From an uncultured Opitutia bacterium (lineage in GTDB: Bacteria; Verrucomicrobiota; Verrucomicrobiia; Opitutales; Opitutaceae): DNA of 47,269 bases. How positions within the stretch are numbered: the stretch's first letter is position 1; every line of letters starts with the position of its first letter. Of the stretch, positions 1 to 47,269 are shown piece after piece. Under the pieces are notes generated by a model that was given only the letters and a program-made list of their open reading frames with translations, was not told where the DNA came from and did not search any database. A program made the position numbers and the translations under genes. The DNA lies in contig CAIMFY010000119.1 in the NCBI GenBank assembly GCA_903840415.1, forward strand, positions 1 to 47,269, in the 5' to 3' direction.

Positions 1-38
1 AGCTTGCGCTGCCGACGATGTCTGGTCGTTGATCTTCA

Positions 39-103
39 TGGATGGTGGTTTCTTTGGGTTTTCGACTTCCCTCTGCCTTTACTGGCAGCGGAACCACCAT
101 CCA
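39..103. repeat. Long inverted repeat upstream of the sugar ABC operon
   Basis: TGGATGGTGGTT (39-50) is matched perfectly by its reverse complement AACCACCATCCA (92-103), giving a 12-bp stem with a 41-nt loop. Inside the loop a second small stem is possible (CTGCC at 73-77 with GGCAG at 84-88). It lies about 150 bases before the binding-protein start. It could be a transcript structure, a dimeric operator, or the end of an upstream transcription unit. No T-run follows, so a simple intrinsic terminator is unlikely. The rest of 1-253 shows no gene I can support. Confidence 0.6.
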
Positions 104-253
104 CCCAGCTAACTTTTAACGACTACAGGGACGCTTCCTGACGGCGCAGCTCGTCAGGCTTAAACGCGGCACAGTTTCATTGTTGACGGTAAAGCAATAT
201 CGCGGGTTGCAGCCGGCGCCGGCCATGGTTTTGTTTCATATCCTTTCCCCAAT

Positions 254-1210
254 ATGCACTCCCTCTTCCGTCGTCTGGTACCTCTGATCGCACTTTCCGT
301 GAGTGCCGCGTCCGTGCTGCTCGCGCAAACCGCGAAAAAACCGGTCGTCGGGTTTTCCCAAATCGGTGCTGAGAGCGGCTGGCGCACAGCCAATACGGAC
401 TCGATCAAGGCGGAGGCCGCCAAGCGCGGCATCGATCTGAAATTCGCCGACGCTCAGCAGAAACAGGAAAACCAGATCAAGGCGCTGCGCTCGTTCATCG
501 CGCAAGGTGTGGATGTCATCGCGTTTTCGCCCGTCGTCGAGACCGGCTGGGAGCCGGTGCTCAAGGAAATAAAGGCAGCCGGCATTCCCGTCGTGCTCTC
601 CGACCGAGCCGTCAAGGTGTCCGATCCCAGTCTCTACGTCACGTTCATCGGTTCCGATTTTATCGAGGAAGGCCGTCGCGCCGGAGACTGGCTCGCGAAG
701 AAAACCGGCGGCAAAGCGGTCATCGCGGAACTCGTTGGCACACCCGGCTCCGCTCCCGCCATCGATCGTAAGAAGGGCTTCGAGGAAATCCTCACGAGAA
801 ACCCCGGCATGAAGATAGTGAAATCCCAGAGCGGCGATTTCACCCGGGCAGGCGGCAAACAGGTGATGGAAGCTTTTCTCAAGTCGCCCGATGCCAAACA
901 GCTCACCGCACTCTTCGCGCATAACGACGACATGGCGCTCGGCGCCATCCAGGCCATCGAAGAAGCCGGGCTGAAACCGGGCAAAGACATCATCATCGTC
1001 TCAATTGACGGCGTGCGCGGCGCGTTTGAAGCGATGGTCGCCGGCAAGCTCAATTGCACCGTCGAGTGCAACCCGCAGATTGGGCCGCAACTGTTCAACC
1101 TGATCGAGCAAGTGGCTGCCGGCCAAAAGATCCCCGCCCGCATCGCGGTCAAAGAGGGCGTATTCGACGAAACGCAGGCTGCGGCCGAACTCCCGAATCG
1201 TAAATACTGA
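254..1210 (+). CDS. ytfQ: Periplasmic sugar-binding protein, YtfQ-like
   Basis: This is the substrate-binding protein of a sugar ABC importer (periplasmic binding protein type 1 fold, 318 aa). An N-terminal signal peptide (hydrophobic stretch about residues 10-24, probable cleavage near LLA-QT) places it in the periplasm. The mature protein closely follows the E. coli galactofuranose-binding protein YtfQ as I recall it: VGFSQIGAESGWR at the start, the block QQKQENQIKALRSF, then PVVETGWEPVLKE. It is first in a four-gene run with the ATPase and two permeases. The ATG has a pyrimidine-rich leader rather than a clear Shine-Dalgarno sequence. Galactofuranose or galactose specificity is inferred from family resemblance only. 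Confidence 0.9.
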   Translation: MHSLFRRLVPLIALSVSAASVLLAQTAKKPVVGFSQIGAESGWRTANTDSIKAEAAKRGIDLKFADAQQKQENQIKALRSFIAQGVDVIAFSPVVETGWEPVLKEIKAAGIPVVLSDRAVKVSDPSLYVTFIGSDFIEEGRRAGDWLAKKTGGKAVIAELVGTPGSAPAIDRKKGFEEILTRNPGMKIVKSQSGDFTRAGGKQVMEAFLKSPDAKQLTALFAHNDDMALGAIQAIEEAGLKPGKDIIIVSIDGVRGAFEAMVAGKLNCTVECNPQIGPQLFNLIEQVAAGQKIPARIAVKEGVFDETQAAAELPNRKY

Positions 1211-1272
1211 GCCAGAGCCCGCTCGACACCCGGCGGCGCGAATCCGCCGCATTTTTTCTTCTTTAAGCCGCG

Positions 1273-2805
1273 ATGTCCGAATCCGTCCTCGAAGCCCGCG
1301 GCCTGACCAAGCGATTTCCCGGCGTCGTCGCGCTGAGCAATGTCAATTTCATTGCCCGTGCCGGTGAGGTTCACGCGCTCATGGGCGAAAACGGTGCGGG
1401 TAAGAGCACGTTGATCAAGTGCCTCACCGGCGTCTACCCGCGAGACTCAGGCGACGTGGCGCTGGCTGGCCGCGTGATTCATCCGCGTTCGCCCCGCGAG
1501 GCTGAGGCCGCCGGCATCAGCACCGTTTATCAGGAGGTCAATCTCCTCCCCGATCTTTCCGTGGCGGAAAACATCTGCCTCGGCCGGCCATCCACCGGGC
1601 TCGGGTTGGTCCGCTGGGGTGCGATGCGCGCCCGCGCCCGGGCCGCGCTGGCCCGACTCGGCCTCGAACTCGACGTCGCGTTGCCGCTCACGAGTCAATC
1701 GATCGCCATTCAGCAACTCGTCGCGCTGGCCCGCGCCATCGACGTGTCGGCAAAAGTGCTCATTCTCGACGAACCGACCTCGTCGCTGGACGAGCGGGAA
1801 GTCGCGGAGCTCTTCGCCATTATTCGCCGGCTGCGCGCCGAGGGCATTGCGATTATTTTCGTCACCCATTTTCTCGACCAAGTTTATCAGATTGCCGACC
1901 GCATCACGGTGCTGCGCAACGGCCAGCTCGTGGGCGATTTTCCCGCGGCCGGACTCTCGCGCCTTCAACTTGTCGCGCACATGATGGGTCGGGAGATGAC
2001 GGAGATCGAGGCGATGGATCGCCGTCCCGCCGCGGTGGCTGCACCGGGCAGTCGGCCTCCGGTCCTCGCTGTGCGTGGTTTCGGACGCCGCGGCAGCATC
2101 AAACCTGTCGAGCTTTCCGTTTATGCCGGCGAGGTGCTCGGCTTGGCCGGCCTGCTGGGCTCCGGACGCACCGAGTTGGCGCGGCTCCTGTTCGGAATCG
2201 ATCAGGCCGATTCCGGCACGATGGAGATTGATGGCCGGCCCGCCTCTGTCCGCTCGCCGCAGACCGCGCTCGCCCACCGCTTCGCCTTTACACCCGAAGA
2301 TCGCAAGACTTCCGGTATCCTACCGAACCTCACCGTCCGCGAAAATCTGGTTTTTGCTTTGCAGGTTCAGCGCGGCCTGTGGAAAAAAATCCCGCGTGCC
2401 GAACAGGACGCGTTGGTGGCCCGGTTCATCGTGGCTCTCGGCATCAAGACTACCGGCCCGGAACAGCTCATCAAGAACCTCTCCGGCGGTAACCAGCAAA
2501 AAGTCATTCTGTCGCGCTGGCTGGCGACCGAGCCGCGCCTGCTGATCCTCGACGAACCCACCCGAGGCATTGACGTGGGCGCCCAAGCCGACATCGAGCG
2601 CCTCATTGCCGAATTCCGCGACGAGGGCCTGGCTGTCGTGCTCATCTGCTCTGAGACCGCCGAACTCGCCCGCAACAGCCAGCGCGTCCTCGTCCTCTGC
2701 GACCGCACCAAGGTTGCTGAGCTTTCAGGGGTTGAGGTCAACGAGCACACGATCATCCACGCCATTGCCGGGCAGCACACCACACCTACTTCAACGGCCC
2801 CGTGA
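1273..2805 (+). CDS. ytfR: Sugar ABC transporter ATPase, YtfR-like (two ABC domains)
   Basis: Cytoplasmic ATPase of the importer, 510 aa, with two fused ABC domains as in the RbsA/MglA/YtfR family. The first domain has Walker A GENGAGKST (residues 38-46) and Walker B LILDEPTSSLD. The second has the degenerate P-loop LAGLLGSGRTE typical of this family, a complete signature LSGGNQQK, and LILDEPTRGID. It starts 62 bases after ytfQ and its stop overlaps the ATG of the first permease (TGATG), so the two are probably translationally coupled. Membership of the carbohydrate-importer-2 class is clear; the exact sugar is inferred. Confidence 0.92.
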   Translation: MSESVLEARGLTKRFPGVVALSNVNFIARAGEVHALMGENGAGKSTLIKCLTGVYPRDSGDVALAGRVIHPRSPREAEAAGISTVYQEVNLLPDLSVAENICLGRPSTGLGLVRWGAMRARARAALARLGLELDVALPLTSQSIAIQQLVALARAIDVSAKVLILDEPTSSLDEREVAELFAIIRRLRAEGIAIIFVTHFLDQVYQIADRITVLRNGQLVGDFPAAGLSRLQLVAHMMGREMTEIEAMDRRPAAVAAPGSRPPVLAVRGFGRRGSIKPVELSVYAGEVLGLAGLLGSGRTELARLLFGIDQADSGTMEIDGRPASVRSPQTALAHRFAFTPEDRKTSGILPNLTVRENLVFALQVQRGLWKKIPRAEQDALVARFIVALGIKTTGPEQLIKNLSGGNQQKVILSRWLATEPRLLILDEPTRGIDVGAQADIERLIAEFRDEGLAVVLICSETAELARNSQRVLVLCDRTKVAELSGVEVNEHTIIHAIAGQHTTPTSTAP

Positions 2806-3848
2806 TGAACGTCCTCTTTTCCCTCGTTTTTTGGTCCGCGCTTGCGGTCGGACTCTTCTTTAGTTGGAGGAAACCGGTGTTCTGGCCGTTGCTCGCGCTC
2901 GCACTGCTCCTGCTGTTCAATCAGCTCTTCACCGACGGATTCTTCCGCGTCGAGATCCGCGACGGCCATCTCTACGGCACGCTCATCGACATCCTCAATC
3001 AAGGCGCGAAGGTCATGCTCCTCGCGCTTGGTATGACGCTCGTGATCGCGACGGGCGGCGTGGATCTTTCCGTTGGTGCCATCATGGCCATCTCCGGTGC
3101 TGTGCTCGCGCAGCGCTTTGTCGGTGCGGGTTGGTCGCCGTCGCTCGCCATCGCCGGGGCACTCGGCTTGTCGGTTCTCGCTGGAGCTTGGAACGGCGTG
3201 CTGGTCGCCATCCTCCGCGTCCAGCCCATCGTCGCCACGCTCATCCTGATGGTCGCCGGTCGTGGCCTCGCCCAGCTCATCACGGACGGACAGATCATCA
3301 CCTTCGAAAACCCGGCGCTCGTTTATATGGGAAACGGCTTTTTGCTCGGCCTGCCGTTCACGCTGACACTCGTGCTGGTGATGCTCGGCGTCACCGCGCT
3401 GCTCACGCGGCGCACTGCGCTCGGCCTGTTCATCGAAGCCGTCGGCGACAACGAAACAGCCAGCCACTTCACCGGGCTCCCCGCGCGGCAGGTCAAGTTT
3501 ATCGCCTACGTGTTCGCCGGCCTTTGCGCCGGGATCGCCGGTCTCGTCGCCGCCTCAAACATCAAGTGTGCCGACTCCAACCACGCCGGCCTTTATCTCG
3601 AACTCGACGCCATTCTCGCGACCGTGATCGGCGGCACGGCGCTCACTGGCGGACGCTTTTATCTCGCCGGATCGATGATCGGTGCGCTGCTGATCCAGAC
3701 GCTCACTCAGACGCTCTACATGCGCAACGTTAGCGCCGACATCGCGCCCGTGCCCAAGGCGATTGTCATTCTTGCCGTCTGCCTCCTGCAGTCGCCGAAG
3801 CTGCGCGAGCGGTTTGCGAGCCTGAACAGGCGAAAGGCGCCCGCATGA
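2805..3848 (+). CDS. ytfT: Sugar ABC transporter permease, YtfT-like
   Basis: Integral membrane permease of the RbsC/YtfT family (347 aa, many hydrophobic segments). Family signatures visible are GMTLVIATGGVDLSVGAI near the first third and LDAILATVIGGTALTGG near the C-terminal third, the latter being the conserved permease motif of this class. I chose the ATG at 2805, which overlaps the TGA of the ATPase; an in-frame GTG sits one codon upstream at 2802. It ends with a 4-base ATGA overlap with the next permease, implying coupled translation and a heterodimeric channel. Confidence 0.9.
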   Translation: MNVLFSLVFWSALAVGLFFSWRKPVFWPLLALALLLLFNQLFTDGFFRVEIRDGHLYGTLIDILNQGAKVMLLALGMTLVIATGGVDLSVGAIMAISGAVLAQRFVGAGWSPSLAIAGALGLSVLAGAWNGVLVAILRVQPIVATLILMVAGRGLAQLITDGQIITFENPALVYMGNGFLLGLPFTLTLVLVMLGVTALLTRRTALGLFIEAVGDNETASHFTGLPARQVKFIAYVFAGLCAGIAGLVAASNIKCADSNHAGLYLELDAILATVIGGTALTGGRFYLAGSMIGALLIQTLTQTLYMRNVSADIAPVPKAIVILAVCLLQSPKLRERFASLNRRKAPA

Positions 3849-4837
3849 AATTCCGGATTCCGCCTCAACTCATCCCTCTTTTCGCCTCGGTCGCTGTGCT
3901 GGTTGCACTTTACGCCGGCGGCTGTCTCGCGTTCGCCGGTTTCACGTCACCGCGCGTCGTCATCAATCTTTTCGGCGATAACGCCTTTCTTGGCGTTGCG
4001 GCCGTCGGCGCCACCTTCGTGATTCTCTCGGGCGGCATCGACCTCTCGGTCGGCGCAGTGGTGGCGCTCTCGACCATTTCGATTGCTGCGCTGCTCGATC
4101 ACGGCACATCGCCGCTCATCGCGATCGTTGTCGTGCTCACCGGAGGTGCGGCGTTTGGTGCGTTTCTGGGCCTGCTCATTCACTGGTTCGAGCTGCCGCC
4201 GTTTCTCATCACGCTCGGAGGCATGTTTCTTGCCCGGGGACTCGGCTTCGCGGTGCATGCCGAATCACTTGGCATCACGAATCCGTTTTATGGTGACACA
4301 ATCGGCGGCCTTGCGCGACCCGTCGCACACGTGACCACAACCAGTGGCCGGCTTCAGACGCTCACGCTGCCGTTCACGGCGCAATGCTTCCTCGCCGTCG
4401 TCCTCCTCGCCGCGCTCGCAGCAAAGTGGACGCGCTTCGGCCGCAACCTCTATGCCATCGGTTCGAGCGAAACCTCCGCGCGTCTGATGGGTGTGCCGAT
4501 CGGCCGGACCAAAGTCCTCGTTTACACGCTCGCTGGGTTTCTCTCCGCACTCGGCGGCGTGGTGGCGACCTTCTACATGCAGTCGGGCAACCCGGCGTCG
4601 TTTGTCGGACTCGAACTCGATGCCATTGCCGCCGTCGTGATCGGTGGCACACTGCTTCGCGGTGGCGTGGGATTCGTGCCCGGCACGCTCGTCGGCGTCC
4701 TCATTCTCGGCATCATCCAGACGCTGATTAATTTCAAGGGCGACCTGAACACGTGGTGGACGAAGATCGCCATCGGCGGGTTGCTGCTGGTTTTCATCAT
4801 GCTCCAGCAAACGCTCTCGCGTAGGCGGCGCGGATAG
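3845..4837 (+). CDS. yjfF: Sugar ABC transporter permease, YjfF-like
   Basis: Second permease subunit (330 aa), paralogous to the preceding gene. It carries the matching motifs VILSGGIDLSVGAVVALS and LDAIAAVVIGGTLLRGG and about ten hydrophobic segments. Two different permeases next to YtfQ/YtfR-type partners is the arrangement of the E. coli ytfQRT-yjfF galactofuranose importer, which supports that assignment over a ribose or xylose system with a single permease. It ends 32 bases before a convergent metallophosphoesterase gene, with a hairpin between them. Confidence 0.9.
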   Translation: MKFRIPPQLIPLFASVAVLVALYAGGCLAFAGFTSPRVVINLFGDNAFLGVAAVGATFVILSGGIDLSVGAVVALSTISIAALLDHGTSPLIAIVVVLTGGAAFGAFLGLLIHWFELPPFLITLGGMFLARGLGFAVHAESLGITNPFYGDTIGGLARPVAHVTTTSGRLQTLTLPFTAQCFLAVVLLAALAAKWTRFGRNLYAIGSSETSARLMGVPIGRTKVLVYTLAGFLSALGGVVATFYMQSGNPASFVGLELDAIAAVVIGGTLLRGGVGFVPGTLVGVLILGIIQTLINFKGDLNTWWTKIAIGGLLLVFIMLQQTLSRRRRG

Positions 4838-4846
4838 CCCGGGAGC

Positions 4847-4874
4847 ACTGAGGGGGCGAATCGTCCCGCTCAGT
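4847..4874. terminator. Possible bidirectional terminator hairpin
   Basis: ACTGAG (4847-4852) pairs with CTCAGT (4869-4874), and GGG/CCC inside can extend the stem after one mismatch. It sits between the convergent permease and phosphoesterase genes and overlaps the stop codon of the latter. There is no clean T-run on either side, so termination is only a suggestion. Confidence 0.35.
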
Positions 4875-5835
4875 CGAGCAGTATTGTTTTACGGAGGGTG
4901 TAGTCGCGGCCGGTGGGATCGGCGCGATAGACTTCCACCCAGGCGTCGCGGCCGATCGTGCGAAATTTCAAAAACGTGCTGGGCGATCCGGCGTCGCCAC
5001 CGCCACGGGCATGTCCGGAATCGGCCTGCCAGATTTTCTGCACTTTTCCGACGGAGGTGTTGTGCGTGTGGCCACAAATATACGCGCGGACATGATATTT
5101 TTTGAGCAACGCGGCAAATCGGGCCGCGCGGGCCGGATTGAAGCTCACAGAATCGCCGACGTGCCGGCCGCGGTTGCTGTCCATGTCGGGACGCGACTCA
5201 AGCGGTTGATGCCCGATTACCCAGATGAATGGCTGGTGCGTCGCTGCGAGATCAGCTTCGAGCCATGCAAACGTCTCCTCGGTCAAATCGACTGGCCCCG
5301 TGGTGCCGACCTTCAGTGGATTCAGCGGGACGCCAGCCTTCGCGAGGGGATAAGTGTCGATCGCGACAAAGTGCGAGTTGCCGCCGTCCCACGAGTAGAG
5401 TGCGAGTTGGGAGCCGGGCGCGCCGCGCCGCACGAGTTTAGGGATGTCGGAAGCCAGCCACGTGCGCACCCACGGCATGACCGCGGCGTTTTCGACCTCG
5501 TGATTGCCGACGACGATATACCAAGGAAATTTTGGGCCCAAATATTCATCGATGACAGCGCGCACGGCTGACGGCGGATCGAAATCGCCGGGCGAAATCA
5601 AAAATGCGCCGGGACCGACTCGTTTCATCGCCTCACAGGCGCCGTCGAAAAAGCGCTTTCCGTCGGATTTTGTATTCTGCGTAAAGCTCCGCATATCGCC
5701 GGCAGTGACGAAGGAAAAGTCCGCAGATGCGGACGATTCGACTGCCGCCAGCCACCCGGCGCATGCGACCAAGGCGGTGAGCGTGGCCGCAGTGCGCAGA
5801 CACGCGCGGCGAGCCGGCCGTAGGAAAAACTTCAT
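4870..5835 (-). CDS. Secreted calcineurin-like metallophosphoesterase
   Basis: 321-aa protein with an N-terminal signal peptide (basic FLRPARR, then a hydrophobic run ending near ESSASA). The calcineurin-like phosphoesterase motifs appear in order: a GD near the start of the mature protein, SPGDFD, GNHE, GHQP and GHTH, which together bind two metal ions. It should hydrolyse a phosphomonoester or diester outside the cytoplasm; the substrate is unknown. I used the ATG at 5835, because the only longer start is a TTG three codons upstream. It is the last gene of the leftward run that contains the Pel genes, 23 bases after the isomerase-like gene, but a role in Pel is not shown by the sequence. 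Confidence 0.8.
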   Translation of the reverse strand: MKFFLRPARRACLRTAATLTALVACAGWLAAVESSASADFSFVTAGDMRSFTQNTKSDGKRFFDGACEAMKRVGPGAFLISPGDFDPPSAVRAVIDEYLGPKFPWYIVVGNHEVENAAVMPWVRTWLASDIPKLVRRGAPGSQLALYSWDGGNSHFVAIDTYPLAKAGVPLNPLKVGTTGPVDLTEETFAWLEADLAATHQPFIWVIGHQPLESRPDMDSNRGRHVGDSVSFNPARAARFAALLKKYHVRAYICGHTHNTSVGKVQKIWQADSGHARGGGDAGSPSTFLKFRTIGRDAWVEVYRADPTGRDYTLRKTILLD

Positions 5836-5858
5836 GCGTGCCAACGCAGACGGCTGCT

Positions 5859-6893
5859 TCAGGTCAGCGCGTTCCGGCAGTATTTCACGGCGCGCGCGAT
5901 TTCCGTCATACGGTTGGAACCGGCTGGAACCGGGTATTCGAATTCGATCGTGGCTTGGATGGGCCAGTGGTTGTCGCGAATGAGGTGGAGGACTTCGGCG
6001 ATGGGCGTGTCGCCTTCGCCGAAGGGGACGTTGGGGCCTTCCTCCTCATTTCGGGAACCTTTCGGGCCGCGCATTTTCCGGTCCTTGATGTGAATGTGGG
6101 TGATGCGGTCGTGGTGCTTCTTGATGAACTCCACGGGCGAGTAATGGAGGCCCGCAATGAAGTGGCCGATGTCAACGTTGGCGCCGTTGAACTTCGCGAG
6201 GGCGAACGCTTGCTCCCAAATTTCGGGCGTGACCTTCGTGTGGCCGTGGTAGCCGACCATCAACTGGTGCTTGTCGGCGAAGCTGCCGAGGCGTTTCAAC
6301 TCGGCCTCGCGCTGATCGGTCATCGAAATCTCGCAGGAGATCGCGCGGGCGCCGAGCGCCTTCGCGAGGTTGAAGGCATAATCGAGTTCGCCGTCGGCGT
6401 ATTTGTAGATGTTGTCGAACTTGAGGACTTCGATGAGGACTCCGGCGTCCTCGTATTTCTTGCGAAACTCCTGCGCACGGGCGAGCGGGGCGGCGAGGCG
6501 CCAGGCACGCAGCTGGTCGGCCTTCGCGGCGGCGGACAGCACGGCTTCACGCCCGACCGGCACGGCACCGGGGTTGTTGCGCACGGCAGGCGCAAGAAGT
6601 TCGGCGGGCACGCCGAGAAAAAGTTCCACCGGTTGGGTGCGCAACTCAAGCGCGCTGACCCCGAGGAGGATGCAGTTGGCGAGGGTCTCGTCGGCGCTCA
6701 GGAGATTGTTGCCGAAACTGTAGGGCACGTTGAGGCCAATCTGCACGCCATTGAATTTGGAGTTGGGCTTCTTCGGCGACGTCATCGGGGCCGCATCAGC
6801 GGCGGTCAGTTTGCCGGAAGAGGACAAAAAACCGACCGCGGGGACGGCCAGTAGCGCTAGTTTGGTGAATTCGCGACGGGTGTAGGGGTTCAT
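5859..6893 (-). CDS. Tat-exported sugar phosphate isomerase/epimerase-like TIM barrel
   Basis: 344-aa protein of the xylose-isomerase-like TIM-barrel family. The N-terminus has a twin-arginine signal (TRREFTKLALL followed by AVPAVGF), so it is probably exported folded. Conserved pieces include YHGHTKV, DIGHF, and ITHIHIKDRK near the C-terminus, where family members place metal-binding His, Asp and Glu residues. The reaction is unknown; relatives isomerise or epimerise keto-sugars. It begins 12 bases after glmS on the same strand and so probably shares its transcript. Exported members of this family are common in Verrucomicrobiota and Planctomycetes, which fits the inferred host. Confidence 0.8.
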   Translation of the reverse strand: MNPYTRREFTKLALLAVPAVGFLSSSGKLTAADAAPMTSPKKPNSKFNGVQIGLNVPYSFGNNLLSADETLANCILLGVSALELRTQPVELFLGVPAELLAPAVRNNPGAVPVGREAVLSAAAKADQLRAWRLAAPLARAQEFRKKYEDAGVLIEVLKFDNIYKYADGELDYAFNLAKALGARAISCEISMTDQREAELKRLGSFADKHQLMVGYHGHTKVTPEIWEQAFALAKFNGANVDIGHFIAGLHYSPVEFIKKHHDRITHIHIKDRKMRGPKGSRNEEEGPNVPFGEGDTPIAEVLHLIRDNHWPIQATIEFEYPVPAGSNRMTEIARAVKYCRNALT

Positions 6894-6905
6894 AAGAAGG
6901 CAGGT

Positions 6906-8756
6906 CTATTCCACGGTGACAGATTTGGCGAGGTTGCGCGGCTTGTCGACATCACAGCCGCGTTCGACGGCGATGTAATAGCTGAGGAGTTGCACCGGAA
7001 TCGACGCGACGATCGGCAGCACCGCCTCATGGCACGTGGGAATCGTGATGACTTCATCAGCGAGACCGGCAGGCAACTCGGCGCCCTCGGTGATGATGGC
7101 AATGACCGGACCCTTGCGCGCCTTGATCTCCTGCATCGAGGAGACGATCTTGTTGAAGATTTCTCCTGCGGGGGCGAAGATGACACTGGGACATTTCTCG
7201 CTGATGAGCGCGATCGGGCCGTGTTTCATCTCCGCTGCGGGGTAGCCTTCAGCGTGGATGTAGGAAATTTCCTTTAACTTCAGTGCGCCCTCGAGCGCGA
7301 TGGGAAAGAGCGACATGCGGCCGAGGAAGAGCATGTCGGTGTAATGAGCGTAACGCTTTGCGATCGCCTTGACGTGCGGCGCTAGTTCAAGTGCTTTCCG
7401 CACGAGATCGGGTGCACCTTTGAGTGCGGTCACACACCGCTGGCCGGCGCCGAAACTCAGATCACGCATCCGACCGATGTAGAGGGCGAGCATCGCGCCG
7501 ATGAGGAGTTGCGAAGTGAATGCCTTCGTCGAGGCGACTCCAACCTCGGGACCAACATGTTGGTAGATGCCGCCGTCGGCTTCTCGGGCAATGGTGGAGC
7601 CAACGACGTTGCTGACGGCGAGAACCTTGTAGCCCTTGCGCTTGGCTTCGCGGAGCGCAGCGAGAGTATCGATAGTTTCCCCAGACTGACTCATCACGAA
7701 AAACAGGGTGTTGCGAAAGAGCGGAGAATTCCGGTAGCGAAACTCAGAAGCGTAGTCGCATTCAACCGGGATGCGGGCGAAGCGCTCGATCATGTGCTCC
7801 GTGACCATGCAGGCATGAAGCGCCGTGCCGCAGGCGCAGAACATGAAGCGCTCAATACCTCGGAACTCGCTCGCGGAAATATTGAGACCACCGAAGTTTG
7901 TCGTGCTGCCATCTTCGGAGAAGCGTCCACGCATGGCGTTTTCAAGCGCGACGGGTTGCTCAAAAATTTCCTTCTCCATGAAATGCGCATAGGCGCCCAT
8001 CTCGGAATCGGCGATGTTCCAGGTGACCCGATCCACCGTTGGCGAGACCGATTCCTGATCGAGAGTGGTGACCCGAAAGTCTTTTTGCGTCACGTTGACG
8101 ATTTCACCGTCCTTCAGGTAGACGACGCTTTGGGTGCGCGCGACGATGGCGGAGACGTCACTGGCGATGATGTTTTCGTTGTCGCCGAGACCGAGAATTA
8201 GAGGGGAACCTTTTCTGGCAGCGACCATTTCACCGGGCAAATCGACGCCCATCACGACAATGCCGTAGGTGCCTTCGGCATGGAGGAGAGTCTTGCGCAC
8301 GCTGGCGAACAGGCGGTTTTCTCCTGCTACGACGGGTTCCTTCGCATAATGGTAGGCGATAAGGTTGCAGAGAACCTCGGTGTCGGTCTCGGACTTGAAC
8401 GTGTAGCCTTTGGTGAGAAGAAATTTTTTCATCGCGGCGTAATTTTCGATGACGCCGTTGTGGATGAGCGCGATTTTGCCGTCGCTGCTAATGTGTGGGT
8501 GGGCGTTGGCGTCAGTGACACCACCATGCGTAGCCCAGCGCGTGTGGCCGATGCCGAATGTGCCGTTAAGGGGCGACTTCGCGATCTCCTTTTCGAGGTT
8601 GGCGACGCGGCCAATTTTTTTGACGACGTGGAACGCGCCATTCTGCAAAATCGCGACTCCCGTGGAATCGTAGCCGCGATATTCGAGGCGTTTAAGGCCT
8701 TCGAGAATGAAAGGAGAAGCTTTATGTTTACCGACGTAGCCGACGATGCCGCACAT
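6906..8756 (-). CDS. glmS: Glutamine-fructose-6-phosphate aminotransferase (isomerizing)
   Basis: GlmS makes glucosamine-6-phosphate from fructose-6-phosphate and glutamine, the first step toward UDP-GlcNAc. The 616-aa length is normal for the family. The N-terminus MCGIVGYVG supplies the Cys nucleophile of the class II glutaminase domain, and GHTRWATHG follows. Two SIS sugar-isomerase domains fill the C-terminal half (SQSGETIDT, then the stretch around HAEGYPAAEMKHGP), ending in the typical KSVTVE. It lies 68 bases downstream of pelG on the same strand, suggesting precursor supply for the polysaccharide. The coding-strand leader before the ATG is a polypyrimidine tract with no Shine-Dalgarno sequence. 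Confidence 0.96.
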   Translation of the reverse strand: MCGIVGYVGKHKASPFILEGLKRLEYRGYDSTGVAILQNGAFHVVKKIGRVANLEKEIAKSPLNGTFGIGHTRWATHGGVTDANAHPHISSDGKIALIHNGVIENYAAMKKFLLTKGYTFKSETDTEVLCNLIAYHYAKEPVVAGENRLFASVRKTLLHAEGTYGIVVMGVDLPGEMVAARKGSPLILGLGDNENIIASDVSAIVARTQSVVYLKDGEIVNVTQKDFRVTTLDQESVSPTVDRVTWNIADSEMGAYAHFMEKEIFEQPVALENAMRGRFSEDGSTTNFGGLNISASEFRGIERFMFCACGTALHACMVTEHMIERFARIPVECDYASEFRYRNSPLFRNTLFFVMSQSGETIDTLAALREAKRKGYKVLAVSNVVGSTIAREADGGIYQHVGPEVGVASTKAFTSQLLIGAMLALYIGRMRDLSFGAGQRCVTALKGAPDLVRKALELAPHVKAIAKRYAHYTDMLFLGRMSLFPIALEGALKLKEISYIHAEGYPAAEMKHGPIALISEKCPSVIFAPAGEIFNKIVSSMQEIKARKGPVIAIITEGAELPAGLADEVITIPTCHEAVLPIVASIPVQLLSYYIAVERGCDVDKPRNLAKSVTVE

Positions 8757-8824
8757 AGAGGAGAGGGAGTTGAAGTTGAGAAGTTAGGAGTGGAACGAGA
8801 AGGAGTCAGTTATTCGCGAGAAAT

Positions 8825-10204
8825 CTAGGAATAGATGGGCTGCGAGGTGAAGGTTTCGAATTCGAGGCGGTGCAGAGCGCGATTGGCGAAGGCGCCAGCC
8901 GCGATCGAACCTGCAGCGGCGGCAGCGGTAAAACCGAGGCCATACCAGCGCTCGTCGGTCAGGAGGCCGGCCAATGTGACGACAAGATTAATGACAGCAA
9001 AGAACGTGCAACTGATCAGCGCATCGCGGAGATGGTTTAGATAGAAGAGCACGGTCAGCAGAGCAAGGAAGAGCACCAAAAGGCAGACGCCGATGAGCGT
9101 GACTTGAAACACCAGTGTTTGCACGGTGCCGAGACCGAGCGCAGCAAGTAGTCGATCGGCGGCCAATACGAGGGCGAGGGTGAAGGCGCCCTGAAATTTA
9201 AGCAACTGCGCCAGGCCGTCGCGAAGCGAGTCAACCATCAGTGCCTTTGTTCGCAGGATATCTCCCAACGTGCCCTTGTCCACGACGAGACGGAAAAAAT
9301 CCGCGTAGTGACCAGCAAACTTGGTTTCGAGTGTAAGAAGAAATACCGCCATTCCGGGGGCAACCGAGAGAAAGCTCAAAAAGACGGCTTGATCGTAGAG
9401 GGGCGAAGCCCAAAGCGCGCCTGCGACGCGATAACCGTGGGGCGATAGCCACCAGTGGAGCGGCTTGTCGATCCAGATGCCCAGATTGTATACGAGACCA
9501 CATAGGGCGAGGTCGCAGTGTCTCCCGAAGGAGGAAAGAAACGCAAAACTTGGTGGGCCAGTTGTGCCATACTCACGGTAAATGACACGCACCATGGTGA
9601 GCAGGAGGACGACTTGCCCGAGGAGAAATCCAGCCATGGTGCCGGCAACCCCAAACCAACGAGCAAGGAACCAAGCAGCGACGAAACTCACCGCGTAACC
9701 TATGGCAAAACAACGAACGACCGCGGTGTAGTCGCGCACTGCGGTAAGGTAGATGGCCGCGATCCAGATAGCGGACACCACCATGAGGACGCCGGCGGCA
9801 GCGACTTGGAACAGGGGCGTTGCGGGCACGAACCCGATAAAAAAAATGAATCCGAGCGTGCCGTTGATCACGATGGTCAGGACGAGGGCGCCGAGGAGCG
9901 ACGGGAATATTCTTTCATCCTGTTTTGCGAAAACAGCGTCAGCCGTGTAACGCGAAAGGAGGAGTTGCAGCGGTCCGGTCGTCACGAGTGAAAACGCGAA
10001 GATGTGCGTGACCGAGACGAAGAAAAGGTCGAGTTCATGCGCCGCTCCAGCGCGATGAAGGACTAGTCCGAGTGCGGCGAGGGTGACCATCGAGAGCACC
10101 CAGGGACCGCTGCCGATGAGCGCGGCGAATCCGTAGGCGTGCAGGCCGCTCGCGAGCGTGCGCTTCTGCATAAGTTTCGTGAGTTGGAATCCAATTCCGG
10201 CCAT
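8825..10204 (-). CDS. pelG: Pel polysaccharide inner-membrane transporter PelG
   Basis: 459-aa polytopic membrane protein (about 12 hydrophobic helices) starting MAGIGFQLTKLMQKRT, the usual PelG opening. PelG belongs to the MOP/Wzx-like flippase superfamily and acts with the glycosyltransferase PelF, and with PelD and PelE, to move the growing Pel chain across the inner membrane. It starts 1 base after the pelF stop, so the two are almost certainly co-translated. The assignment rests on the start motif, size, topology and position at the end of a complete pel gene order. Confidence 0.92.
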   Translation of the reverse strand: MAGIGFQLTKLMQKRTLASGLHAYGFAALIGSGPWVLSMVTLAALGLVLHRAGAAHELDLFFVSVTHIFAFSLVTTGPLQLLLSRYTADAVFAKQDERIFPSLLGALVLTIVINGTLGFIFFIGFVPATPLFQVAAAGVLMVVSAIWIAAIYLTAVRDYTAVVRCFAIGYAVSFVAAWFLARWFGVAGTMAGFLLGQVVLLLTMVRVIYREYGTTGPPSFAFLSSFGRHCDLALCGLVYNLGIWIDKPLHWWLSPHGYRVAGALWASPLYDQAVFLSFLSVAPGMAVFLLTLETKFAGHYADFFRLVVDKGTLGDILRTKALMVDSLRDGLAQLLKFQGAFTLALVLAADRLLAALGLGTVQTLVFQVTLIGVCLLVLFLALLTVLFYLNHLRDALISCTFFAVINLVVTLAGLLTDERWYGLGFTAAAAAGSIAAGAFANRALHRLEFETFTSQPIYS

Positions 10205-10205
10205 A

Positions 10206-11795
10206 TCAGTCAGTTTCTCGATTTTCGGCGGATGCGACGCTGGTTGCGTTTACTTCCGACCAAGCGTGGTCAGTGTAGTATGCGCGGTATTTGCCCATTA
10301 TCTCATTTTGCCGATAATGGCGCTCAGCGCGGGTGCGACCAGCGTGTCCCATGGTGAGAAGATTTTGCGCAGACGATATCATACGCAGGATAGCGTCGGC
10401 AGTATCGAGCGGGGAGCATATCTTGGTGAGGAGTCCTGCACGGCCGATGGCCTTGTCCTCTGGTGTGCGGCCAAAAATGAGTTCGCGACACGCGCCGACA
10501 TCCGTAGCGACACACGGAACGCCGGCTGCGAACGCTTCCAAGATGATGAGCGGGAGTCCTTCGCTGATGCTGGTCAGCAAGCAAACGTCGAGTCCCGATA
10601 GGATTTCCCGGACGTTCTGTGGTCCGAGAAAAAGGACCTTCTTTTCCAGACCCATTAGTGTGACCATCTGTTTACACTCTTCGAAATATTCAGGGTCTTC
10701 CTCCGTGGGACCAATGAGATGAAAAACGGCGCGCGGCTCACGAGACACGACACTGCGGGCGGCCCGGATGAGCGTCTTCACATCTTTGATGGGCACGACG
10801 CGCCCGATGAAACCGATCACAATTTCCGCACCGAGACCGGCGGCGAGGCGAGTGGTGCGTCGCGCCAAAGCTGCATCGAATTTCGTCGGATCGATGCCGT
10901 TGGGGATGACTTCGAGTCGCCGCGCTTTGGCGCCGAATTCAATTTGAAGGTAGGTATTGCCCTCGAAGAGTGAAACGATTCGGTGGGCGCCAGCATAGGA
11001 CACTTCGCCAAGAAACATAAACAGGTCGATCCAGAGCTGCTTGAATGCGCCGAGACCCTCGCCGATGTCAAAATAACGGCTTTGAGGGTCGTAGATCCAC
11101 GTGGCCTGACTGATTTCCGCGATTCGTTCTTTGGTGTAGATACCGTGCTCGGTGATGAGATAGGGAGTGCCAGACCGGCGGGCGGCGTATGCGCCGAGGA
11201 GGCCGGCATAGCCCGTGGAAACACTGTGATACATTCGGGCGGGTGGCAGACGGTGCCGCGCACTTAAAGCTGTCCACACGGGAAGATGCACAAAGCGGGC
11301 CGCCCAAAAGAAATCGATGAATGATTCATCCGGCGCCACGCGCTGGCAGACCTCGGTGAGGAGTGACCACGCTTCTTCGTCGTGGAGAAGGTTGCCAAAG
11401 GTAAACGGGGCGCCGGCTGCTTGCGCTGCATCGAGGGCGTCGATGATGGACCAAAAAGCAGGCAGACGAGCGCTAGTGGTAGCAGCGAGATAGAATGTGC
11501 GCAGTGCGGCATAAACTGGGGCGCGCTGTTCGGCGGTGAGCGGCGCAGAGATCAGCTCCGCCGGTGGTAACGGCTCGAAAAGGAATACTTCAATGAGCGA
11601 AACGACATTGGCGGGCGGCGTGTAGCGTTTCTTCACCGCTTGTGCGCGCGTGCTGCCCATGAAAAAAAGCGCGAAGGTCACTTCGGGCAACTCGGTGATA
11701 ATTTGATGAACCCAGGACGAGACACCACCCTGAACGTAAGGATAGGTGCCTTCGAGCACCAGGCACACATCGACAATCTTCGGCTCGGTGCTCAT
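10206..11795 (-). CDS. pelF: Pel glycosyltransferase PelF
   Basis: Cytosolic GT-B glycosyltransferase (529 aa, GT4-like) that polymerises the Pel chain from a UDP-amino-sugar. It opens with VDVCLVLEGTYPYVQGGVSSW, characteristic of PelF, and has the C-terminal donor-site motif SEGLPLIILEAFAAG with the E-x7-E pattern. I selected the ATG at 11795 because it gives the normal PelF start and an ATGA overlap with the end of pelE; an upstream in-frame start at 11822 would add nine residues inside pelE. It is followed directly by pelG. Confidence 0.95.
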   Translation of the reverse strand: MSTEPKIVDVCLVLEGTYPYVQGGVSSWVHQIITELPEVTFALFFMGSTRAQAVKKRYTPPANVVSLIEVFLFEPLPPAELISAPLTAEQRAPVYAALRTFYLAATTSARLPAFWSIIDALDAAQAAGAPFTFGNLLHDEEAWSLLTEVCQRVAPDESFIDFFWAARFVHLPVWTALSARHRLPPARMYHSVSTGYAGLLGAYAARRSGTPYLITEHGIYTKERIAEISQATWIYDPQSRYFDIGEGLGAFKQLWIDLFMFLGEVSYAGAHRIVSLFEGNTYLQIEFGAKARRLEVIPNGIDPTKFDAALARRTTRLAAGLGAEIVIGFIGRVVPIKDVKTLIRAARSVVSREPRAVFHLIGPTEEDPEYFEECKQMVTLMGLEKKVLFLGPQNVREILSGLDVCLLTSISEGLPLIILEAFAAGVPCVATDVGACRELIFGRTPEDKAIGRAGLLTKICSPLDTADAILRMISSAQNLLTMGHAGRTRAERHYRQNEIMGKYRAYYTDHAWSEVNATSVASAENRETD

Positions 11796-12775
11796 GACGG
11801 CGACTCGCTCGACTGGTGCCAAAAATGCGCGAGCTCGTCGACCCGGGGGTTAACGATTCGACCGCGTTGGAAGACCGCGAACAACTCGCGGAGGCGCACC
11901 CAATCGCCCTTCATAAAGACCAGTTCCATCAGCCAAGGCAGCGTCTGACGAACGTCATGACCGATGTGATCGAGGTGCGCGAACCACTGGTCAGCGGCAG
12001 CGAGGTTGCGGGCGCGAATCGCGCACTTGAGGCCGAGGAAGGCGATTTCCTGGTTGGTGGGCTGGAGTTCGGCCGCGCGGGCGAGAAGGGTCTGAGCCTG
12101 ATTGAGGTAGTGCGTGGCGGTTTCGTCGTCACCAGCAACATCGAGGTAAACCAGTTCGTGATATTGTTCCGCGAGGCGCACCGCGTGGAGTGCCGCGCCG
12201 GGTTCGGCCGCGAGGCGCTGGGCGAGTTCCTTCAGACTGCTTTCATAACGCTCCAGCATCGTGCTCAAAATATTCTGGGCGTAGATGCGGACCTGTTCGT
12301 CACTATCCTGAAGACCTTTGCGGAGGAGCGGAATAGCGAGCTGCGGCTCGAGATCACGAAGAGCGAGGATGGCGTTGCGCCGGAGCTGCGTGCGCGGGCT
12401 TTGTAGAATCTCGACAATGGATTCGCCGGCCGCACCAGCGGGAAGCGAGTCGGAGAGCCCCGTCTCCGCCTCGTCATTCCAGACCACATAACGTCGATCG
12501 CCACGGTCGATGGGCGGTAGCCGAAGCGTGCGAGCAAGTGCCAGGCATGCGAGCGGACCCAAAAGGGGAAACAAGACTGCGGGTGCAGCCATCAACCACC
12601 AGAGATGTTGTTGCCCGTTGGGAAGAAAAACGACCGAGCCATAACCCCATACCAACGCGCCCGCAAAGTGAGCGAGCAAAGCAAGTGAGATCGTTGGATA
12701 GTGCGTGAGAAAAATCAGCGCGAGAAAGTGGAGGAGTGCGCCGAGGACGAGTGCGATGAGACGCAGACGGATCAT
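11792..12775 (-). CDS. pelE: PelE-like inner-membrane protein with helical repeats
   Basis: 327-aa protein with hydrophobic N-terminal segments (to about residue 85), then a soluble part. Around residues 120-180 it has HEAT-like pairs (RRNAILALRDLEPQLAIPLL, then DSDEQVRIYAQNIL), and further on TPR-like helices. PelE of Pseudomonas is an inner-membrane TPR protein in the PelD-E-F-G synthase complex, and this gene occupies the pelE position between pelD and pelF, with ATGA overlaps on both sides. Sequence similarity between PelE proteins is low, so the call rests on topology and position. Confidence 0.85.
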   Translation of the reverse strand: MIRLRLIALVLGALLHFLALIFLTHYPTISLALLAHFAGALVWGYGSVVFLPNGQQHLWWLMAAPAVLFPLLGPLACLALARTLRLPPIDRGDRRYVVWNDEAETGLSDSLPAGAAGESIVEILQSPRTQLRRNAILALRDLEPQLAIPLLRKGLQDSDEQVRIYAQNILSTMLERYESSLKELAQRLAAEPGAALHAVRLAEQYHELVYLDVAGDDETATHYLNQAQTLLARAAELQPTNQEIAFLGLKCAIRARNLAAADQWFAHLDHIGHDVRQTLPWLMELVFMKGDWVRLRELFAVFQRGRIVNPRVDELAHFWHQSSESPS

Positions 12776-14133
12776 GGTGCGGCGAAAATCGCGGGAGCGT
12801 CGAGTTCGGCAAGGATGGCGGCGACATCATTGACGCGACCGAATTCGATCCGACGTATCGAGACTTCAGTTGGCCACGGCCCAGTTTGTTTCAGGAATTG
12901 GCGGCAGCGTTCGATGAAGATGCTCGCCCCGCGCTCCCCCACGAGCGGCAGGAGGACCACGAGGTGTGGCTCCGCATGGCCGAGTTCGACCGCGTAGTCG
13001 CCCGCTCGAACGGCACCGAGCAGAGCGGATTCGAAGCGCGCCTGCTCGGTGGCCGGTGCGCCCGGGAGCGCGAGCATGACGACCGACGAAGGCAAGCCGT
13101 GGCGCTCGTGGGTCTGAAGCGCGAGCGTTAGCAAGTGCTGGAAATGGGCCCGCGTGAACACGCGTTGCGAGCCGCGCCCAGCCACGACGCGGAAGCGACC
13201 GGCCGCCTCGGAGGCGAGGTCGAGTGCTTCGCCGGCCCAGTCGCAAATCAGCGCGATGAGATTCGCCGATTGCGCAGTAAAGCTGATAAAGGGCAGGCCT
13301 GTGACCACCAAAATGGCGCGCCCGCGGCCCGCGGCGTCCCGGAGCGGAGCAGCCAGCAGTGTGCGTTCACCAGCAGGCGGGTCACGTTGCTGGAGGATTT
13401 CCGGGAGCGTGACGAGTGACGATCGGTTTAACGCGAGCTGAATAACAGGTGACTCAGCCGGACCAATCGTTGGCGGCAGATGAGTATCGCGACCAATGAC
13501 CGCGAGGCGCAGGAGTGGCCCGCCCACAGTGGAAACGGCATAGATCGCCGCGTCGGCCAAGCGGACCTGACGCTTGAGAAACTGGAGAACCTCCGATGGA
13601 AGGTCTTCGGCCGAGCAGGCGTAAAGCCGGCGTAGTTCGGTATCGAGCGCGCTCACTTCACCGTCTCGGGCAGCAACGACGCGGTCGAGTTCATCCTTCA
13701 CGCCGCGAAGATAACGAACATCCGAGTCAAGGCGACGAACGGAGGTTGAAAGCTTTTCGAGTTGGGCTTCGGATTGAACCCGTTCACGGCGAAACCAGCC
13801 GAAGAGTTCGCCACAAATACCTCCGGCAAAGAGAAGACTCACATGCAAGAATGGGGTCGTGTAGACGGCGGCGCGGACTGAAACCGATCCAAGGGTACTC
13901 TGCTGGACGATAATCAGGACGCTGGCTGCGAAACCAGCAAAGATGCCGGCGACGAAACCATACCGACCGCCAATAATAATTGGCAGCAGGAGATAAGGCG
14001 TGGGATTGAGATTCGTCCATCCGGGATGAGACCGGTCAAAAAGCAGATTGGCGCCGACGACGAGTGCGGCCACGAGCGCAGCATCTAACGCGATCGACTT
14101 TGGCGGCGGCAGCGCGGGGACTGGCAGTAACAT
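12772..14133 (-). CDS. pelD: c-di-GMP receptor PelD
   Basis: 453-aa inner-membrane protein with several N-terminal hydrophobic segments (about 15-110), a coiled region (about 115-170), a GAF-like domain (about 175-310) and a degenerate GGDEF domain at the C-terminus. The inhibitory-site motif RxxD is present as R376-A-G-D379, followed after five residues by GHAEP (385-389) in place of GGDEF. It should therefore bind c-di-GMP but not make it, as known for Pseudomonas PelD. It switches on the Pel synthase when c-di-GMP is bound. Gene order pelC-pelD-pelE is kept, with an ATGA overlap to pelE. Confidence 0.93.
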   Translation of the reverse strand: MLLPVPALPPPKSIALDAALVAALVVGANLLFDRSHPGWTNLNPTPYLLLPIIIGGRYGFVAGIFAGFAASVLIIVQQSTLGSVSVRAAVYTTPFLHVSLLFAGGICGELFGWFRRERVQSEAQLEKLSTSVRRLDSDVRYLRGVKDELDRVVAARDGEVSALDTELRRLYACSAEDLPSEVLQFLKRQVRLADAAIYAVSTVGGPLLRLAVIGRDTHLPPTIGPAESPVIQLALNRSSLVTLPEILQQRDPPAGERTLLAAPLRDAAGRGRAILVVTGLPFISFTAQSANLIALICDWAGEALDLASEAAGRFRVVAGRGSQRVFTRAHFQHLLTLALQTHERHGLPSSVVMLALPGAPATEQARFESALLGAVRAGDYAVELGHAEPHLVVLLPLVGERGASIFIERCRQFLKQTGPWPTEVSIRRIEFGRVNDVAAILAELDAPAIFAAP

Positions 14134-14156
14134 GTGGGAACGAGCAGCGGGCCGCC

Positions 14157-14699
14157 TTATTGTTTGTTCTCAGAATGGCGGAGGCGGTTGCCAGTTATGG
14201 GCAAATCGCTCACGAGCACTCGAACCGCCTTTCGTGAAGCCGAGGTGAGCGAGGCAAACGCGTAGCCCACGTTGGCGCTGGTGCCCTGCCAAAGCGTTTG
14301 TCCGGTCGCGGCATCAACCAAGCGGAGCGTAACGCCAACGGCGGGATCGCCGTTTAGGTCGGTCTTGTATCGGTATTCATGGACCGTGCCGATCAGAAGG
14401 TGCGAGGCGCCTGCACTGCGTGCCAATTCGGCATACCGACCATCAGCACCTTGAGCCTTGTCGACGGCAGAGCGGATGAGAGTTTCCTCTGTTTGAAATA
14501 ATGGGAGACCCGCTTCGACGAGTGCACTGCCAGTCATTTCGGTCAGTGCGCGACCGGCATGCTCGTCGTCCGTGGCATTGATGAAGGGCGGGAGTAGCAG
14601 GCGTTCGACGCGAATGTTGCCGGTCGGGCCACCTTGTGTGACGACGGTGGCGCAGCCAGTGGTTAGCGCGACAAGACAAAAGGCGAGGAGACGTTTCAT
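14157..14699 (-). CDS. pelC: Outer-membrane lipoprotein PelC
   Basis: 180-aa lipoprotein: the signal peptide ends in the lipobox LTTGC, giving an N-terminal lipidated Cys at residue 15. PelC of Pseudomonas forms a dodecameric ring on the periplasmic face of the outer membrane and funnels the polymer to PelB. The body has the expected small alpha/beta pattern with a late VRLVD-type strand and length close to known PelC (about 170 aa). It follows the pelB barrel gene after 28 bases and precedes pelD by 23 bases. Confidence 0.88.
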   Translation of the reverse strand: MKRLLAFCLVALTTGCATVVTQGGPTGNIRVERLLLPPFINATDDEHAGRALTEMTGSALVEAGLPLFQTEETLIRSAVDKAQGADGRYAELARSAGASHLLIGTVHEYRYKTDLNGDPAVGVTLRLVDAATGQTLWQGTSANVGYAFASLTSASRKAVRVLVSDLPITGNRLRHSENKQ

Positions 14700-14727
14700 A
14701 ACAAAAGGGTCGAACGATGGGGTCAGT

Positions 14728-16299
14728 TCAGTAGTAGGATCGAATTAGAAAATTAAAAAATGTCGCGGCTGAACCGGCGTTACTGGAAGTGGCACTCGAG
14801 AAGTAGCCGGCCTCCGCGTTGAGTTCGATGCTTTTTCTAGGGAAGAACGAGAGCGCAAGCGCGGAATTCCAGTCGGCAGAAGCGAGTTCGAAATCATAAT
14901 CAACTCCAATCGTGAATCGGTAGCGCCACGCGTGAGCCATATCATCGGACACGACCAAGCCGATGCCCTGACGGTTGATGCGATGGGAAACGAGGGACGT
15001 GAGTAGGCTTTGTTGTCCTGAAAGACTGAGGGAGGGGTTGGCGATCGGTGCAACCATTGCGGGAGGAGCGGAAGCGTCGGGAGTAAACGCGCCGAGTGAG
15101 CCGCGATACCCGCCGACGATATGCGGACCGTGGTCTTCGCGCGTGAACGTGTAATCGAGGTTGGCGTCGAGACTGGTTCCTCGGCCGAGTGCGGCGTGGG
15201 CGACGTGTAACTCGCGGAGTTGCGCCCGTGCGGTCAGAGTAAGATCAGCTTGCAAAAGCCAGTTGAGCGCGAGGACGGCTCGATCTTCGCGACCGTCAAT
15301 CAATTCGAGGGCGAGGCTGTCCGTAGCCCGAGCGTTGCCGGTGACTTCGAATGAAAGCGTGCGATCCTGCACCAGAAGATAATGGACGCGGGCTGTGCCG
15401 AGCGGACCCTCTCCGGAAGCACCGATGGAGACATCTGACGTCCAGCGCCGATCGTAGGTCGAGGTCAGCGTCGCGGCTGCTTCGGCTCGTGGGCTGCGCG
15501 CGGCGCGGAGCGTTGGAGTAGATTCGAGGGTAACGTCGTCGCGAGTGTAGGTGAGGGCGAGCCAGTGGCGTTCGCTGAGATGCGAGGCTTCGGCTGCACC
15601 GTAACGCCAGACTCTGGCATGGTTGAGACGGGTTTCGCTGAGTGTGGCCTCGAGCCGGGCGCCGTGTTCGCGATAAAGCGTGTCGACGACACGGCGCACT
15701 TCATCGCGAAGCTCGTCACCGAGCCTGTGATGGCGGAGCAATTCCTGATAAGAGAGCATAGCTTGAAACCAATCACCAGCGGCGTAGGCCGCAGCCGCGA
15801 GGTCGGTTTCGTAGGGATAAAGGCGCGATGCGAACTGCTCAGTCTTCAATTCCTGCAAGATGGCGTTGGCCTCGGCGTAGTGCTTCGCGAGGTAGTGGCC
15901 GGCGCCGAGAAAGAAACGGCCTTGATGATCGCCGGGGTAGTAGCGAAGAAATTCCTGCGCCACGCGCAGAGTAGCGGCAGCTTCCTTCTGTTCAACGAAC
16001 ATGGACGCAAGAACGAGCAACGTTTGGCGGTCGGAGGGGTTGGCGGCTAGAATTTTTTTGGCGAGAGCTTCGGCCACTCGCGGCTGGTTGAGGTGCGCGT
16101 AAAGGTAAACCAGTTGGCGGAGTTCATCGATTGGGAGAACCGCGGCCCGATCGATAATCTCTCGGCCCGAGAGCTCGATGTTAGTTAACGCAGTCTCGTC
16201 GGCGCGTAGAGAAAAACCGGCAATACAAAGCAGGAGAAAAAAAACCGAACCCAAGGAAACGATCGAGCGGTCGAGGTGACTTGTGCCTCGAAGCTTCAT
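14728..16299 (-). CDS. pelB: PelB outer-membrane beta-barrel half (short TPR plus porin)
   Basis: 523-aa protein with its own signal peptide (hydrophobic SLGSVFFLLLCIAGFSL, cleavage near LRA-DE). The first 200 residues are TPR-like helices (VEQKEAAATLRVAQEFL, YYPGDHQGRFFLGAGHY). From about residue 220 alternating amphipathic strands rich in Tyr, Trp and Thr run to an aromatic C-terminus (IRSYY), the signature of a barrel recognised by BAM. Pseudomonas PelB is one protein of about 1190 aa with TPRs and a C-terminal 16-strand porin; here the barrel is a separate gene overlapping the TPR gene by ATGA. It should form the Pel export pore. Confidence 0.85.
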   Translation of the reverse strand: MKLRGTSHLDRSIVSLGSVFFLLLCIAGFSLRADETALTNIELSGREIIDRAAVLPIDELRQLVYLYAHLNQPRVAEALAKKILAANPSDRQTLLVLASMFVEQKEAAATLRVAQEFLRYYPGDHQGRFFLGAGHYLAKHYAEANAILQELKTEQFASRLYPYETDLAAAAYAAGDWFQAMLSYQELLRHHRLGDELRDEVRRVVDTLYREHGARLEATLSETRLNHARVWRYGAAEASHLSERHWLALTYTRDDVTLESTPTLRAARSPRAEAAATLTSTYDRRWTSDVSIGASGEGPLGTARVHYLLVQDRTLSFEVTGNARATDSLALELIDGREDRAVLALNWLLQADLTLTARAQLRELHVAHAALGRGTSLDANLDYTFTREDHGPHIVGGYRGSLGAFTPDASAPPAMVAPIANPSLSLSGQQSLLTSLVSHRINRQGIGLVVSDDMAHAWRYRFTIGVDYDFELASADWNSALALSFFPRKSIELNAEAGYFSSATSSNAGSAATFFNFLIRSYY

Positions 16300-18578
16300 T
16301 CTTTCCCCTCCGCCGAGGCTATCTCGAATTGGAGACGGCGGAGAGCCTCGGCATATGCGCGCTTGGCGCCGATGCGATCGCCCCGGGAGAGTCGAATATC
16401 GCCAAGGTCCCGCCAGTCCCCAGCGACCGCAGTGCCGACAGTAGCTAAATAGGTAAGTTGATATTTTTCCGCCGCACGATGGTCACCCGCACTCTCGGCG
16501 ATTTCGGCGGCGAGTTTCAAAATGGCGGGTGTCGGCTCGCGAAGAAATGGGGCGAGGAGCTGATTTGCCTCGGCGTTGCGACCGCGGATGAGAAGCAGTC
16601 GAGCGAGTCCCGCGGTGTAGTTCAATTCGGTCGGCCGTAGGTTGTGCAATTCACGCCAGAGTTGCTCGGCCTCAGAGTAATCGCGAAGGGCCTCGTGAAG
16701 GTGGGCGCGACGCTCGATGATGGGTTCGTCGTGGATCAGGGCAGGTGCAAGTGGCACCGCGAGATAACGCCGCTCGGCCTCGGTATCGTTGTTGAGTCGG
16801 AGAAGTTCGAGGTAGAGCGTGGCCGCTGCGCTGTCCGAATGGAGCGACTGATGTGGCTCAAGCACAGTCTGCGCGGCTGCGTATTTCCATTCCGCAGAGA
16901 GTGCGAACGCGAGTTGCAAACGAAGATCGTCGCCCGGTGTCGTCCGGCGCAAACCTTCCTCGAGCGTGGCCTTGCGCCTCGCGGGATCATCAGCGAGTTC
17001 ATAGCCGTAGGCGAGGAGGAGATAGTCGCGAGCTTCTGGCGTCGGACTGCGGTCGATGCGCCGGCGAAGACCGCGCGTAAAGTCGTCGTAGCGGCCCAGC
17101 GACTCGGCCAACCGAATATAGGGACCGATGATTTCTTCGGTGTCGGTGGCTTGCGCGAGTTGGCGGTAGAGTGCAAGCGCGTCGGTCGAGCGGTTTTGGA
17201 GGACTAGGTTTTCCGCGATCTCTCGGCGGAGCACCGAGTCGGTCGGTCGGAGTGCAACGGCACGTCGAAGCAAGACTTCCGCGTCGGCGAAACGATAAAG
17301 TTCGTAGTGGAGGTGGGCAAACTCGACGAGTGCCGTGGCATCGGAGGGGACCGCCGAGAGGTATTTTTCAAATGCGGCGCGAGCTTCGTCGAATCGTCCC
17401 AAACCGACATACAGTCGAGCAAGACGGAGGGTATCGTCAGGGCGACCGGAGATCGGACTGAGTTTGGCCAGGGCGCGGGCGAGGTCGACGTCACGGTAGA
17501 GGCCGGGATTGAGGGCGATGAGGCGATCAAGAGCGGCGAGGCGTTCGGAGGCGGGACCTGCGTCATCCAGCGCAAACTCAAGCCAAGCGTCGAACGCCGC
17601 GACCGGCTGTCCGGCAAATTCCGATATGCGGGCAAGTTCGCGGAGATCGGCGGAATCGTGGGCACTCAGGTTTACCGCCTGCTGCGCTGTGCTGAACGCG
17701 GCAGCCGGTTGACCGGCGGCCAGCAGCAGGGTGCGGAGACGGCGCTGCGCGACCAAGTCGCGAGGATTCGCCGCAACGTAACGTTCGAAGTAAGGGACGG
17801 CCGCGATCGGATCACCTGCAGCCTGCGCAACGATGGATAATTCGCCGGCGAGCGTGAGGTCGGGCGGAGCGACATCTGCACGGGCGCGGAGAAGGGCCAG
17901 CGCTTCGCGATTGCGATTCAGTTCGCGAAGGAGCGCGATGCGTCGGGTGACGACAGCGGGCATATCTACCTCGCCCAAAGCCGCGAGGGCGTCGACGGTT
18001 CGGCCAGCAAGTTGCCACAGTCGCGAGAGTTCGATGCTTTCATCGGGAGTGCGCTTGGCAGCCGGATGCCCGAGGGCGAAAACACCGGCGGCGAACGCGG
18101 GCAGATTTGCAGCGAGTGCGGCCGAGGTGAAATCGGCGGTGAGCCGAATGCGTTGACCGGCCGGCGCGCGTGCGATGTCGGCGACAACCATCGACCAGGC
18201 CGCCGCCTGATCGGCGAGACGTGGGACAAGCGGGTAAAATTCCAGGAAGATCGGGCCTGAGTATTCTGTCTCGCGCCAAGCGGTCGTGGCCTCCTGCCAG
18301 AAATGGACTAGGGCCGCGGAATTGTTTGGTGGCAGTTCGAGTCGTGTCGCGCGCACTTCAAGCAAACGGAAATACGCTGGGTTACGGGCCCTCTCAGCTG
18401 TGGTGAGTTTACCCAGTTGACGACGGGCGTCTTGCGGCCGCCCGTCGCGGAGAAGATTCTCGATCAGCGTAGAATCGTCCGGCAACAGAAACCAAACGCC
18501 CGCGGCGCAAGCGGCAAGGAGCAGCGCGAGTTGCCACCATGGGAGAATGGCCTTCGGGCGTGCGGCTGCCGAGCTCAT
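16296..18578 (-). CDS. pelB: PelB periplasmic TPR half, inner-membrane anchored
   Basis: 760-aa protein with one N-terminal transmembrane segment (WWQLALLLAACAAGVWFLL, about residues 14-32) and no signal cleavage site, followed by a long series of TPR repeats to the end. It corresponds to the N-terminal scaffold of canonical PelB, which in Pseudomonas contacts PelA and PelC and guides the polymer. Because the following gene begins with its own signal peptide, the split is not a simple frameshift; the scaffold would stay in the inner membrane while the pore is in the outer membrane. It overlaps pelA by ATGA at its start. Confidence 0.82.
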   Translation of the reverse strand: MSSAAARPKAILPWWQLALLLAACAAGVWFLLPDDSTLIENLLRDGRPQDARRQLGKLTTAERARNPAYFRLLEVRATRLELPPNNSAALVHFWQEATTAWRETEYSGPIFLEFYPLVPRLADQAAAWSMVVADIARAPAGQRIRLTADFTSAALAANLPAFAAGVFALGHPAAKRTPDESIELSRLWQLAGRTVDALAALGEVDMPAVVTRRIALLRELNRNREALALLRARADVAPPDLTLAGELSIVAQAAGDPIAAVPYFERYVAANPRDLVAQRRLRTLLLAAGQPAAAFSTAQQAVNLSAHDSADLRELARISEFAGQPVAAFDAWLEFALDDAGPASERLAALDRLIALNPGLYRDVDLARALAKLSPISGRPDDTLRLARLYVGLGRFDEARAAFEKYLSAVPSDATALVEFAHLHYELYRFADAEVLLRRAVALRPTDSVLRREIAENLVLQNRSTDALALYRQLAQATDTEEIIGPYIRLAESLGRYDDFTRGLRRRIDRSPTPEARDYLLLAYGYELADDPARRKATLEEGLRRTTPGDDLRLQLAFALSAEWKYAAAQTVLEPHQSLHSDSAAATLYLELLRLNNDTEAERRYLAVPLAPALIHDEPIIERRAHLHEALRDYSEAEQLWRELHNLRPTELNYTAGLARLLLIRGRNAEANQLLAPFLREPTPAILKLAAEIAESAGDHRAAEKYQLTYLATVGTAVAGDWRDLGDIRLSRGDRIGAKRAYAEALRRLQFEIASAEGKE

Positions 18579-21478
18579 GGCGGAGTCGAGGCTGGGAATT
18601 CGAGAGCGACGTCAGCGTGCGGAGGAAGGTTGAGCCGAAGTAACCCAGCGGTATCGGCATGGAGGGATTGCGTGGCGCCGTTGACGGTGGCGCGCACTGC
18701 GACTGAAACTGGGAGGCCGGCGAAAACGGTGGCGACTTGGCGTAGGTCGTTTACCGTAAAAGCACTACCGGCGGGTCCCAACGCTGTAATAGCAATTTCT
18801 CCGGAGGAGCTTTCGAGATGCGGTGTGGCGAAAGCTTTCGAGCCGAGTGTAACTGTGACGACGGAAGATCCGTCGCTGTGCACGTAGGCTTGGTCACCCA
18901 CCGTGTTCCAGCCCGTCACCCCAGGAGATTTCTTCAAATCAAGATGCGCCGCCATCGCTGCAGGGAGTCGCAGAGTGCGCGAGTCGCCTTGGTTCACTAC
19001 AAGCCAGCGATCGCGACCGGCTGAAAAGACCGTGGTGGTTCGGGCATCGCGCGCGATTCGGGCGTAGTGCGAGACAGTGATCGCATGTAGAGGCTGAGCC
19101 ATTACCCAGTCGTAGATGGTTTCGAGCGCGTGGAGCGACGCGGTATAATCACCGCTATAAAAATGAAAATAGAGATTGACGGGTTTAAGACGCCGGGGGG
19201 ATTCCGTCAGCGCATAAGTCTCGAGGACGTGAGTGAAAGTGCCGAAAAGCGGGCCGCGCCAATTGTTGGTGTAGACATTTTCATTTTGGTTGGGTGCGTA
19301 AACCTGCAACTCATCACCCCAAGGCATCGTGCGCGGAGCGACGACGGTCAGCGTCTGGTTGCGCGAAGATATCAGGGTGTCGCCACCATTGAAATTTTCG
19401 AGGCCGAGGCTCCGCGTTAGAGCGATGGCCGCGGGAGGCGGTCGGCAGTTGCCACTCCAAAAAAACACGCGCACCGAACGCCCAGCCGGCACGAGATTTT
19501 CATTGATGTAGTGGACGGAACCCTCGATTTCGCGAACGAGATCCAGTTTGGGGTAGGGCGTCTTCAAATCGAGATTTTGCTCGTCGTAAAACGACTGCGT
19601 GCGATCGCCTTCGATCCAAAAGAAGGGATGAGAAAATGTGTGCGAAGCGGCTTCGACCTGCGGGAGGGCAAAAATTTCGCGCGCGATGGCTTCGAGCACG
19701 GGACCATCCTCAAGGCGCTGTGTGCGGATCAACGCCCGGAGTTCGGCCTCGATGATGGAAACCGTGACGGGGAGCGGATATTTTTTGAGAATCCGATCGC
19801 GGATAATCTCCGCGGAGCGTTTGCCGGGTTCGACGCGGCTGAAGTTCGAAAAACCGTCACCGTCGATGTGATTGAGGAATAGGCGAAGACCATCTCGGGT
19901 CGTGGTGTCAGGCACCGGCGCCGAGTTTTCTCCAAGCGCGAGCGTAAGAAATACGAAGGGATCAATCTGCCAGAAATCCCGAAAATCGGCGCGGCGAAAA
20001 ATCAAATAGGGATCGAACGCCACGCCGCCCCACGAACACGTGAACACCGCGTCGAAAATCACTGGGCTGCCCTCCTTGGGTCGCGCGCGAACGGTGAGTA
20101 GACGGCGCGCTTCGGTGGGTGCCTGAAGATCACGATGGCCGATCGGGAGCGGAGCGATGGGGACTTCGTAACCGAGAACAGCAGTGTCTTGCGTCAGGAT
20201 TTCGGGCGTGAACGGCGGAGCGGTGAACGCGCCGGTGCCACCAAGATCGAAAGCGGCGAGAAAACGTTTGCGCTGGTCGGGGTCACGAAACGGAAGGCCG
20301 CCGAACAGGAGTATCTTCCGGCCGGCGTTGCGCTGGGCAATTAGCCAGTCGACGACGGGCGCTTCGAGTACAGCGGCAATTTCCCAAAATCGCGGCAACA
20401 CAATCGCGCGATAATTGGCATCGAGCGCGGGAAGGTCGGCGGTGGAGAGAATTTTGAAGTAATCAACTTCATAGCCGAGCCATTCGAGGGGCAGTTGCAG
20501 GCGTTGGGCCGTGAAGGACTCGGCCGGCCACCGAACTTGATCCTCCTGCACGGTGGTGAGGTTCCCATAAAATGAGCAAATGCGGCGCGCGACAGGACGC
20601 AGGGGCGCGAGCATCGCGCCGTTGAGCGCTGCAGTGGAGACGAAGGCATGATAGCCGAGCGCACGAATCCGATCCGCCGCAGCGGTGGCGCGGGCGCTGT
20701 CAGCCGAGTTGGTGTAATCCAAGATGTAAACCCGGCGGTCGGCGGCTGCGATGTGACGCAGTTGCTTGAGGAGTGCTTCGGTTTCGGCTGGGGCAACAGC
20801 GCGAGGAGTGTTGGCGGCGAAATCATGAGTCTCAAAGAGTGACTCCGCGAGAACTCCGTCGATCGAGTCATGGAGTTCGTCGAAAACAGCGAAGCCGCGG
20901 TTGACGATGATTTGTTTCGTTGGAAAGGCCATGTGGAGACGGCGCACGAGTGCAACGAGACCGGCGCGCAGGGCAGCGGTGTGGGCAATGTTGTCGGGCG
21001 CGATGAGTTCGACGGCATCGAGTGTGTCGAGGAAGAAACCGTCGAAGCCGCGGGCGATCGCCGTCGGCGCAAGCTGCGCGATAAAGAAATCAGCCCAACG
21101 CGAGTCGGCGAGATCCGTGAAATCAGAATTCCATGTGGGGTTGCGACCGGCGAAGGGCAGATTTTGCTGGAGGATCGCGGGGCGGTAGGGAGCGTCGGCC
21201 GCGACTTCGCCGACGCTGAGATAGGCGAGCACTGCATTGCCGACGCGGTGTGCAGCTTCAAGATCGACAGTGGCGTCGGGATGAACAATCGAAAGCGCAT
21301 GCGCCAACAGTGGCGCAGTCGGCACGTGTGCGGAATAGTTGACGTAAAATGCCAGCGGTTCGGCTCTCGCGTTAGTCGCTGGAACCGCTGCGGCCGCCCG
21401 AATTGATGCGATGAGAAACACGCTCGCCGTGACGGCGAGAAAGCTCGCGATCGCCGGCTGTGCTGAGAACCGGCTCAT
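18575..21478 (-). CDS. pelA: Pel hydrolase/deacetylase PelA
   Basis: 967-aa periplasmic protein with an N-terminal signal sequence. An N-terminal glycoside hydrolase domain (GH114-like, about 42-290) has D151 in FFLDTLD and E212 in VLAESLF as likely catalytic acids. A middle domain (about 300-520) is followed by a polysaccharide deacetylase domain with HIDGDG (D539 and D541) and SHTFSH (H613 and H617), matching in spacing the D-x-D and H-x3-H metal site known in Pseudomonas PelA. It partly deacetylates the polymer to make it cationic and can cleave it. It overlaps the upstream epimerase gene and the downstream pelB scaffold by ATGA. Confidence 0.95.
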   Translation of the reverse strand: MSRFSAQPAIASFLAVTASVFLIASIRAAAAVPATNARAEPLAFYVNYSAHVPTAPLLAHALSIVHPDATVDLEAAHRVGNAVLAYLSVGEVAADAPYRPAILQQNLPFAGRNPTWNSDFTDLADSRWADFFIAQLAPTAIARGFDGFFLDTLDAVELIAPDNIAHTAALRAGLVALVRRLHMAFPTKQIIVNRGFAVFDELHDSIDGVLAESLFETHDFAANTPRAVAPAETEALLKQLRHIAAADRRVYILDYTNSADSARATAAADRIRALGYHAFVSTAALNGAMLAPLRPVARRICSFYGNLTTVQEDQVRWPAESFTAQRLQLPLEWLGYEVDYFKILSTADLPALDANYRAIVLPRFWEIAAVLEAPVVDWLIAQRNAGRKILLFGGLPFRDPDQRKRFLAAFDLGGTGAFTAPPFTPEILTQDTAVLGYEVPIAPLPIGHRDLQAPTEARRLLTVRARPKEGSPVIFDAVFTCSWGGVAFDPYLIFRRADFRDFWQIDPFVFLTLALGENSAPVPDTTTRDGLRLFLNHIDGDGFSNFSRVEPGKRSAEIIRDRILKKYPLPVTVSIIEAELRALIRTQRLEDGPVLEAIAREIFALPQVEAASHTFSHPFFWIEGDRTQSFYDEQNLDLKTPYPKLDLVREIEGSVHYINENLVPAGRSVRVFFWSGNCRPPPAAIALTRSLGLENFNGGDTLISSRNQTLTVVAPRTMPWGDELQVYAPNQNENVYTNNWRGPLFGTFTHVLETYALTESPRRLKPVNLYFHFYSGDYTASLHALETIYDWVMAQPLHAITVSHYARIARDARTTTVFSAGRDRWLVVNQGDSRTLRLPAAMAAHLDLKKSPGVTGWNTVGDQAYVHSDGSSVVTVTLGSKAFATPHLESSSGEIAITALGPAGSAFTVNDLRQVATVFAGLPVSVAVRATVNGATQSLHADTAGLLRLNLPPHADVALEFPASTPP

Positions 21479-22410
21479 GCAGAATTGATCAATTCATCCA
21501 ACCCGGACTCAACCGCTACTTCGGCGCGAAAGCCGAGCGCAGCAGCGGCAAGCTCCGGGGAACCGAGTGAGTGGACAATATCGCCGGCGCGCGGCGGACC
21601 ATGGCTGGGAGCTTCGATGGCAGGATAGTGGCGGGCAAAAACGCCGGCGACGTCGAGAAGCGACGTCGCACGACCAGAGCAGATGTTGGCTGCACCGCAG
21701 CCGATCTCGGGAGAGGTGGTGGCGAGAACATTGGCCCGCGCCACATCGTGAACGGAGATGAAGTCGCGCGTTTGCTGTCCGTCGCCATATATCGTGACGC
21801 CCGTGCCATCTCGGTAGCGACGCGCGAAGATTGAAATGACGCCAGAGTAGGGCGAGGCGGGATCTTGCCGCGGGCCAAAGACATTGAAGTAGCGCTGGCA
21901 GCGCACGGTGAGACCGAAGGCGGCACCGTAGCCGAGGAGCAGCTCTTCTGACGCGAGCTTGGCGGCACCGTAGGGACTGATTGGGTTCTTCTCCGCGGAT
22001 TCGCGAATCGGCAGGTCAGTCGCGTTCCCATAGATCGCGGCGGACGAAGCAAAAACGATCCGCCGCACACCATGGGCTCGAGCTGCCTCGGCCACGAGGT
22101 GAGTCGCATGAACGTTCAACGCGAAATTGAGGTCTGGGTTTGTCAGGCTTTCTTGCACACTGACAAGTGCCGCGAGATGAACGACGGCATCGGGTTTAGT
22201 CGCAGCGAACAAAGTCGCGAGCCGGTCGGAAGCGGTCACATCAAGTTCGTGAAAGGCAAAACGGGCCGACTGGAAAGCGCCGGCAAGATTGACCCGATGA
22301 CCGGTGCGAAAATTATCGACCCCAATGACCGAATGACCCGCTGCGAGCAGGCGATCGACGGTGTGGCTGCCAATAAAACCGGCGGCGCCGGTGACGAGAA
22401 CATGCCCCAT
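21475..22410 (-). CDS. UDP-sugar C4-epimerase heading the pel run
   Basis: 311-aa extended SDR with the NAD motif GAAGFIGSH at the N-terminus and active-site Y-x3-K in SPYGAAKLASE. It belongs to the GalE/UDP-GlcNAc 4-epimerase family. It is the first gene of the pel transcription unit and overlaps pelA by ATGA. By analogy to the epimerase PelX found in some pel operons, it probably interconverts UDP-GlcNAc and UDP-GalNAc to supply PelF. A separate galE-type gene elsewhere in the window covers the general UDP-glucose/galactose role. The GlcNAc specificity is inferred from context, not seen directly. Confidence 0.85.
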   Translation of the reverse strand: MGHVLVTGAAGFIGSHTVDRLLAAGHSVIGVDNFRTGHRVNLAGAFQSARFAFHELDVTASDRLATLFAATKPDAVVHLAALVSVQESLTNPDLNFALNVHATHLVAEAARAHGVRRIVFASSAAIYGNATDLPIRESAEKNPISPYGAAKLASEELLLGYGAAFGLTVRCQRYFNVFGPRQDPASPYSGVISIFARRYRDGTGVTIYGDGQQTRDFISVHDVARANVLATTSPEIGCGAANICSGRATSLLDVAGVFARHYPAIEAPSHGPPRAGDIVHSLGSPELAAAALGFRAEVAVESGLDELINSA

Positions 22411-22501
22411 GTGCGAAATCGTCGTTTAAAAAGTGCTGGCGTCAATCCCCCGACGCGCAAGGCTCATCACCGGTCAAACTCAACCCTTTTTTAATTTCGA
22501 C

Positions 22502-23788
22502 ATGACAACTCAAAAGCGCGTTTTGGCAGTAATTATGGGCGGTGGCCGTGGCACCCGTTTGCACCCGCTTACTCAGGAGCGTTGCAAGCCCGCCGTCCCG
22601 CTTGCTGGCAAATATCGGCTCGTGGACATCCCGATCTCAAACTGTCTCAACAGTGACATCAACCGGATGTTCCTGCTCTCGCAGTTTCAGACGGCGTCGC
22701 TGCACCGGCATATCACCAGCACTTACAATTTTGATCCGTTCGGCGGCGGCTTTGTGGACATCTTATCGGCCGAGCAAACGGAGAAAGGTTCCGACTGGTA
22801 TCAAGGCACCGCGGATGCGGTGCGGCGGAATCTCCTGCACTTCCGCGCGTTTCCTCACGACCTCGTCCTGATTCTCTCGGGCGACCAACTCTACCGGATG
22901 GATTTCCGGGAGATCATTGCGCAACACGTCGCAACCAAAGCCGACGTGACCATCGCAGCGATTCCGTTTCCTGTTTCAAAAGTCGCCGGTCTTGGCCTGA
23001 TGCAGGTGAAGGACGACCTCTCAATCGAGCGCTTCGTAGAAAAGCCCAAGGACCCGGCAGTGATCGCGGGGCTCACCCTCAGCGCGGAATTGGAGAAAAA
23101 ACTTTCGCCCTGCGACGAAAAGCGCTGTCTCGCCTCGATGGGCATTTACGTTTTCAACCGCACGGTGTTGGCTGAGTCGCTCGACAACACGATGACCGAC
23201 TTCGGCAAAGAGATCATTCCTGGACTGCTCGGGAAAAAGAAACTCTTCGCGCACATCTTCGAGGGATATTGGGAGGACATCGGCACGGTGCGGGCGTTTT
23301 TCGATGCCAACCTCGCCCTGGCGCAACCGTTGCCTCCGTTCAATTTCTTCGAACCCAACGCGCCAATCTACACGCAGGATCGCTATCTGCCGGCGTCGAA
23401 ACTCAACAAATGCGCCATCGATCACGTCGTCATCGGCGATGGTTCGATTCTCACTGATTCGACGCTGCATCATTGCGTGCTTGGTATCCGCACTTACGTC
23501 GGCGAGGGCTCCTCGCTCGAGGACACGGTGGTCATGGGAGCTGACTTTTACGAGGGTGACGCGCAACTTGAGGCCAACACCGTGCGGGGCCGGCCGCATC
23601 TCGGCATCGGTCGTGGTTGCACGATTAAGGGTGCGATCATCGATAAAAACGCGCGCATCGGTGACGGCTGCGTGTTGATCGCCGACGGCAAGTCCGACGG
23701 CACTTACGCCAATGGCGCCGTGATTATTCGCGATGGCGTACTCGTGGTGCCGAAAGGCGCCGTACTACCGCCGGGCACCGTAGTCTGA
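22502..23788 (+). CDS. glgC: Glucose-1-phosphate adenylyltransferase
   Basis: GlgC makes ADP-glucose for glycogen synthesis. The 428-aa protein begins MTTQKRVLAVIMGGGRGTRL, the nucleotidyltransferase pyrophosphorylase motif, and continues with KPAVPLAGKYRLVDIPISN, typical of ADP-glucose pyrophosphorylases. The C-terminal part is a left-handed beta-helix with hexapeptide repeats, ending near VLVVPKGAVLPPGTVV as in cyanobacterial and plant enzymes. I used the ATG at 22502, since the upstream in-frame start would add a non-conserved extension. It is divergent from the pel run across about 90 bases, which must hold both promoters. Together with malQ it points to glycogen metabolism. Confidence 0.95.
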   Translation: MTTQKRVLAVIMGGGRGTRLHPLTQERCKPAVPLAGKYRLVDIPISNCLNSDINRMFLLSQFQTASLHRHITSTYNFDPFGGGFVDILSAEQTEKGSDWYQGTADAVRRNLLHFRAFPHDLVLILSGDQLYRMDFREIIAQHVATKADVTIAAIPFPVSKVAGLGLMQVKDDLSIERFVEKPKDPAVIAGLTLSAELEKKLSPCDEKRCLASMGIYVFNRTVLAESLDNTMTDFGKEIIPGLLGKKKLFAHIFEGYWEDIGTVRAFFDANLALAQPLPPFNFFEPNAPIYTQDRYLPASKLNKCAIDHVVIGDGSILTDSTLHHCVLGIRTYVGEGSSLEDTVVMGADFYEGDAQLEANTVRGRPHLGIGRGCTIKGAIIDKNARIGDGCVLIADGKSDGTYANGAVIIRDGVLVVPKGAVLPPGTVV

Positions 23789-23800
23789 CGTCGGGCGAGG

Positions 23801-24625
23801 TCAGCGAACTGAACGGCTTCTCGCGCCGCGGACGATCAGAATCACACCGGCCGCGATGAGAAATACCGAATAGAAAGTCCCGCGACTTAGGCCAAGAATG
23901 AGCGAGGCGTCGGGTTCGCGGAAACACTCGCCGATCATTCGGGCAGCGGCGTAGGCGAGGAAAAACTCGCCGGCAAGACGGCCGGGTTGCGTGCGCACGA
24001 CGTCGCTCCGCCAGAAACGCCATTGCATGAGCGCCAGCAGGACGAGGCCCTCGAGGGCGGCTTCGTAGAGTTGCGACGGATGGCGCGGGAGGACGAGATG
24101 CAACGGTGTGCCCGGATCGGCGCTGTTGGGGAAAATGACCGCCCACCGGACGCGGGTGGGCGTGCCCCAGAGTTCGCCGTTGATAAAATTGGCGATGCGC
24201 CCGAAAAAAAGTCCAGCGGGAGCGACCGACACGATGAGATCGCTAAGGTGGAGGAAAGAAATTTTCTCCGACCGCGCGAACCACGCGAGCGCGACGGCTA
24301 CGCCGACGAATCCACCATGGCTCGCCATACCGCCTTCCCAGACGCGAAAAAAACTCAGCGGATCGCGGACGAGTTGGTCGGGATGGTAGAGCAGGAACGA
24401 ACCGAGGCGCCCGCCAATCATTACACCAAACACGACCGCCACCATGAGATCGCCCACTTTGTTGACGGCCAATTGGGAGCGGCCGGCACGCGCGTAGCGG
24501 ATGAGCAACGCCGCCGCCGTGAGAAATCCGAGCACATAGCTGAGTCCGTAATATCGAATGCCAAAGTTGCCCCAGTGTGGGCCAAGAAACGGGCTGAAAT
24601 GGTGAACCCAGAACGCGAGTGGCAT
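23801..24625 (-). CDS. lgt: Prolipoprotein diacylglyceryl transferase
   Basis: Lgt transfers diacylglycerol from phosphatidylglycerol to the lipobox Cys of prolipoproteins in the inner membrane. The 274-aa protein has about seven hydrophobic segments and the family motifs MASHGGFVG (the catalytic His-Gly-Gly segment), FFGRIANFINGELWG (the Lgt signature) and HPSQLYEA. It would process PelC in this same window. It lies 8 bases downstream of the CBS-domain gene on the same strand and converges with glgC across 12 bases. Confidence 0.95.
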   Translation of the reverse strand: MPLAFWVHHFSPFLGPHWGNFGIRYYGLSYVLGFLTAAALLIRYARAGRSQLAVNKVGDLMVAVVFGVMIGGRLGSFLLYHPDQLVRDPLSFFRVWEGGMASHGGFVGVAVALAWFARSEKISFLHLSDLIVSVAPAGLFFGRIANFINGELWGTPTRVRWAVIFPNSADPGTPLHLVLPRHPSQLYEAALEGLVLLALMQWRFWRSDVVRTQPGRLAGEFFLAYAAARMIGECFREPDASLILGLSRGTFYSVFLIAAGVILIVRGARSRSVR

Positions 24626-24633
24626 GGTGCGGA

Positions 24634-25710
24634 TCAGTTTTTCAGGGGCAGCGGGGCGGAGTGGCCTGACTCGCCGGCGCGGCGCGGTTTCGTGGATTTC
24701 TGGAGTTTGGAGCGCGCCAGTTCGCGCATGTCGACCGCGACATCGTCTTTCTCAAAAATTTCGCCGCCGAGCAGGTGCTCCATCAGATCCTCCATGGTGA
24801 CGACGCCGGCCGTCGCGCCGAATTCGTCCACCACAACGAGGACTTGCTGGTGCGCCTTCATGCAGACTTGCAGGGCGTTGGCCGCGGTGGCGGTCTCGGG
24901 AATAAATTGCGGCTCAGTCATTAGCGTGTCGACCAGCGAAAGATCCTGATCGTTGGCCTTGGCTTTCAGCAGATCACGGCGGCGGACGAGACCGACGATA
25001 TCGTCGAGATTGCGGCCATAAACGGGCATGCGGCCAAAGGGGAGATTAGGAAACTCCCGGAAAATTTCGCCGACAGTCGCATCCTTGCGCAACGCGGTGA
25101 CGACGGTGCGCGGCGTCATGAGTTCAGACACGCGCACGTCGTCGAGGGAAAGCGCGTTAGCGATGATGCTCGACTCGCTTTGGCTAAGGGTGCCATGACG
25201 AGCACCGCGCTCGGCGAGGAGGATGATTTCCTCGTCGGAGCGGTGCGCATGGGTGCCTTGGTGGACAAGCGTGCGGACGACGAGATTGCACAGCCAGGTG
25301 ATGGGCGTAAGCACCCGGCGAATCCACCACAACGGATAAACCACAATCGGCTGAAGGGCGCGGCGATAAACCACGCCGATGTTTTTCGGCAAAACTTCGG
25401 CACCGACGAGCAACACTGTGCCGAAACCCACGGTGAGTAGGACGAGCATGCGGTTGCCAAAGAGATGAGCACCGATGGCCCCGATCACGACGGAGCCCAG
25501 ACCGTTGGCGATGGTGTTGAGCGTGAGGATGGCTGAAATTGTTTCGTCGAGTTCCTGTTTGATAATTTCGAGACGCTGGCCGCGCCGGGGGCGATTTTTT
25601 TTCAACTCCTCGATTTCGGCCGTCGTCGTGCTCAACACGAGTGCCTCGAACAGCGAGCAGACGAAAGAAACCGTCAGCGTCACGGCAATGGCAAGGATGA
25701 GCCAGAACAT
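24634..25710 (-). CDS. CNNM/DUF21-type membrane protein with CBS pair
   Basis: 358-aa protein with an N-terminal DUF21 transmembrane domain (about residues 1-175) and a tandem CBS pair (LMTPRTVVTAL through the segment VVDEFGATAGVVTMEDLMEHLLGGEI). Family members (CorC/CNNM, often annotated as hemolysin-like) take part in magnesium or cobalt export. The CorC_HlyC C-terminal domain found in many relatives is absent: after the CBS pair only about 40 polar, basic residues follow. It is probably co-transcribed with lgt and divergent from gcvT. Confidence 0.85.
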   Translation of the reverse strand: MFWLILAIAVTLTVSFVCSLFEALVLSTTTAEIEELKKNRPRRGQRLEIIKQELDETISAILTLNTIANGLGSVVIGAIGAHLFGNRMLVLLTVGFGTVLLVGAEVLPKNIGVVYRRALQPIVVYPLWWIRRVLTPITWLCNLVVRTLVHQGTHAHRSDEEIILLAERGARHGTLSQSESSIIANALSLDDVRVSELMTPRTVVTALRKDATVGEIFREFPNLPFGRMPVYGRNLDDIVGLVRRRDLLKAKANDQDLSLVDTLMTEPQFIPETATAANALQVCMKAHQQVLVVVDEFGATAGVVTMEDLMEHLLGGEIFEKDDVAVDMRELARSKLQKSTKPRRAGESGHSAPLPLKN

Positions 25711-25814
25711 AGCGCCAGTCTATGCAGCTACCCGGCGTGGCGAATAAATTCGGCGAGGATCGAATCGCAAAAGAGCCTTGCCGCGCCGCGGTCGGTCGCG
25801 CGTAGTCTCGTGCC

Positions 25815-26918
25815 ATGAGCGAACTCAGACGCACGCCTTTGCGAGATTTCCATGCGGCCCACGGCGCCCGCCTCGTGGACTTCGCCGGCTGGGAAATGCC
25901 GGTGCAATACCGCAGCATCCTCGAGGAACACAAGGCCGTGCGCCGAACCGCGGGCCTGTTCGACGTAAGTCATATGGGCGAGGTCGATGTGCGCGGGCCG
26001 GAAGCAGTCAAGTTCCTGAATCACCTCGTCACCAACGACGTTGCCAAAATGTTTCCAGGGCGCGTGCTCTATTCGCCAATGTGTTATCCGCACGGCGGCG
26101 TGGTCGACGATCTCCTCGTATACATGTGGGCGCCGGAGAATTATTTCCTGTGCATCAACGCCGGCAACATCGCGAAGGATCTCGCTTGGATTCGGGAGCA
26201 AGCCAAGGGCTTCGACGTCTCCATCACGGACAAGTCGGACGATTTCGGACTGATTGCGGTGCAAGGACCACGGGCGGCGGCGATCGTGCAGTCGATCACG
26301 GGTGCGAAGCTGGGGGCCGTGAAGTATTACCATTTCGTCGAGGGCACTGTGGCAGGCCTGCATTGCTGCATCAGTCGCACTGGCTACACTGGTGAGGACG
26401 GATTTGAACTTTATGTGAACGCGAGCGAGGCCGTTGCGCTCACGGAGGCGATCGTCGCCGCCGGCGCTCCGCACGGACTCGAACTGGCTGGACTGGGCGC
26501 GCGCGACAGTTTGCGGCTCGAGGCGGGTTATCCGCTATACGGTCACGAAATTACCCAAGACATCTCGCCGCTGACGGCGGGCCTCGGGTGGACCGTGAAG
26601 CTCGACAAAGGCGCAGATTTCATCGGTCGCGCGGCGCTGCTCGCCGAAAAACAAAACGGCGCGCCGAACAAAGTCGTGTTTTTTAAAACGGGCGATCGCC
26701 GCATCGTGCGCGCCGAATCACCAGTGCTCGACGCAAGTGGCGCGACCGTCGGCCGCGTGCTGTCGGGCACACTTTCACCGATGCTCAACGAGGCCATCGG
26801 CTCGGCGCTCGTGAGCACTGCAGCGGCGGCGCAACCGCTCGCCGTGGACATTCGCGGCGCGAAGATCAATTTGCAACTCGTCAAACCGCCCTTCGTCGAA
26901 TTGAAAAAGACATCATGA
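25815..26918 (+). CDS. gcvT: Glycine cleavage system T protein (aminomethyltransferase)
   Basis: GcvT takes the aminomethyl group from lipoylated GcvH and passes the one-carbon unit to tetrahydrofolate, releasing ammonia. The 367-aa length is normal. The start [28 protein letters not shown] and [11 protein letters not shown] are the conserved N-terminal folate-site segments; [14 protein letters not shown] and [19 protein letters not shown] are further family hallmarks. It overlaps gcvH by ATGA. The next genes encode ribosomal proteins, so gcvP is not in this locus. Confidence 0.96.
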
Positions 26919-27298
26919 GCAACGTCCCCGCAAATCTTCGCTACGCAAAATCTCACGAGTGGCTCCGGCCCGAGGCCGACGGCACCGCGACAATCGGCAT
27001 CACCGATTATGCGCAAGCCGCGCTCGGCGATATCACCTACGTGCAATTGCCCAAGGTCGGCGCGGTATTGAAGGCCGGTGAGACATTTGGCGTCGTCGAG
27101 TCGGTGAAGGCCGCCAGCGATCTTTATGCGCCGGTGGCGGGCACGGTCCTTGCGGTTAATGCTGCACTCGACGCGGCACCCGAGACGTTGAACACAGCGC
27201 CCTACGATGGTGCCTGGATCATGAAGCTCAAGTTGGCGAACCCAGCTGACGTGGCGTCGCTGCTTGATGCCTCGGCGTATGGAAAGCTGACCGCGTAG
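26915..27298 (+). CDS. gcvH: Glycine cleavage system H protein
   Basis: 127-aa lipoyl carrier protein that shuttles the aminomethyl intermediate between the P, T and L proteins. The lipoylation site is K65 in [15 protein letters not shown], a near-perfect family match. The start [18 protein letters not shown] is also typical. It is translationally coupled to gcvT by the ATGA overlap. Confidence 0.97.
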
Positions 27299-27388
27299 AT
27301 TTTCGTTCCTGCCGGACATCCTGCGCTCGAAAGCCCAGCGCAACATCTGGGTCGAAACAGCAACTGCGCGCCTCGCGGGACATTTCAG

Positions 27389-27417
27389 TTGACAGGGGTG
27401 GGGGCGCCCTCTGTTTT
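27389..27417 (+). promoter_or_regulatory. Possible promoter for the L36/L31 genes
   Basis: A consensus -35 TTGACA (27389-27394) is followed after 17 bases by TGTTTT (27412-27417), a weak -10. The predicted start would lie just ahead of the rpmJ ATG at 27428, implying a very short leader. The -35 is good and the -10 poor, so this is tentative. Confidence 0.35.
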
Positions 27418-27427
27418 CGGTCCTTTT

Positions 27428-27553
27428 ATGAAAGTCGTTTCCTCCATCAAATCAGCCAAGAAGCGTCACCCTGCCTGTCAGGTCGTGCGCCGGAAGGGCA
27501 AGATTTACGTCATTAACAAAGTCGAGCCGCGCTACAAAGCGCGCCAAGGCTGA
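27428..27553 (+). CDS. rpmJ: 50S ribosomal protein L36, zinc-free type
   Basis: 41-aa protein [20 protein letters not shown] continuing to the L36 C-terminus PRYKARQG. L36 is the smallest large-subunit protein. Zinc-binding L36 has three Cys and one His; only one Cys is present here, so this is the zinc-independent (C-minus, type B) form. It sits directly ahead of the type B L31 gene. The frame is too short for most gene-length cutoffs but the match is unmistakable. Confidence 0.93.
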
Positions 27554-27569
27554 TTAACACTATTTCCCG

Positions 27570-27824
27570 ATGAAAGCCGAAGGTCATCCCACTCTCAACA
27601 ACGTCTGCTTCCTCGATATCGGAACCGGTCGTCGTTATCTCACGAAATCGACCATGAAATCTGCCCGCAAAGAGCAGATTGATGGACAGGAGTATTTCGT
27701 CGTCGCGCGCGATGTGACGATGGATTCGCATCCCGCCTACACGGGTGAGAAGCGCATCGTCGATACCGCTGGTCGCGTCGAGAAGTTCACGACGAAGTTC
27801 AAGCGTGTCGCCACGAAGAAGTAA
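27570..27824 (+). CDS. rpmE2: 50S ribosomal protein L31 type B
   Basis: 84-aa protein beginning MKAEGHPTLNNVCFLDIGTG, with the type B features (HP near the start, a long basic C-terminal tail EKFTTKFKRVATKK) and no CxxC zinc knuckle. Type B L31 replaces the zinc form when zinc is scarce in some bacteria and is the only form in others. It follows rpmJ by 16 bases and ends just before a strong terminator, so the two form a transcription unit. Confidence 0.93.
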   Translation: MKAEGHPTLNNVCFLDIGTGRRYLTKSTMKSARKEQIDGQEYFVVARDVTMDSHPAYTGEKRIVDTAGRVEKFTTKFKRVATKK

Positions 27825-27854
27825 CTAACGACACCACGTGTCCGATTTTCAAAG

Positions 27855-27877
27855 CCCTCCACTCGGAGGGTTTTTTT
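27855..27877 (+). terminator. Intrinsic terminator after rpmE2
   Basis: CCCTCC (27855-27860) and GGAGGG (27865-27870) form a 6-bp GC-rich stem with a 4-base loop, followed directly by seven T residues (27871-27877). It lies 30 bases after the L31 stop and before the DUF1015 gene. Confidence 0.85.
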
Positions 27878-27937
27878 GTGCCCGGGCGAGACCGCCGCTT
27901 GACGCCGGCCAGCGGGCCGCACTCCATCGCTCTTCTC

Positions 27938-29155
27938 ATGAGAATCCGCGCCTTCCAAGGACTTGTTCCGCCGCCAAAGCTAGGGCCCGAAGTGGCCTGT
28001 GTGCCGTATGATGTCGTCAACACCACCGAGGCCTCTGCGCTCGCTGCTGGCAAGCCGAACAGTCTCCTGCATGTCGACCGCGCCGAAATCGATTTGCCGG
28101 CTGACACCGATCCCCATGCAGACGCCGTTTACGAGACGGCGCGCGCGAATTTTTTGAGAATGCAGAGTAGCGGAGCGCTCGGACGCGAGGTTGGTCCGTC
28201 GCTCTATGTCTACCAACAGCAGATGGGCTCGCACCGTCAACGCGGCTTGGTCGCGGTTTGCCACGTCGACGACTACGACGCCGACCTTATCAAAAAGCAC
28301 GAAAAGACGCGCGCCGACAAAGAAGACGATCGCACCCGACTCATCGACACGATTAGCGCGAACACGGGTCCAGTTTTTACAACGTATCGCGACGAAGCCG
28401 CCGTCACTGCACTCATCGAGACGAAGGTGAAAGACACGCCGGTGCATGATTTCACGGCACCTGATGGCATTCGTCATACGGCGTGGCGCGTGGCGGCCGG
28501 GGAAGAGTGGGTGCGGGCGTTTGAGCGCGTGCCGCAGGTCTACATCGCCGACGGTCATCATCGCGCTGCGAGTGCGGCGCGCGTGGCGCGACTGCGGCGA
28601 GCCCGCAATCCGCAGCACACCGGGGCGGAAGATTACAATTGGTTTCTTTGTGTGCTCTTCCCTGCGAGCGAACTGAAAATCCTTCCTTACAACCGGCTCG
28701 TCCTCGATCTCAACGGCCTCTCGTCGATAGATTTTCTAGTGCGGGTAAGATCGATCTTCGGCGCCCTCGAGGAAAACGCCAACCCGTCGCCGACCGCCGT
28801 CGGTCGCGTGAGCATGTATCTCGGAGGAAAATGGTATGGCCTCCAGTGCCCGATCGATCCGACGGCAGATCCGGTCGCGCGGCTCGATGTGAGTGTGTTG
28901 CAAGACAAACTGCTCGGACCTGTGCTCGGCATCACCGACGTACGCACGAGCAAGCGAATCGATTTCGTCGGCGGCATCCGTGGCCCGGGCGAACTTTTGA
29001 AGCGCGTTGATGCTGACGGGGGCGTGGCGTTCTCGATGTATCCCGTCACGCTGGCGCAACTCATGGATATTTCCAATGCTGGCCAAATCATGCCACCCAA
29101 GAGCACCTGGTTTGAGCCGAAGCTGCGGTCGGGACTTTTCGTGCATACATTCTGA
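27938..29155 (+). CDS. DUF1015 family protein
   Basis: 405-aa protein of the DUF1015 family, whose function is not established. It has the characteristic N-terminus MRIRAFQGLVPP and VPYDVVNTTEA, and the hallmark IADGHHRAASA around residue 205. I chose the ATG at 27938, which gives the family-typical start; an upstream GTG at 27878 would overlap the T-run of the preceding terminator. Relatives are sometimes next to serine biosynthesis genes, but here the neighbour is an amidohydrolase. Confidence 0.88.
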   Translation: MRIRAFQGLVPPPKLGPEVACVPYDVVNTTEASALAAGKPNSLLHVDRAEIDLPADTDPHADAVYETARANFLRMQSSGALGREVGPSLYVYQQQMGSHRQRGLVAVCHVDDYDADLIKKHEKTRADKEDDRTRLIDTISANTGPVFTTYRDEAAVTALIETKVKDTPVHDFTAPDGIRHTAWRVAAGEEWVRAFERVPQVYIADGHHRAASAARVARLRRARNPQHTGAEDYNWFLCVLFPASELKILPYNRLVLDLNGLSSIDFLVRVRSIFGALEENANPSPTAVGRVSMYLGGKWYGLQCPIDPTADPVARLDVSVLQDKLLGPVLGITDVRTSKRIDFVGGIRGPGELLKRVDADGGVAFSMYPVTLAQLMDISNAGQIMPPKSTWFEPKLRSGLFVHTF

Positions 29156-29211
29156 GGCGACGCTGTCGGAGGTTTCGTTCGCACAGTTCTTGCTGACAAA
29201 GGAAAACACCT

Positions 29212-30465
29212 ATGACCTCGACTGCGGCATCTCTCACCATCGACCCGTTGCGACTGAGCGCCGAAATTGAAGCGCTCGCACAAATTTCCGATACGCCTTA
29301 TCCGTCCGTGACGCGTGTCCTCTTCACCGAGGCCGACATGCGGGCGCGGGACTACCTCAAGAGATGTTATGCCGAAGCCGGACTCACGGTGCGCGAGGAT
29401 GCGGTTGGCAATACCTTTGCGCGCTGGACCGGCACTGATACTCATGTCGCACCCGTCGGCACCGGCTCGCACACGGACGCGATTCCCAATGCCGGTCGCT
29501 TCGACGGCGTTGTCGGTGTTCTGGGTGGCTTGGAGGCGATTCGCGCGCTCCAACGCGCCGGCTTCCAACCACGCCGCTCGATCGAGTTGGTGATGTTTAC
29601 CGCGGAGGAGCCTACGCGCTTTGGCTTCGGCTGCCTCGGCAGCCGCATCATGGCCGGATCACTGTCGCCGGAAAAACTCGCCGCGCTGCGCGACAAAGAT
29701 GGTATCTCGCTCGATCATGCGCGCGCCACGGCGGGCTGCTCGGGCACTCTGGCAAGCGCGCAACTGCCGCTGAAATATTACAGTGCGTTCGTCGAACTGC
29801 ACATTGAACAAGGCTACCGCCTTGAGCGCGCCGGCCTTCCGATCGGTGTCGTCACCGCCATCGCTGCACCGGCGACGTTGCGCGTGCAACTGACCGGTGA
29901 AGGCGGCCACGCCGGCGCAGTGCTGATGCCCGATCGGCACGATCCGGTGCTCGCGGCATCCGAGACCATGCTCGCGGTCGATCGCATCGCCCGCGCGACC
30001 GGAAATCTCAACAGCGTTGCGACCTGCGGCCTCGTTCAGGTGCTGCCCGGTGCAGTAAACAGCATTCCTCGCGACGTCACCCTCACGATCGATGTCCGCG
30101 ATATCGATCTGGCGCGACGCGACGGAATGCTCACGGACATTCGTGCTGCGGCGCGCTCGGCGGCCGGCAAATACGGTTGCGGCTGGAGCGACGACGTCCT
30201 CAACGCCGACGCTCCTGCCCGTTGCGCGCCCGAAATCCTTCAGGCCATCCACGCGTCGTGCGATGCGCTAGGATTGCGTTATCAGGACATGACGAGCCGT
30301 GCCTATCACGACTCGCTCTTCATGGCGTTGATCTGTCCGACCAGCATGATCTTCGTGCCGTCCCAGGGTGGGTTTAGCCACCGGCCGGATGAGTTTACAA
30401 AACCGGAGGAAATTGCCGATGGCGTGCGCGTGCTCGCGGCAACGCTCGCGCGGCTTGCAGAGTAA
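29212..30465 (+). CDS. M20-family amidohydrolase, ureidoglycolate/allantoate or N-carbamoyl amino acid hydrolase-like
   Basis: 417-aa metal-dependent hydrolase of the M20 amidase/carbamoylase branch. Metal-site motifs are GTGSHTDAIPNAGRFDG and FTAEEPTRFG; ELHIEQGYRLE and the dimerisation-domain segment GEGGHAGAVLMPDRHD follow, with SRAYHDSLFMA near the end. The EEPTRFG-x-x-CLGSR segment is closer, from memory, to plant ureidoglycolate amidohydrolase than to bacterial AllC, suggesting a ureide substrate. No other purine-degradation gene is in the window, so the substrate stays open. Confidence 0.82.
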   Translation: MTSTAASLTIDPLRLSAEIEALAQISDTPYPSVTRVLFTEADMRARDYLKRCYAEAGLTVREDAVGNTFARWTGTDTHVAPVGTGSHTDAIPNAGRFDGVVGVLGGLEAIRALQRAGFQPRRSIELVMFTAEEPTRFGFGCLGSRIMAGSLSPEKLAALRDKDGISLDHARATAGCSGTLASAQLPLKYYSAFVELHIEQGYRLERAGLPIGVVTAIAAPATLRVQLTGEGGHAGAVLMPDRHDPVLAASETMLAVDRIARATGNLNSVATCGLVQVLPGAVNSIPRDVTLTIDVRDIDLARRDGMLTDIRAAARSAAGKYGCGWSDDVLNADAPARCAPEILQAIHASCDALGLRYQDMTSRAYHDSLFMALICPTSMIFVPSQGGFSHRPDEFTKPEEIADGVRVLAATLARLAE

Positions 30466-30474
30466 AACGTGATG

Positions 30475-31272
30475 CTATCCGATCGCCGCCATTAGACGAC
30501 GCACGCGTTTTCCGTCGACGGCGCCTGACCAGTGCCCGCCCGTTTTGAACTCGGAGCCGATGATAAATCCGTCTGCATCGGCGAGGAATTCCACGATATT
30601 CGCCGCCGTTACACCCGAGCCAAGATAGACGGGGAGACGAGTGGCTTGTTTCACTACGCGGACGTCTGCGGATTTGGGTGCCATGCCCGTCACCGCGCCG
30701 GTCACAATCACGGCATCACCGCGCATGAACTCCACGGCGTGCGCCGTCTCGCCGATGCTCACGTCGGCGGTGATCGCGTGGGAACTGTGCTTCTTTTTAA
30801 TATCGGCCCATACCTGCACGTGCTCCGCTCCGATCATCCGCCGATACCGCAGCAGTTCTGCCGCCGAGGATTGGATGATGCCCTCGTCTGCGACGTGCGC
30901 GAAAGCGAAACCCTCAGCGCGGATAAAATCGAGACCGGCGGCCTGCGCGACCGCCATCGCCTCAAAATTGGCCGCGGCAAGAATCTGCACCCCACACGGA
31001 AGACCCGCCACGTCTTTCACCGCCCGCGCAACAATCGCCATCGCGGCAACGATCTCCGGGCCCACCCGTCCGCGGACGTAGGGAGTGTCGTGCATGTTTT
31101 CGAGCATGAGCCCGTGCACGCCGGCATCGCGGCAAATTTTTGCTTCCTTCACCGCCTGCGCTTCGATCTCGGCCAAGGAGAGCGCACCGGCCGGTGTGCC
31201 GGGTAGGGCACCGACATGAATCATCGCCACGACGGGATGGGAGCAACGAAAGAGCGGTGCGCGTGCGGGCAT
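30475..31272 (-). CDS. BtpA/SgcQ family protein
   Basis: 265-aa TIM-barrel-like protein of the BtpA family: MIHVGALPGTP near the start, NMHDTPYVRGRVGPE in the middle, and LGSGVTAANIVEFLADADGFIIGS near the end, the last resembling a phosphate-binding loop. BtpA in cyanobacteria affects photosystem I stability, while SgcQ is in a sugar gene cluster; the biochemical reaction is unknown and no photosynthesis genes are here. It lies 16 bases after the SpoIIAA-like gene and is probably in one operon with it. Confidence 0.85.
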   Translation of the reverse strand: MPARAPLFRCSHPVVAMIHVGALPGTPAGALSLAEIEAQAVKEAKICRDAGVHGLMLENMHDTPYVRGRVGPEIVAAMAIVARAVKDVAGLPCGVQILAAANFEAMAVAQAAGLDFIRAEGFAFAHVADEGIIQSSAAELLRYRRMIGAEHVQVWADIKKKHSSHAITADVSIGETAHAVEFMRGDAVIVTGAVTGMAPKSADVRVVKQATRLPVYLGSGVTAANIVEFLADADGFIIGSEFKTGGHWSGAVDGKRVRRLMAAIG

Positions 31273-31288
31273 GATGGTAGAAGAGAGG

Positions 31289-31678
31289 TTACTTCGCCGA
31301 CGGTTTCACGATTTTCGCAGCTTCGGCGAGTGTCTCACAGGTAACAATGCGAACGCCGCGTCGATAGTGAATGATCGAAAGAATTTTGAAACCGATGTCC
31401 TTGTCGCGATCGGGAATTACGCGAACGACGGTGCCGACGCCTCTAGCCCGGCAGAGATCCATGATTTTAGTCAGGTGCGGCACGCAGTCCAAATCCATTG
31501 AATCGAGCGCACTCAAATCTGTGAGCACGGCGAAGCCGGTGCGCGTCCCAGGGAGCAGTCGTTCGACTTCCGCGCAGCAGGATTTCACACCAGCGGCCGT
31601 CACGTGTCCAAAATAGCGAATTTGCACAAGATCAGGGAGCGCGTCTGACTGAATTTCAAATTCGCGTTTGGTCGGCAC
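31289..31678 (-). CDS. SpoIIAA/STAS-like small protein
   Basis: 129-aa soluble protein with an alternating beta/alpha pattern (IRYFGHVTAAGVKSCCAEVE, then GFAVLTDLSALDSMD, then VGTVVRVIPD) resembling SpoIIAA-like STAS domains. These domains usually act in protein interactions or regulation. No phosphorylatable Ser can be assigned with confidence. It appears to lead a two-gene unit with the BtpA-family gene. Fold assignment is from pattern only. Confidence 0.55.
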   Translation of the reverse strand: MPTKREFEIQSDALPDLVQIRYFGHVTAAGVKSCCAEVERLLPGTRTGFAVLTDLSALDSMDLDCVPHLTKIMDLCRARGVGTVVRVIPDRDKDIGFKILSIIHYRRGVRIVTCETLAEAAKIVKPSAK

Positions 31679-31811
31679 GGAATCCTTTTGTGCGCTAATA
31701 CCGGAAATTTCACGGCGAATCGCTCAGCATTTTTGACTCGTGTCCGCGGCTTGGTCGCACAACTGACGACGGGTTAAACTGACACTTTAGAGTCATACCC
31801 TTAACCAAACC

Positions 31812-32252
31812 ATGAAATCCTCCCTCCTCATTGCCTTACTTGCCCTCGGACTGGTGGCCCGTGCCGCCGCCGTCGACGCCCCGCCGACCGAACCAATCAT
31901 TTTCGATCACGCTCAGATCGATGCTGGTTTCGCCAAGGGGCTGCCGTGGCTCATCAACACAAGCTACAAAATTCAAGCCGGCCGTCGCGTGGCCGGCGGT
32001 GTGGTTGAAATTCACGAGCACGACACTGACATCCTTTGGGTCACCGAAGGCTCAGCGACATTGATTACCGGTGGCAAAGCCATCAACACGAAGACGAAAG
32101 GCCCGGGCGAAATCACCGGTGAAAAAATTGAGGGCGGTGCGACCCGCAAAGTGGTGAAGGGTGACCTCATCGTCATTCCACCGAATGTCCCGCACTGGTT
32201 CAGCGCGGTTGACGGCACGTTCCTCTATCTCGTCATCAAAGTGACGAAGTAA
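31812..32252 (+). CDS. Secreted cupin-domain protein
   Basis: 146-aa protein with a clear signal peptide (LLIALLALGLVARAAA-VDA). The mature part is one cupin barrel: motif 1 is seen in EIHEHDTDILWVTEGSATLI, motif 2 in GDLIVIPPNVPHWF. Metal-binding His, Glu and second-motif His are present. Such periplasmic cupins are usually of unknown function. It converges with galE across 21 bases. Confidence 0.8.
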   Translation: MKSSLLIALLALGLVARAAAVDAPPTEPIIFDHAQIDAGFAKGLPWLINTSYKIQAGRRVAGGVVEIHEHDTDILWVTEGSATLITGGKAINTKTKGPGEITGEKIEGGATRKVVKGDLIVIPPNVPHWFSAVDGTFLYLVIKVTK

Positions 32253-32273
32253 TCGCGGACGGCGCAGTGCCGC

Positions 32274-33266
32274 TCACCGATCGGCGTAGCCCTGAGGGTG
32301 AGCGGAGTGCCATTTCCAAGCGGTGGCGACAATGGAATCGATGGTCGGGAATTTGATTTTCCAACCGAGTTCGCGCTGCGCTTTCGCGGAGTCCGCGTAG
32401 AGCGCCGGCGGGTCTCCGGGGCGGCGCGGTTTCTCGATCACTTTCACTTTTTTCCCGGTCGCTTTCTCGACGGCGCGAATGACTTCGCGATTCGAAGTCG
32501 CCCGGCCGGTGCCGAGGTTGTAGAATAGCGCGGCTCCCGGCTGGGCAAGTTTGTCGAACACCGCGATGTGCGCACGACTGAGATCGTCGACGTGCACGTA
32601 GTCACGCAGGCAGGTGCCGTCTGGGGTGGGGTAGTCAGTGCCGTAGAGTTCGAGGTGCGGTCGCTGGCCGGTGGCAGCCTGAATCGCGAGTGGGATCAGG
32701 TGCGATTCCGGTGTGTGATCTTCGCCAATGGAACCGTCTTCGGCCGCGCCGGCGGCGTTGAAATAGCGAAACGCGGCAAAGCTGAGACCGGTCGCAGTCG
32801 CGAGCGCCCGCAGGGCGTTTTCGAGGTCGAGCTTCGTCTGGCCGTAGGGATTGATCGGTGCCTGCGGCAGATTTTCGTGGATGGGCAGGGTGGTCGGCAC
32901 GCCAAAAGTCGCGCACGTGGAGGAGAAAACAAATTTCTTCACGCCGGCGGAGAGCATGGCGTTCAGCATGTGCAACGGATCGGCGCTGTTGTTGAGGTAA
33001 TATTTCAGCGGATCGGTGACCGATTCTCCGACGTAGCAGAAGGCGGCAAAGTGCATGACCACGTCGATTTTCTCAGCGCGAAGAATCCGTTTGACGACGC
33101 TCTCGTCGCCGAGATCACCGCCATGCACCGTGACGCCATCGGCGAGGGCGCCGCGATGCCCGTAGACAAAATTGTCTAGCACCACGGGCCGGTGGCCGGC
33201 GGCGGTGAGTTGGCGGACACAATGGCTGCCGATGTAACCGGCACCTCCGACGACGAGGACGTTCAT
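32274..33266 (-). CDS. galE: UDP-glucose 4-epimerase
   Basis: GalE interconverts UDP-glucose and UDP-galactose using bound NAD. The 330-aa length, GGAGYIGSH nucleotide motif, FSSTCATFG, and active-site Y-x3-K in NPYGQTKLDLE all match bacterial GalE; PDGTCLRDYVHVDDL and FYNLGTGRATSNRE are further hallmarks. It is distinct from the epimerase that heads the pel run. It is divergent from the beta-ketoacyl synthase gene across about 60 bases. Confidence 0.94.
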   Translation of the reverse strand: MNVLVVGGAGYIGSHCVRQLTAAGHRPVVLDNFVYGHRGALADGVTVHGGDLGDESVVKRILRAEKIDVVMHFAAFCYVGESVTDPLKYYLNNSADPLHMLNAMLSAGVKKFVFSSTCATFGVPTTLPIHENLPQAPINPYGQTKLDLENALRALATATGLSFAAFRYFNAAGAAEDGSIGEDHTPESHLIPLAIQAATGQRPHLELYGTDYPTPDGTCLRDYVHVDDLSRAHIAVFDKLAQPGAALFYNLGTGRATSNREVIRAVEKATGKKVKVIEKPRRPGDPPALYADSAKAQRELGWKIKFPTIDSIVATAWKWHSAHPQGYADR

Positions 33267-33326
33267 GCGGCGAGGCTTGTATTGCTTTCACGGCGGGGTT
33301 GGCTAGCGATTTCCGTTTCCTTTCGC

Positions 33327-34565
33327 ATGTCATCCTCGCGCATTGTCATCACTGGTATCGGCCTGACGGCCCCGAACGGCAACTCGCTGGCCGAGTTCCG
33401 GGCTAATCTCCTCGGTGGGATCGCGGGCATTGAGCGGATGGAAATTCGCTACATGGGCTCGCAACTCGCCGGCGTCTGCCATTACGACGCGTTGCGCCAC
33501 CAGAAAAAGAAGGAAGTGCGCGTCGGCACACGGGCGGGGAGCATCTCCATTTACTGCGCCCGCGAGGCCCTCGCCGACAGCGCCGTAGCGTGGGACGCCG
33601 TGCCGAAAGACCGCGTCGGCATCTACATCGGTTGCACCGAGCACGGGAACGTCGAGACCGAGAACGAAATCTACAATATCTCGAAATTTAACTACGATAC
33701 GAAGTTTTGGTCACATTATCACAACCCACGCACCGTCGCCAACAATCCCGCCGGTGAGGCTTCGCTCAACCTAGGTGTCACCGGCCCCTGTTACACGATC
33801 GGGGCCGCGTGTGCGGCGGGTAACATGGGTCTCATTCATGCCACGCAGATGCTGCGACTCGGCGAGGTGGACTTCGCGATCTGCGGCGGCGTGAGCGAGA
33901 GCATTCACACGTTCGGGATTTTCGCGGGCTTCAAGTCCCAGAACGCACTCGCGACCCATGACGACCCCAAAAAAGCTTCGCGACCGTTCGACAAGGCACG
34001 CAATGGCATCGTGATTTCCGAAGGCGGCTGCCTCTACACCCTCGAGCGGCTTGCGGACGCGCAGAAACGCGGCGCCAAGATTTACGCCGAGATCGCCGGT
34101 TACCATGTGAACAGTGATGCCAGCGATTACGTCCTGCCGAATCCCACTCGTCAGGCAGAGTGCGTGCGTGCCGCGCTCGCCCGTGCAGGCCTAGCGCCGC
34201 GCGACATCCACATCGTCAACACCCACGCCACCGCCACACCGCTCGGCGACATTCAGGAGTGCGAAGCGATTCGCGCCGTGTTTGGCGAAGGCTGCCCGGA
34301 CACTGCCATCAACAACACCAAGAGTTTCATCGGACATTGCATGGGCGCGGCGGGAGCCCTCGAACTGGCGGGCAACCTCCCGTCATTCGACGATCTGACG
34401 GTTCATCCCACGATCAACGTCGATGATCTCGATCCTCTCTGCGCCTTGCCCGGTCTCGTGCTCAACCACCCACGGAAGATGGCGGAAGTAGACACGATCC
34501 TGAATAATTCCTTCGGTATGCTGGGGATAAATTCCACGTTGATTGTTAAGCGGTTTGTCGCCTAA
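33327..34565 (+). CDS. Beta-ketoacyl-ACP synthase, FabF-like
   Basis: 412-aa condensing enzyme of the FabB/FabF (KAS I/II) type. The Cys-His-His active site is complete: C162 in IGAACAAGN, H300 in VNTHATATPLGD, H337 in FIGHCMGAAGALE. It should extend an ACP-bound acyl chain by two carbons. The nucleophile surroundings (ACAAGNMG) differ from the common ACATGAH/ACASS forms, suggesting a specialised paralogue rather than housekeeping FabF. I used the ATG at 33327, which gives the usual start SSRIVITGIGLTAPNG. It is followed by an ACP gene after 21 bases and begins the lipid cluster. Confidence 0.9.
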   Translation: MSSSRIVITGIGLTAPNGNSLAEFRANLLGGIAGIERMEIRYMGSQLAGVCHYDALRHQKKKEVRVGTRAGSISIYCAREALADSAVAWDAVPKDRVGIYIGCTEHGNVETENEIYNISKFNYDTKFWSHYHNPRTVANNPAGEASLNLGVTGPCYTIGAACAAGNMGLIHATQMLRLGEVDFAICGGVSESIHTFGIFAGFKSQNALATHDDPKKASRPFDKARNGIVISEGGCLYTLERLADAQKRGAKIYAEIAGYHVNSDASDYVLPNPTRQAECVRAALARAGLAPRDIHIVNTHATATPLGDIQECEAIRAVFGEGCPDTAINNTKSFIGHCMGAAGALELAGNLPSFDDLTVHPTINVDDLDPLCALPGLVLNHPRKMAEVDTILNNSFGMLGINSTLIVKRFVA

Positions 34566-34586
34566 TCCTGCCTCCCCGACCCGACT

Positions 34587-34850
34587 ATGACCAAAGACGA
34601 ATGCAAGAAGCTGGTGCTCGACATCATCGCGGACATCGCGCCCGACGAAGATTTGAGCAACGTCAAGCCTGACGTCCGCCTCCGCGACCAACTCCAACTC
34701 GATAGCATGGACTTCCTCGACATCGTCATGGAACTCCGCAAGCGCCACAGCATCGAGGTGCCGGAGAAGGATTACATCCAGCTCGCGTCGCTCGACAGTT
34801 GCGCTGACTACCTGACGCCGAAGTTTGACGCGCTCGCCGGCAAGAGCTGA
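34587..34850 (+). CDS. Acyl carrier protein
   Basis: 87-aa acidic carrier protein. The phosphopantetheine attachment site is S40 in LQLDSMDFLDIV (the D-S-M/L core). It is paired with the upstream ketoacyl synthase, so it is probably a dedicated carrier for this pathway rather than the housekeeping ACP. A strong terminator follows 23 bases after its stop. Confidence 0.9.
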   Translation: MTKDECKKLVLDIIADIAPDEDLSNVKPDVRLRDQLQLDSMDFLDIVMELRKRHSIEVPEKDYIQLASLDSCADYLTPKFDALAGKS

Positions 34851-34873
34851 GCCCGTGCATTGACCTTTCGCTG

Positions 34874-34906
34874 GGGCCGGGAAGTATCTCCCGGCCCTTT
34901 GTTTTT
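34874..34906 (+). terminator. Strong intrinsic terminator inside the lipid cluster
   Basis: GGGCCGGGA (34874-34882) and TCCCGGCCC (34889-34897) form a perfect 9-bp stem with a 6-base loop, followed by TTTGTTTTT (34898-34906). The next gene starts only 15 bases later, so the downstream genes need readthrough or their own promoter. Confidence 0.88.
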
Positions 34907-34921
34907 GCCTGCATTGCCCGC

Positions 34922-36367
34922 ATGAACACCCGCACTCATTACGATGTCGCGATTATCGGCGCTGGCATGTCCGGACTCGCCGCGGGTATCCGACTGGCGC
35001 ATTTTGGCAAACGCGTCTGCATCTTTGAACGCCACAACGTCGCCGGTGGTCTCAACAGCTTTTATAGCATCGACGGCCGCAAATTCGACGTGGGTCTCCA
35101 CGCGATGACAAATTTCGTGCGGCCCGGCGTGAAAGGCACGCCGCTCACAAAACTCCTCCGTCAACTCCGGATCGACCGCGACGAACTCGCGCTCTGCGAA
35201 CAAAAGCAATCCCGCATCGCCTTTGGCCCACGCGGCGAGACCTCGCTGCGCTTCACCAACGACTTCGCGGTTCTCACAGCCGAAGTCGCCGAAAAATTTC
35301 CGATGCAGATCGATGGTTTTCGCCGACTTGTCGCGATCATGCGCGCTTACGACGACGTCTCGCTCGATGCTCAACCCGAGTCGGCGCGCGCTGTGGTCCG
35401 CTCGCACCTGACCGATCCGTTGCTCGAGGAAATGCTTTTCTGTCCGGTGATGTATTATGGCAGCGCGTCCGAACATGACATGGAGTTCGGCCAGTTCGTG
35501 ATCATGTTCAAGGCGCTGTTCCTCGAGGGCTTTTCTCGGCCATTTGAAGGCGTGCGTCTTGTCATCCGCGTGCTCCTCGAAAAATATCGCGCCGCCGGCG
35601 GCGAACGTCGGATGAAATGCGGCGTGCAACGCATCATAACGGAGGCCGAACGCGCGACGGCGCTCGTGCTCGACGACGGCACCGAAGTCACTGCCGACCA
35701 CGTCATTTCCTCCATTGGCGCACCCGAGACCGAAATTCTCGTTCAGCTCGGTCGCGGCGCCAACAGCGCCGCAGATAAGCCACCGGCCAATGTCGGGCAG
35801 CTGTCGTTTGTCGAGACGATCACTGTGCTCAACGGCCAGCCCGCCAACTTCGGTTGGGGTGGCGACACGATTATTTTTTTCAACGACTCGCCGCACTTTC
35901 ACTACGAACGCTGCACCGGCCAAGTTGATACCCGGAGCGGTGTCATCTGTTTTCCGAACAACTTCGATTTTGGACCAAAGCGATCGCTATCGGAGGGTAT
36001 TTTCCGCGTTACGTGCCTCGCAGATTACGCGCACTGGGCCAACCTTTCCGAGGATCACTACCGCGCTGACAAGCTGCGCTGGTTTACCGCAGTCCAGCGC
36101 AGCGCCCGGCGCTTTTTGCCCGCCGTCGACGACGCGGCGCTCGCGGCCGCGACGCTGACGACCGACATGTTCACACCTCGCACGATCACGAAATTTACCG
36201 GCCACTTCGGTGGCGCGATTTACGGTTCTCCGATCAAGCATCGGCAAGGGCGGACGGCGCTGAGCAATCTCTACCTCTGCGGCACGGACCAGGGGTTTCT
36301 AGGCATCGTAGGCGCCATGCTGAGCGGTATTTCGATGGCGAATTATCACATCTTGCAAAAAGGGTAG
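34922..36367 (+). CDS. CrtI/phytoene desaturase-like FAD oxidoreductase 1
   Basis: 481-aa flavoprotein of the phytoene desaturase/amine oxidase superfamily. The N-terminal FAD-binding dinucleotide fold is IIGAGMSGLAAGIRLA, followed by ERHNVAGGLNSFY. The C-terminal FAD segment is NLYLCGTDQGFLGIVGAMLSG. Relatives desaturate, saturate or isomerise long polyene or isoprenoid chains. No carotenoid genes (crtB, crtE) are here; instead the neighbours are fatty-acyl enzymes, so a fatty-acyl or acyl-ACP substrate is inferred. It starts just after a strong terminator. Confidence 0.82.
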   Translation: MNTRTHYDVAIIGAGMSGLAAGIRLAHFGKRVCIFERHNVAGGLNSFYSIDGRKFDVGLHAMTNFVRPGVKGTPLTKLLRQLRIDRDELALCEQKQSRIAFGPRGETSLRFTNDFAVLTAEVAEKFPMQIDGFRRLVAIMRAYDDVSLDAQPESARAVVRSHLTDPLLEEMLFCPVMYYGSASEHDMEFGQFVIMFKALFLEGFSRPFEGVRLVIRVLLEKYRAAGGERRMKCGVQRIITEAERATALVLDDGTEVTADHVISSIGAPETEILVQLGRGANSAADKPPANVGQLSFVETITVLNGQPANFGWGGDTIIFFNDSPHFHYERCTGQVDTRSGVICFPNNFDFGPKRSLSEGIFRVTCLADYAHWANLSEDHYRADKLRWFTAVQRSARRFLPAVDDAALAAATLTTDMFTPRTITKFTGHFGGAIYGSPIKHRQGRTALSNLYLCGTDQGFLGIVGAMLSGISMANYHILQKG

Positions 36368-36393
36368 GGCCCGCGCGAAATCGCTGCGCCCCT

Positions 36394-37242
36394 ATGAAAA
36401 ACATCCTCATCCTCGCCGCGCTAACGCTCTCCTCCGCCATGGCCGCCGATTTCCACGATCATCTCGGTTTGCAGCTGTGGAGCCTGCGCGCCCAAACCAA
36501 GGAAAGCACGACCCGCGCCCTCGATCAGGCTAAGGCTTATGGCATCACCGAGGTAGAAACCGCCGGCACGGGCAGCCTCACGTTGGCGCAGTTTGCCAAG
36601 GAATTAAACGCCCGCGGCCTGAAAGCCGTCAGCGCACACTATGGCTATGATGCGCTGACCAAGGACGTCGCCGCTGTCATCACCGAGGCTAAGCAACTCG
36701 GCGCGAGTTTCGTGATTTGCCCCTATCCGAAAACCACCAAGGACAAAAAGGTCACCGAAGCGCTCATCCACGAGATGGCGACTGATTTCAATAAGTGGGG
36801 CGCCGCCTGTAAAGCCGCGGGTCTCCGGTTTGGATTTCACCCGCATGGTCTGGAATTCGTCCCCAGCGCCGCCGGGAATGGCGAAACCTTGTTCGATGTG
36901 CTCGCCCGCGAAACCAAGTCCGACCTGGTCTGCTACGAAATGGATATCTTCTGGGCGTTTCACGCCGGGCAGGATCCGGTTAAATTACTGGCCAAATATC
37001 CCGATCGCTGGGTGCTGCTTCATGTGAAAGATATGCGCAAAGGAGCACTCACTGGCTTCTCCACCGGCAGCGCACCGCCGACTGACAACGTTGCCGTCGG
37101 CCTCGGCCAGATCGACTGGCTAGCCGTGCTCGGCACCGCACAAAAAATCGGCGTGAAGCACTATTTTATCGAAGACGAGACACCGGCGCCGCTCCAGTGC
37201 ATTCCCGAAAGCCTGCGCTACCTGCGCGCGCTCAAACTCTGA
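36394..37242 (+). CDS. Secreted xylose-isomerase-like TIM-barrel protein
   Basis: 282-aa protein with a signal peptide ([18 protein letters not shown]) and an AP-endonuclease-2/xylose-isomerase-like TIM barrel: [10 protein letters not shown] near the start, [10 protein letters not shown] in the middle, and [11 protein letters not shown] near the C-terminus, the usual metal-binding positions. Its reaction is unknown. It lies 26 bases after the first CrtI-like gene and 40 bases before the second, so it appears to be co-transcribed with lipid genes although an exported sugar-isomerase-like protein has no evident place in that pathway. Confidence 0.8.
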
Positions 37243-37282
37243 GTTGCGCTCCGACCGCGCCCCCAATCAGTCTTCGCGATCC

Positions 37283-38749
37283 ATGGCATACGACTGGCTC
37301 AAAGGCGTCGACGACGAGTATGACGTCATCGTCATCGGCAGCGGTCTGGGCGGTCTCACGGGTGCCAACGTGCTCGCGAAGGCCGGCCACCGCGTGCTGC
37401 TACTGGAGCACCATTACCAGTTCGGCGGCCTCGCCACGTGGTTCACGCGGAAAGGCGGCCACATTTTCGACATTTCGCTGCACGGCTTTCCCGTCGGCAT
37501 GATCAAATCGTGCCGGAAATATTGGACGAAGGAAATCGCTGACGCGATCGTCCAGTTGAAGGATATCCGGTTCGTGAATCCCCAGATGGATGTGTGGACG
37601 ACTTTCACGCGTGAGGATTACACCCGCGTGCTCGTCGAAAACTTCCAACTGCCGCGCGAGAAAGTGGAGGCGTTCTACGACTACCTCCGCGCGATGAATT
37701 ACTACGACAACAACCCGGAAACAACCGGCGAGATGTTCCACCGGTTCTTTCCCGGCCGACCCGACGTCCACCGTCTGTTGATGGAGCCGATCTCCTACGC
37801 CAACGGCTCCAACTTCGAAGATCCCGCGATCACCTACGGGATCGTGTTTTCGAATTTCATGGGCGCGGGTGTTTACACTTTTCGAGGCGGCTCCGATTTG
37901 CTCATCGAAAAAATGGCGGCGGAATTGCGCAGGAACGGAGTCGAACTGCGCAAGAAAGTCCGCGTCGATCGCATTCTGGTCGAGGAGCGCGACGGCCGGA
38001 AAGTCGCCTGTGGTATCGTCGCCGCCAGCGGCCGCGTGATCCGCGCCAAGACGATTCTATCGAATGCGAACATTCATAACACCATTTTTCGCCTCGCCGG
38101 AGAGGAGAATTTTGCGGCCGACTTTGTCACCGAGGCACGCAAGGTTCGCATCAATACCAGCTCGTGCCAGGTCTATCTCGGCATCCGCAAAGGCGAAACC
38201 ATCCCGCACATCGGCGACCTCGTTTTCACCTCGGCGGCTCCGGCCTACAGCAACGACGAGTTGACCGATCTATACACGACGAGCCGCACCTTTTCCGTCT
38301 ACTATCCGGAAACTCGGCCGGGCTCGGATCGCTACACCGTTGTTGCTTCATTGAATGGCCGTTACCCCGATTGGTCCGCTCTGGACGAGGCGTCTTACTC
38401 CCGGAACAAAGACCGCCTGATCGAGGAGGCGATCACTGCCCTCGAAAAATTCATCCCCGACGTCCGCGCCAAGATCGATTGGAAGGAAGCGGCTACGCCG
38501 CGCACGATCGAGCGCTACACGACGCATGCCAACGGCACCTCGTTTGGCACCAAGTTTGAAGGGTTGCCGGTGTCGATGAACCTATCGGAAAAACTTCCCG
38601 GTCTCTACCACGCCGGCTCCGTCGGCATCATCATGTCTGGCTGGCTCGGCACCATTAACTACGGCGTGATCGCCGCCAACAAAATCGACAAGGCGCTGTT
38701 TGAACAAAAACGCGCTGCCGCCTCGTCACTCGCCTCCGCACCTGTCTAA
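37283..38749 (+). CDS. CrtI/phytoene desaturase-like FAD oxidoreductase 2
   Basis: 488-aa flavoprotein, a second distant member of the phytoene desaturase/retinol saturase-like family. FAD motif: [18 protein letters not shown], then [15 protein letters not shown]; the C-terminus has [21 protein letters not shown] used the ATG at 37283 (MAYDWLKG), because the longer frame from 37244 adds an unconserved stretch. Two different CrtI-type enzymes in a type II fatty-acid cluster suggest successive redox steps on an unusual chain. It precedes the dehydratase gene by 9 bases. Confidence 0.82.
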
Positions 38750-38758
38750 CTCTCCGTC

Positions 38759-39214
38759 ATGCTGCCGCCCGTCACCGATCTTATTCCGCACCGGCCTCCA
38801 TTTCTCTTTGTTGATGGGATCGTCTCCGAGGGGCCGGACACCTTGGTCGCGCGCCGCACGTGGCTGGCCGACGAGGATTTCTATCGCGGACACTATCCCG
38901 GCGCCCCGATCACGCCGGGGGTATTACTGTGCGAGGCAGTGTTTCAAGCCGGCGGACTACTGCTGGCTAGACAAGCGCAGGCCGCCGGCGGGAAACCCGG
39001 CGAGGGCGTGCCGCTGCTCGCGAAAATCAGCGATGTGCGGTTTCGGAATCCCGTTTATCCCGGCGACACGGTTCTCATCGAAGTGAAGAAGATGGAAGCG
39101 ATGGGCGGCTTCACAATGATCAGCGGCGTGGTGAAAAAGGCCGACGGCACCCGGGTGCTCACCGTCGAGTTTGCAGTCGCTTGGAAAGTGCCGGAGGGAG
39201 CACCGACTGCATGA
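38759..39214 (+). CDS. 3-hydroxyacyl-ACP dehydratase, FabZ-like
   Basis: 151-aa hotdog-fold protein. The active-site helix is visible as YRGHYPGAPITPGVLLCEA, with catalytic H45 and E59 spaced 14 residues apart as in FabZ. It also has the FabZ-type start LIPHRPPFLFVD. It should dehydrate 3-hydroxyacyl-ACP to trans-2-enoyl-ACP. It overlaps the next gene by ATGA, so dehydratase and reductase are probably made together. Confidence 0.9.
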   Translation: MLPPVTDLIPHRPPFLFVDGIVSEGPDTLVARRTWLADEDFYRGHYPGAPITPGVLLCEAVFQAGGLLLARQAQAAGGKPGEGVPLLAKISDVRFRNPVYPGDTVLIEVKKMEAMGGFTMISGVVKKADGTRVLTVEFAVAWKVPEGAPTA

Positions 39215-40023
39215 GCGATTTTCTCCAACTCACTGGGAAAACGTTTCTCGTGTTTGGCGTGGCCAACCGGAAAAGCGTGGCGTGGTTTGTCGCCAAGTCG
39301 CTGGAGGAGCAGGGTGCCCGAGTCGTTTACAGTGTCCGATCGGAGACGCGGAAAAAATCACTCGAAACCCTGCTCGCCGGCAAACCCGTCTTTGTGTGCG
39401 ACGTGGAGGACGAAGGATCTGTCGTGCGGCTCGCAGCCGCCGCCGCGGCGGCGGGTCTCGCACCGCTGCATGGCATTGTGCATTCGATTGCCTTTGCCAA
39501 TTACAGCGACGGTTTCACGGCTTTTCACGAGACGAAGCGTGCGGATTTTTTGCAGGCGACGGCGGTGTCTGCATTTTCACTGGTCGAGATCGCTCGGGCT
39601 TTTCAACCACACCTCGTCGCGAACGCTTCGGTGGTCACCATTGGCATCTCGTCGCTCCTCGTGACACCCGACAACTACGGTTACATGGGCCCGATCAAAG
39701 CCGCGCTTGAATCAAGCGTGCGGTTTCTAGCGAAGTCCTTCAGCGCCGCAAGTGCCGTGCGTTTCAACGCGATCGGGGCTGGACCGCTGAAGACTAGCGC
39801 TTCGGCGGGAATTCCCGGTTACCTCGAAAGCTACCTTTACGCCGAGAAAATGACGTTTCGAAAAAGAAATCTCGAAACACAGGAGGTCGCCAATGCGGTG
39901 TTGTTTCTGCTGAGTGAGCGAAGCAGTGGTGTAAACGGCACGACGCTCGTCGTCGACGCCGGTCTCGGTTCCAATTATTTCGACCAAGAGGTCATCCGGC
40001 TCGCGATGCGAACGGGGAAGTGA
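39211..40023 (+). CDS. Enoyl-ACP reductase-like SDR, FabI family with altered active site
   Basis: 270-aa SDR of the FabI type: FGVANRKSVAWFVAK at the N-terminus, HSIAFA, and the late NYGYMGPIKAALE. By direct alignment with E. coli FabI as I recall it, the numbering coincides: Y156 and K163 are kept, but the position of Tyr146 is Ile (TIGI146). The loss may change the reaction or substrate. The cluster has no separate FabG, so a ketoreductase role is an alternative. I chose the ATG at 39211 because it overlaps the dehydratase stop as ATGA and gives the normal start. Confidence 0.85.
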   Translation: MSDFLQLTGKTFLVFGVANRKSVAWFVAKSLEEQGARVVYSVRSETRKKSLETLLAGKPVFVCDVEDEGSVVRLAAAAAAAGLAPLHGIVHSIAFANYSDGFTAFHETKRADFLQATAVSAFSLVEIARAFQPHLVANASVVTIGISSLLVTPDNYGYMGPIKAALESSVRFLAKSFSAASAVRFNAIGAGPLKTSASAGIPGYLESYLYAEKMTFRKRNLETQEVANAVLFLLSERSSGVNGTTLVVDAGLGSNYFDQEVIRLAMRTGK

Positions 40024-40033
40024 GCCACGCCGG

Positions 40034-41059
40034 ATGAAATTCGCCAACGTCTGCCTCGAATCGATCGCGACCTCATTGCCGGAAGAGGTTTGGTCGTCAG
40101 CCCAGATTGAGGAAAAGCTGCGGCCGCTTTACGAGCGGTTGAAGTTGCCCGCCGGCCGGCTCGAACTCATGACCGGTATCCGCGAGCGCCGCATGTGGCC
40201 CGTCGGCACGCGGCCTTCTGATGCCAGCGCCGGAGCTGGGCGCGCTGTCCTCGCCAAGTCCTCCCTGCGCGCTGAACAAATCGAATTGTTCATCCATGCC
40301 GCTGTGAGTCGCGACATGATGGAGCCGGCGACGGCCTCGTTTGCGCACCGAAAGATCGGACTGCCGCGCACCGCACAGATCTTCGATGTTTCGAACGCCT
40401 GCCTCGGATTTCTCAATTCGCTCACCGTGGCCGCGGCGATGATCGAGTCCGGTCAGATTCGTTGCGCTCTGGTGGTCGCGGGTGAAAACGGCCGGCCGCT
40501 CGTCGAGCAAACCTTGCGCACGCTGTTGGATCGGTCACTGACGCGAAACGAGATCAAGCCGTATTTCGCCAACCTCACGATCGGCTCCGGGGCGGTGGCG
40601 GCGATGGTGTGTCACCGCAGCCTCGTGTCCGGTCAGGCGCACCGGTTTCTCGGCGGTAGCGCTCGTGCGGCGACTGAGCACAGTGAGCTTTGCCAAGGCG
40701 ACACGCACGGCGCCGATGCGCTCGCGATGCAGACCGACTCGGAGCAACTGCTGGTAGCGGGCGTCGCGCTGGCGCGGGAAACATGGCGTGATTTCACCGC
40801 GGAGCAGGGCAGCGAATTCGCGAGTTTTATCTGCCACCAAGTTGGCAGCACTCATCGGCGCAAACTCTACGAGGCCCTCGATCTCGATCTCACGAAGGAC
40901 TTCTCCACGTTTGAGACGCTCGGCAACACAGGATCGGTTGCGTTGCCCGCCACACTGTGTGCCGCCGTGGACGCCGGCGCGGTGCGACCGGGAGATCGAG
41001 TGGGGTTGCTTGGCATCGGCAGCGGGCTCAACTGCCTGATGCTCGCGCTCGAGTGGTGA
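40034..41059 (+). CDS. oleA: OleA-like acyl-CoA/acyl-ACP condensing enzyme
   Basis: 341-aa thiolase-fold protein. It resembles OleA, which joins two long fatty acyl chains head to head to a beta-keto acid, better than FabH: VSRDMMEPATAS, FDVSNACLGFLN, GSARAATEHSELCQG and the C-terminal GDRVGLLGIGSGLNCLM all have counterparts in Xanthomonas OleA. The nucleophile is C123, and E97 corresponds to the glutamate that activates the second substrate in OleA (E117 in that numbering, offset 20). A His (FICHQVG) and Asn (LGNTGS) complete the site. It is directly coupled to an OleB-like gene. Confidence 0.85.
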   Translation: MKFANVCLESIATSLPEEVWSSAQIEEKLRPLYERLKLPAGRLELMTGIRERRMWPVGTRPSDASAGAGRAVLAKSSLRAEQIELFIHAAVSRDMMEPATASFAHRKIGLPRTAQIFDVSNACLGFLNSLTVAAAMIESGQIRCALVVAGENGRPLVEQTLRTLLDRSLTRNEIKPYFANLTIGSGAVAAMVCHRSLVSGQAHRFLGGSARAATEHSELCQGDTHGADALAMQTDSEQLLVAGVALARETWRDFTAEQGSEFASFICHQVGSTHRRKLYEALDLDLTKDFSTFETLGNTGSVALPATLCAAVDAGAVRPGDRVGLLGIGSGLNCLMLALEW

Positions 41060-41946
41060 TGCGTGTGGAAATTCCAACTTGGCTCGCACGGGATTATCCG
41101 TTCGTCCCCGAGATATTCGTCACCCCGCAAGGTGCCCGGATTAGCTTCGTCGATACCGATCCACGCGACGATGAAATCGTGCTGTTGCTGCACGGCAACC
41201 CGACGTGGTCATATTATTTCCGCCACCTGATTCAGGCGCTTGCGCCGCATATGCGGTGCATCGCCCCAGATCATATCGGGATGGGATTATCGGAGAAACC
41301 GGCAGACTACGACTACACACTAGCGAGGCGCATCGCCGACCTTGAGGCACTCGTCGCGACCCTCGGCGTGAAACGCGTGCACCTCGTCGTGCATGACTGG
41401 GGCGGGGCGATCGGGTTTGGTTTCGCGGCGAAACATCCGGAGTTGATTGGCAAACTCGTCGTGCTGAATACCGGTGCGTTTGCCTCATCGCGCCTACCGG
41501 CGCGAATCGCGCTGTGCAAAGCGCCGGTCATCGGCCCGATTCTAGTGCGGGGGTTCAATGGTTTTGCATGGCCGGCGACGTGGATGGCGATGCACCGGCG
41601 CACGCTCTCCACCGAGGAGAAACGCGCTTATCTGCTGCCATATGATTCGTGGGCCCATCGCGTCGCGGTGAACGCGTTCGTGCGCGACATCCCAATGCGT
41701 CCGTCGCATCCGACGTGGTCGACGCTGGCCGCCGTGGAGCAGGGGCTCGTCCAATTTCGCGACCGTCCAGCGCTCATCGCGTGGGGTGGGTGTGATTTTT
41801 GTTTTGACGATCACTTCCTCGCGCGGTGGCGAGAATTCCTCCCTCAGGCAAGCGTTCACCGGTTCGCGGACGCCGGACACTATGTGCTCGATGACGCCCG
41901 CGAGGAAGTCGTCCCGCTGGTCGCTAGCTTTTTGTCTCCGGGGTAA
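41059..41946 (+). CDS. oleB: OleB-like alpha/beta hydrolase (haloalkane dehalogenase superfamily)
   Basis: 295-aa alpha/beta hydrolase. The oxyanion segment LLHGNPTWSYYFRHL, the nucleophile elbow VVHDWGGAIG with Asp as nucleophile, and the late catalytic His in ADAGHYVLDD match the haloalkane dehalogenase/OleB branch. OleB decarboxylates the beta-lactone made by OleC to a cis-olefin. Its place immediately after oleA (TGATG overlap) favours OleB over a true dehalogenase. Its last 23 bases overlap the 3' end of the convergent malQ copy. The expected oleC and oleD do not follow. Confidence 0.8.
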   Translation: MRVEIPTWLARDYPFVPEIFVTPQGARISFVDTDPRDDEIVLLLHGNPTWSYYFRHLIQALAPHMRCIAPDHIGMGLSEKPADYDYTLARRIADLEALVATLGVKRVHLVVHDWGGAIGFGFAAKHPELIGKLVVLNTGAFASSRLPARIALCKAPVIGPILVRGFNGFAWPATWMAMHRRTLSTEEKRAYLLPYDSWAHRVAVNAFVRDIPMRPSHPTWSTLAAVEQGLVQFRDRPALIAWGGCDFCFDDHFLARWREFLPQASVHRFADAGHYVLDDAREEVVPLVASFLSPG

Positions 41947-43210
41947 GCGACACGCCGTCGCGCCCGGTCAACTCCGCGAGTTCGCGGAGGTAGGGGGCGG
42001 AAATTTCGTGCAGTGCACGCAATTGTTCCGGACGGTATCGCCAGCTCCAGTTCCCTTGACTCTTGCCCGGGGAGTTAAAGCGAGCCGCTGAGCCGAGGTT
42101 CATGAGATCCTGCAGCGGAATGACGGCGAGATTGGCGACGGACGCATATGTGGCGCGGATGAAATCCCAGCCGACTTCGCGGCCATCCACCCGGAGATAA
42201 CGTCGCACATGATCACGCGATTTCTCGTCGCTCGCTGCAAACCAGCCGAGAGTAGTGTTATTGTCGTGCGTGCCGGGATAAACAACCGTGTTGGCGCGGT
42301 GGTTGTGCGGCAGGTAGAGATTTTTTGCGTCACCACCGAAAGCAAACTGGAGAATCGCCATACCCGGCAGACCTGTGGCTTCGCGCAATGCCACTACCGA
42401 CGGCAGCAACTCACCCAGATCTTCGGCGATGAGCTTGGCTGCGGGCAGGGTGTCGCGCACCGCGTGGAAAAATTCGAGCCCGGGCCCCGCCTCCCATGTG
42501 CCCGTGCGCGCGGTCGCCGCCGTGGCGGGAATTGCCCAGTAGGAATCGAACCCGCGGAAGTGGTCGATGCGCACGACATCGCACAACGCAAAGCTCGCGC
42601 GCAACCGTGACAGCCACCACGCATAGCCGTCGGCCGCGTGCGCCGTCCAGCGATAGAGCGGGTTGCCCCACAACTGACCGTCGGCAGAAAAGTAGTCGGG
42701 TGGCACGCCGGCGACAAAGGTCGGTCGCGCTGTCGTCGGGTCGAGTTGAAAGAGCTGCGGAATTGCCCAGACATCCGCACTGTCGAGTGCCGTAAATATC
42801 GGTGTATCACCGATGATGCTGATGCCAAAAAAAAATTGCCCGGACGCGAACTTGGTTCCACTGGCTAAAAAACAAATATTGGCAGAACTCATAACCCTCG
42901 ACCCGCGAGGCAAGTTGCGGCGGAGCGGAGATTTTTCGGCAGCAGCAAGTGATCGCACCTCCGCCGGCCATTCCCACCATGGTCGTCCGCCGAAATGATC
43001 TTTGAGGGCGGAGAAGAACGAGTAGCTGGGCAGCCAATCGGACTGCGCTTGTCGGAACGCCGCGATATCGCCGTAATGCAGCGTGCGCTTCGGATCATTG
43101 CACCAGTTGGCATGAGCGGCAAAAAGGAGTGGGAGCTTCAGCCAATACACTCCGCCAAAATCGACGTGATCTCCGCTGAGCGCACGAAGCGATGCCAACT
43201 TATCACGGCT
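41924..43210 (-). pseudogene. malQ: Truncated, frameshifted malQ copy
   Basis: An older copy of the 4-alpha-glucanotransferase gene, clearly paralogous to the intact one at 43806-45407. It lacks about the first 108 residues; homology begins near RALSGDHVDFGG at about 43205. The catalytic pieces VRIDHFRGFD, AEDLG and PGTHDN remain. Internally two frameshifts cancel each other: one near 42905-42920 and one in a run of nine A at 42827-42835. Between them the correct sense (RVEGYEFCQYLFF and QWNQVRVRA) is found in another frame. The reading frame stays open afterwards, but the product should not fold as active MalQ. Confidence 0.85.
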
Positions 43211-43225
43211 CAATATTTGGCATCC

Positions 43226-43444
43226 GGAAGTAAAAGTGTTCGATGCGGCCGAAGTCGTTAGACCCCGCGGGATAATATCTTAGGGAATACCGAAACCACT
43301 TTTCCTTCCGAATCGCGCATTTCGTCGAGCAATCAGGAAGCAAAAGTGGTTTTTTGGATTTCTTGTGCGCATTTTGGGCCTTCGATCTGGATTTGAGCCC
43401 CCATACGGACGGAATTTGGAAGCAAAAGTGGTTCATTGGATTTC
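43226..43444. repeat. Cluster of GGAAGCAAAAGTGGTT repeats
   Basis: Copies lie at 43226-43240 (GGAAGTAAAAGTGTT), 43336-43351 and 43418-43433 on the + strand, and an inverted copy at 43294-43309 (GGAAGGAAAAGTGGTT on the - strand). The two central + copies extend to 27 bases with two mismatches (43336-43362 and 43418-43444). They fill the gap between the broken malQ end and the next malQ fragment. I see no gene here. The spacing is irregular and the units are too few for a CRISPR array. Confidence 0.7.
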
Positions 43445-43446
43445 CG

Positions 43447-43735
43447 TTACTCGAGCGCGCTATTCGATGCGGAAGCCAGTTCCCGGCCATTTATCGCTGC
43501 TATGTTTGCGAGATATGGGGCCCGACTGGTCACGCAAGCTGTGAAGCTGCTCTGAGCGATATCGCCAAGTCCAACTGCCTTATGCCTTTCCCGGGGTGTT
43601 GAATCGACTGCCGGCCCCAAACGCATCTTGTCCTGTTGAGGAATGACGGCAACGTTGGCGACGGACTGATGGGAGTCGCGGATGAAATGCCAGTCAACTC
43701 CTCGACCATCGACGTGCAGGTAAAGCGGGCCACCC
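43447..43735 (-). pseudogene. malQ: Decayed malQ 3' fragment
   Basis: The - strand retains the MalQ C-terminal part in pieces: YLHVDGRGVDWHFIRDSHQS then VANVAVIPQQDKMRLG in one frame (intact copy: YLRVDGREVGWDFIRASYTS then VANLAVIPLQDLMALG), then HPGKGIRQLDLAISL in another, and finally APYLANIAAINGREL. At least one frameshift separates them. This is a third malQ copy reduced to about the last 90 codons. It lies next to a decayed oleB-like end. Confidence 0.8.
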
Positions 43736-43744
43736 GCGCGGCAT

Positions 43745-43816
43745 TTGGCGGACGCAGAGCCCTACATCTTGGGCGACGCCAGGAACGAAGAGCTTCCGGA
43801 GATCGCTAGCTTTTAG
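43745..43816 (+). pseudogene. Decayed oleB-like 3' fragment
   Basis: Translated on the + strand this 23-residue piece reads LADAEPYILGDARNE then ELPEIASF before a TAG. It aligns end to end with the intact OleB-like C-terminus FADAGHYVLDDAREE then VVPLVASF (about 14 of 23 identical). The catalytic His is replaced by Pro. Like the intact gene, its end overlaps the 3' end of the convergent malQ. This shows that oleB end and malQ were duplicated together. Confidence 0.72.
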
Positions 43817-45407
43817 GCTGCGGAGTAAGCGACAAACCATCGCGTCCTGAAAGTTCGGCAAGCTGTTTCAGATAGGCGGCAGAGTTGTCGTGCAGCATGC
43901 GCAATTGCTCTGGATGGTAACGCCAGGTCCAGTTGCCCTGGCTCTTGCCGGGTGTGTTGAAACGCGCCTCCGATCCGAGAGCCATCAAGTCCTGCAGCGG
44001 AATCACCGCGAGGTTTGCCACGGAGGTGTAGGACGCGCGGATGAAGTCCCAACCGACTTCGCGGCCATCCACGCGCAGGTAGCGGCGCACATGATCGCGT
44101 GCCTTCTCCTCCGCGCCGACATACCAGCCGAGCGTGGTGTCATTGTCATGCGTGCCGGGATAAATGACGCTGTTCGCGCGGTGATTGTGTGGCAGGTAGA
44201 GGTTTTTTGCATCGCCGCCGAAGGCGAATTGGAAAATTGCCATACCGGGCAGGCCGGTCGCGTTGCGCAGAGCGACAACGGACGGCGAGAGCTCGCCGAG
44301 ATCCTCGGCGATCAATTTGACGCCGGGCAGGGCGCCGTGGACGGCTCGAAAAAACTCCAATCCCGGTCCTTTTTCCCAGCTCCCGGTGCGCGCGGTTGGT
44401 GCCGTCGCCGGGATCGCCCAATACGAATCGAAACCGCGGAAATGGTCGATGCGCACGACATCGCAAAGGGCAAAGCTCGCGCGCAGCCGTGCGATCCACC
44501 AGGCGTAGCCTTCAGCGGCGTGCGTGGTCCAGTGATATAGCGGGTTGCCCCAAAGTTGGCCGTCGGCGGAGAAATAATCAGGCGGCACACCAGCCACGAA
44601 CGTCGGCCGCGCGGTCTGCGGATCGAGTTGGAAGAGTTGCGGGGCGGCCCACACATCGGCACTGTCGAGCGCGGTGAAGATCGGCGTGTCGCCGATGATG
44701 CTGATGCCGAGCTTGGCGGCGCGCACGCGCATCTGCGCCCATTGGCCAAAAAACAGATACTGGATGAACTCATAGGCTTCGGCGCGCATCGCGACTTTTT
44801 GGCGAAGCTGGGATTTTTCGGCGGAAGCGAGCGAACGCATGTCCGCCGGCCATTCCCACCACGGTTTGCCGCCAAAATTATCTTTCAGCGCCGAGAAGAG
44901 CGCGTAACCCGGCAGCCATCCGGCCTGAGTTTGTCGAAACGCCGCGAAATCACCATACGGCAGATCACGTTTCTGATCCTTGCGCCAGTTTGCGTGCGCC
45001 GAAAACAGCAGCGGAAACTTGAGCCGGTAGAGCGCACCGAAATCAACTCCGGCAGTGCTGAGCGCGCGCAAGGGCACGAGCGACTCGTCGGTGAGCAATC
45101 CCGCCGCCGCGAGCGGCGCCGGATCAATCAGGTAAGGATTGCCGGCAAACGAAGAGAAACACTGGTAGGGCGAGTCGCCATAGCCCGTCGGCCCGAGCGG
45201 GCAGACCTGCCAGTATTTCATCCCGGCGGCCGCGAGGAAATCGAGCAGTGCAAAGGCCGCCGCATCAAACGTTCCGACGCCAAACACGCTCGGCAACGAC
45301 GTCGGGTGAGCGAGCACGCCAGCTGCGCGATGGTCAAGCCAGTTGAAGAGCGGTGAACCTCCAGAAACGGATTCGAAAGACGACGAGAGAATGGGAGCAG
45401 TTGCCAT
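43806..45407 (-). CDS. malQ: 4-alpha-glucanotransferase (amylomaltase)
   Basis: MalQ (GH77) transfers alpha-1,4-glucan segments between maltodextrins in the cytoplasm. The 533-aa protein is full length: VLAHPTSLPSVFGVG and CPLGPTGYGDSPYQCFSSFAGN at the N-terminus, then VRIDHFRGFDSYW (nucleophile Asp), IAEDLGEL (acid/base Glu) and YPGTHDNDTTLGW (third Asp). It is the only intact one of three malQ copies in the window. With glgC it supports glycogen or maltodextrin metabolism. Its own 3' end carries the remnant of an oleB-like gene. Confidence 0.95.
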   Translation of the reverse strand: MATAPILSSSFESVSGGSPLFNWLDHRAAGVLAHPTSLPSVFGVGTFDAAAFALLDFLAAAGMKYWQVCPLGPTGYGDSPYQCFSSFAGNPYLIDPAPLAAAGLLTDESLVPLRALSTAGVDFGALYRLKFPLLFSAHANWRKDQKRDLPYGDFAAFRQTQAGWLPGYALFSALKDNFGGKPWWEWPADMRSLASAEKSQLRQKVAMRAEAYEFIQYLFFGQWAQMRVRAAKLGISIIGDTPIFTALDSADVWAAPQLFQLDPQTARPTFVAGVPPDYFSADGQLWGNPLYHWTTHAAEGYAWWIARLRASFALCDVVRIDHFRGFDSYWAIPATAPTARTGSWEKGPGLEFFRAVHGALPGVKLIAEDLGELSPSVVALRNATGLPGMAIFQFAFGGDAKNLYLPHNHRANSVIYPGTHDNDTTLGWYVGAEEKARDHVRRYLRVDGREVGWDFIRASYTSVANLAVIPLQDLMALGSEARFNTPGKSQGNWTWRYHPEQLRMLHDNSAAYLKQLAELSGRDGLSLTPQPKS

Positions 45408-45769
45408 GGCGCAGTCTACCGCGGGGGAGGTGGGTTCATATACTCAAAAACCATTGAGGTATAACTCGCGGTTGTCGACTCGGCGTTGCGGCGATCTCCC
45501 GCGCGCGATGCCACGCGCAATCAACGGGCTCATTCTCGGCCGGAGATGGAATTGGGCGTCCGGCATTCCGTGCGAAGGCGGCGAGGGGACTTGTCGACGC
45601 CGACCAATGGAAGACGAGGCATGGCTTGGGAGGCGCAATTTACGTTTAGCGCCATAGTAAATACTTTCACTAACGTCTAATCTCACCACCTAACTAGCTT
45701 GATGTCTAGTGGCTGCGCAACAGCCCACGCTTAGACCAGTGTTAGCGTTTATCATATTACGTTGCCAAA
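45408..45769. other. Intergenic stretch between malQ and the recombination module
   Basis: About 360 bases without a gene I can support. From about 45650 the sequence becomes visibly more AT-rich than the window average. A short palindrome-like element ACTAG-N8-CTAGT and an imperfect GGCTG/CAGCC hairpin lie at about 45692-45726. The upstream promoter of malQ must be in its left part, but I see no convincing -35/-10 pair. An open frame crossing it on the + strand starts inside malQ and looks spurious. Confidence 0.5.
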
Positions 45770-46153
45770 GTGAAACCGAAGCGCCAAGATAAGCGGCATG
45801 GTTTGTGCCGCCGCTACTGCGTGCTTTCCATCGTTTTGATGCGCCCAAAGATTTCCAATTCTGATTCCGCCAGAGCGCTGCTCCGCCTTGTGGAAACGCC
45901 CGCCGTTCCGCGTATCACTGCCACCGCCCGCATCGTAGCGCAGAACCGCAGGATGATCCGCAAAGCAATGCGATTGGGGCACGGATTGGATACGCTTTCG
46001 CGCGAGCTAAATCTACCGAAACGATCGCTGCAAAGGCAGCTCAATGAAGTGGGCCTATTTTTTCGCAAACCACGCGTGCGAAAGGGGAGCGCTGTGAAGA
46101 AGAATATGGCCGCCATTACTCGCGCAAAAATGGCGGCTTTGGCCAACGTCTGA
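45770..46153 (+). CDS. Small helix-turn-helix protein
   Basis: 127-aa basic protein from a GTG start; an in-frame ATG at 45839 (MRPKISNSDSA) would give 104 aa and may be the real start. The segment AMRLGHGLDTLSRELNLPKRSLQRQLNEVGLFF (about 74-106) looks like a helix-turn-helix with a recognition helix PKRSLQRQL, followed by a very basic tail. I do not recognise the family. Its stop codon lies inside the inverted repeat upstream of the tyrosine recombinase gene, so it may be a partner or regulator of that recombinase. Confidence 0.55.
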   Translation: MKPKRQDKRHGLCRRYCVLSIVLMRPKISNSDSARALLRLVETPAVPRITATARIVAQNRRMIRKAMRLGHGLDTLSRELNLPKRSLQRQLNEVGLFFRKPRVRKGSAVKKNMAAITRAKMAALANV

Positions 46154-46175
46154 TAAAATAGGTTATCAGACGTTG
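46144..46175. repeat. 13-6-13 inverted repeat, dif/lox-like candidate site
   Basis: Left arm CAACGTCTGATAA (46144-46156), spacer AATAGG (46157-46162), right arm TTATCAGACGTTG (46163-46175); the arms are perfectly complementary. The layout ...ATAA-N6-TTAT... is that of Xer dif core sites, and the 13-bp arms recall loxP. It ends 32 bases before the tyrosine recombinase ATG and includes the stop of the HTH gene. Alternatives are an operator or a transcript hairpin; no T-run follows. Confidence 0.7.
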
Positions 46176-46207
46176 ACGCGCCCGGTCCGAAAAATCTAGG
46201 GTGGGAC

Positions 46208-47206
46208 ATGGCAACGCACGCTGCCCTCGCGACGGTGGCGCCGCTGGCGCTTACGGCCGAGCAGTTCCAGGACTTGGCGGCGGTGCCGCCGGAAGTCGAG
46301 TGGTTCGCCAATCTGACGAATCCGAACACCCGCCGGGCCTACCGGAGCGACGTGCGCGATTTTATGGGCTTTCTGGGGATCGCGGCTCCGGTGGAATTAA
46401 GGAAGATCGGCCGGTCGCACGTTCTGGCCTGGCGGAAAACGATCGCACACCTGGCACCGGCCACTGTGCGGCGGAAGGTCGCCGCGGTATCGTCCCTCTT
46501 CGACTATCTCTGCGATCGAAATGCCGTGCTGCACAATCCGGTTGCTGGCGTCCAGCGACCCAAAGAAGGGGCGAACCAGGGAAAGACGCCCGCGATCAGC
46601 GACCGACAGGCGAGGGCGCTTTTGGCGGCGCCACCAGTCGTGACGCTGACGGGAAAGCGGGACCGGGCGATCCTGGCGGTCTTTCTTTTCCATGGACCCC
46701 GGCGAGCCGAAGTCGCCGGGCTGAATGTTGGCCACCTCGCTGATCGCCGCGGGATTCCGCACCTCGAATTCCACGGCAAAGGCGGGAAAATCCGTTACCT
46801 GCCGGCGCATCCCGTGGCGGTCGCGGCCATCAACGAATACCTCGCGGCGGCGGGCCACGGCACTGTCAAAAATGGACCCATGTTCCGGCCGTTGCGAAAC
46901 AGGACGTCGGCAGCAGGAACCGGCGGCGCACTCACGGCGGATTCGCTTTGGCGGATCGTGATGCACTACGCCGAAGACGTCGGAATCGATGTCGCCGGGT
47001 TTGGGCCGCATTCTCTGCGCGCCACCGCCGGCACCAATGCGCTCGAGCACGGCGCCGATCTGGCGGCCGTATCGGAGTGGCTGGGGCATGCGAGTATTTC
47101 GACAACTAGATTGTACGATAAGCGGGTCGTGAGTGGGCTTGCCTCGAAAGAATGGACACCAATTCAGGCGGCTTTGATGTCTTTCGGTTGTTGTTGTATT
47201 TCGTAG
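46208..47206 (+). CDS. Tyrosine recombinase with an IS-derived C-terminus
   Basis: 332-aa site-specific recombinase of the phage integrase/Xer type. The N-terminal SAM-like core-binding domain covers about 30-115 (NTRRAYRSDVRDFMGFLG). The catalytic set is complete: R165 in GPRRAEVAGL, K191 in HGKGGKIRYLP, H268 and R271 in HSLRATAG, H294 in LGHASIS and Tyr303 in TTRLYDKR. It lies just after a dif-like inverted repeat and a small HTH gene. Beyond about residue 306 the sequence no longer looks like a recombinase; it runs into IS3-family DNA and ends GCCCIS, so the natural C-terminal tail has been replaced. Activity may be changed or lost. Confidence 0.88.
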   Translation: MATHAALATVAPLALTAEQFQDLAAVPPEVEWFANLTNPNTRRAYRSDVRDFMGFLGIAAPVELRKIGRSHVLAWRKTIAHLAPATVRRKVAAVSSLFDYLCDRNAVLHNPVAGVQRPKEGANQGKTPAISDRQARALLAAPPVVTLTGKRDRAILAVFLFHGPRRAEVAGLNVGHLADRRGIPHLEFHGKGGKIRYLPAHPVAVAAINEYLAAAGHGTVKNGPMFRPLRNRTSAAGTGGALTADSLWRIVMHYAEDVGIDVAGFGPHSLRATAGTNALEHGADLAAVSEWLGHASISTTRLYDKRVVSGLASKEWTPIQAALMSFGCCCIS

Positions 47207-47269
47207 GCCACAGGTGAGATCTGACCGAGCGAGCTGTGGCGTCTCGTCGGGTTGTAAAACGTCTCGATA
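47130..47269 (-). mobile_element. End of an IS3-family insertion sequence (runs off the window)
   Basis: The last part of the window carries the 3' end of an IS3-family transposase gene on the - strand and the element end. The segment AATGGACACC (47151-47160), just outside the transposase stop, resembles the TGGACAC stretch near IS3-family termini. The exact boundary is uncertain: a TG-starting end at 47130 or 47134 would fit. The other end is outside the window. Confidence 0.7.
47164..47269 (-). CDS. IS3-family transposase OrfB, C-terminal 34 residues (partial)
   Basis: Read from the window edge the - strand gives IETFYNPTRRHSSLGQISP then VAYEIQQQPKDIKAA and a TGA (47164-47166). The pattern FYN-x-x-RRHSSLG-x-x-SP-x-x-YE is the conserved C-terminus of the rve integrase-type OrfB of IS3-family elements, just after the catalytic Glu helix. 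The DDE residues lie outside the window. The gene is convergent with, and overlapped by, the altered tail of the tyrosine recombinase. Confidence 0.88.
   Translation of the reverse strand, partial: IETFYNPTRRHSSLGQISPVAYEIQQQPKDIKAA

Follow-up and report, generated by a model that had tools for sequence, protein, structure and literature searches.

Cre/loxP of P1 consists of 13-bp perfect arms, an asymmetric 8-bp spacer and one recombinase, with one site per replicon. The inner letters of dif, which we take to be ATAA-N6-TTAT, are also those of the site described below, and its 6-bp spacer is the same. Signature IPR036162 is presumably of the serine type. This signature is carried by the plasmid resolvase StbA (PMC6354349, in the accessible part of the paper), and the 'simple' recombinases are described as including mobile-element subgroups in the accessible part of PMC8138268. 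In XerS/difSL and XerH/difH, as presented in the accessible part of PMC5357621, one Xer-like recombinase is paired with one ~30-bp site beside its gene, as likewise seen at the locus studied here. Segments of the type int-antitoxin-toxin, with a 195-aa recombinase, have been reported from pRC12 and pRC18 of Lactobacillus curvatus (PMC7117683, accessible part).

The locus lies in a 47,269-bp stretch of DNA that was analysed at its full length (the window). Its features are the following:

45460-47131, + strand: block common to the window and locus L004 (74% DNA identity), holding the helix-turn-helix (HTH) gene, the site and the recombinase gene as one unit
45839-46153, + strand: small predicted HTH protein, 104 aa, from ATG 45839
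46144-46175, no strand: putative core crossover site, 13-bp arms and an asymmetric 6-bp spacer, AATAGG (46157-46162)
46144-46156, + strand: left arm, putative recombinase half-site, with the HTH stop codon at 46151-46153
46163-46175, - strand: right arm, putative second half-site
46208-47130, + strand: tyrosine recombinase, native part, residues 1-307 (Pfam PF00589 and PF02899; conserved columns)
47131-47269, + strand: end part of a multi-copy insertion sequence (IS), which takes the place of the recombinase C-tail and with which the contig stops

A first-pass annotation of this DNA had described a palindrome with 13-base perfect arms and a 6-base spacer, lying over the stop of the HTH gene and 32 bases before the recombinase gene, and both structure and placement were confirmed at 46144-46175. 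Without any mismatch, arm TTATCAGACGTTG (46163-46175) is the reverse complement of arm CAACGTCTGATAA (46144-46156); the TGA that closes the HTH frame at 46153 falls within the left arm, and the gap from the repeat to the recombinase ATG at 46208 is 32 bp. When spacers of 3-10 were scanned, the palindrome was the only inverted repeat with 13-bp arms in the window. Chance origin was ruled out with 20 first-order Markov copies of the window, none of which contained arms of 12 or more, while arms of 11 averaged 0.2. The proposed check for further copies of the arms was run on the own draft genome (98% complete, 124 contigs), and no second copy of CGTCTGATAA-N6-TTATCAGACG with up to three mismatches was found there, which excludes a scattered repeat family. 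In a folding prediction for 46130-46210, the repeat forms a hairpin (z -3.3). A terminator reading was rejected: no T tract follows the stem, and the repeat is absent from the terminator scan list. No match to a sigma-70-type promoter was found at 45400-46300.

Residues R165, K191/K194, H268, R271, H294 and Y303 of the recombinase are present, and their columns are conserved among relatives; from general knowledge of tyrosine recombinases, we take these residues to be catalytic. The reading frame continues to 47206 within IS sequence, which it enters from about 47131, so that the last ~25 residues are non-native: after position ~307, IS-coded residues stand in place of the tail EDSPTFKVxY conserved in relatives. 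The IS was inserted just before the native stop, and the contig breaks there. Its end has 10 matches in the own genome, nine of them at 100% (the one in the window included) and one partial. The extreme C-terminus of XerC/D-type enzymes contributes to partner contacts. Because this tail has been replaced, the window recombinase may be weakened or inactivated.

Conservation of the repeat beside homologous recombinases had been set as a test of the original reading, and the expectation was upheld. The locus set comprised 71 loci, namely 57 of 74 loci from a homologue search, 13 plasmid loci and the window; the 17 rows dropped (L059, L061-L076) matched over a short length only, in most cases in the query's IS-coded tail, and plasmid locus L118 was excluded as being centred on its own site. 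Sites were scored over 12 core positions of TGATAA-N6-TTATCA and seven outer arm pairs (maximum 19, cut-off 15), the 6-bp spacer being fixed by design both here and in the site alignment. We found a site of this layout within 2.5 kb upstream in 59/71 family loci (window included; relatives 49-90% identical), compared with 0/710 shuffles and 4/63 downstream stretches at the same score; the score was devised after sites had been seen in part of the set, and these controls test abundance, not discovery. The four downstream matches (L013, L041, L109 and L010) have arms unlike the locus's own site where one is present. The window site reaches the maximum score of 19, and an identical 32-bp site is found in L004 beside a recombinase 75-78% identical to that of the window. 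In a free search with spacers of 2-9, spacer length was 6 in 15 of 17 such repeats and 2, with the same centre, in the other two. L080-L106 are 27 loci from relatives' genomes: 26 hold distant recombinases (29-36% identity), the other a fragment of a close relative. Around them, a single copy of the 14-base core was found when up to two mismatches were allowed, in L092. A different type of site was seen at L023:2189 and L121:3870; its left arm is ACGTCCTATAA or AGGTCCTATAA, mirrored by the right arm, which hints at a sister specificity.

No site was found in L003, L005, L010, L022, L029, L032, L040, L044, L045, L051, L110 and L122, 12 of the 71 loci. In L005, L010, L022, L029, L040 and L044, the contig extends less than 1 kb upstream, L032 retains half a site, and the closest recombinase relative by sequence, found in L003 and G024 (85-91% identity), has none. 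A transposon-like block with TGTCG...CGACA ends, present in L113 (G024:C87) and also in L003, stands directly before the ATG of this closest relative; it carries a frame that looks TniA/TnsB-like by eye, and a crossover site lies on neither side of it. A transposon parting the L003 recombinase from its site was considered and rejected, the far flank being without a site.

The two arms change together. In the alignment of 51 of the 59 sites (eight identical or near-identical ones removed, 50 distinct), the spacer-adjacent columns TAA and TTA are invariant, while 9/13 arm pairs show changes on both sides (61 cells vs. 18.5 in shuffles). The covariation score was 0.278, vs. 0.093 in shuffles, a test that ignores relatedness among the sites, and vs. 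0.016-0.090 when the partner was slid by 1-3 columns. Arms GTCTGATAA are those of the window and L004, TATTGATAA and TCTTGATAA are the commonest elsewhere, TGGTGATAA is found on three Pseudomonas plasmids and GTCCTATAA on a Methylotuvimicrobium plasmid, with right arms mirrored or nearly so. Spacers similar to AATAYG recur in either orientation. Mirrored arm changes are as expected if a single protein reads both arms, and symmetric changes would then predict which protein reads which site. If the arms are lineage-specific, the family would also supply new pairs of recombinase and site open to direct testing.

Sites were also counted in 22 genomes and plasmids, chosen for holding such a locus, a choice that guarantees part of the site-recombinase pairing. 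The exact pattern TTGATAA-N6-TTATCAA occurs 25 times in them, and 24 of these sites face a family recombinase within 2.5 kb. With one mismatch, 6/43 sites do so and 37 do not; the backward-read control pattern gave six hits vs. these 37, most of which are in Nitrosomonas, and the excess may be due to word bias or to solitary target sites. Conversely, 33/35 recombinases are faced by an exact or one-mismatch site (one of these, W05:230699, is doubtful), those at W03:10614 and G099:C40 being without one. All six plasmids searched whole contain exactly one exact site. At least two family recombinases are present in 9 of the 22 genomes and plasmids, and at three Nitrosomonas loci (G098:C75, G099:C26 and G105:C28) a single exact site has a family recombinase facing it on either side, one at 68 bp and the other at 759-768 bp. 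Family recombinases with one in-frame stop were seen at G103:C6:92928 and G099:C40:12554, which suggests decay.

In PLSDB, a family recombinase matching 80% or more of the query length occurs in 133 records. The plasmid hosts are chiefly Pseudomonas (103/135 records), small carriers with a site include pPFL (10.3 kb) and an 18.9-kb Nitrosospira plasmid, and the annotation among the matches listed is mostly just tyrosine-type recombinase/integrase. Contigs with family recombinases are labelled with several phyla, many of them being metagenome bins. A phage origin was considered and dropped: the phage matches listed reached only 29-32% identity, and no IMG/VR candidate was confirmed.

Conservation, arm covariation and site-recombinase pairing support the first-pass proposal that the site is dif/lox-like and cognate to the recombinase beside it, and the palindrome is very probably this recombinase's own core crossover site. 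Judged from sequence, the locus is probably a one-recombinase Xer/Cre-like unit, in which two arm-bound protomers exchange strands at the spacer edges and resolve dimers or cointegrates. In the mechanism that we infer, from binding and cleavage positions to resolution, autoregulation and the role of the HTH protein, two recombinase protomers would bind the two identical arms, and two occupied sites would pair on sister copies of a replicon or within a cointegrate. Strand exchange through Tyr303, at the two ends of the 6-bp spacer (AATAGG), would then resolve the dimer or cointegrate. The site overlaps the upstream region of the recombinase gene, so binding may also hold its expression low, and the HTH protein could be a local regulator or an architectural helper. 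Resolution of dimers or cointegrates fits because the arms are palindromic, the 6-bp spacer is asymmetric, there is one recombinase, plasmids carry one exact site each and plasmid location is frequent; inversion and integration fit poorly, because both need a second site, which is missing here. What was a lone palindrome would become a defined candidate enzyme-substrate pair for a recombinase family and, if dimer resolution is its function, an easily overlooked contribution to plasmid stability.

Alternatively, the repeat could be an operator only, bound by the recombinase or the HTH protein to control transcription, with no crossover taking place there. The repeat does overlap the 5' region of the recombinase gene, the HTH gene ends inside it, and the end of the site is within 200 bp of the recombinase match in 32/59 loci. 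However, in the other 27/59 loci the distance is greater, up to 2.3 kb, with other genes between site and recombinase in most loci inspected, the invariant inner TAA/TTA around a 6-bp spacer is the architecture of a crossover site, and AATAYG-like spacers are seen in either orientation. We therefore regard an operator without crossover as unlikely. The autoregulatory operator suggested in the first-pass annotation may exist, since the site overlaps the expected promoter region, but it is insufficient as an explanation, since 27/59 sites are more than 200 bp away; regulation through the site would be compatible with resolution and would leave the distant sites unexplained.

Nor does the site family belong to the HTH protein, whose gene is present in only one of 70 other recombinase loci (L004). 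With homologues in 3/95 relatives' genomes and 2/387 phylum genomes (own included in both counts), the HTH family is too rare for the site to be the HTH gene's own operator. In all four HTH loci (the window, L004, G001 and G034), the HTH gene directly precedes a tyrosine recombinase gene. G001 and G034 have a recombinase from a different subfamily (32-33% identity), together with an imperfect repeat, CATAA-N6-TTATG, that is situated between the HTH and recombinase genes or overlaps the start of the latter; among 1000 shuffles of the respective short stretch, 0 and 1 reached its score (8 core positions and 9 arm pairs), which was chosen after the repeat had been seen. The trio of HTH gene, site and recombinase, for which the first-pass annotation had proposed a search in other genomes, was thus found in L004, G001 and G034, and appears with two recombinase types in a sample of four loci. 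The fold model of the HTH protein has a mean pLDDT of 68.5, and a PDB search gave nothing significant (best E 0.22, Fis chains from E 0.66 upwards), so no fold assignment was used.

The surroundings of the unit bear on another alternative, an attachment site at which the recombinase would excise and insert the unit as an integrating or self-mobile element. In G001 and G024, the ole genes, malQ, lepB, lepA and fabD follow in a row (gene names were assigned from proteins, malQ by Pfam, and the order in G024 from DNA matches to G001). In the window, the ole genes and malQ are followed by the unit and then by the IS at the contig end, and the lepB-lepA-fabD matches are on contig C33, which ends ~0.6 kb beyond the last G001 match. 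Provided that both contigs join, the unit would lie in DNA gained between malQ and lepB; its present replicon looks chromosomal, as the ole genes and malQ match the relatives' loci. Two neighbouring malQ-like (GH77) genes, ~75% alike, were noted at 41924-43213 and 43806-45407, and the former, listed from a TTG start, looks shortened or frameshifted. DNA was gained at a place where malQ and lepB are adjacent in G001 and G024, which speaks for attachment, and the 37 recombinase-less one-mismatch sites in the 22 genomes and plasmids could be targets. However, the site sits inside the L004-shared block (45460-47131), away from its edges, the own draft genome has no second site, and only one of the 25 exact sites is without its own recombinase. 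Self-mobility as first annotated is weakly favoured, since the DNA around the unit is absent from this locus in relatives, but the internal position of the site speaks against it; on balance, an attachment site is quite improbable.

The unit might also be a resolution module of a Tn3-family transposon, of the TnpI/IRS type, that has lost its transposase. A site upstream of a tyrosine recombinase gene together with toxin-antitoxin (TA) genes is the layout of Tn5401 (PMC7157771, accessible part). However, the search for Tn3 transposases, made in 26 genomes or records other than the window's own genome, found none in 12/26, including 5/10 plasmids; elsewhere, the nearest above-cut-off transposase on the recombinase contig is at least about 6 kb away, two sub-cut-off fragments were found 2-5 kb away in G100 and W10, and extra arms are not in excess within 400 bp of the site at 11 loci (window included). 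Such an origin is very improbable. Of 20 proteins from the gaps of 12 loci, picked as likely genes, 17 match Pfam families, nearly all of TA types (RHH, ParD, ParE, Phd, PIN, PemK and TacA; also GNAT, below its cut-off, and nucleotidyltransferase), and in some plasmids a TA pair is on the opposite side of the site. TA genes are frequent company and not part of the unit's definition, because many loci with a close site show no TA pair. In L028:3322-5000, site and recombinase are separated by two tandem TA pairs, between which the first two dozen residues of a recombinase remain. An inversion switch, in which recombination of two inverted copies flips a promoter or gene, is scarcely credible: spacer orientation relative to the gene does differ between loci, but as a rule there is one convincing site per locus or plasmid, and with no second site in the own draft genome, the inversion unit named in the first-pass annotation is unsupported.

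A tree of the recombinases of 54/59 loci (L047, whose orientation is undecided, L054 and three loci without a usable open frame were left out) shows at least nine changes of spacing class (within or beyond 200 bp) and at least five of spacer orientation. Because both change repeatedly on the tree, the flanks of the site have apparently often been rearranged. Together with the stacked TA pairs of L028 and the paired recombinases of the three Nitrosomonas genomes, these changes would agree with a broader reading, which on present sequence data we consider rather doubtful: the family may be an undescribed platform of replicon maintenance, in which recombinase and site are fixed, TA and HTH genes are swapped in and out, and the site is the point of exchange. 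A literature search covering mostly papers free of subscription, and the accessible parts of these, found no description of the site family, and yielded nothing of use on IncP-9 mrpA, considered as a possible known name of the family.

Returning to the one-recombinase unit with its own crossover site, comparison with described systems places it as follows. The XerS-type arrangement of a site beside a single recombinase gene is seen in 59/71 loci, and the window recombinase scores 64.4 vs. the XerS cut-off of 267. According to the accessible part of PMC5357621, XerS and XerH systems act on the chromosome, and difSL, 31 bp long, is termed atypical, whereas the unit of the present family has near-perfect palindromic arms, occurs on plasmids or in acquired DNA, and is accompanied by small accessory genes. 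The best solved relative of the recombinase is XerD (1a0p, E 2.8e-23), but the scores are below the equivalog cut-offs of XerD (133.3 vs. 329.6) and XerC (130.8 vs. 335.15). While XerCD/dif employs two recombinases on unlike half-sites, both arms are alike here and change together, as seen in the perfect arms of the window and the symmetric covariation of 50 distinct sites. TnpI/IRS of Tn4430 and Tn5401 (PMC7157771, accessible part) has the site upstream of a tyrosine recombinase gene and TA genes beside the site, as here, but in the window family neither a Tn3 transposase in close linkage nor accessory direct repeats were found. The pRC12 and pRC18 segments likewise have a plasmid-borne tyrosine recombinase beside a TA pair, and the accessible part of PMC7117683 mentions no cognate site. 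With Cre/loxP, the unit has arms, asymmetric spacer and single recombinase in common, the spacer being 8 bp in lox and 6 bp in the window; a PDB sequence search (E up to 0.001) did not return Cre. By these sequence-based membership tests, the unit is outside XerCD/dif, XerS and TnpI/IRS; by analogy, its functionally nearest counterparts are the single-recombinase Xer systems and Cre/lox.
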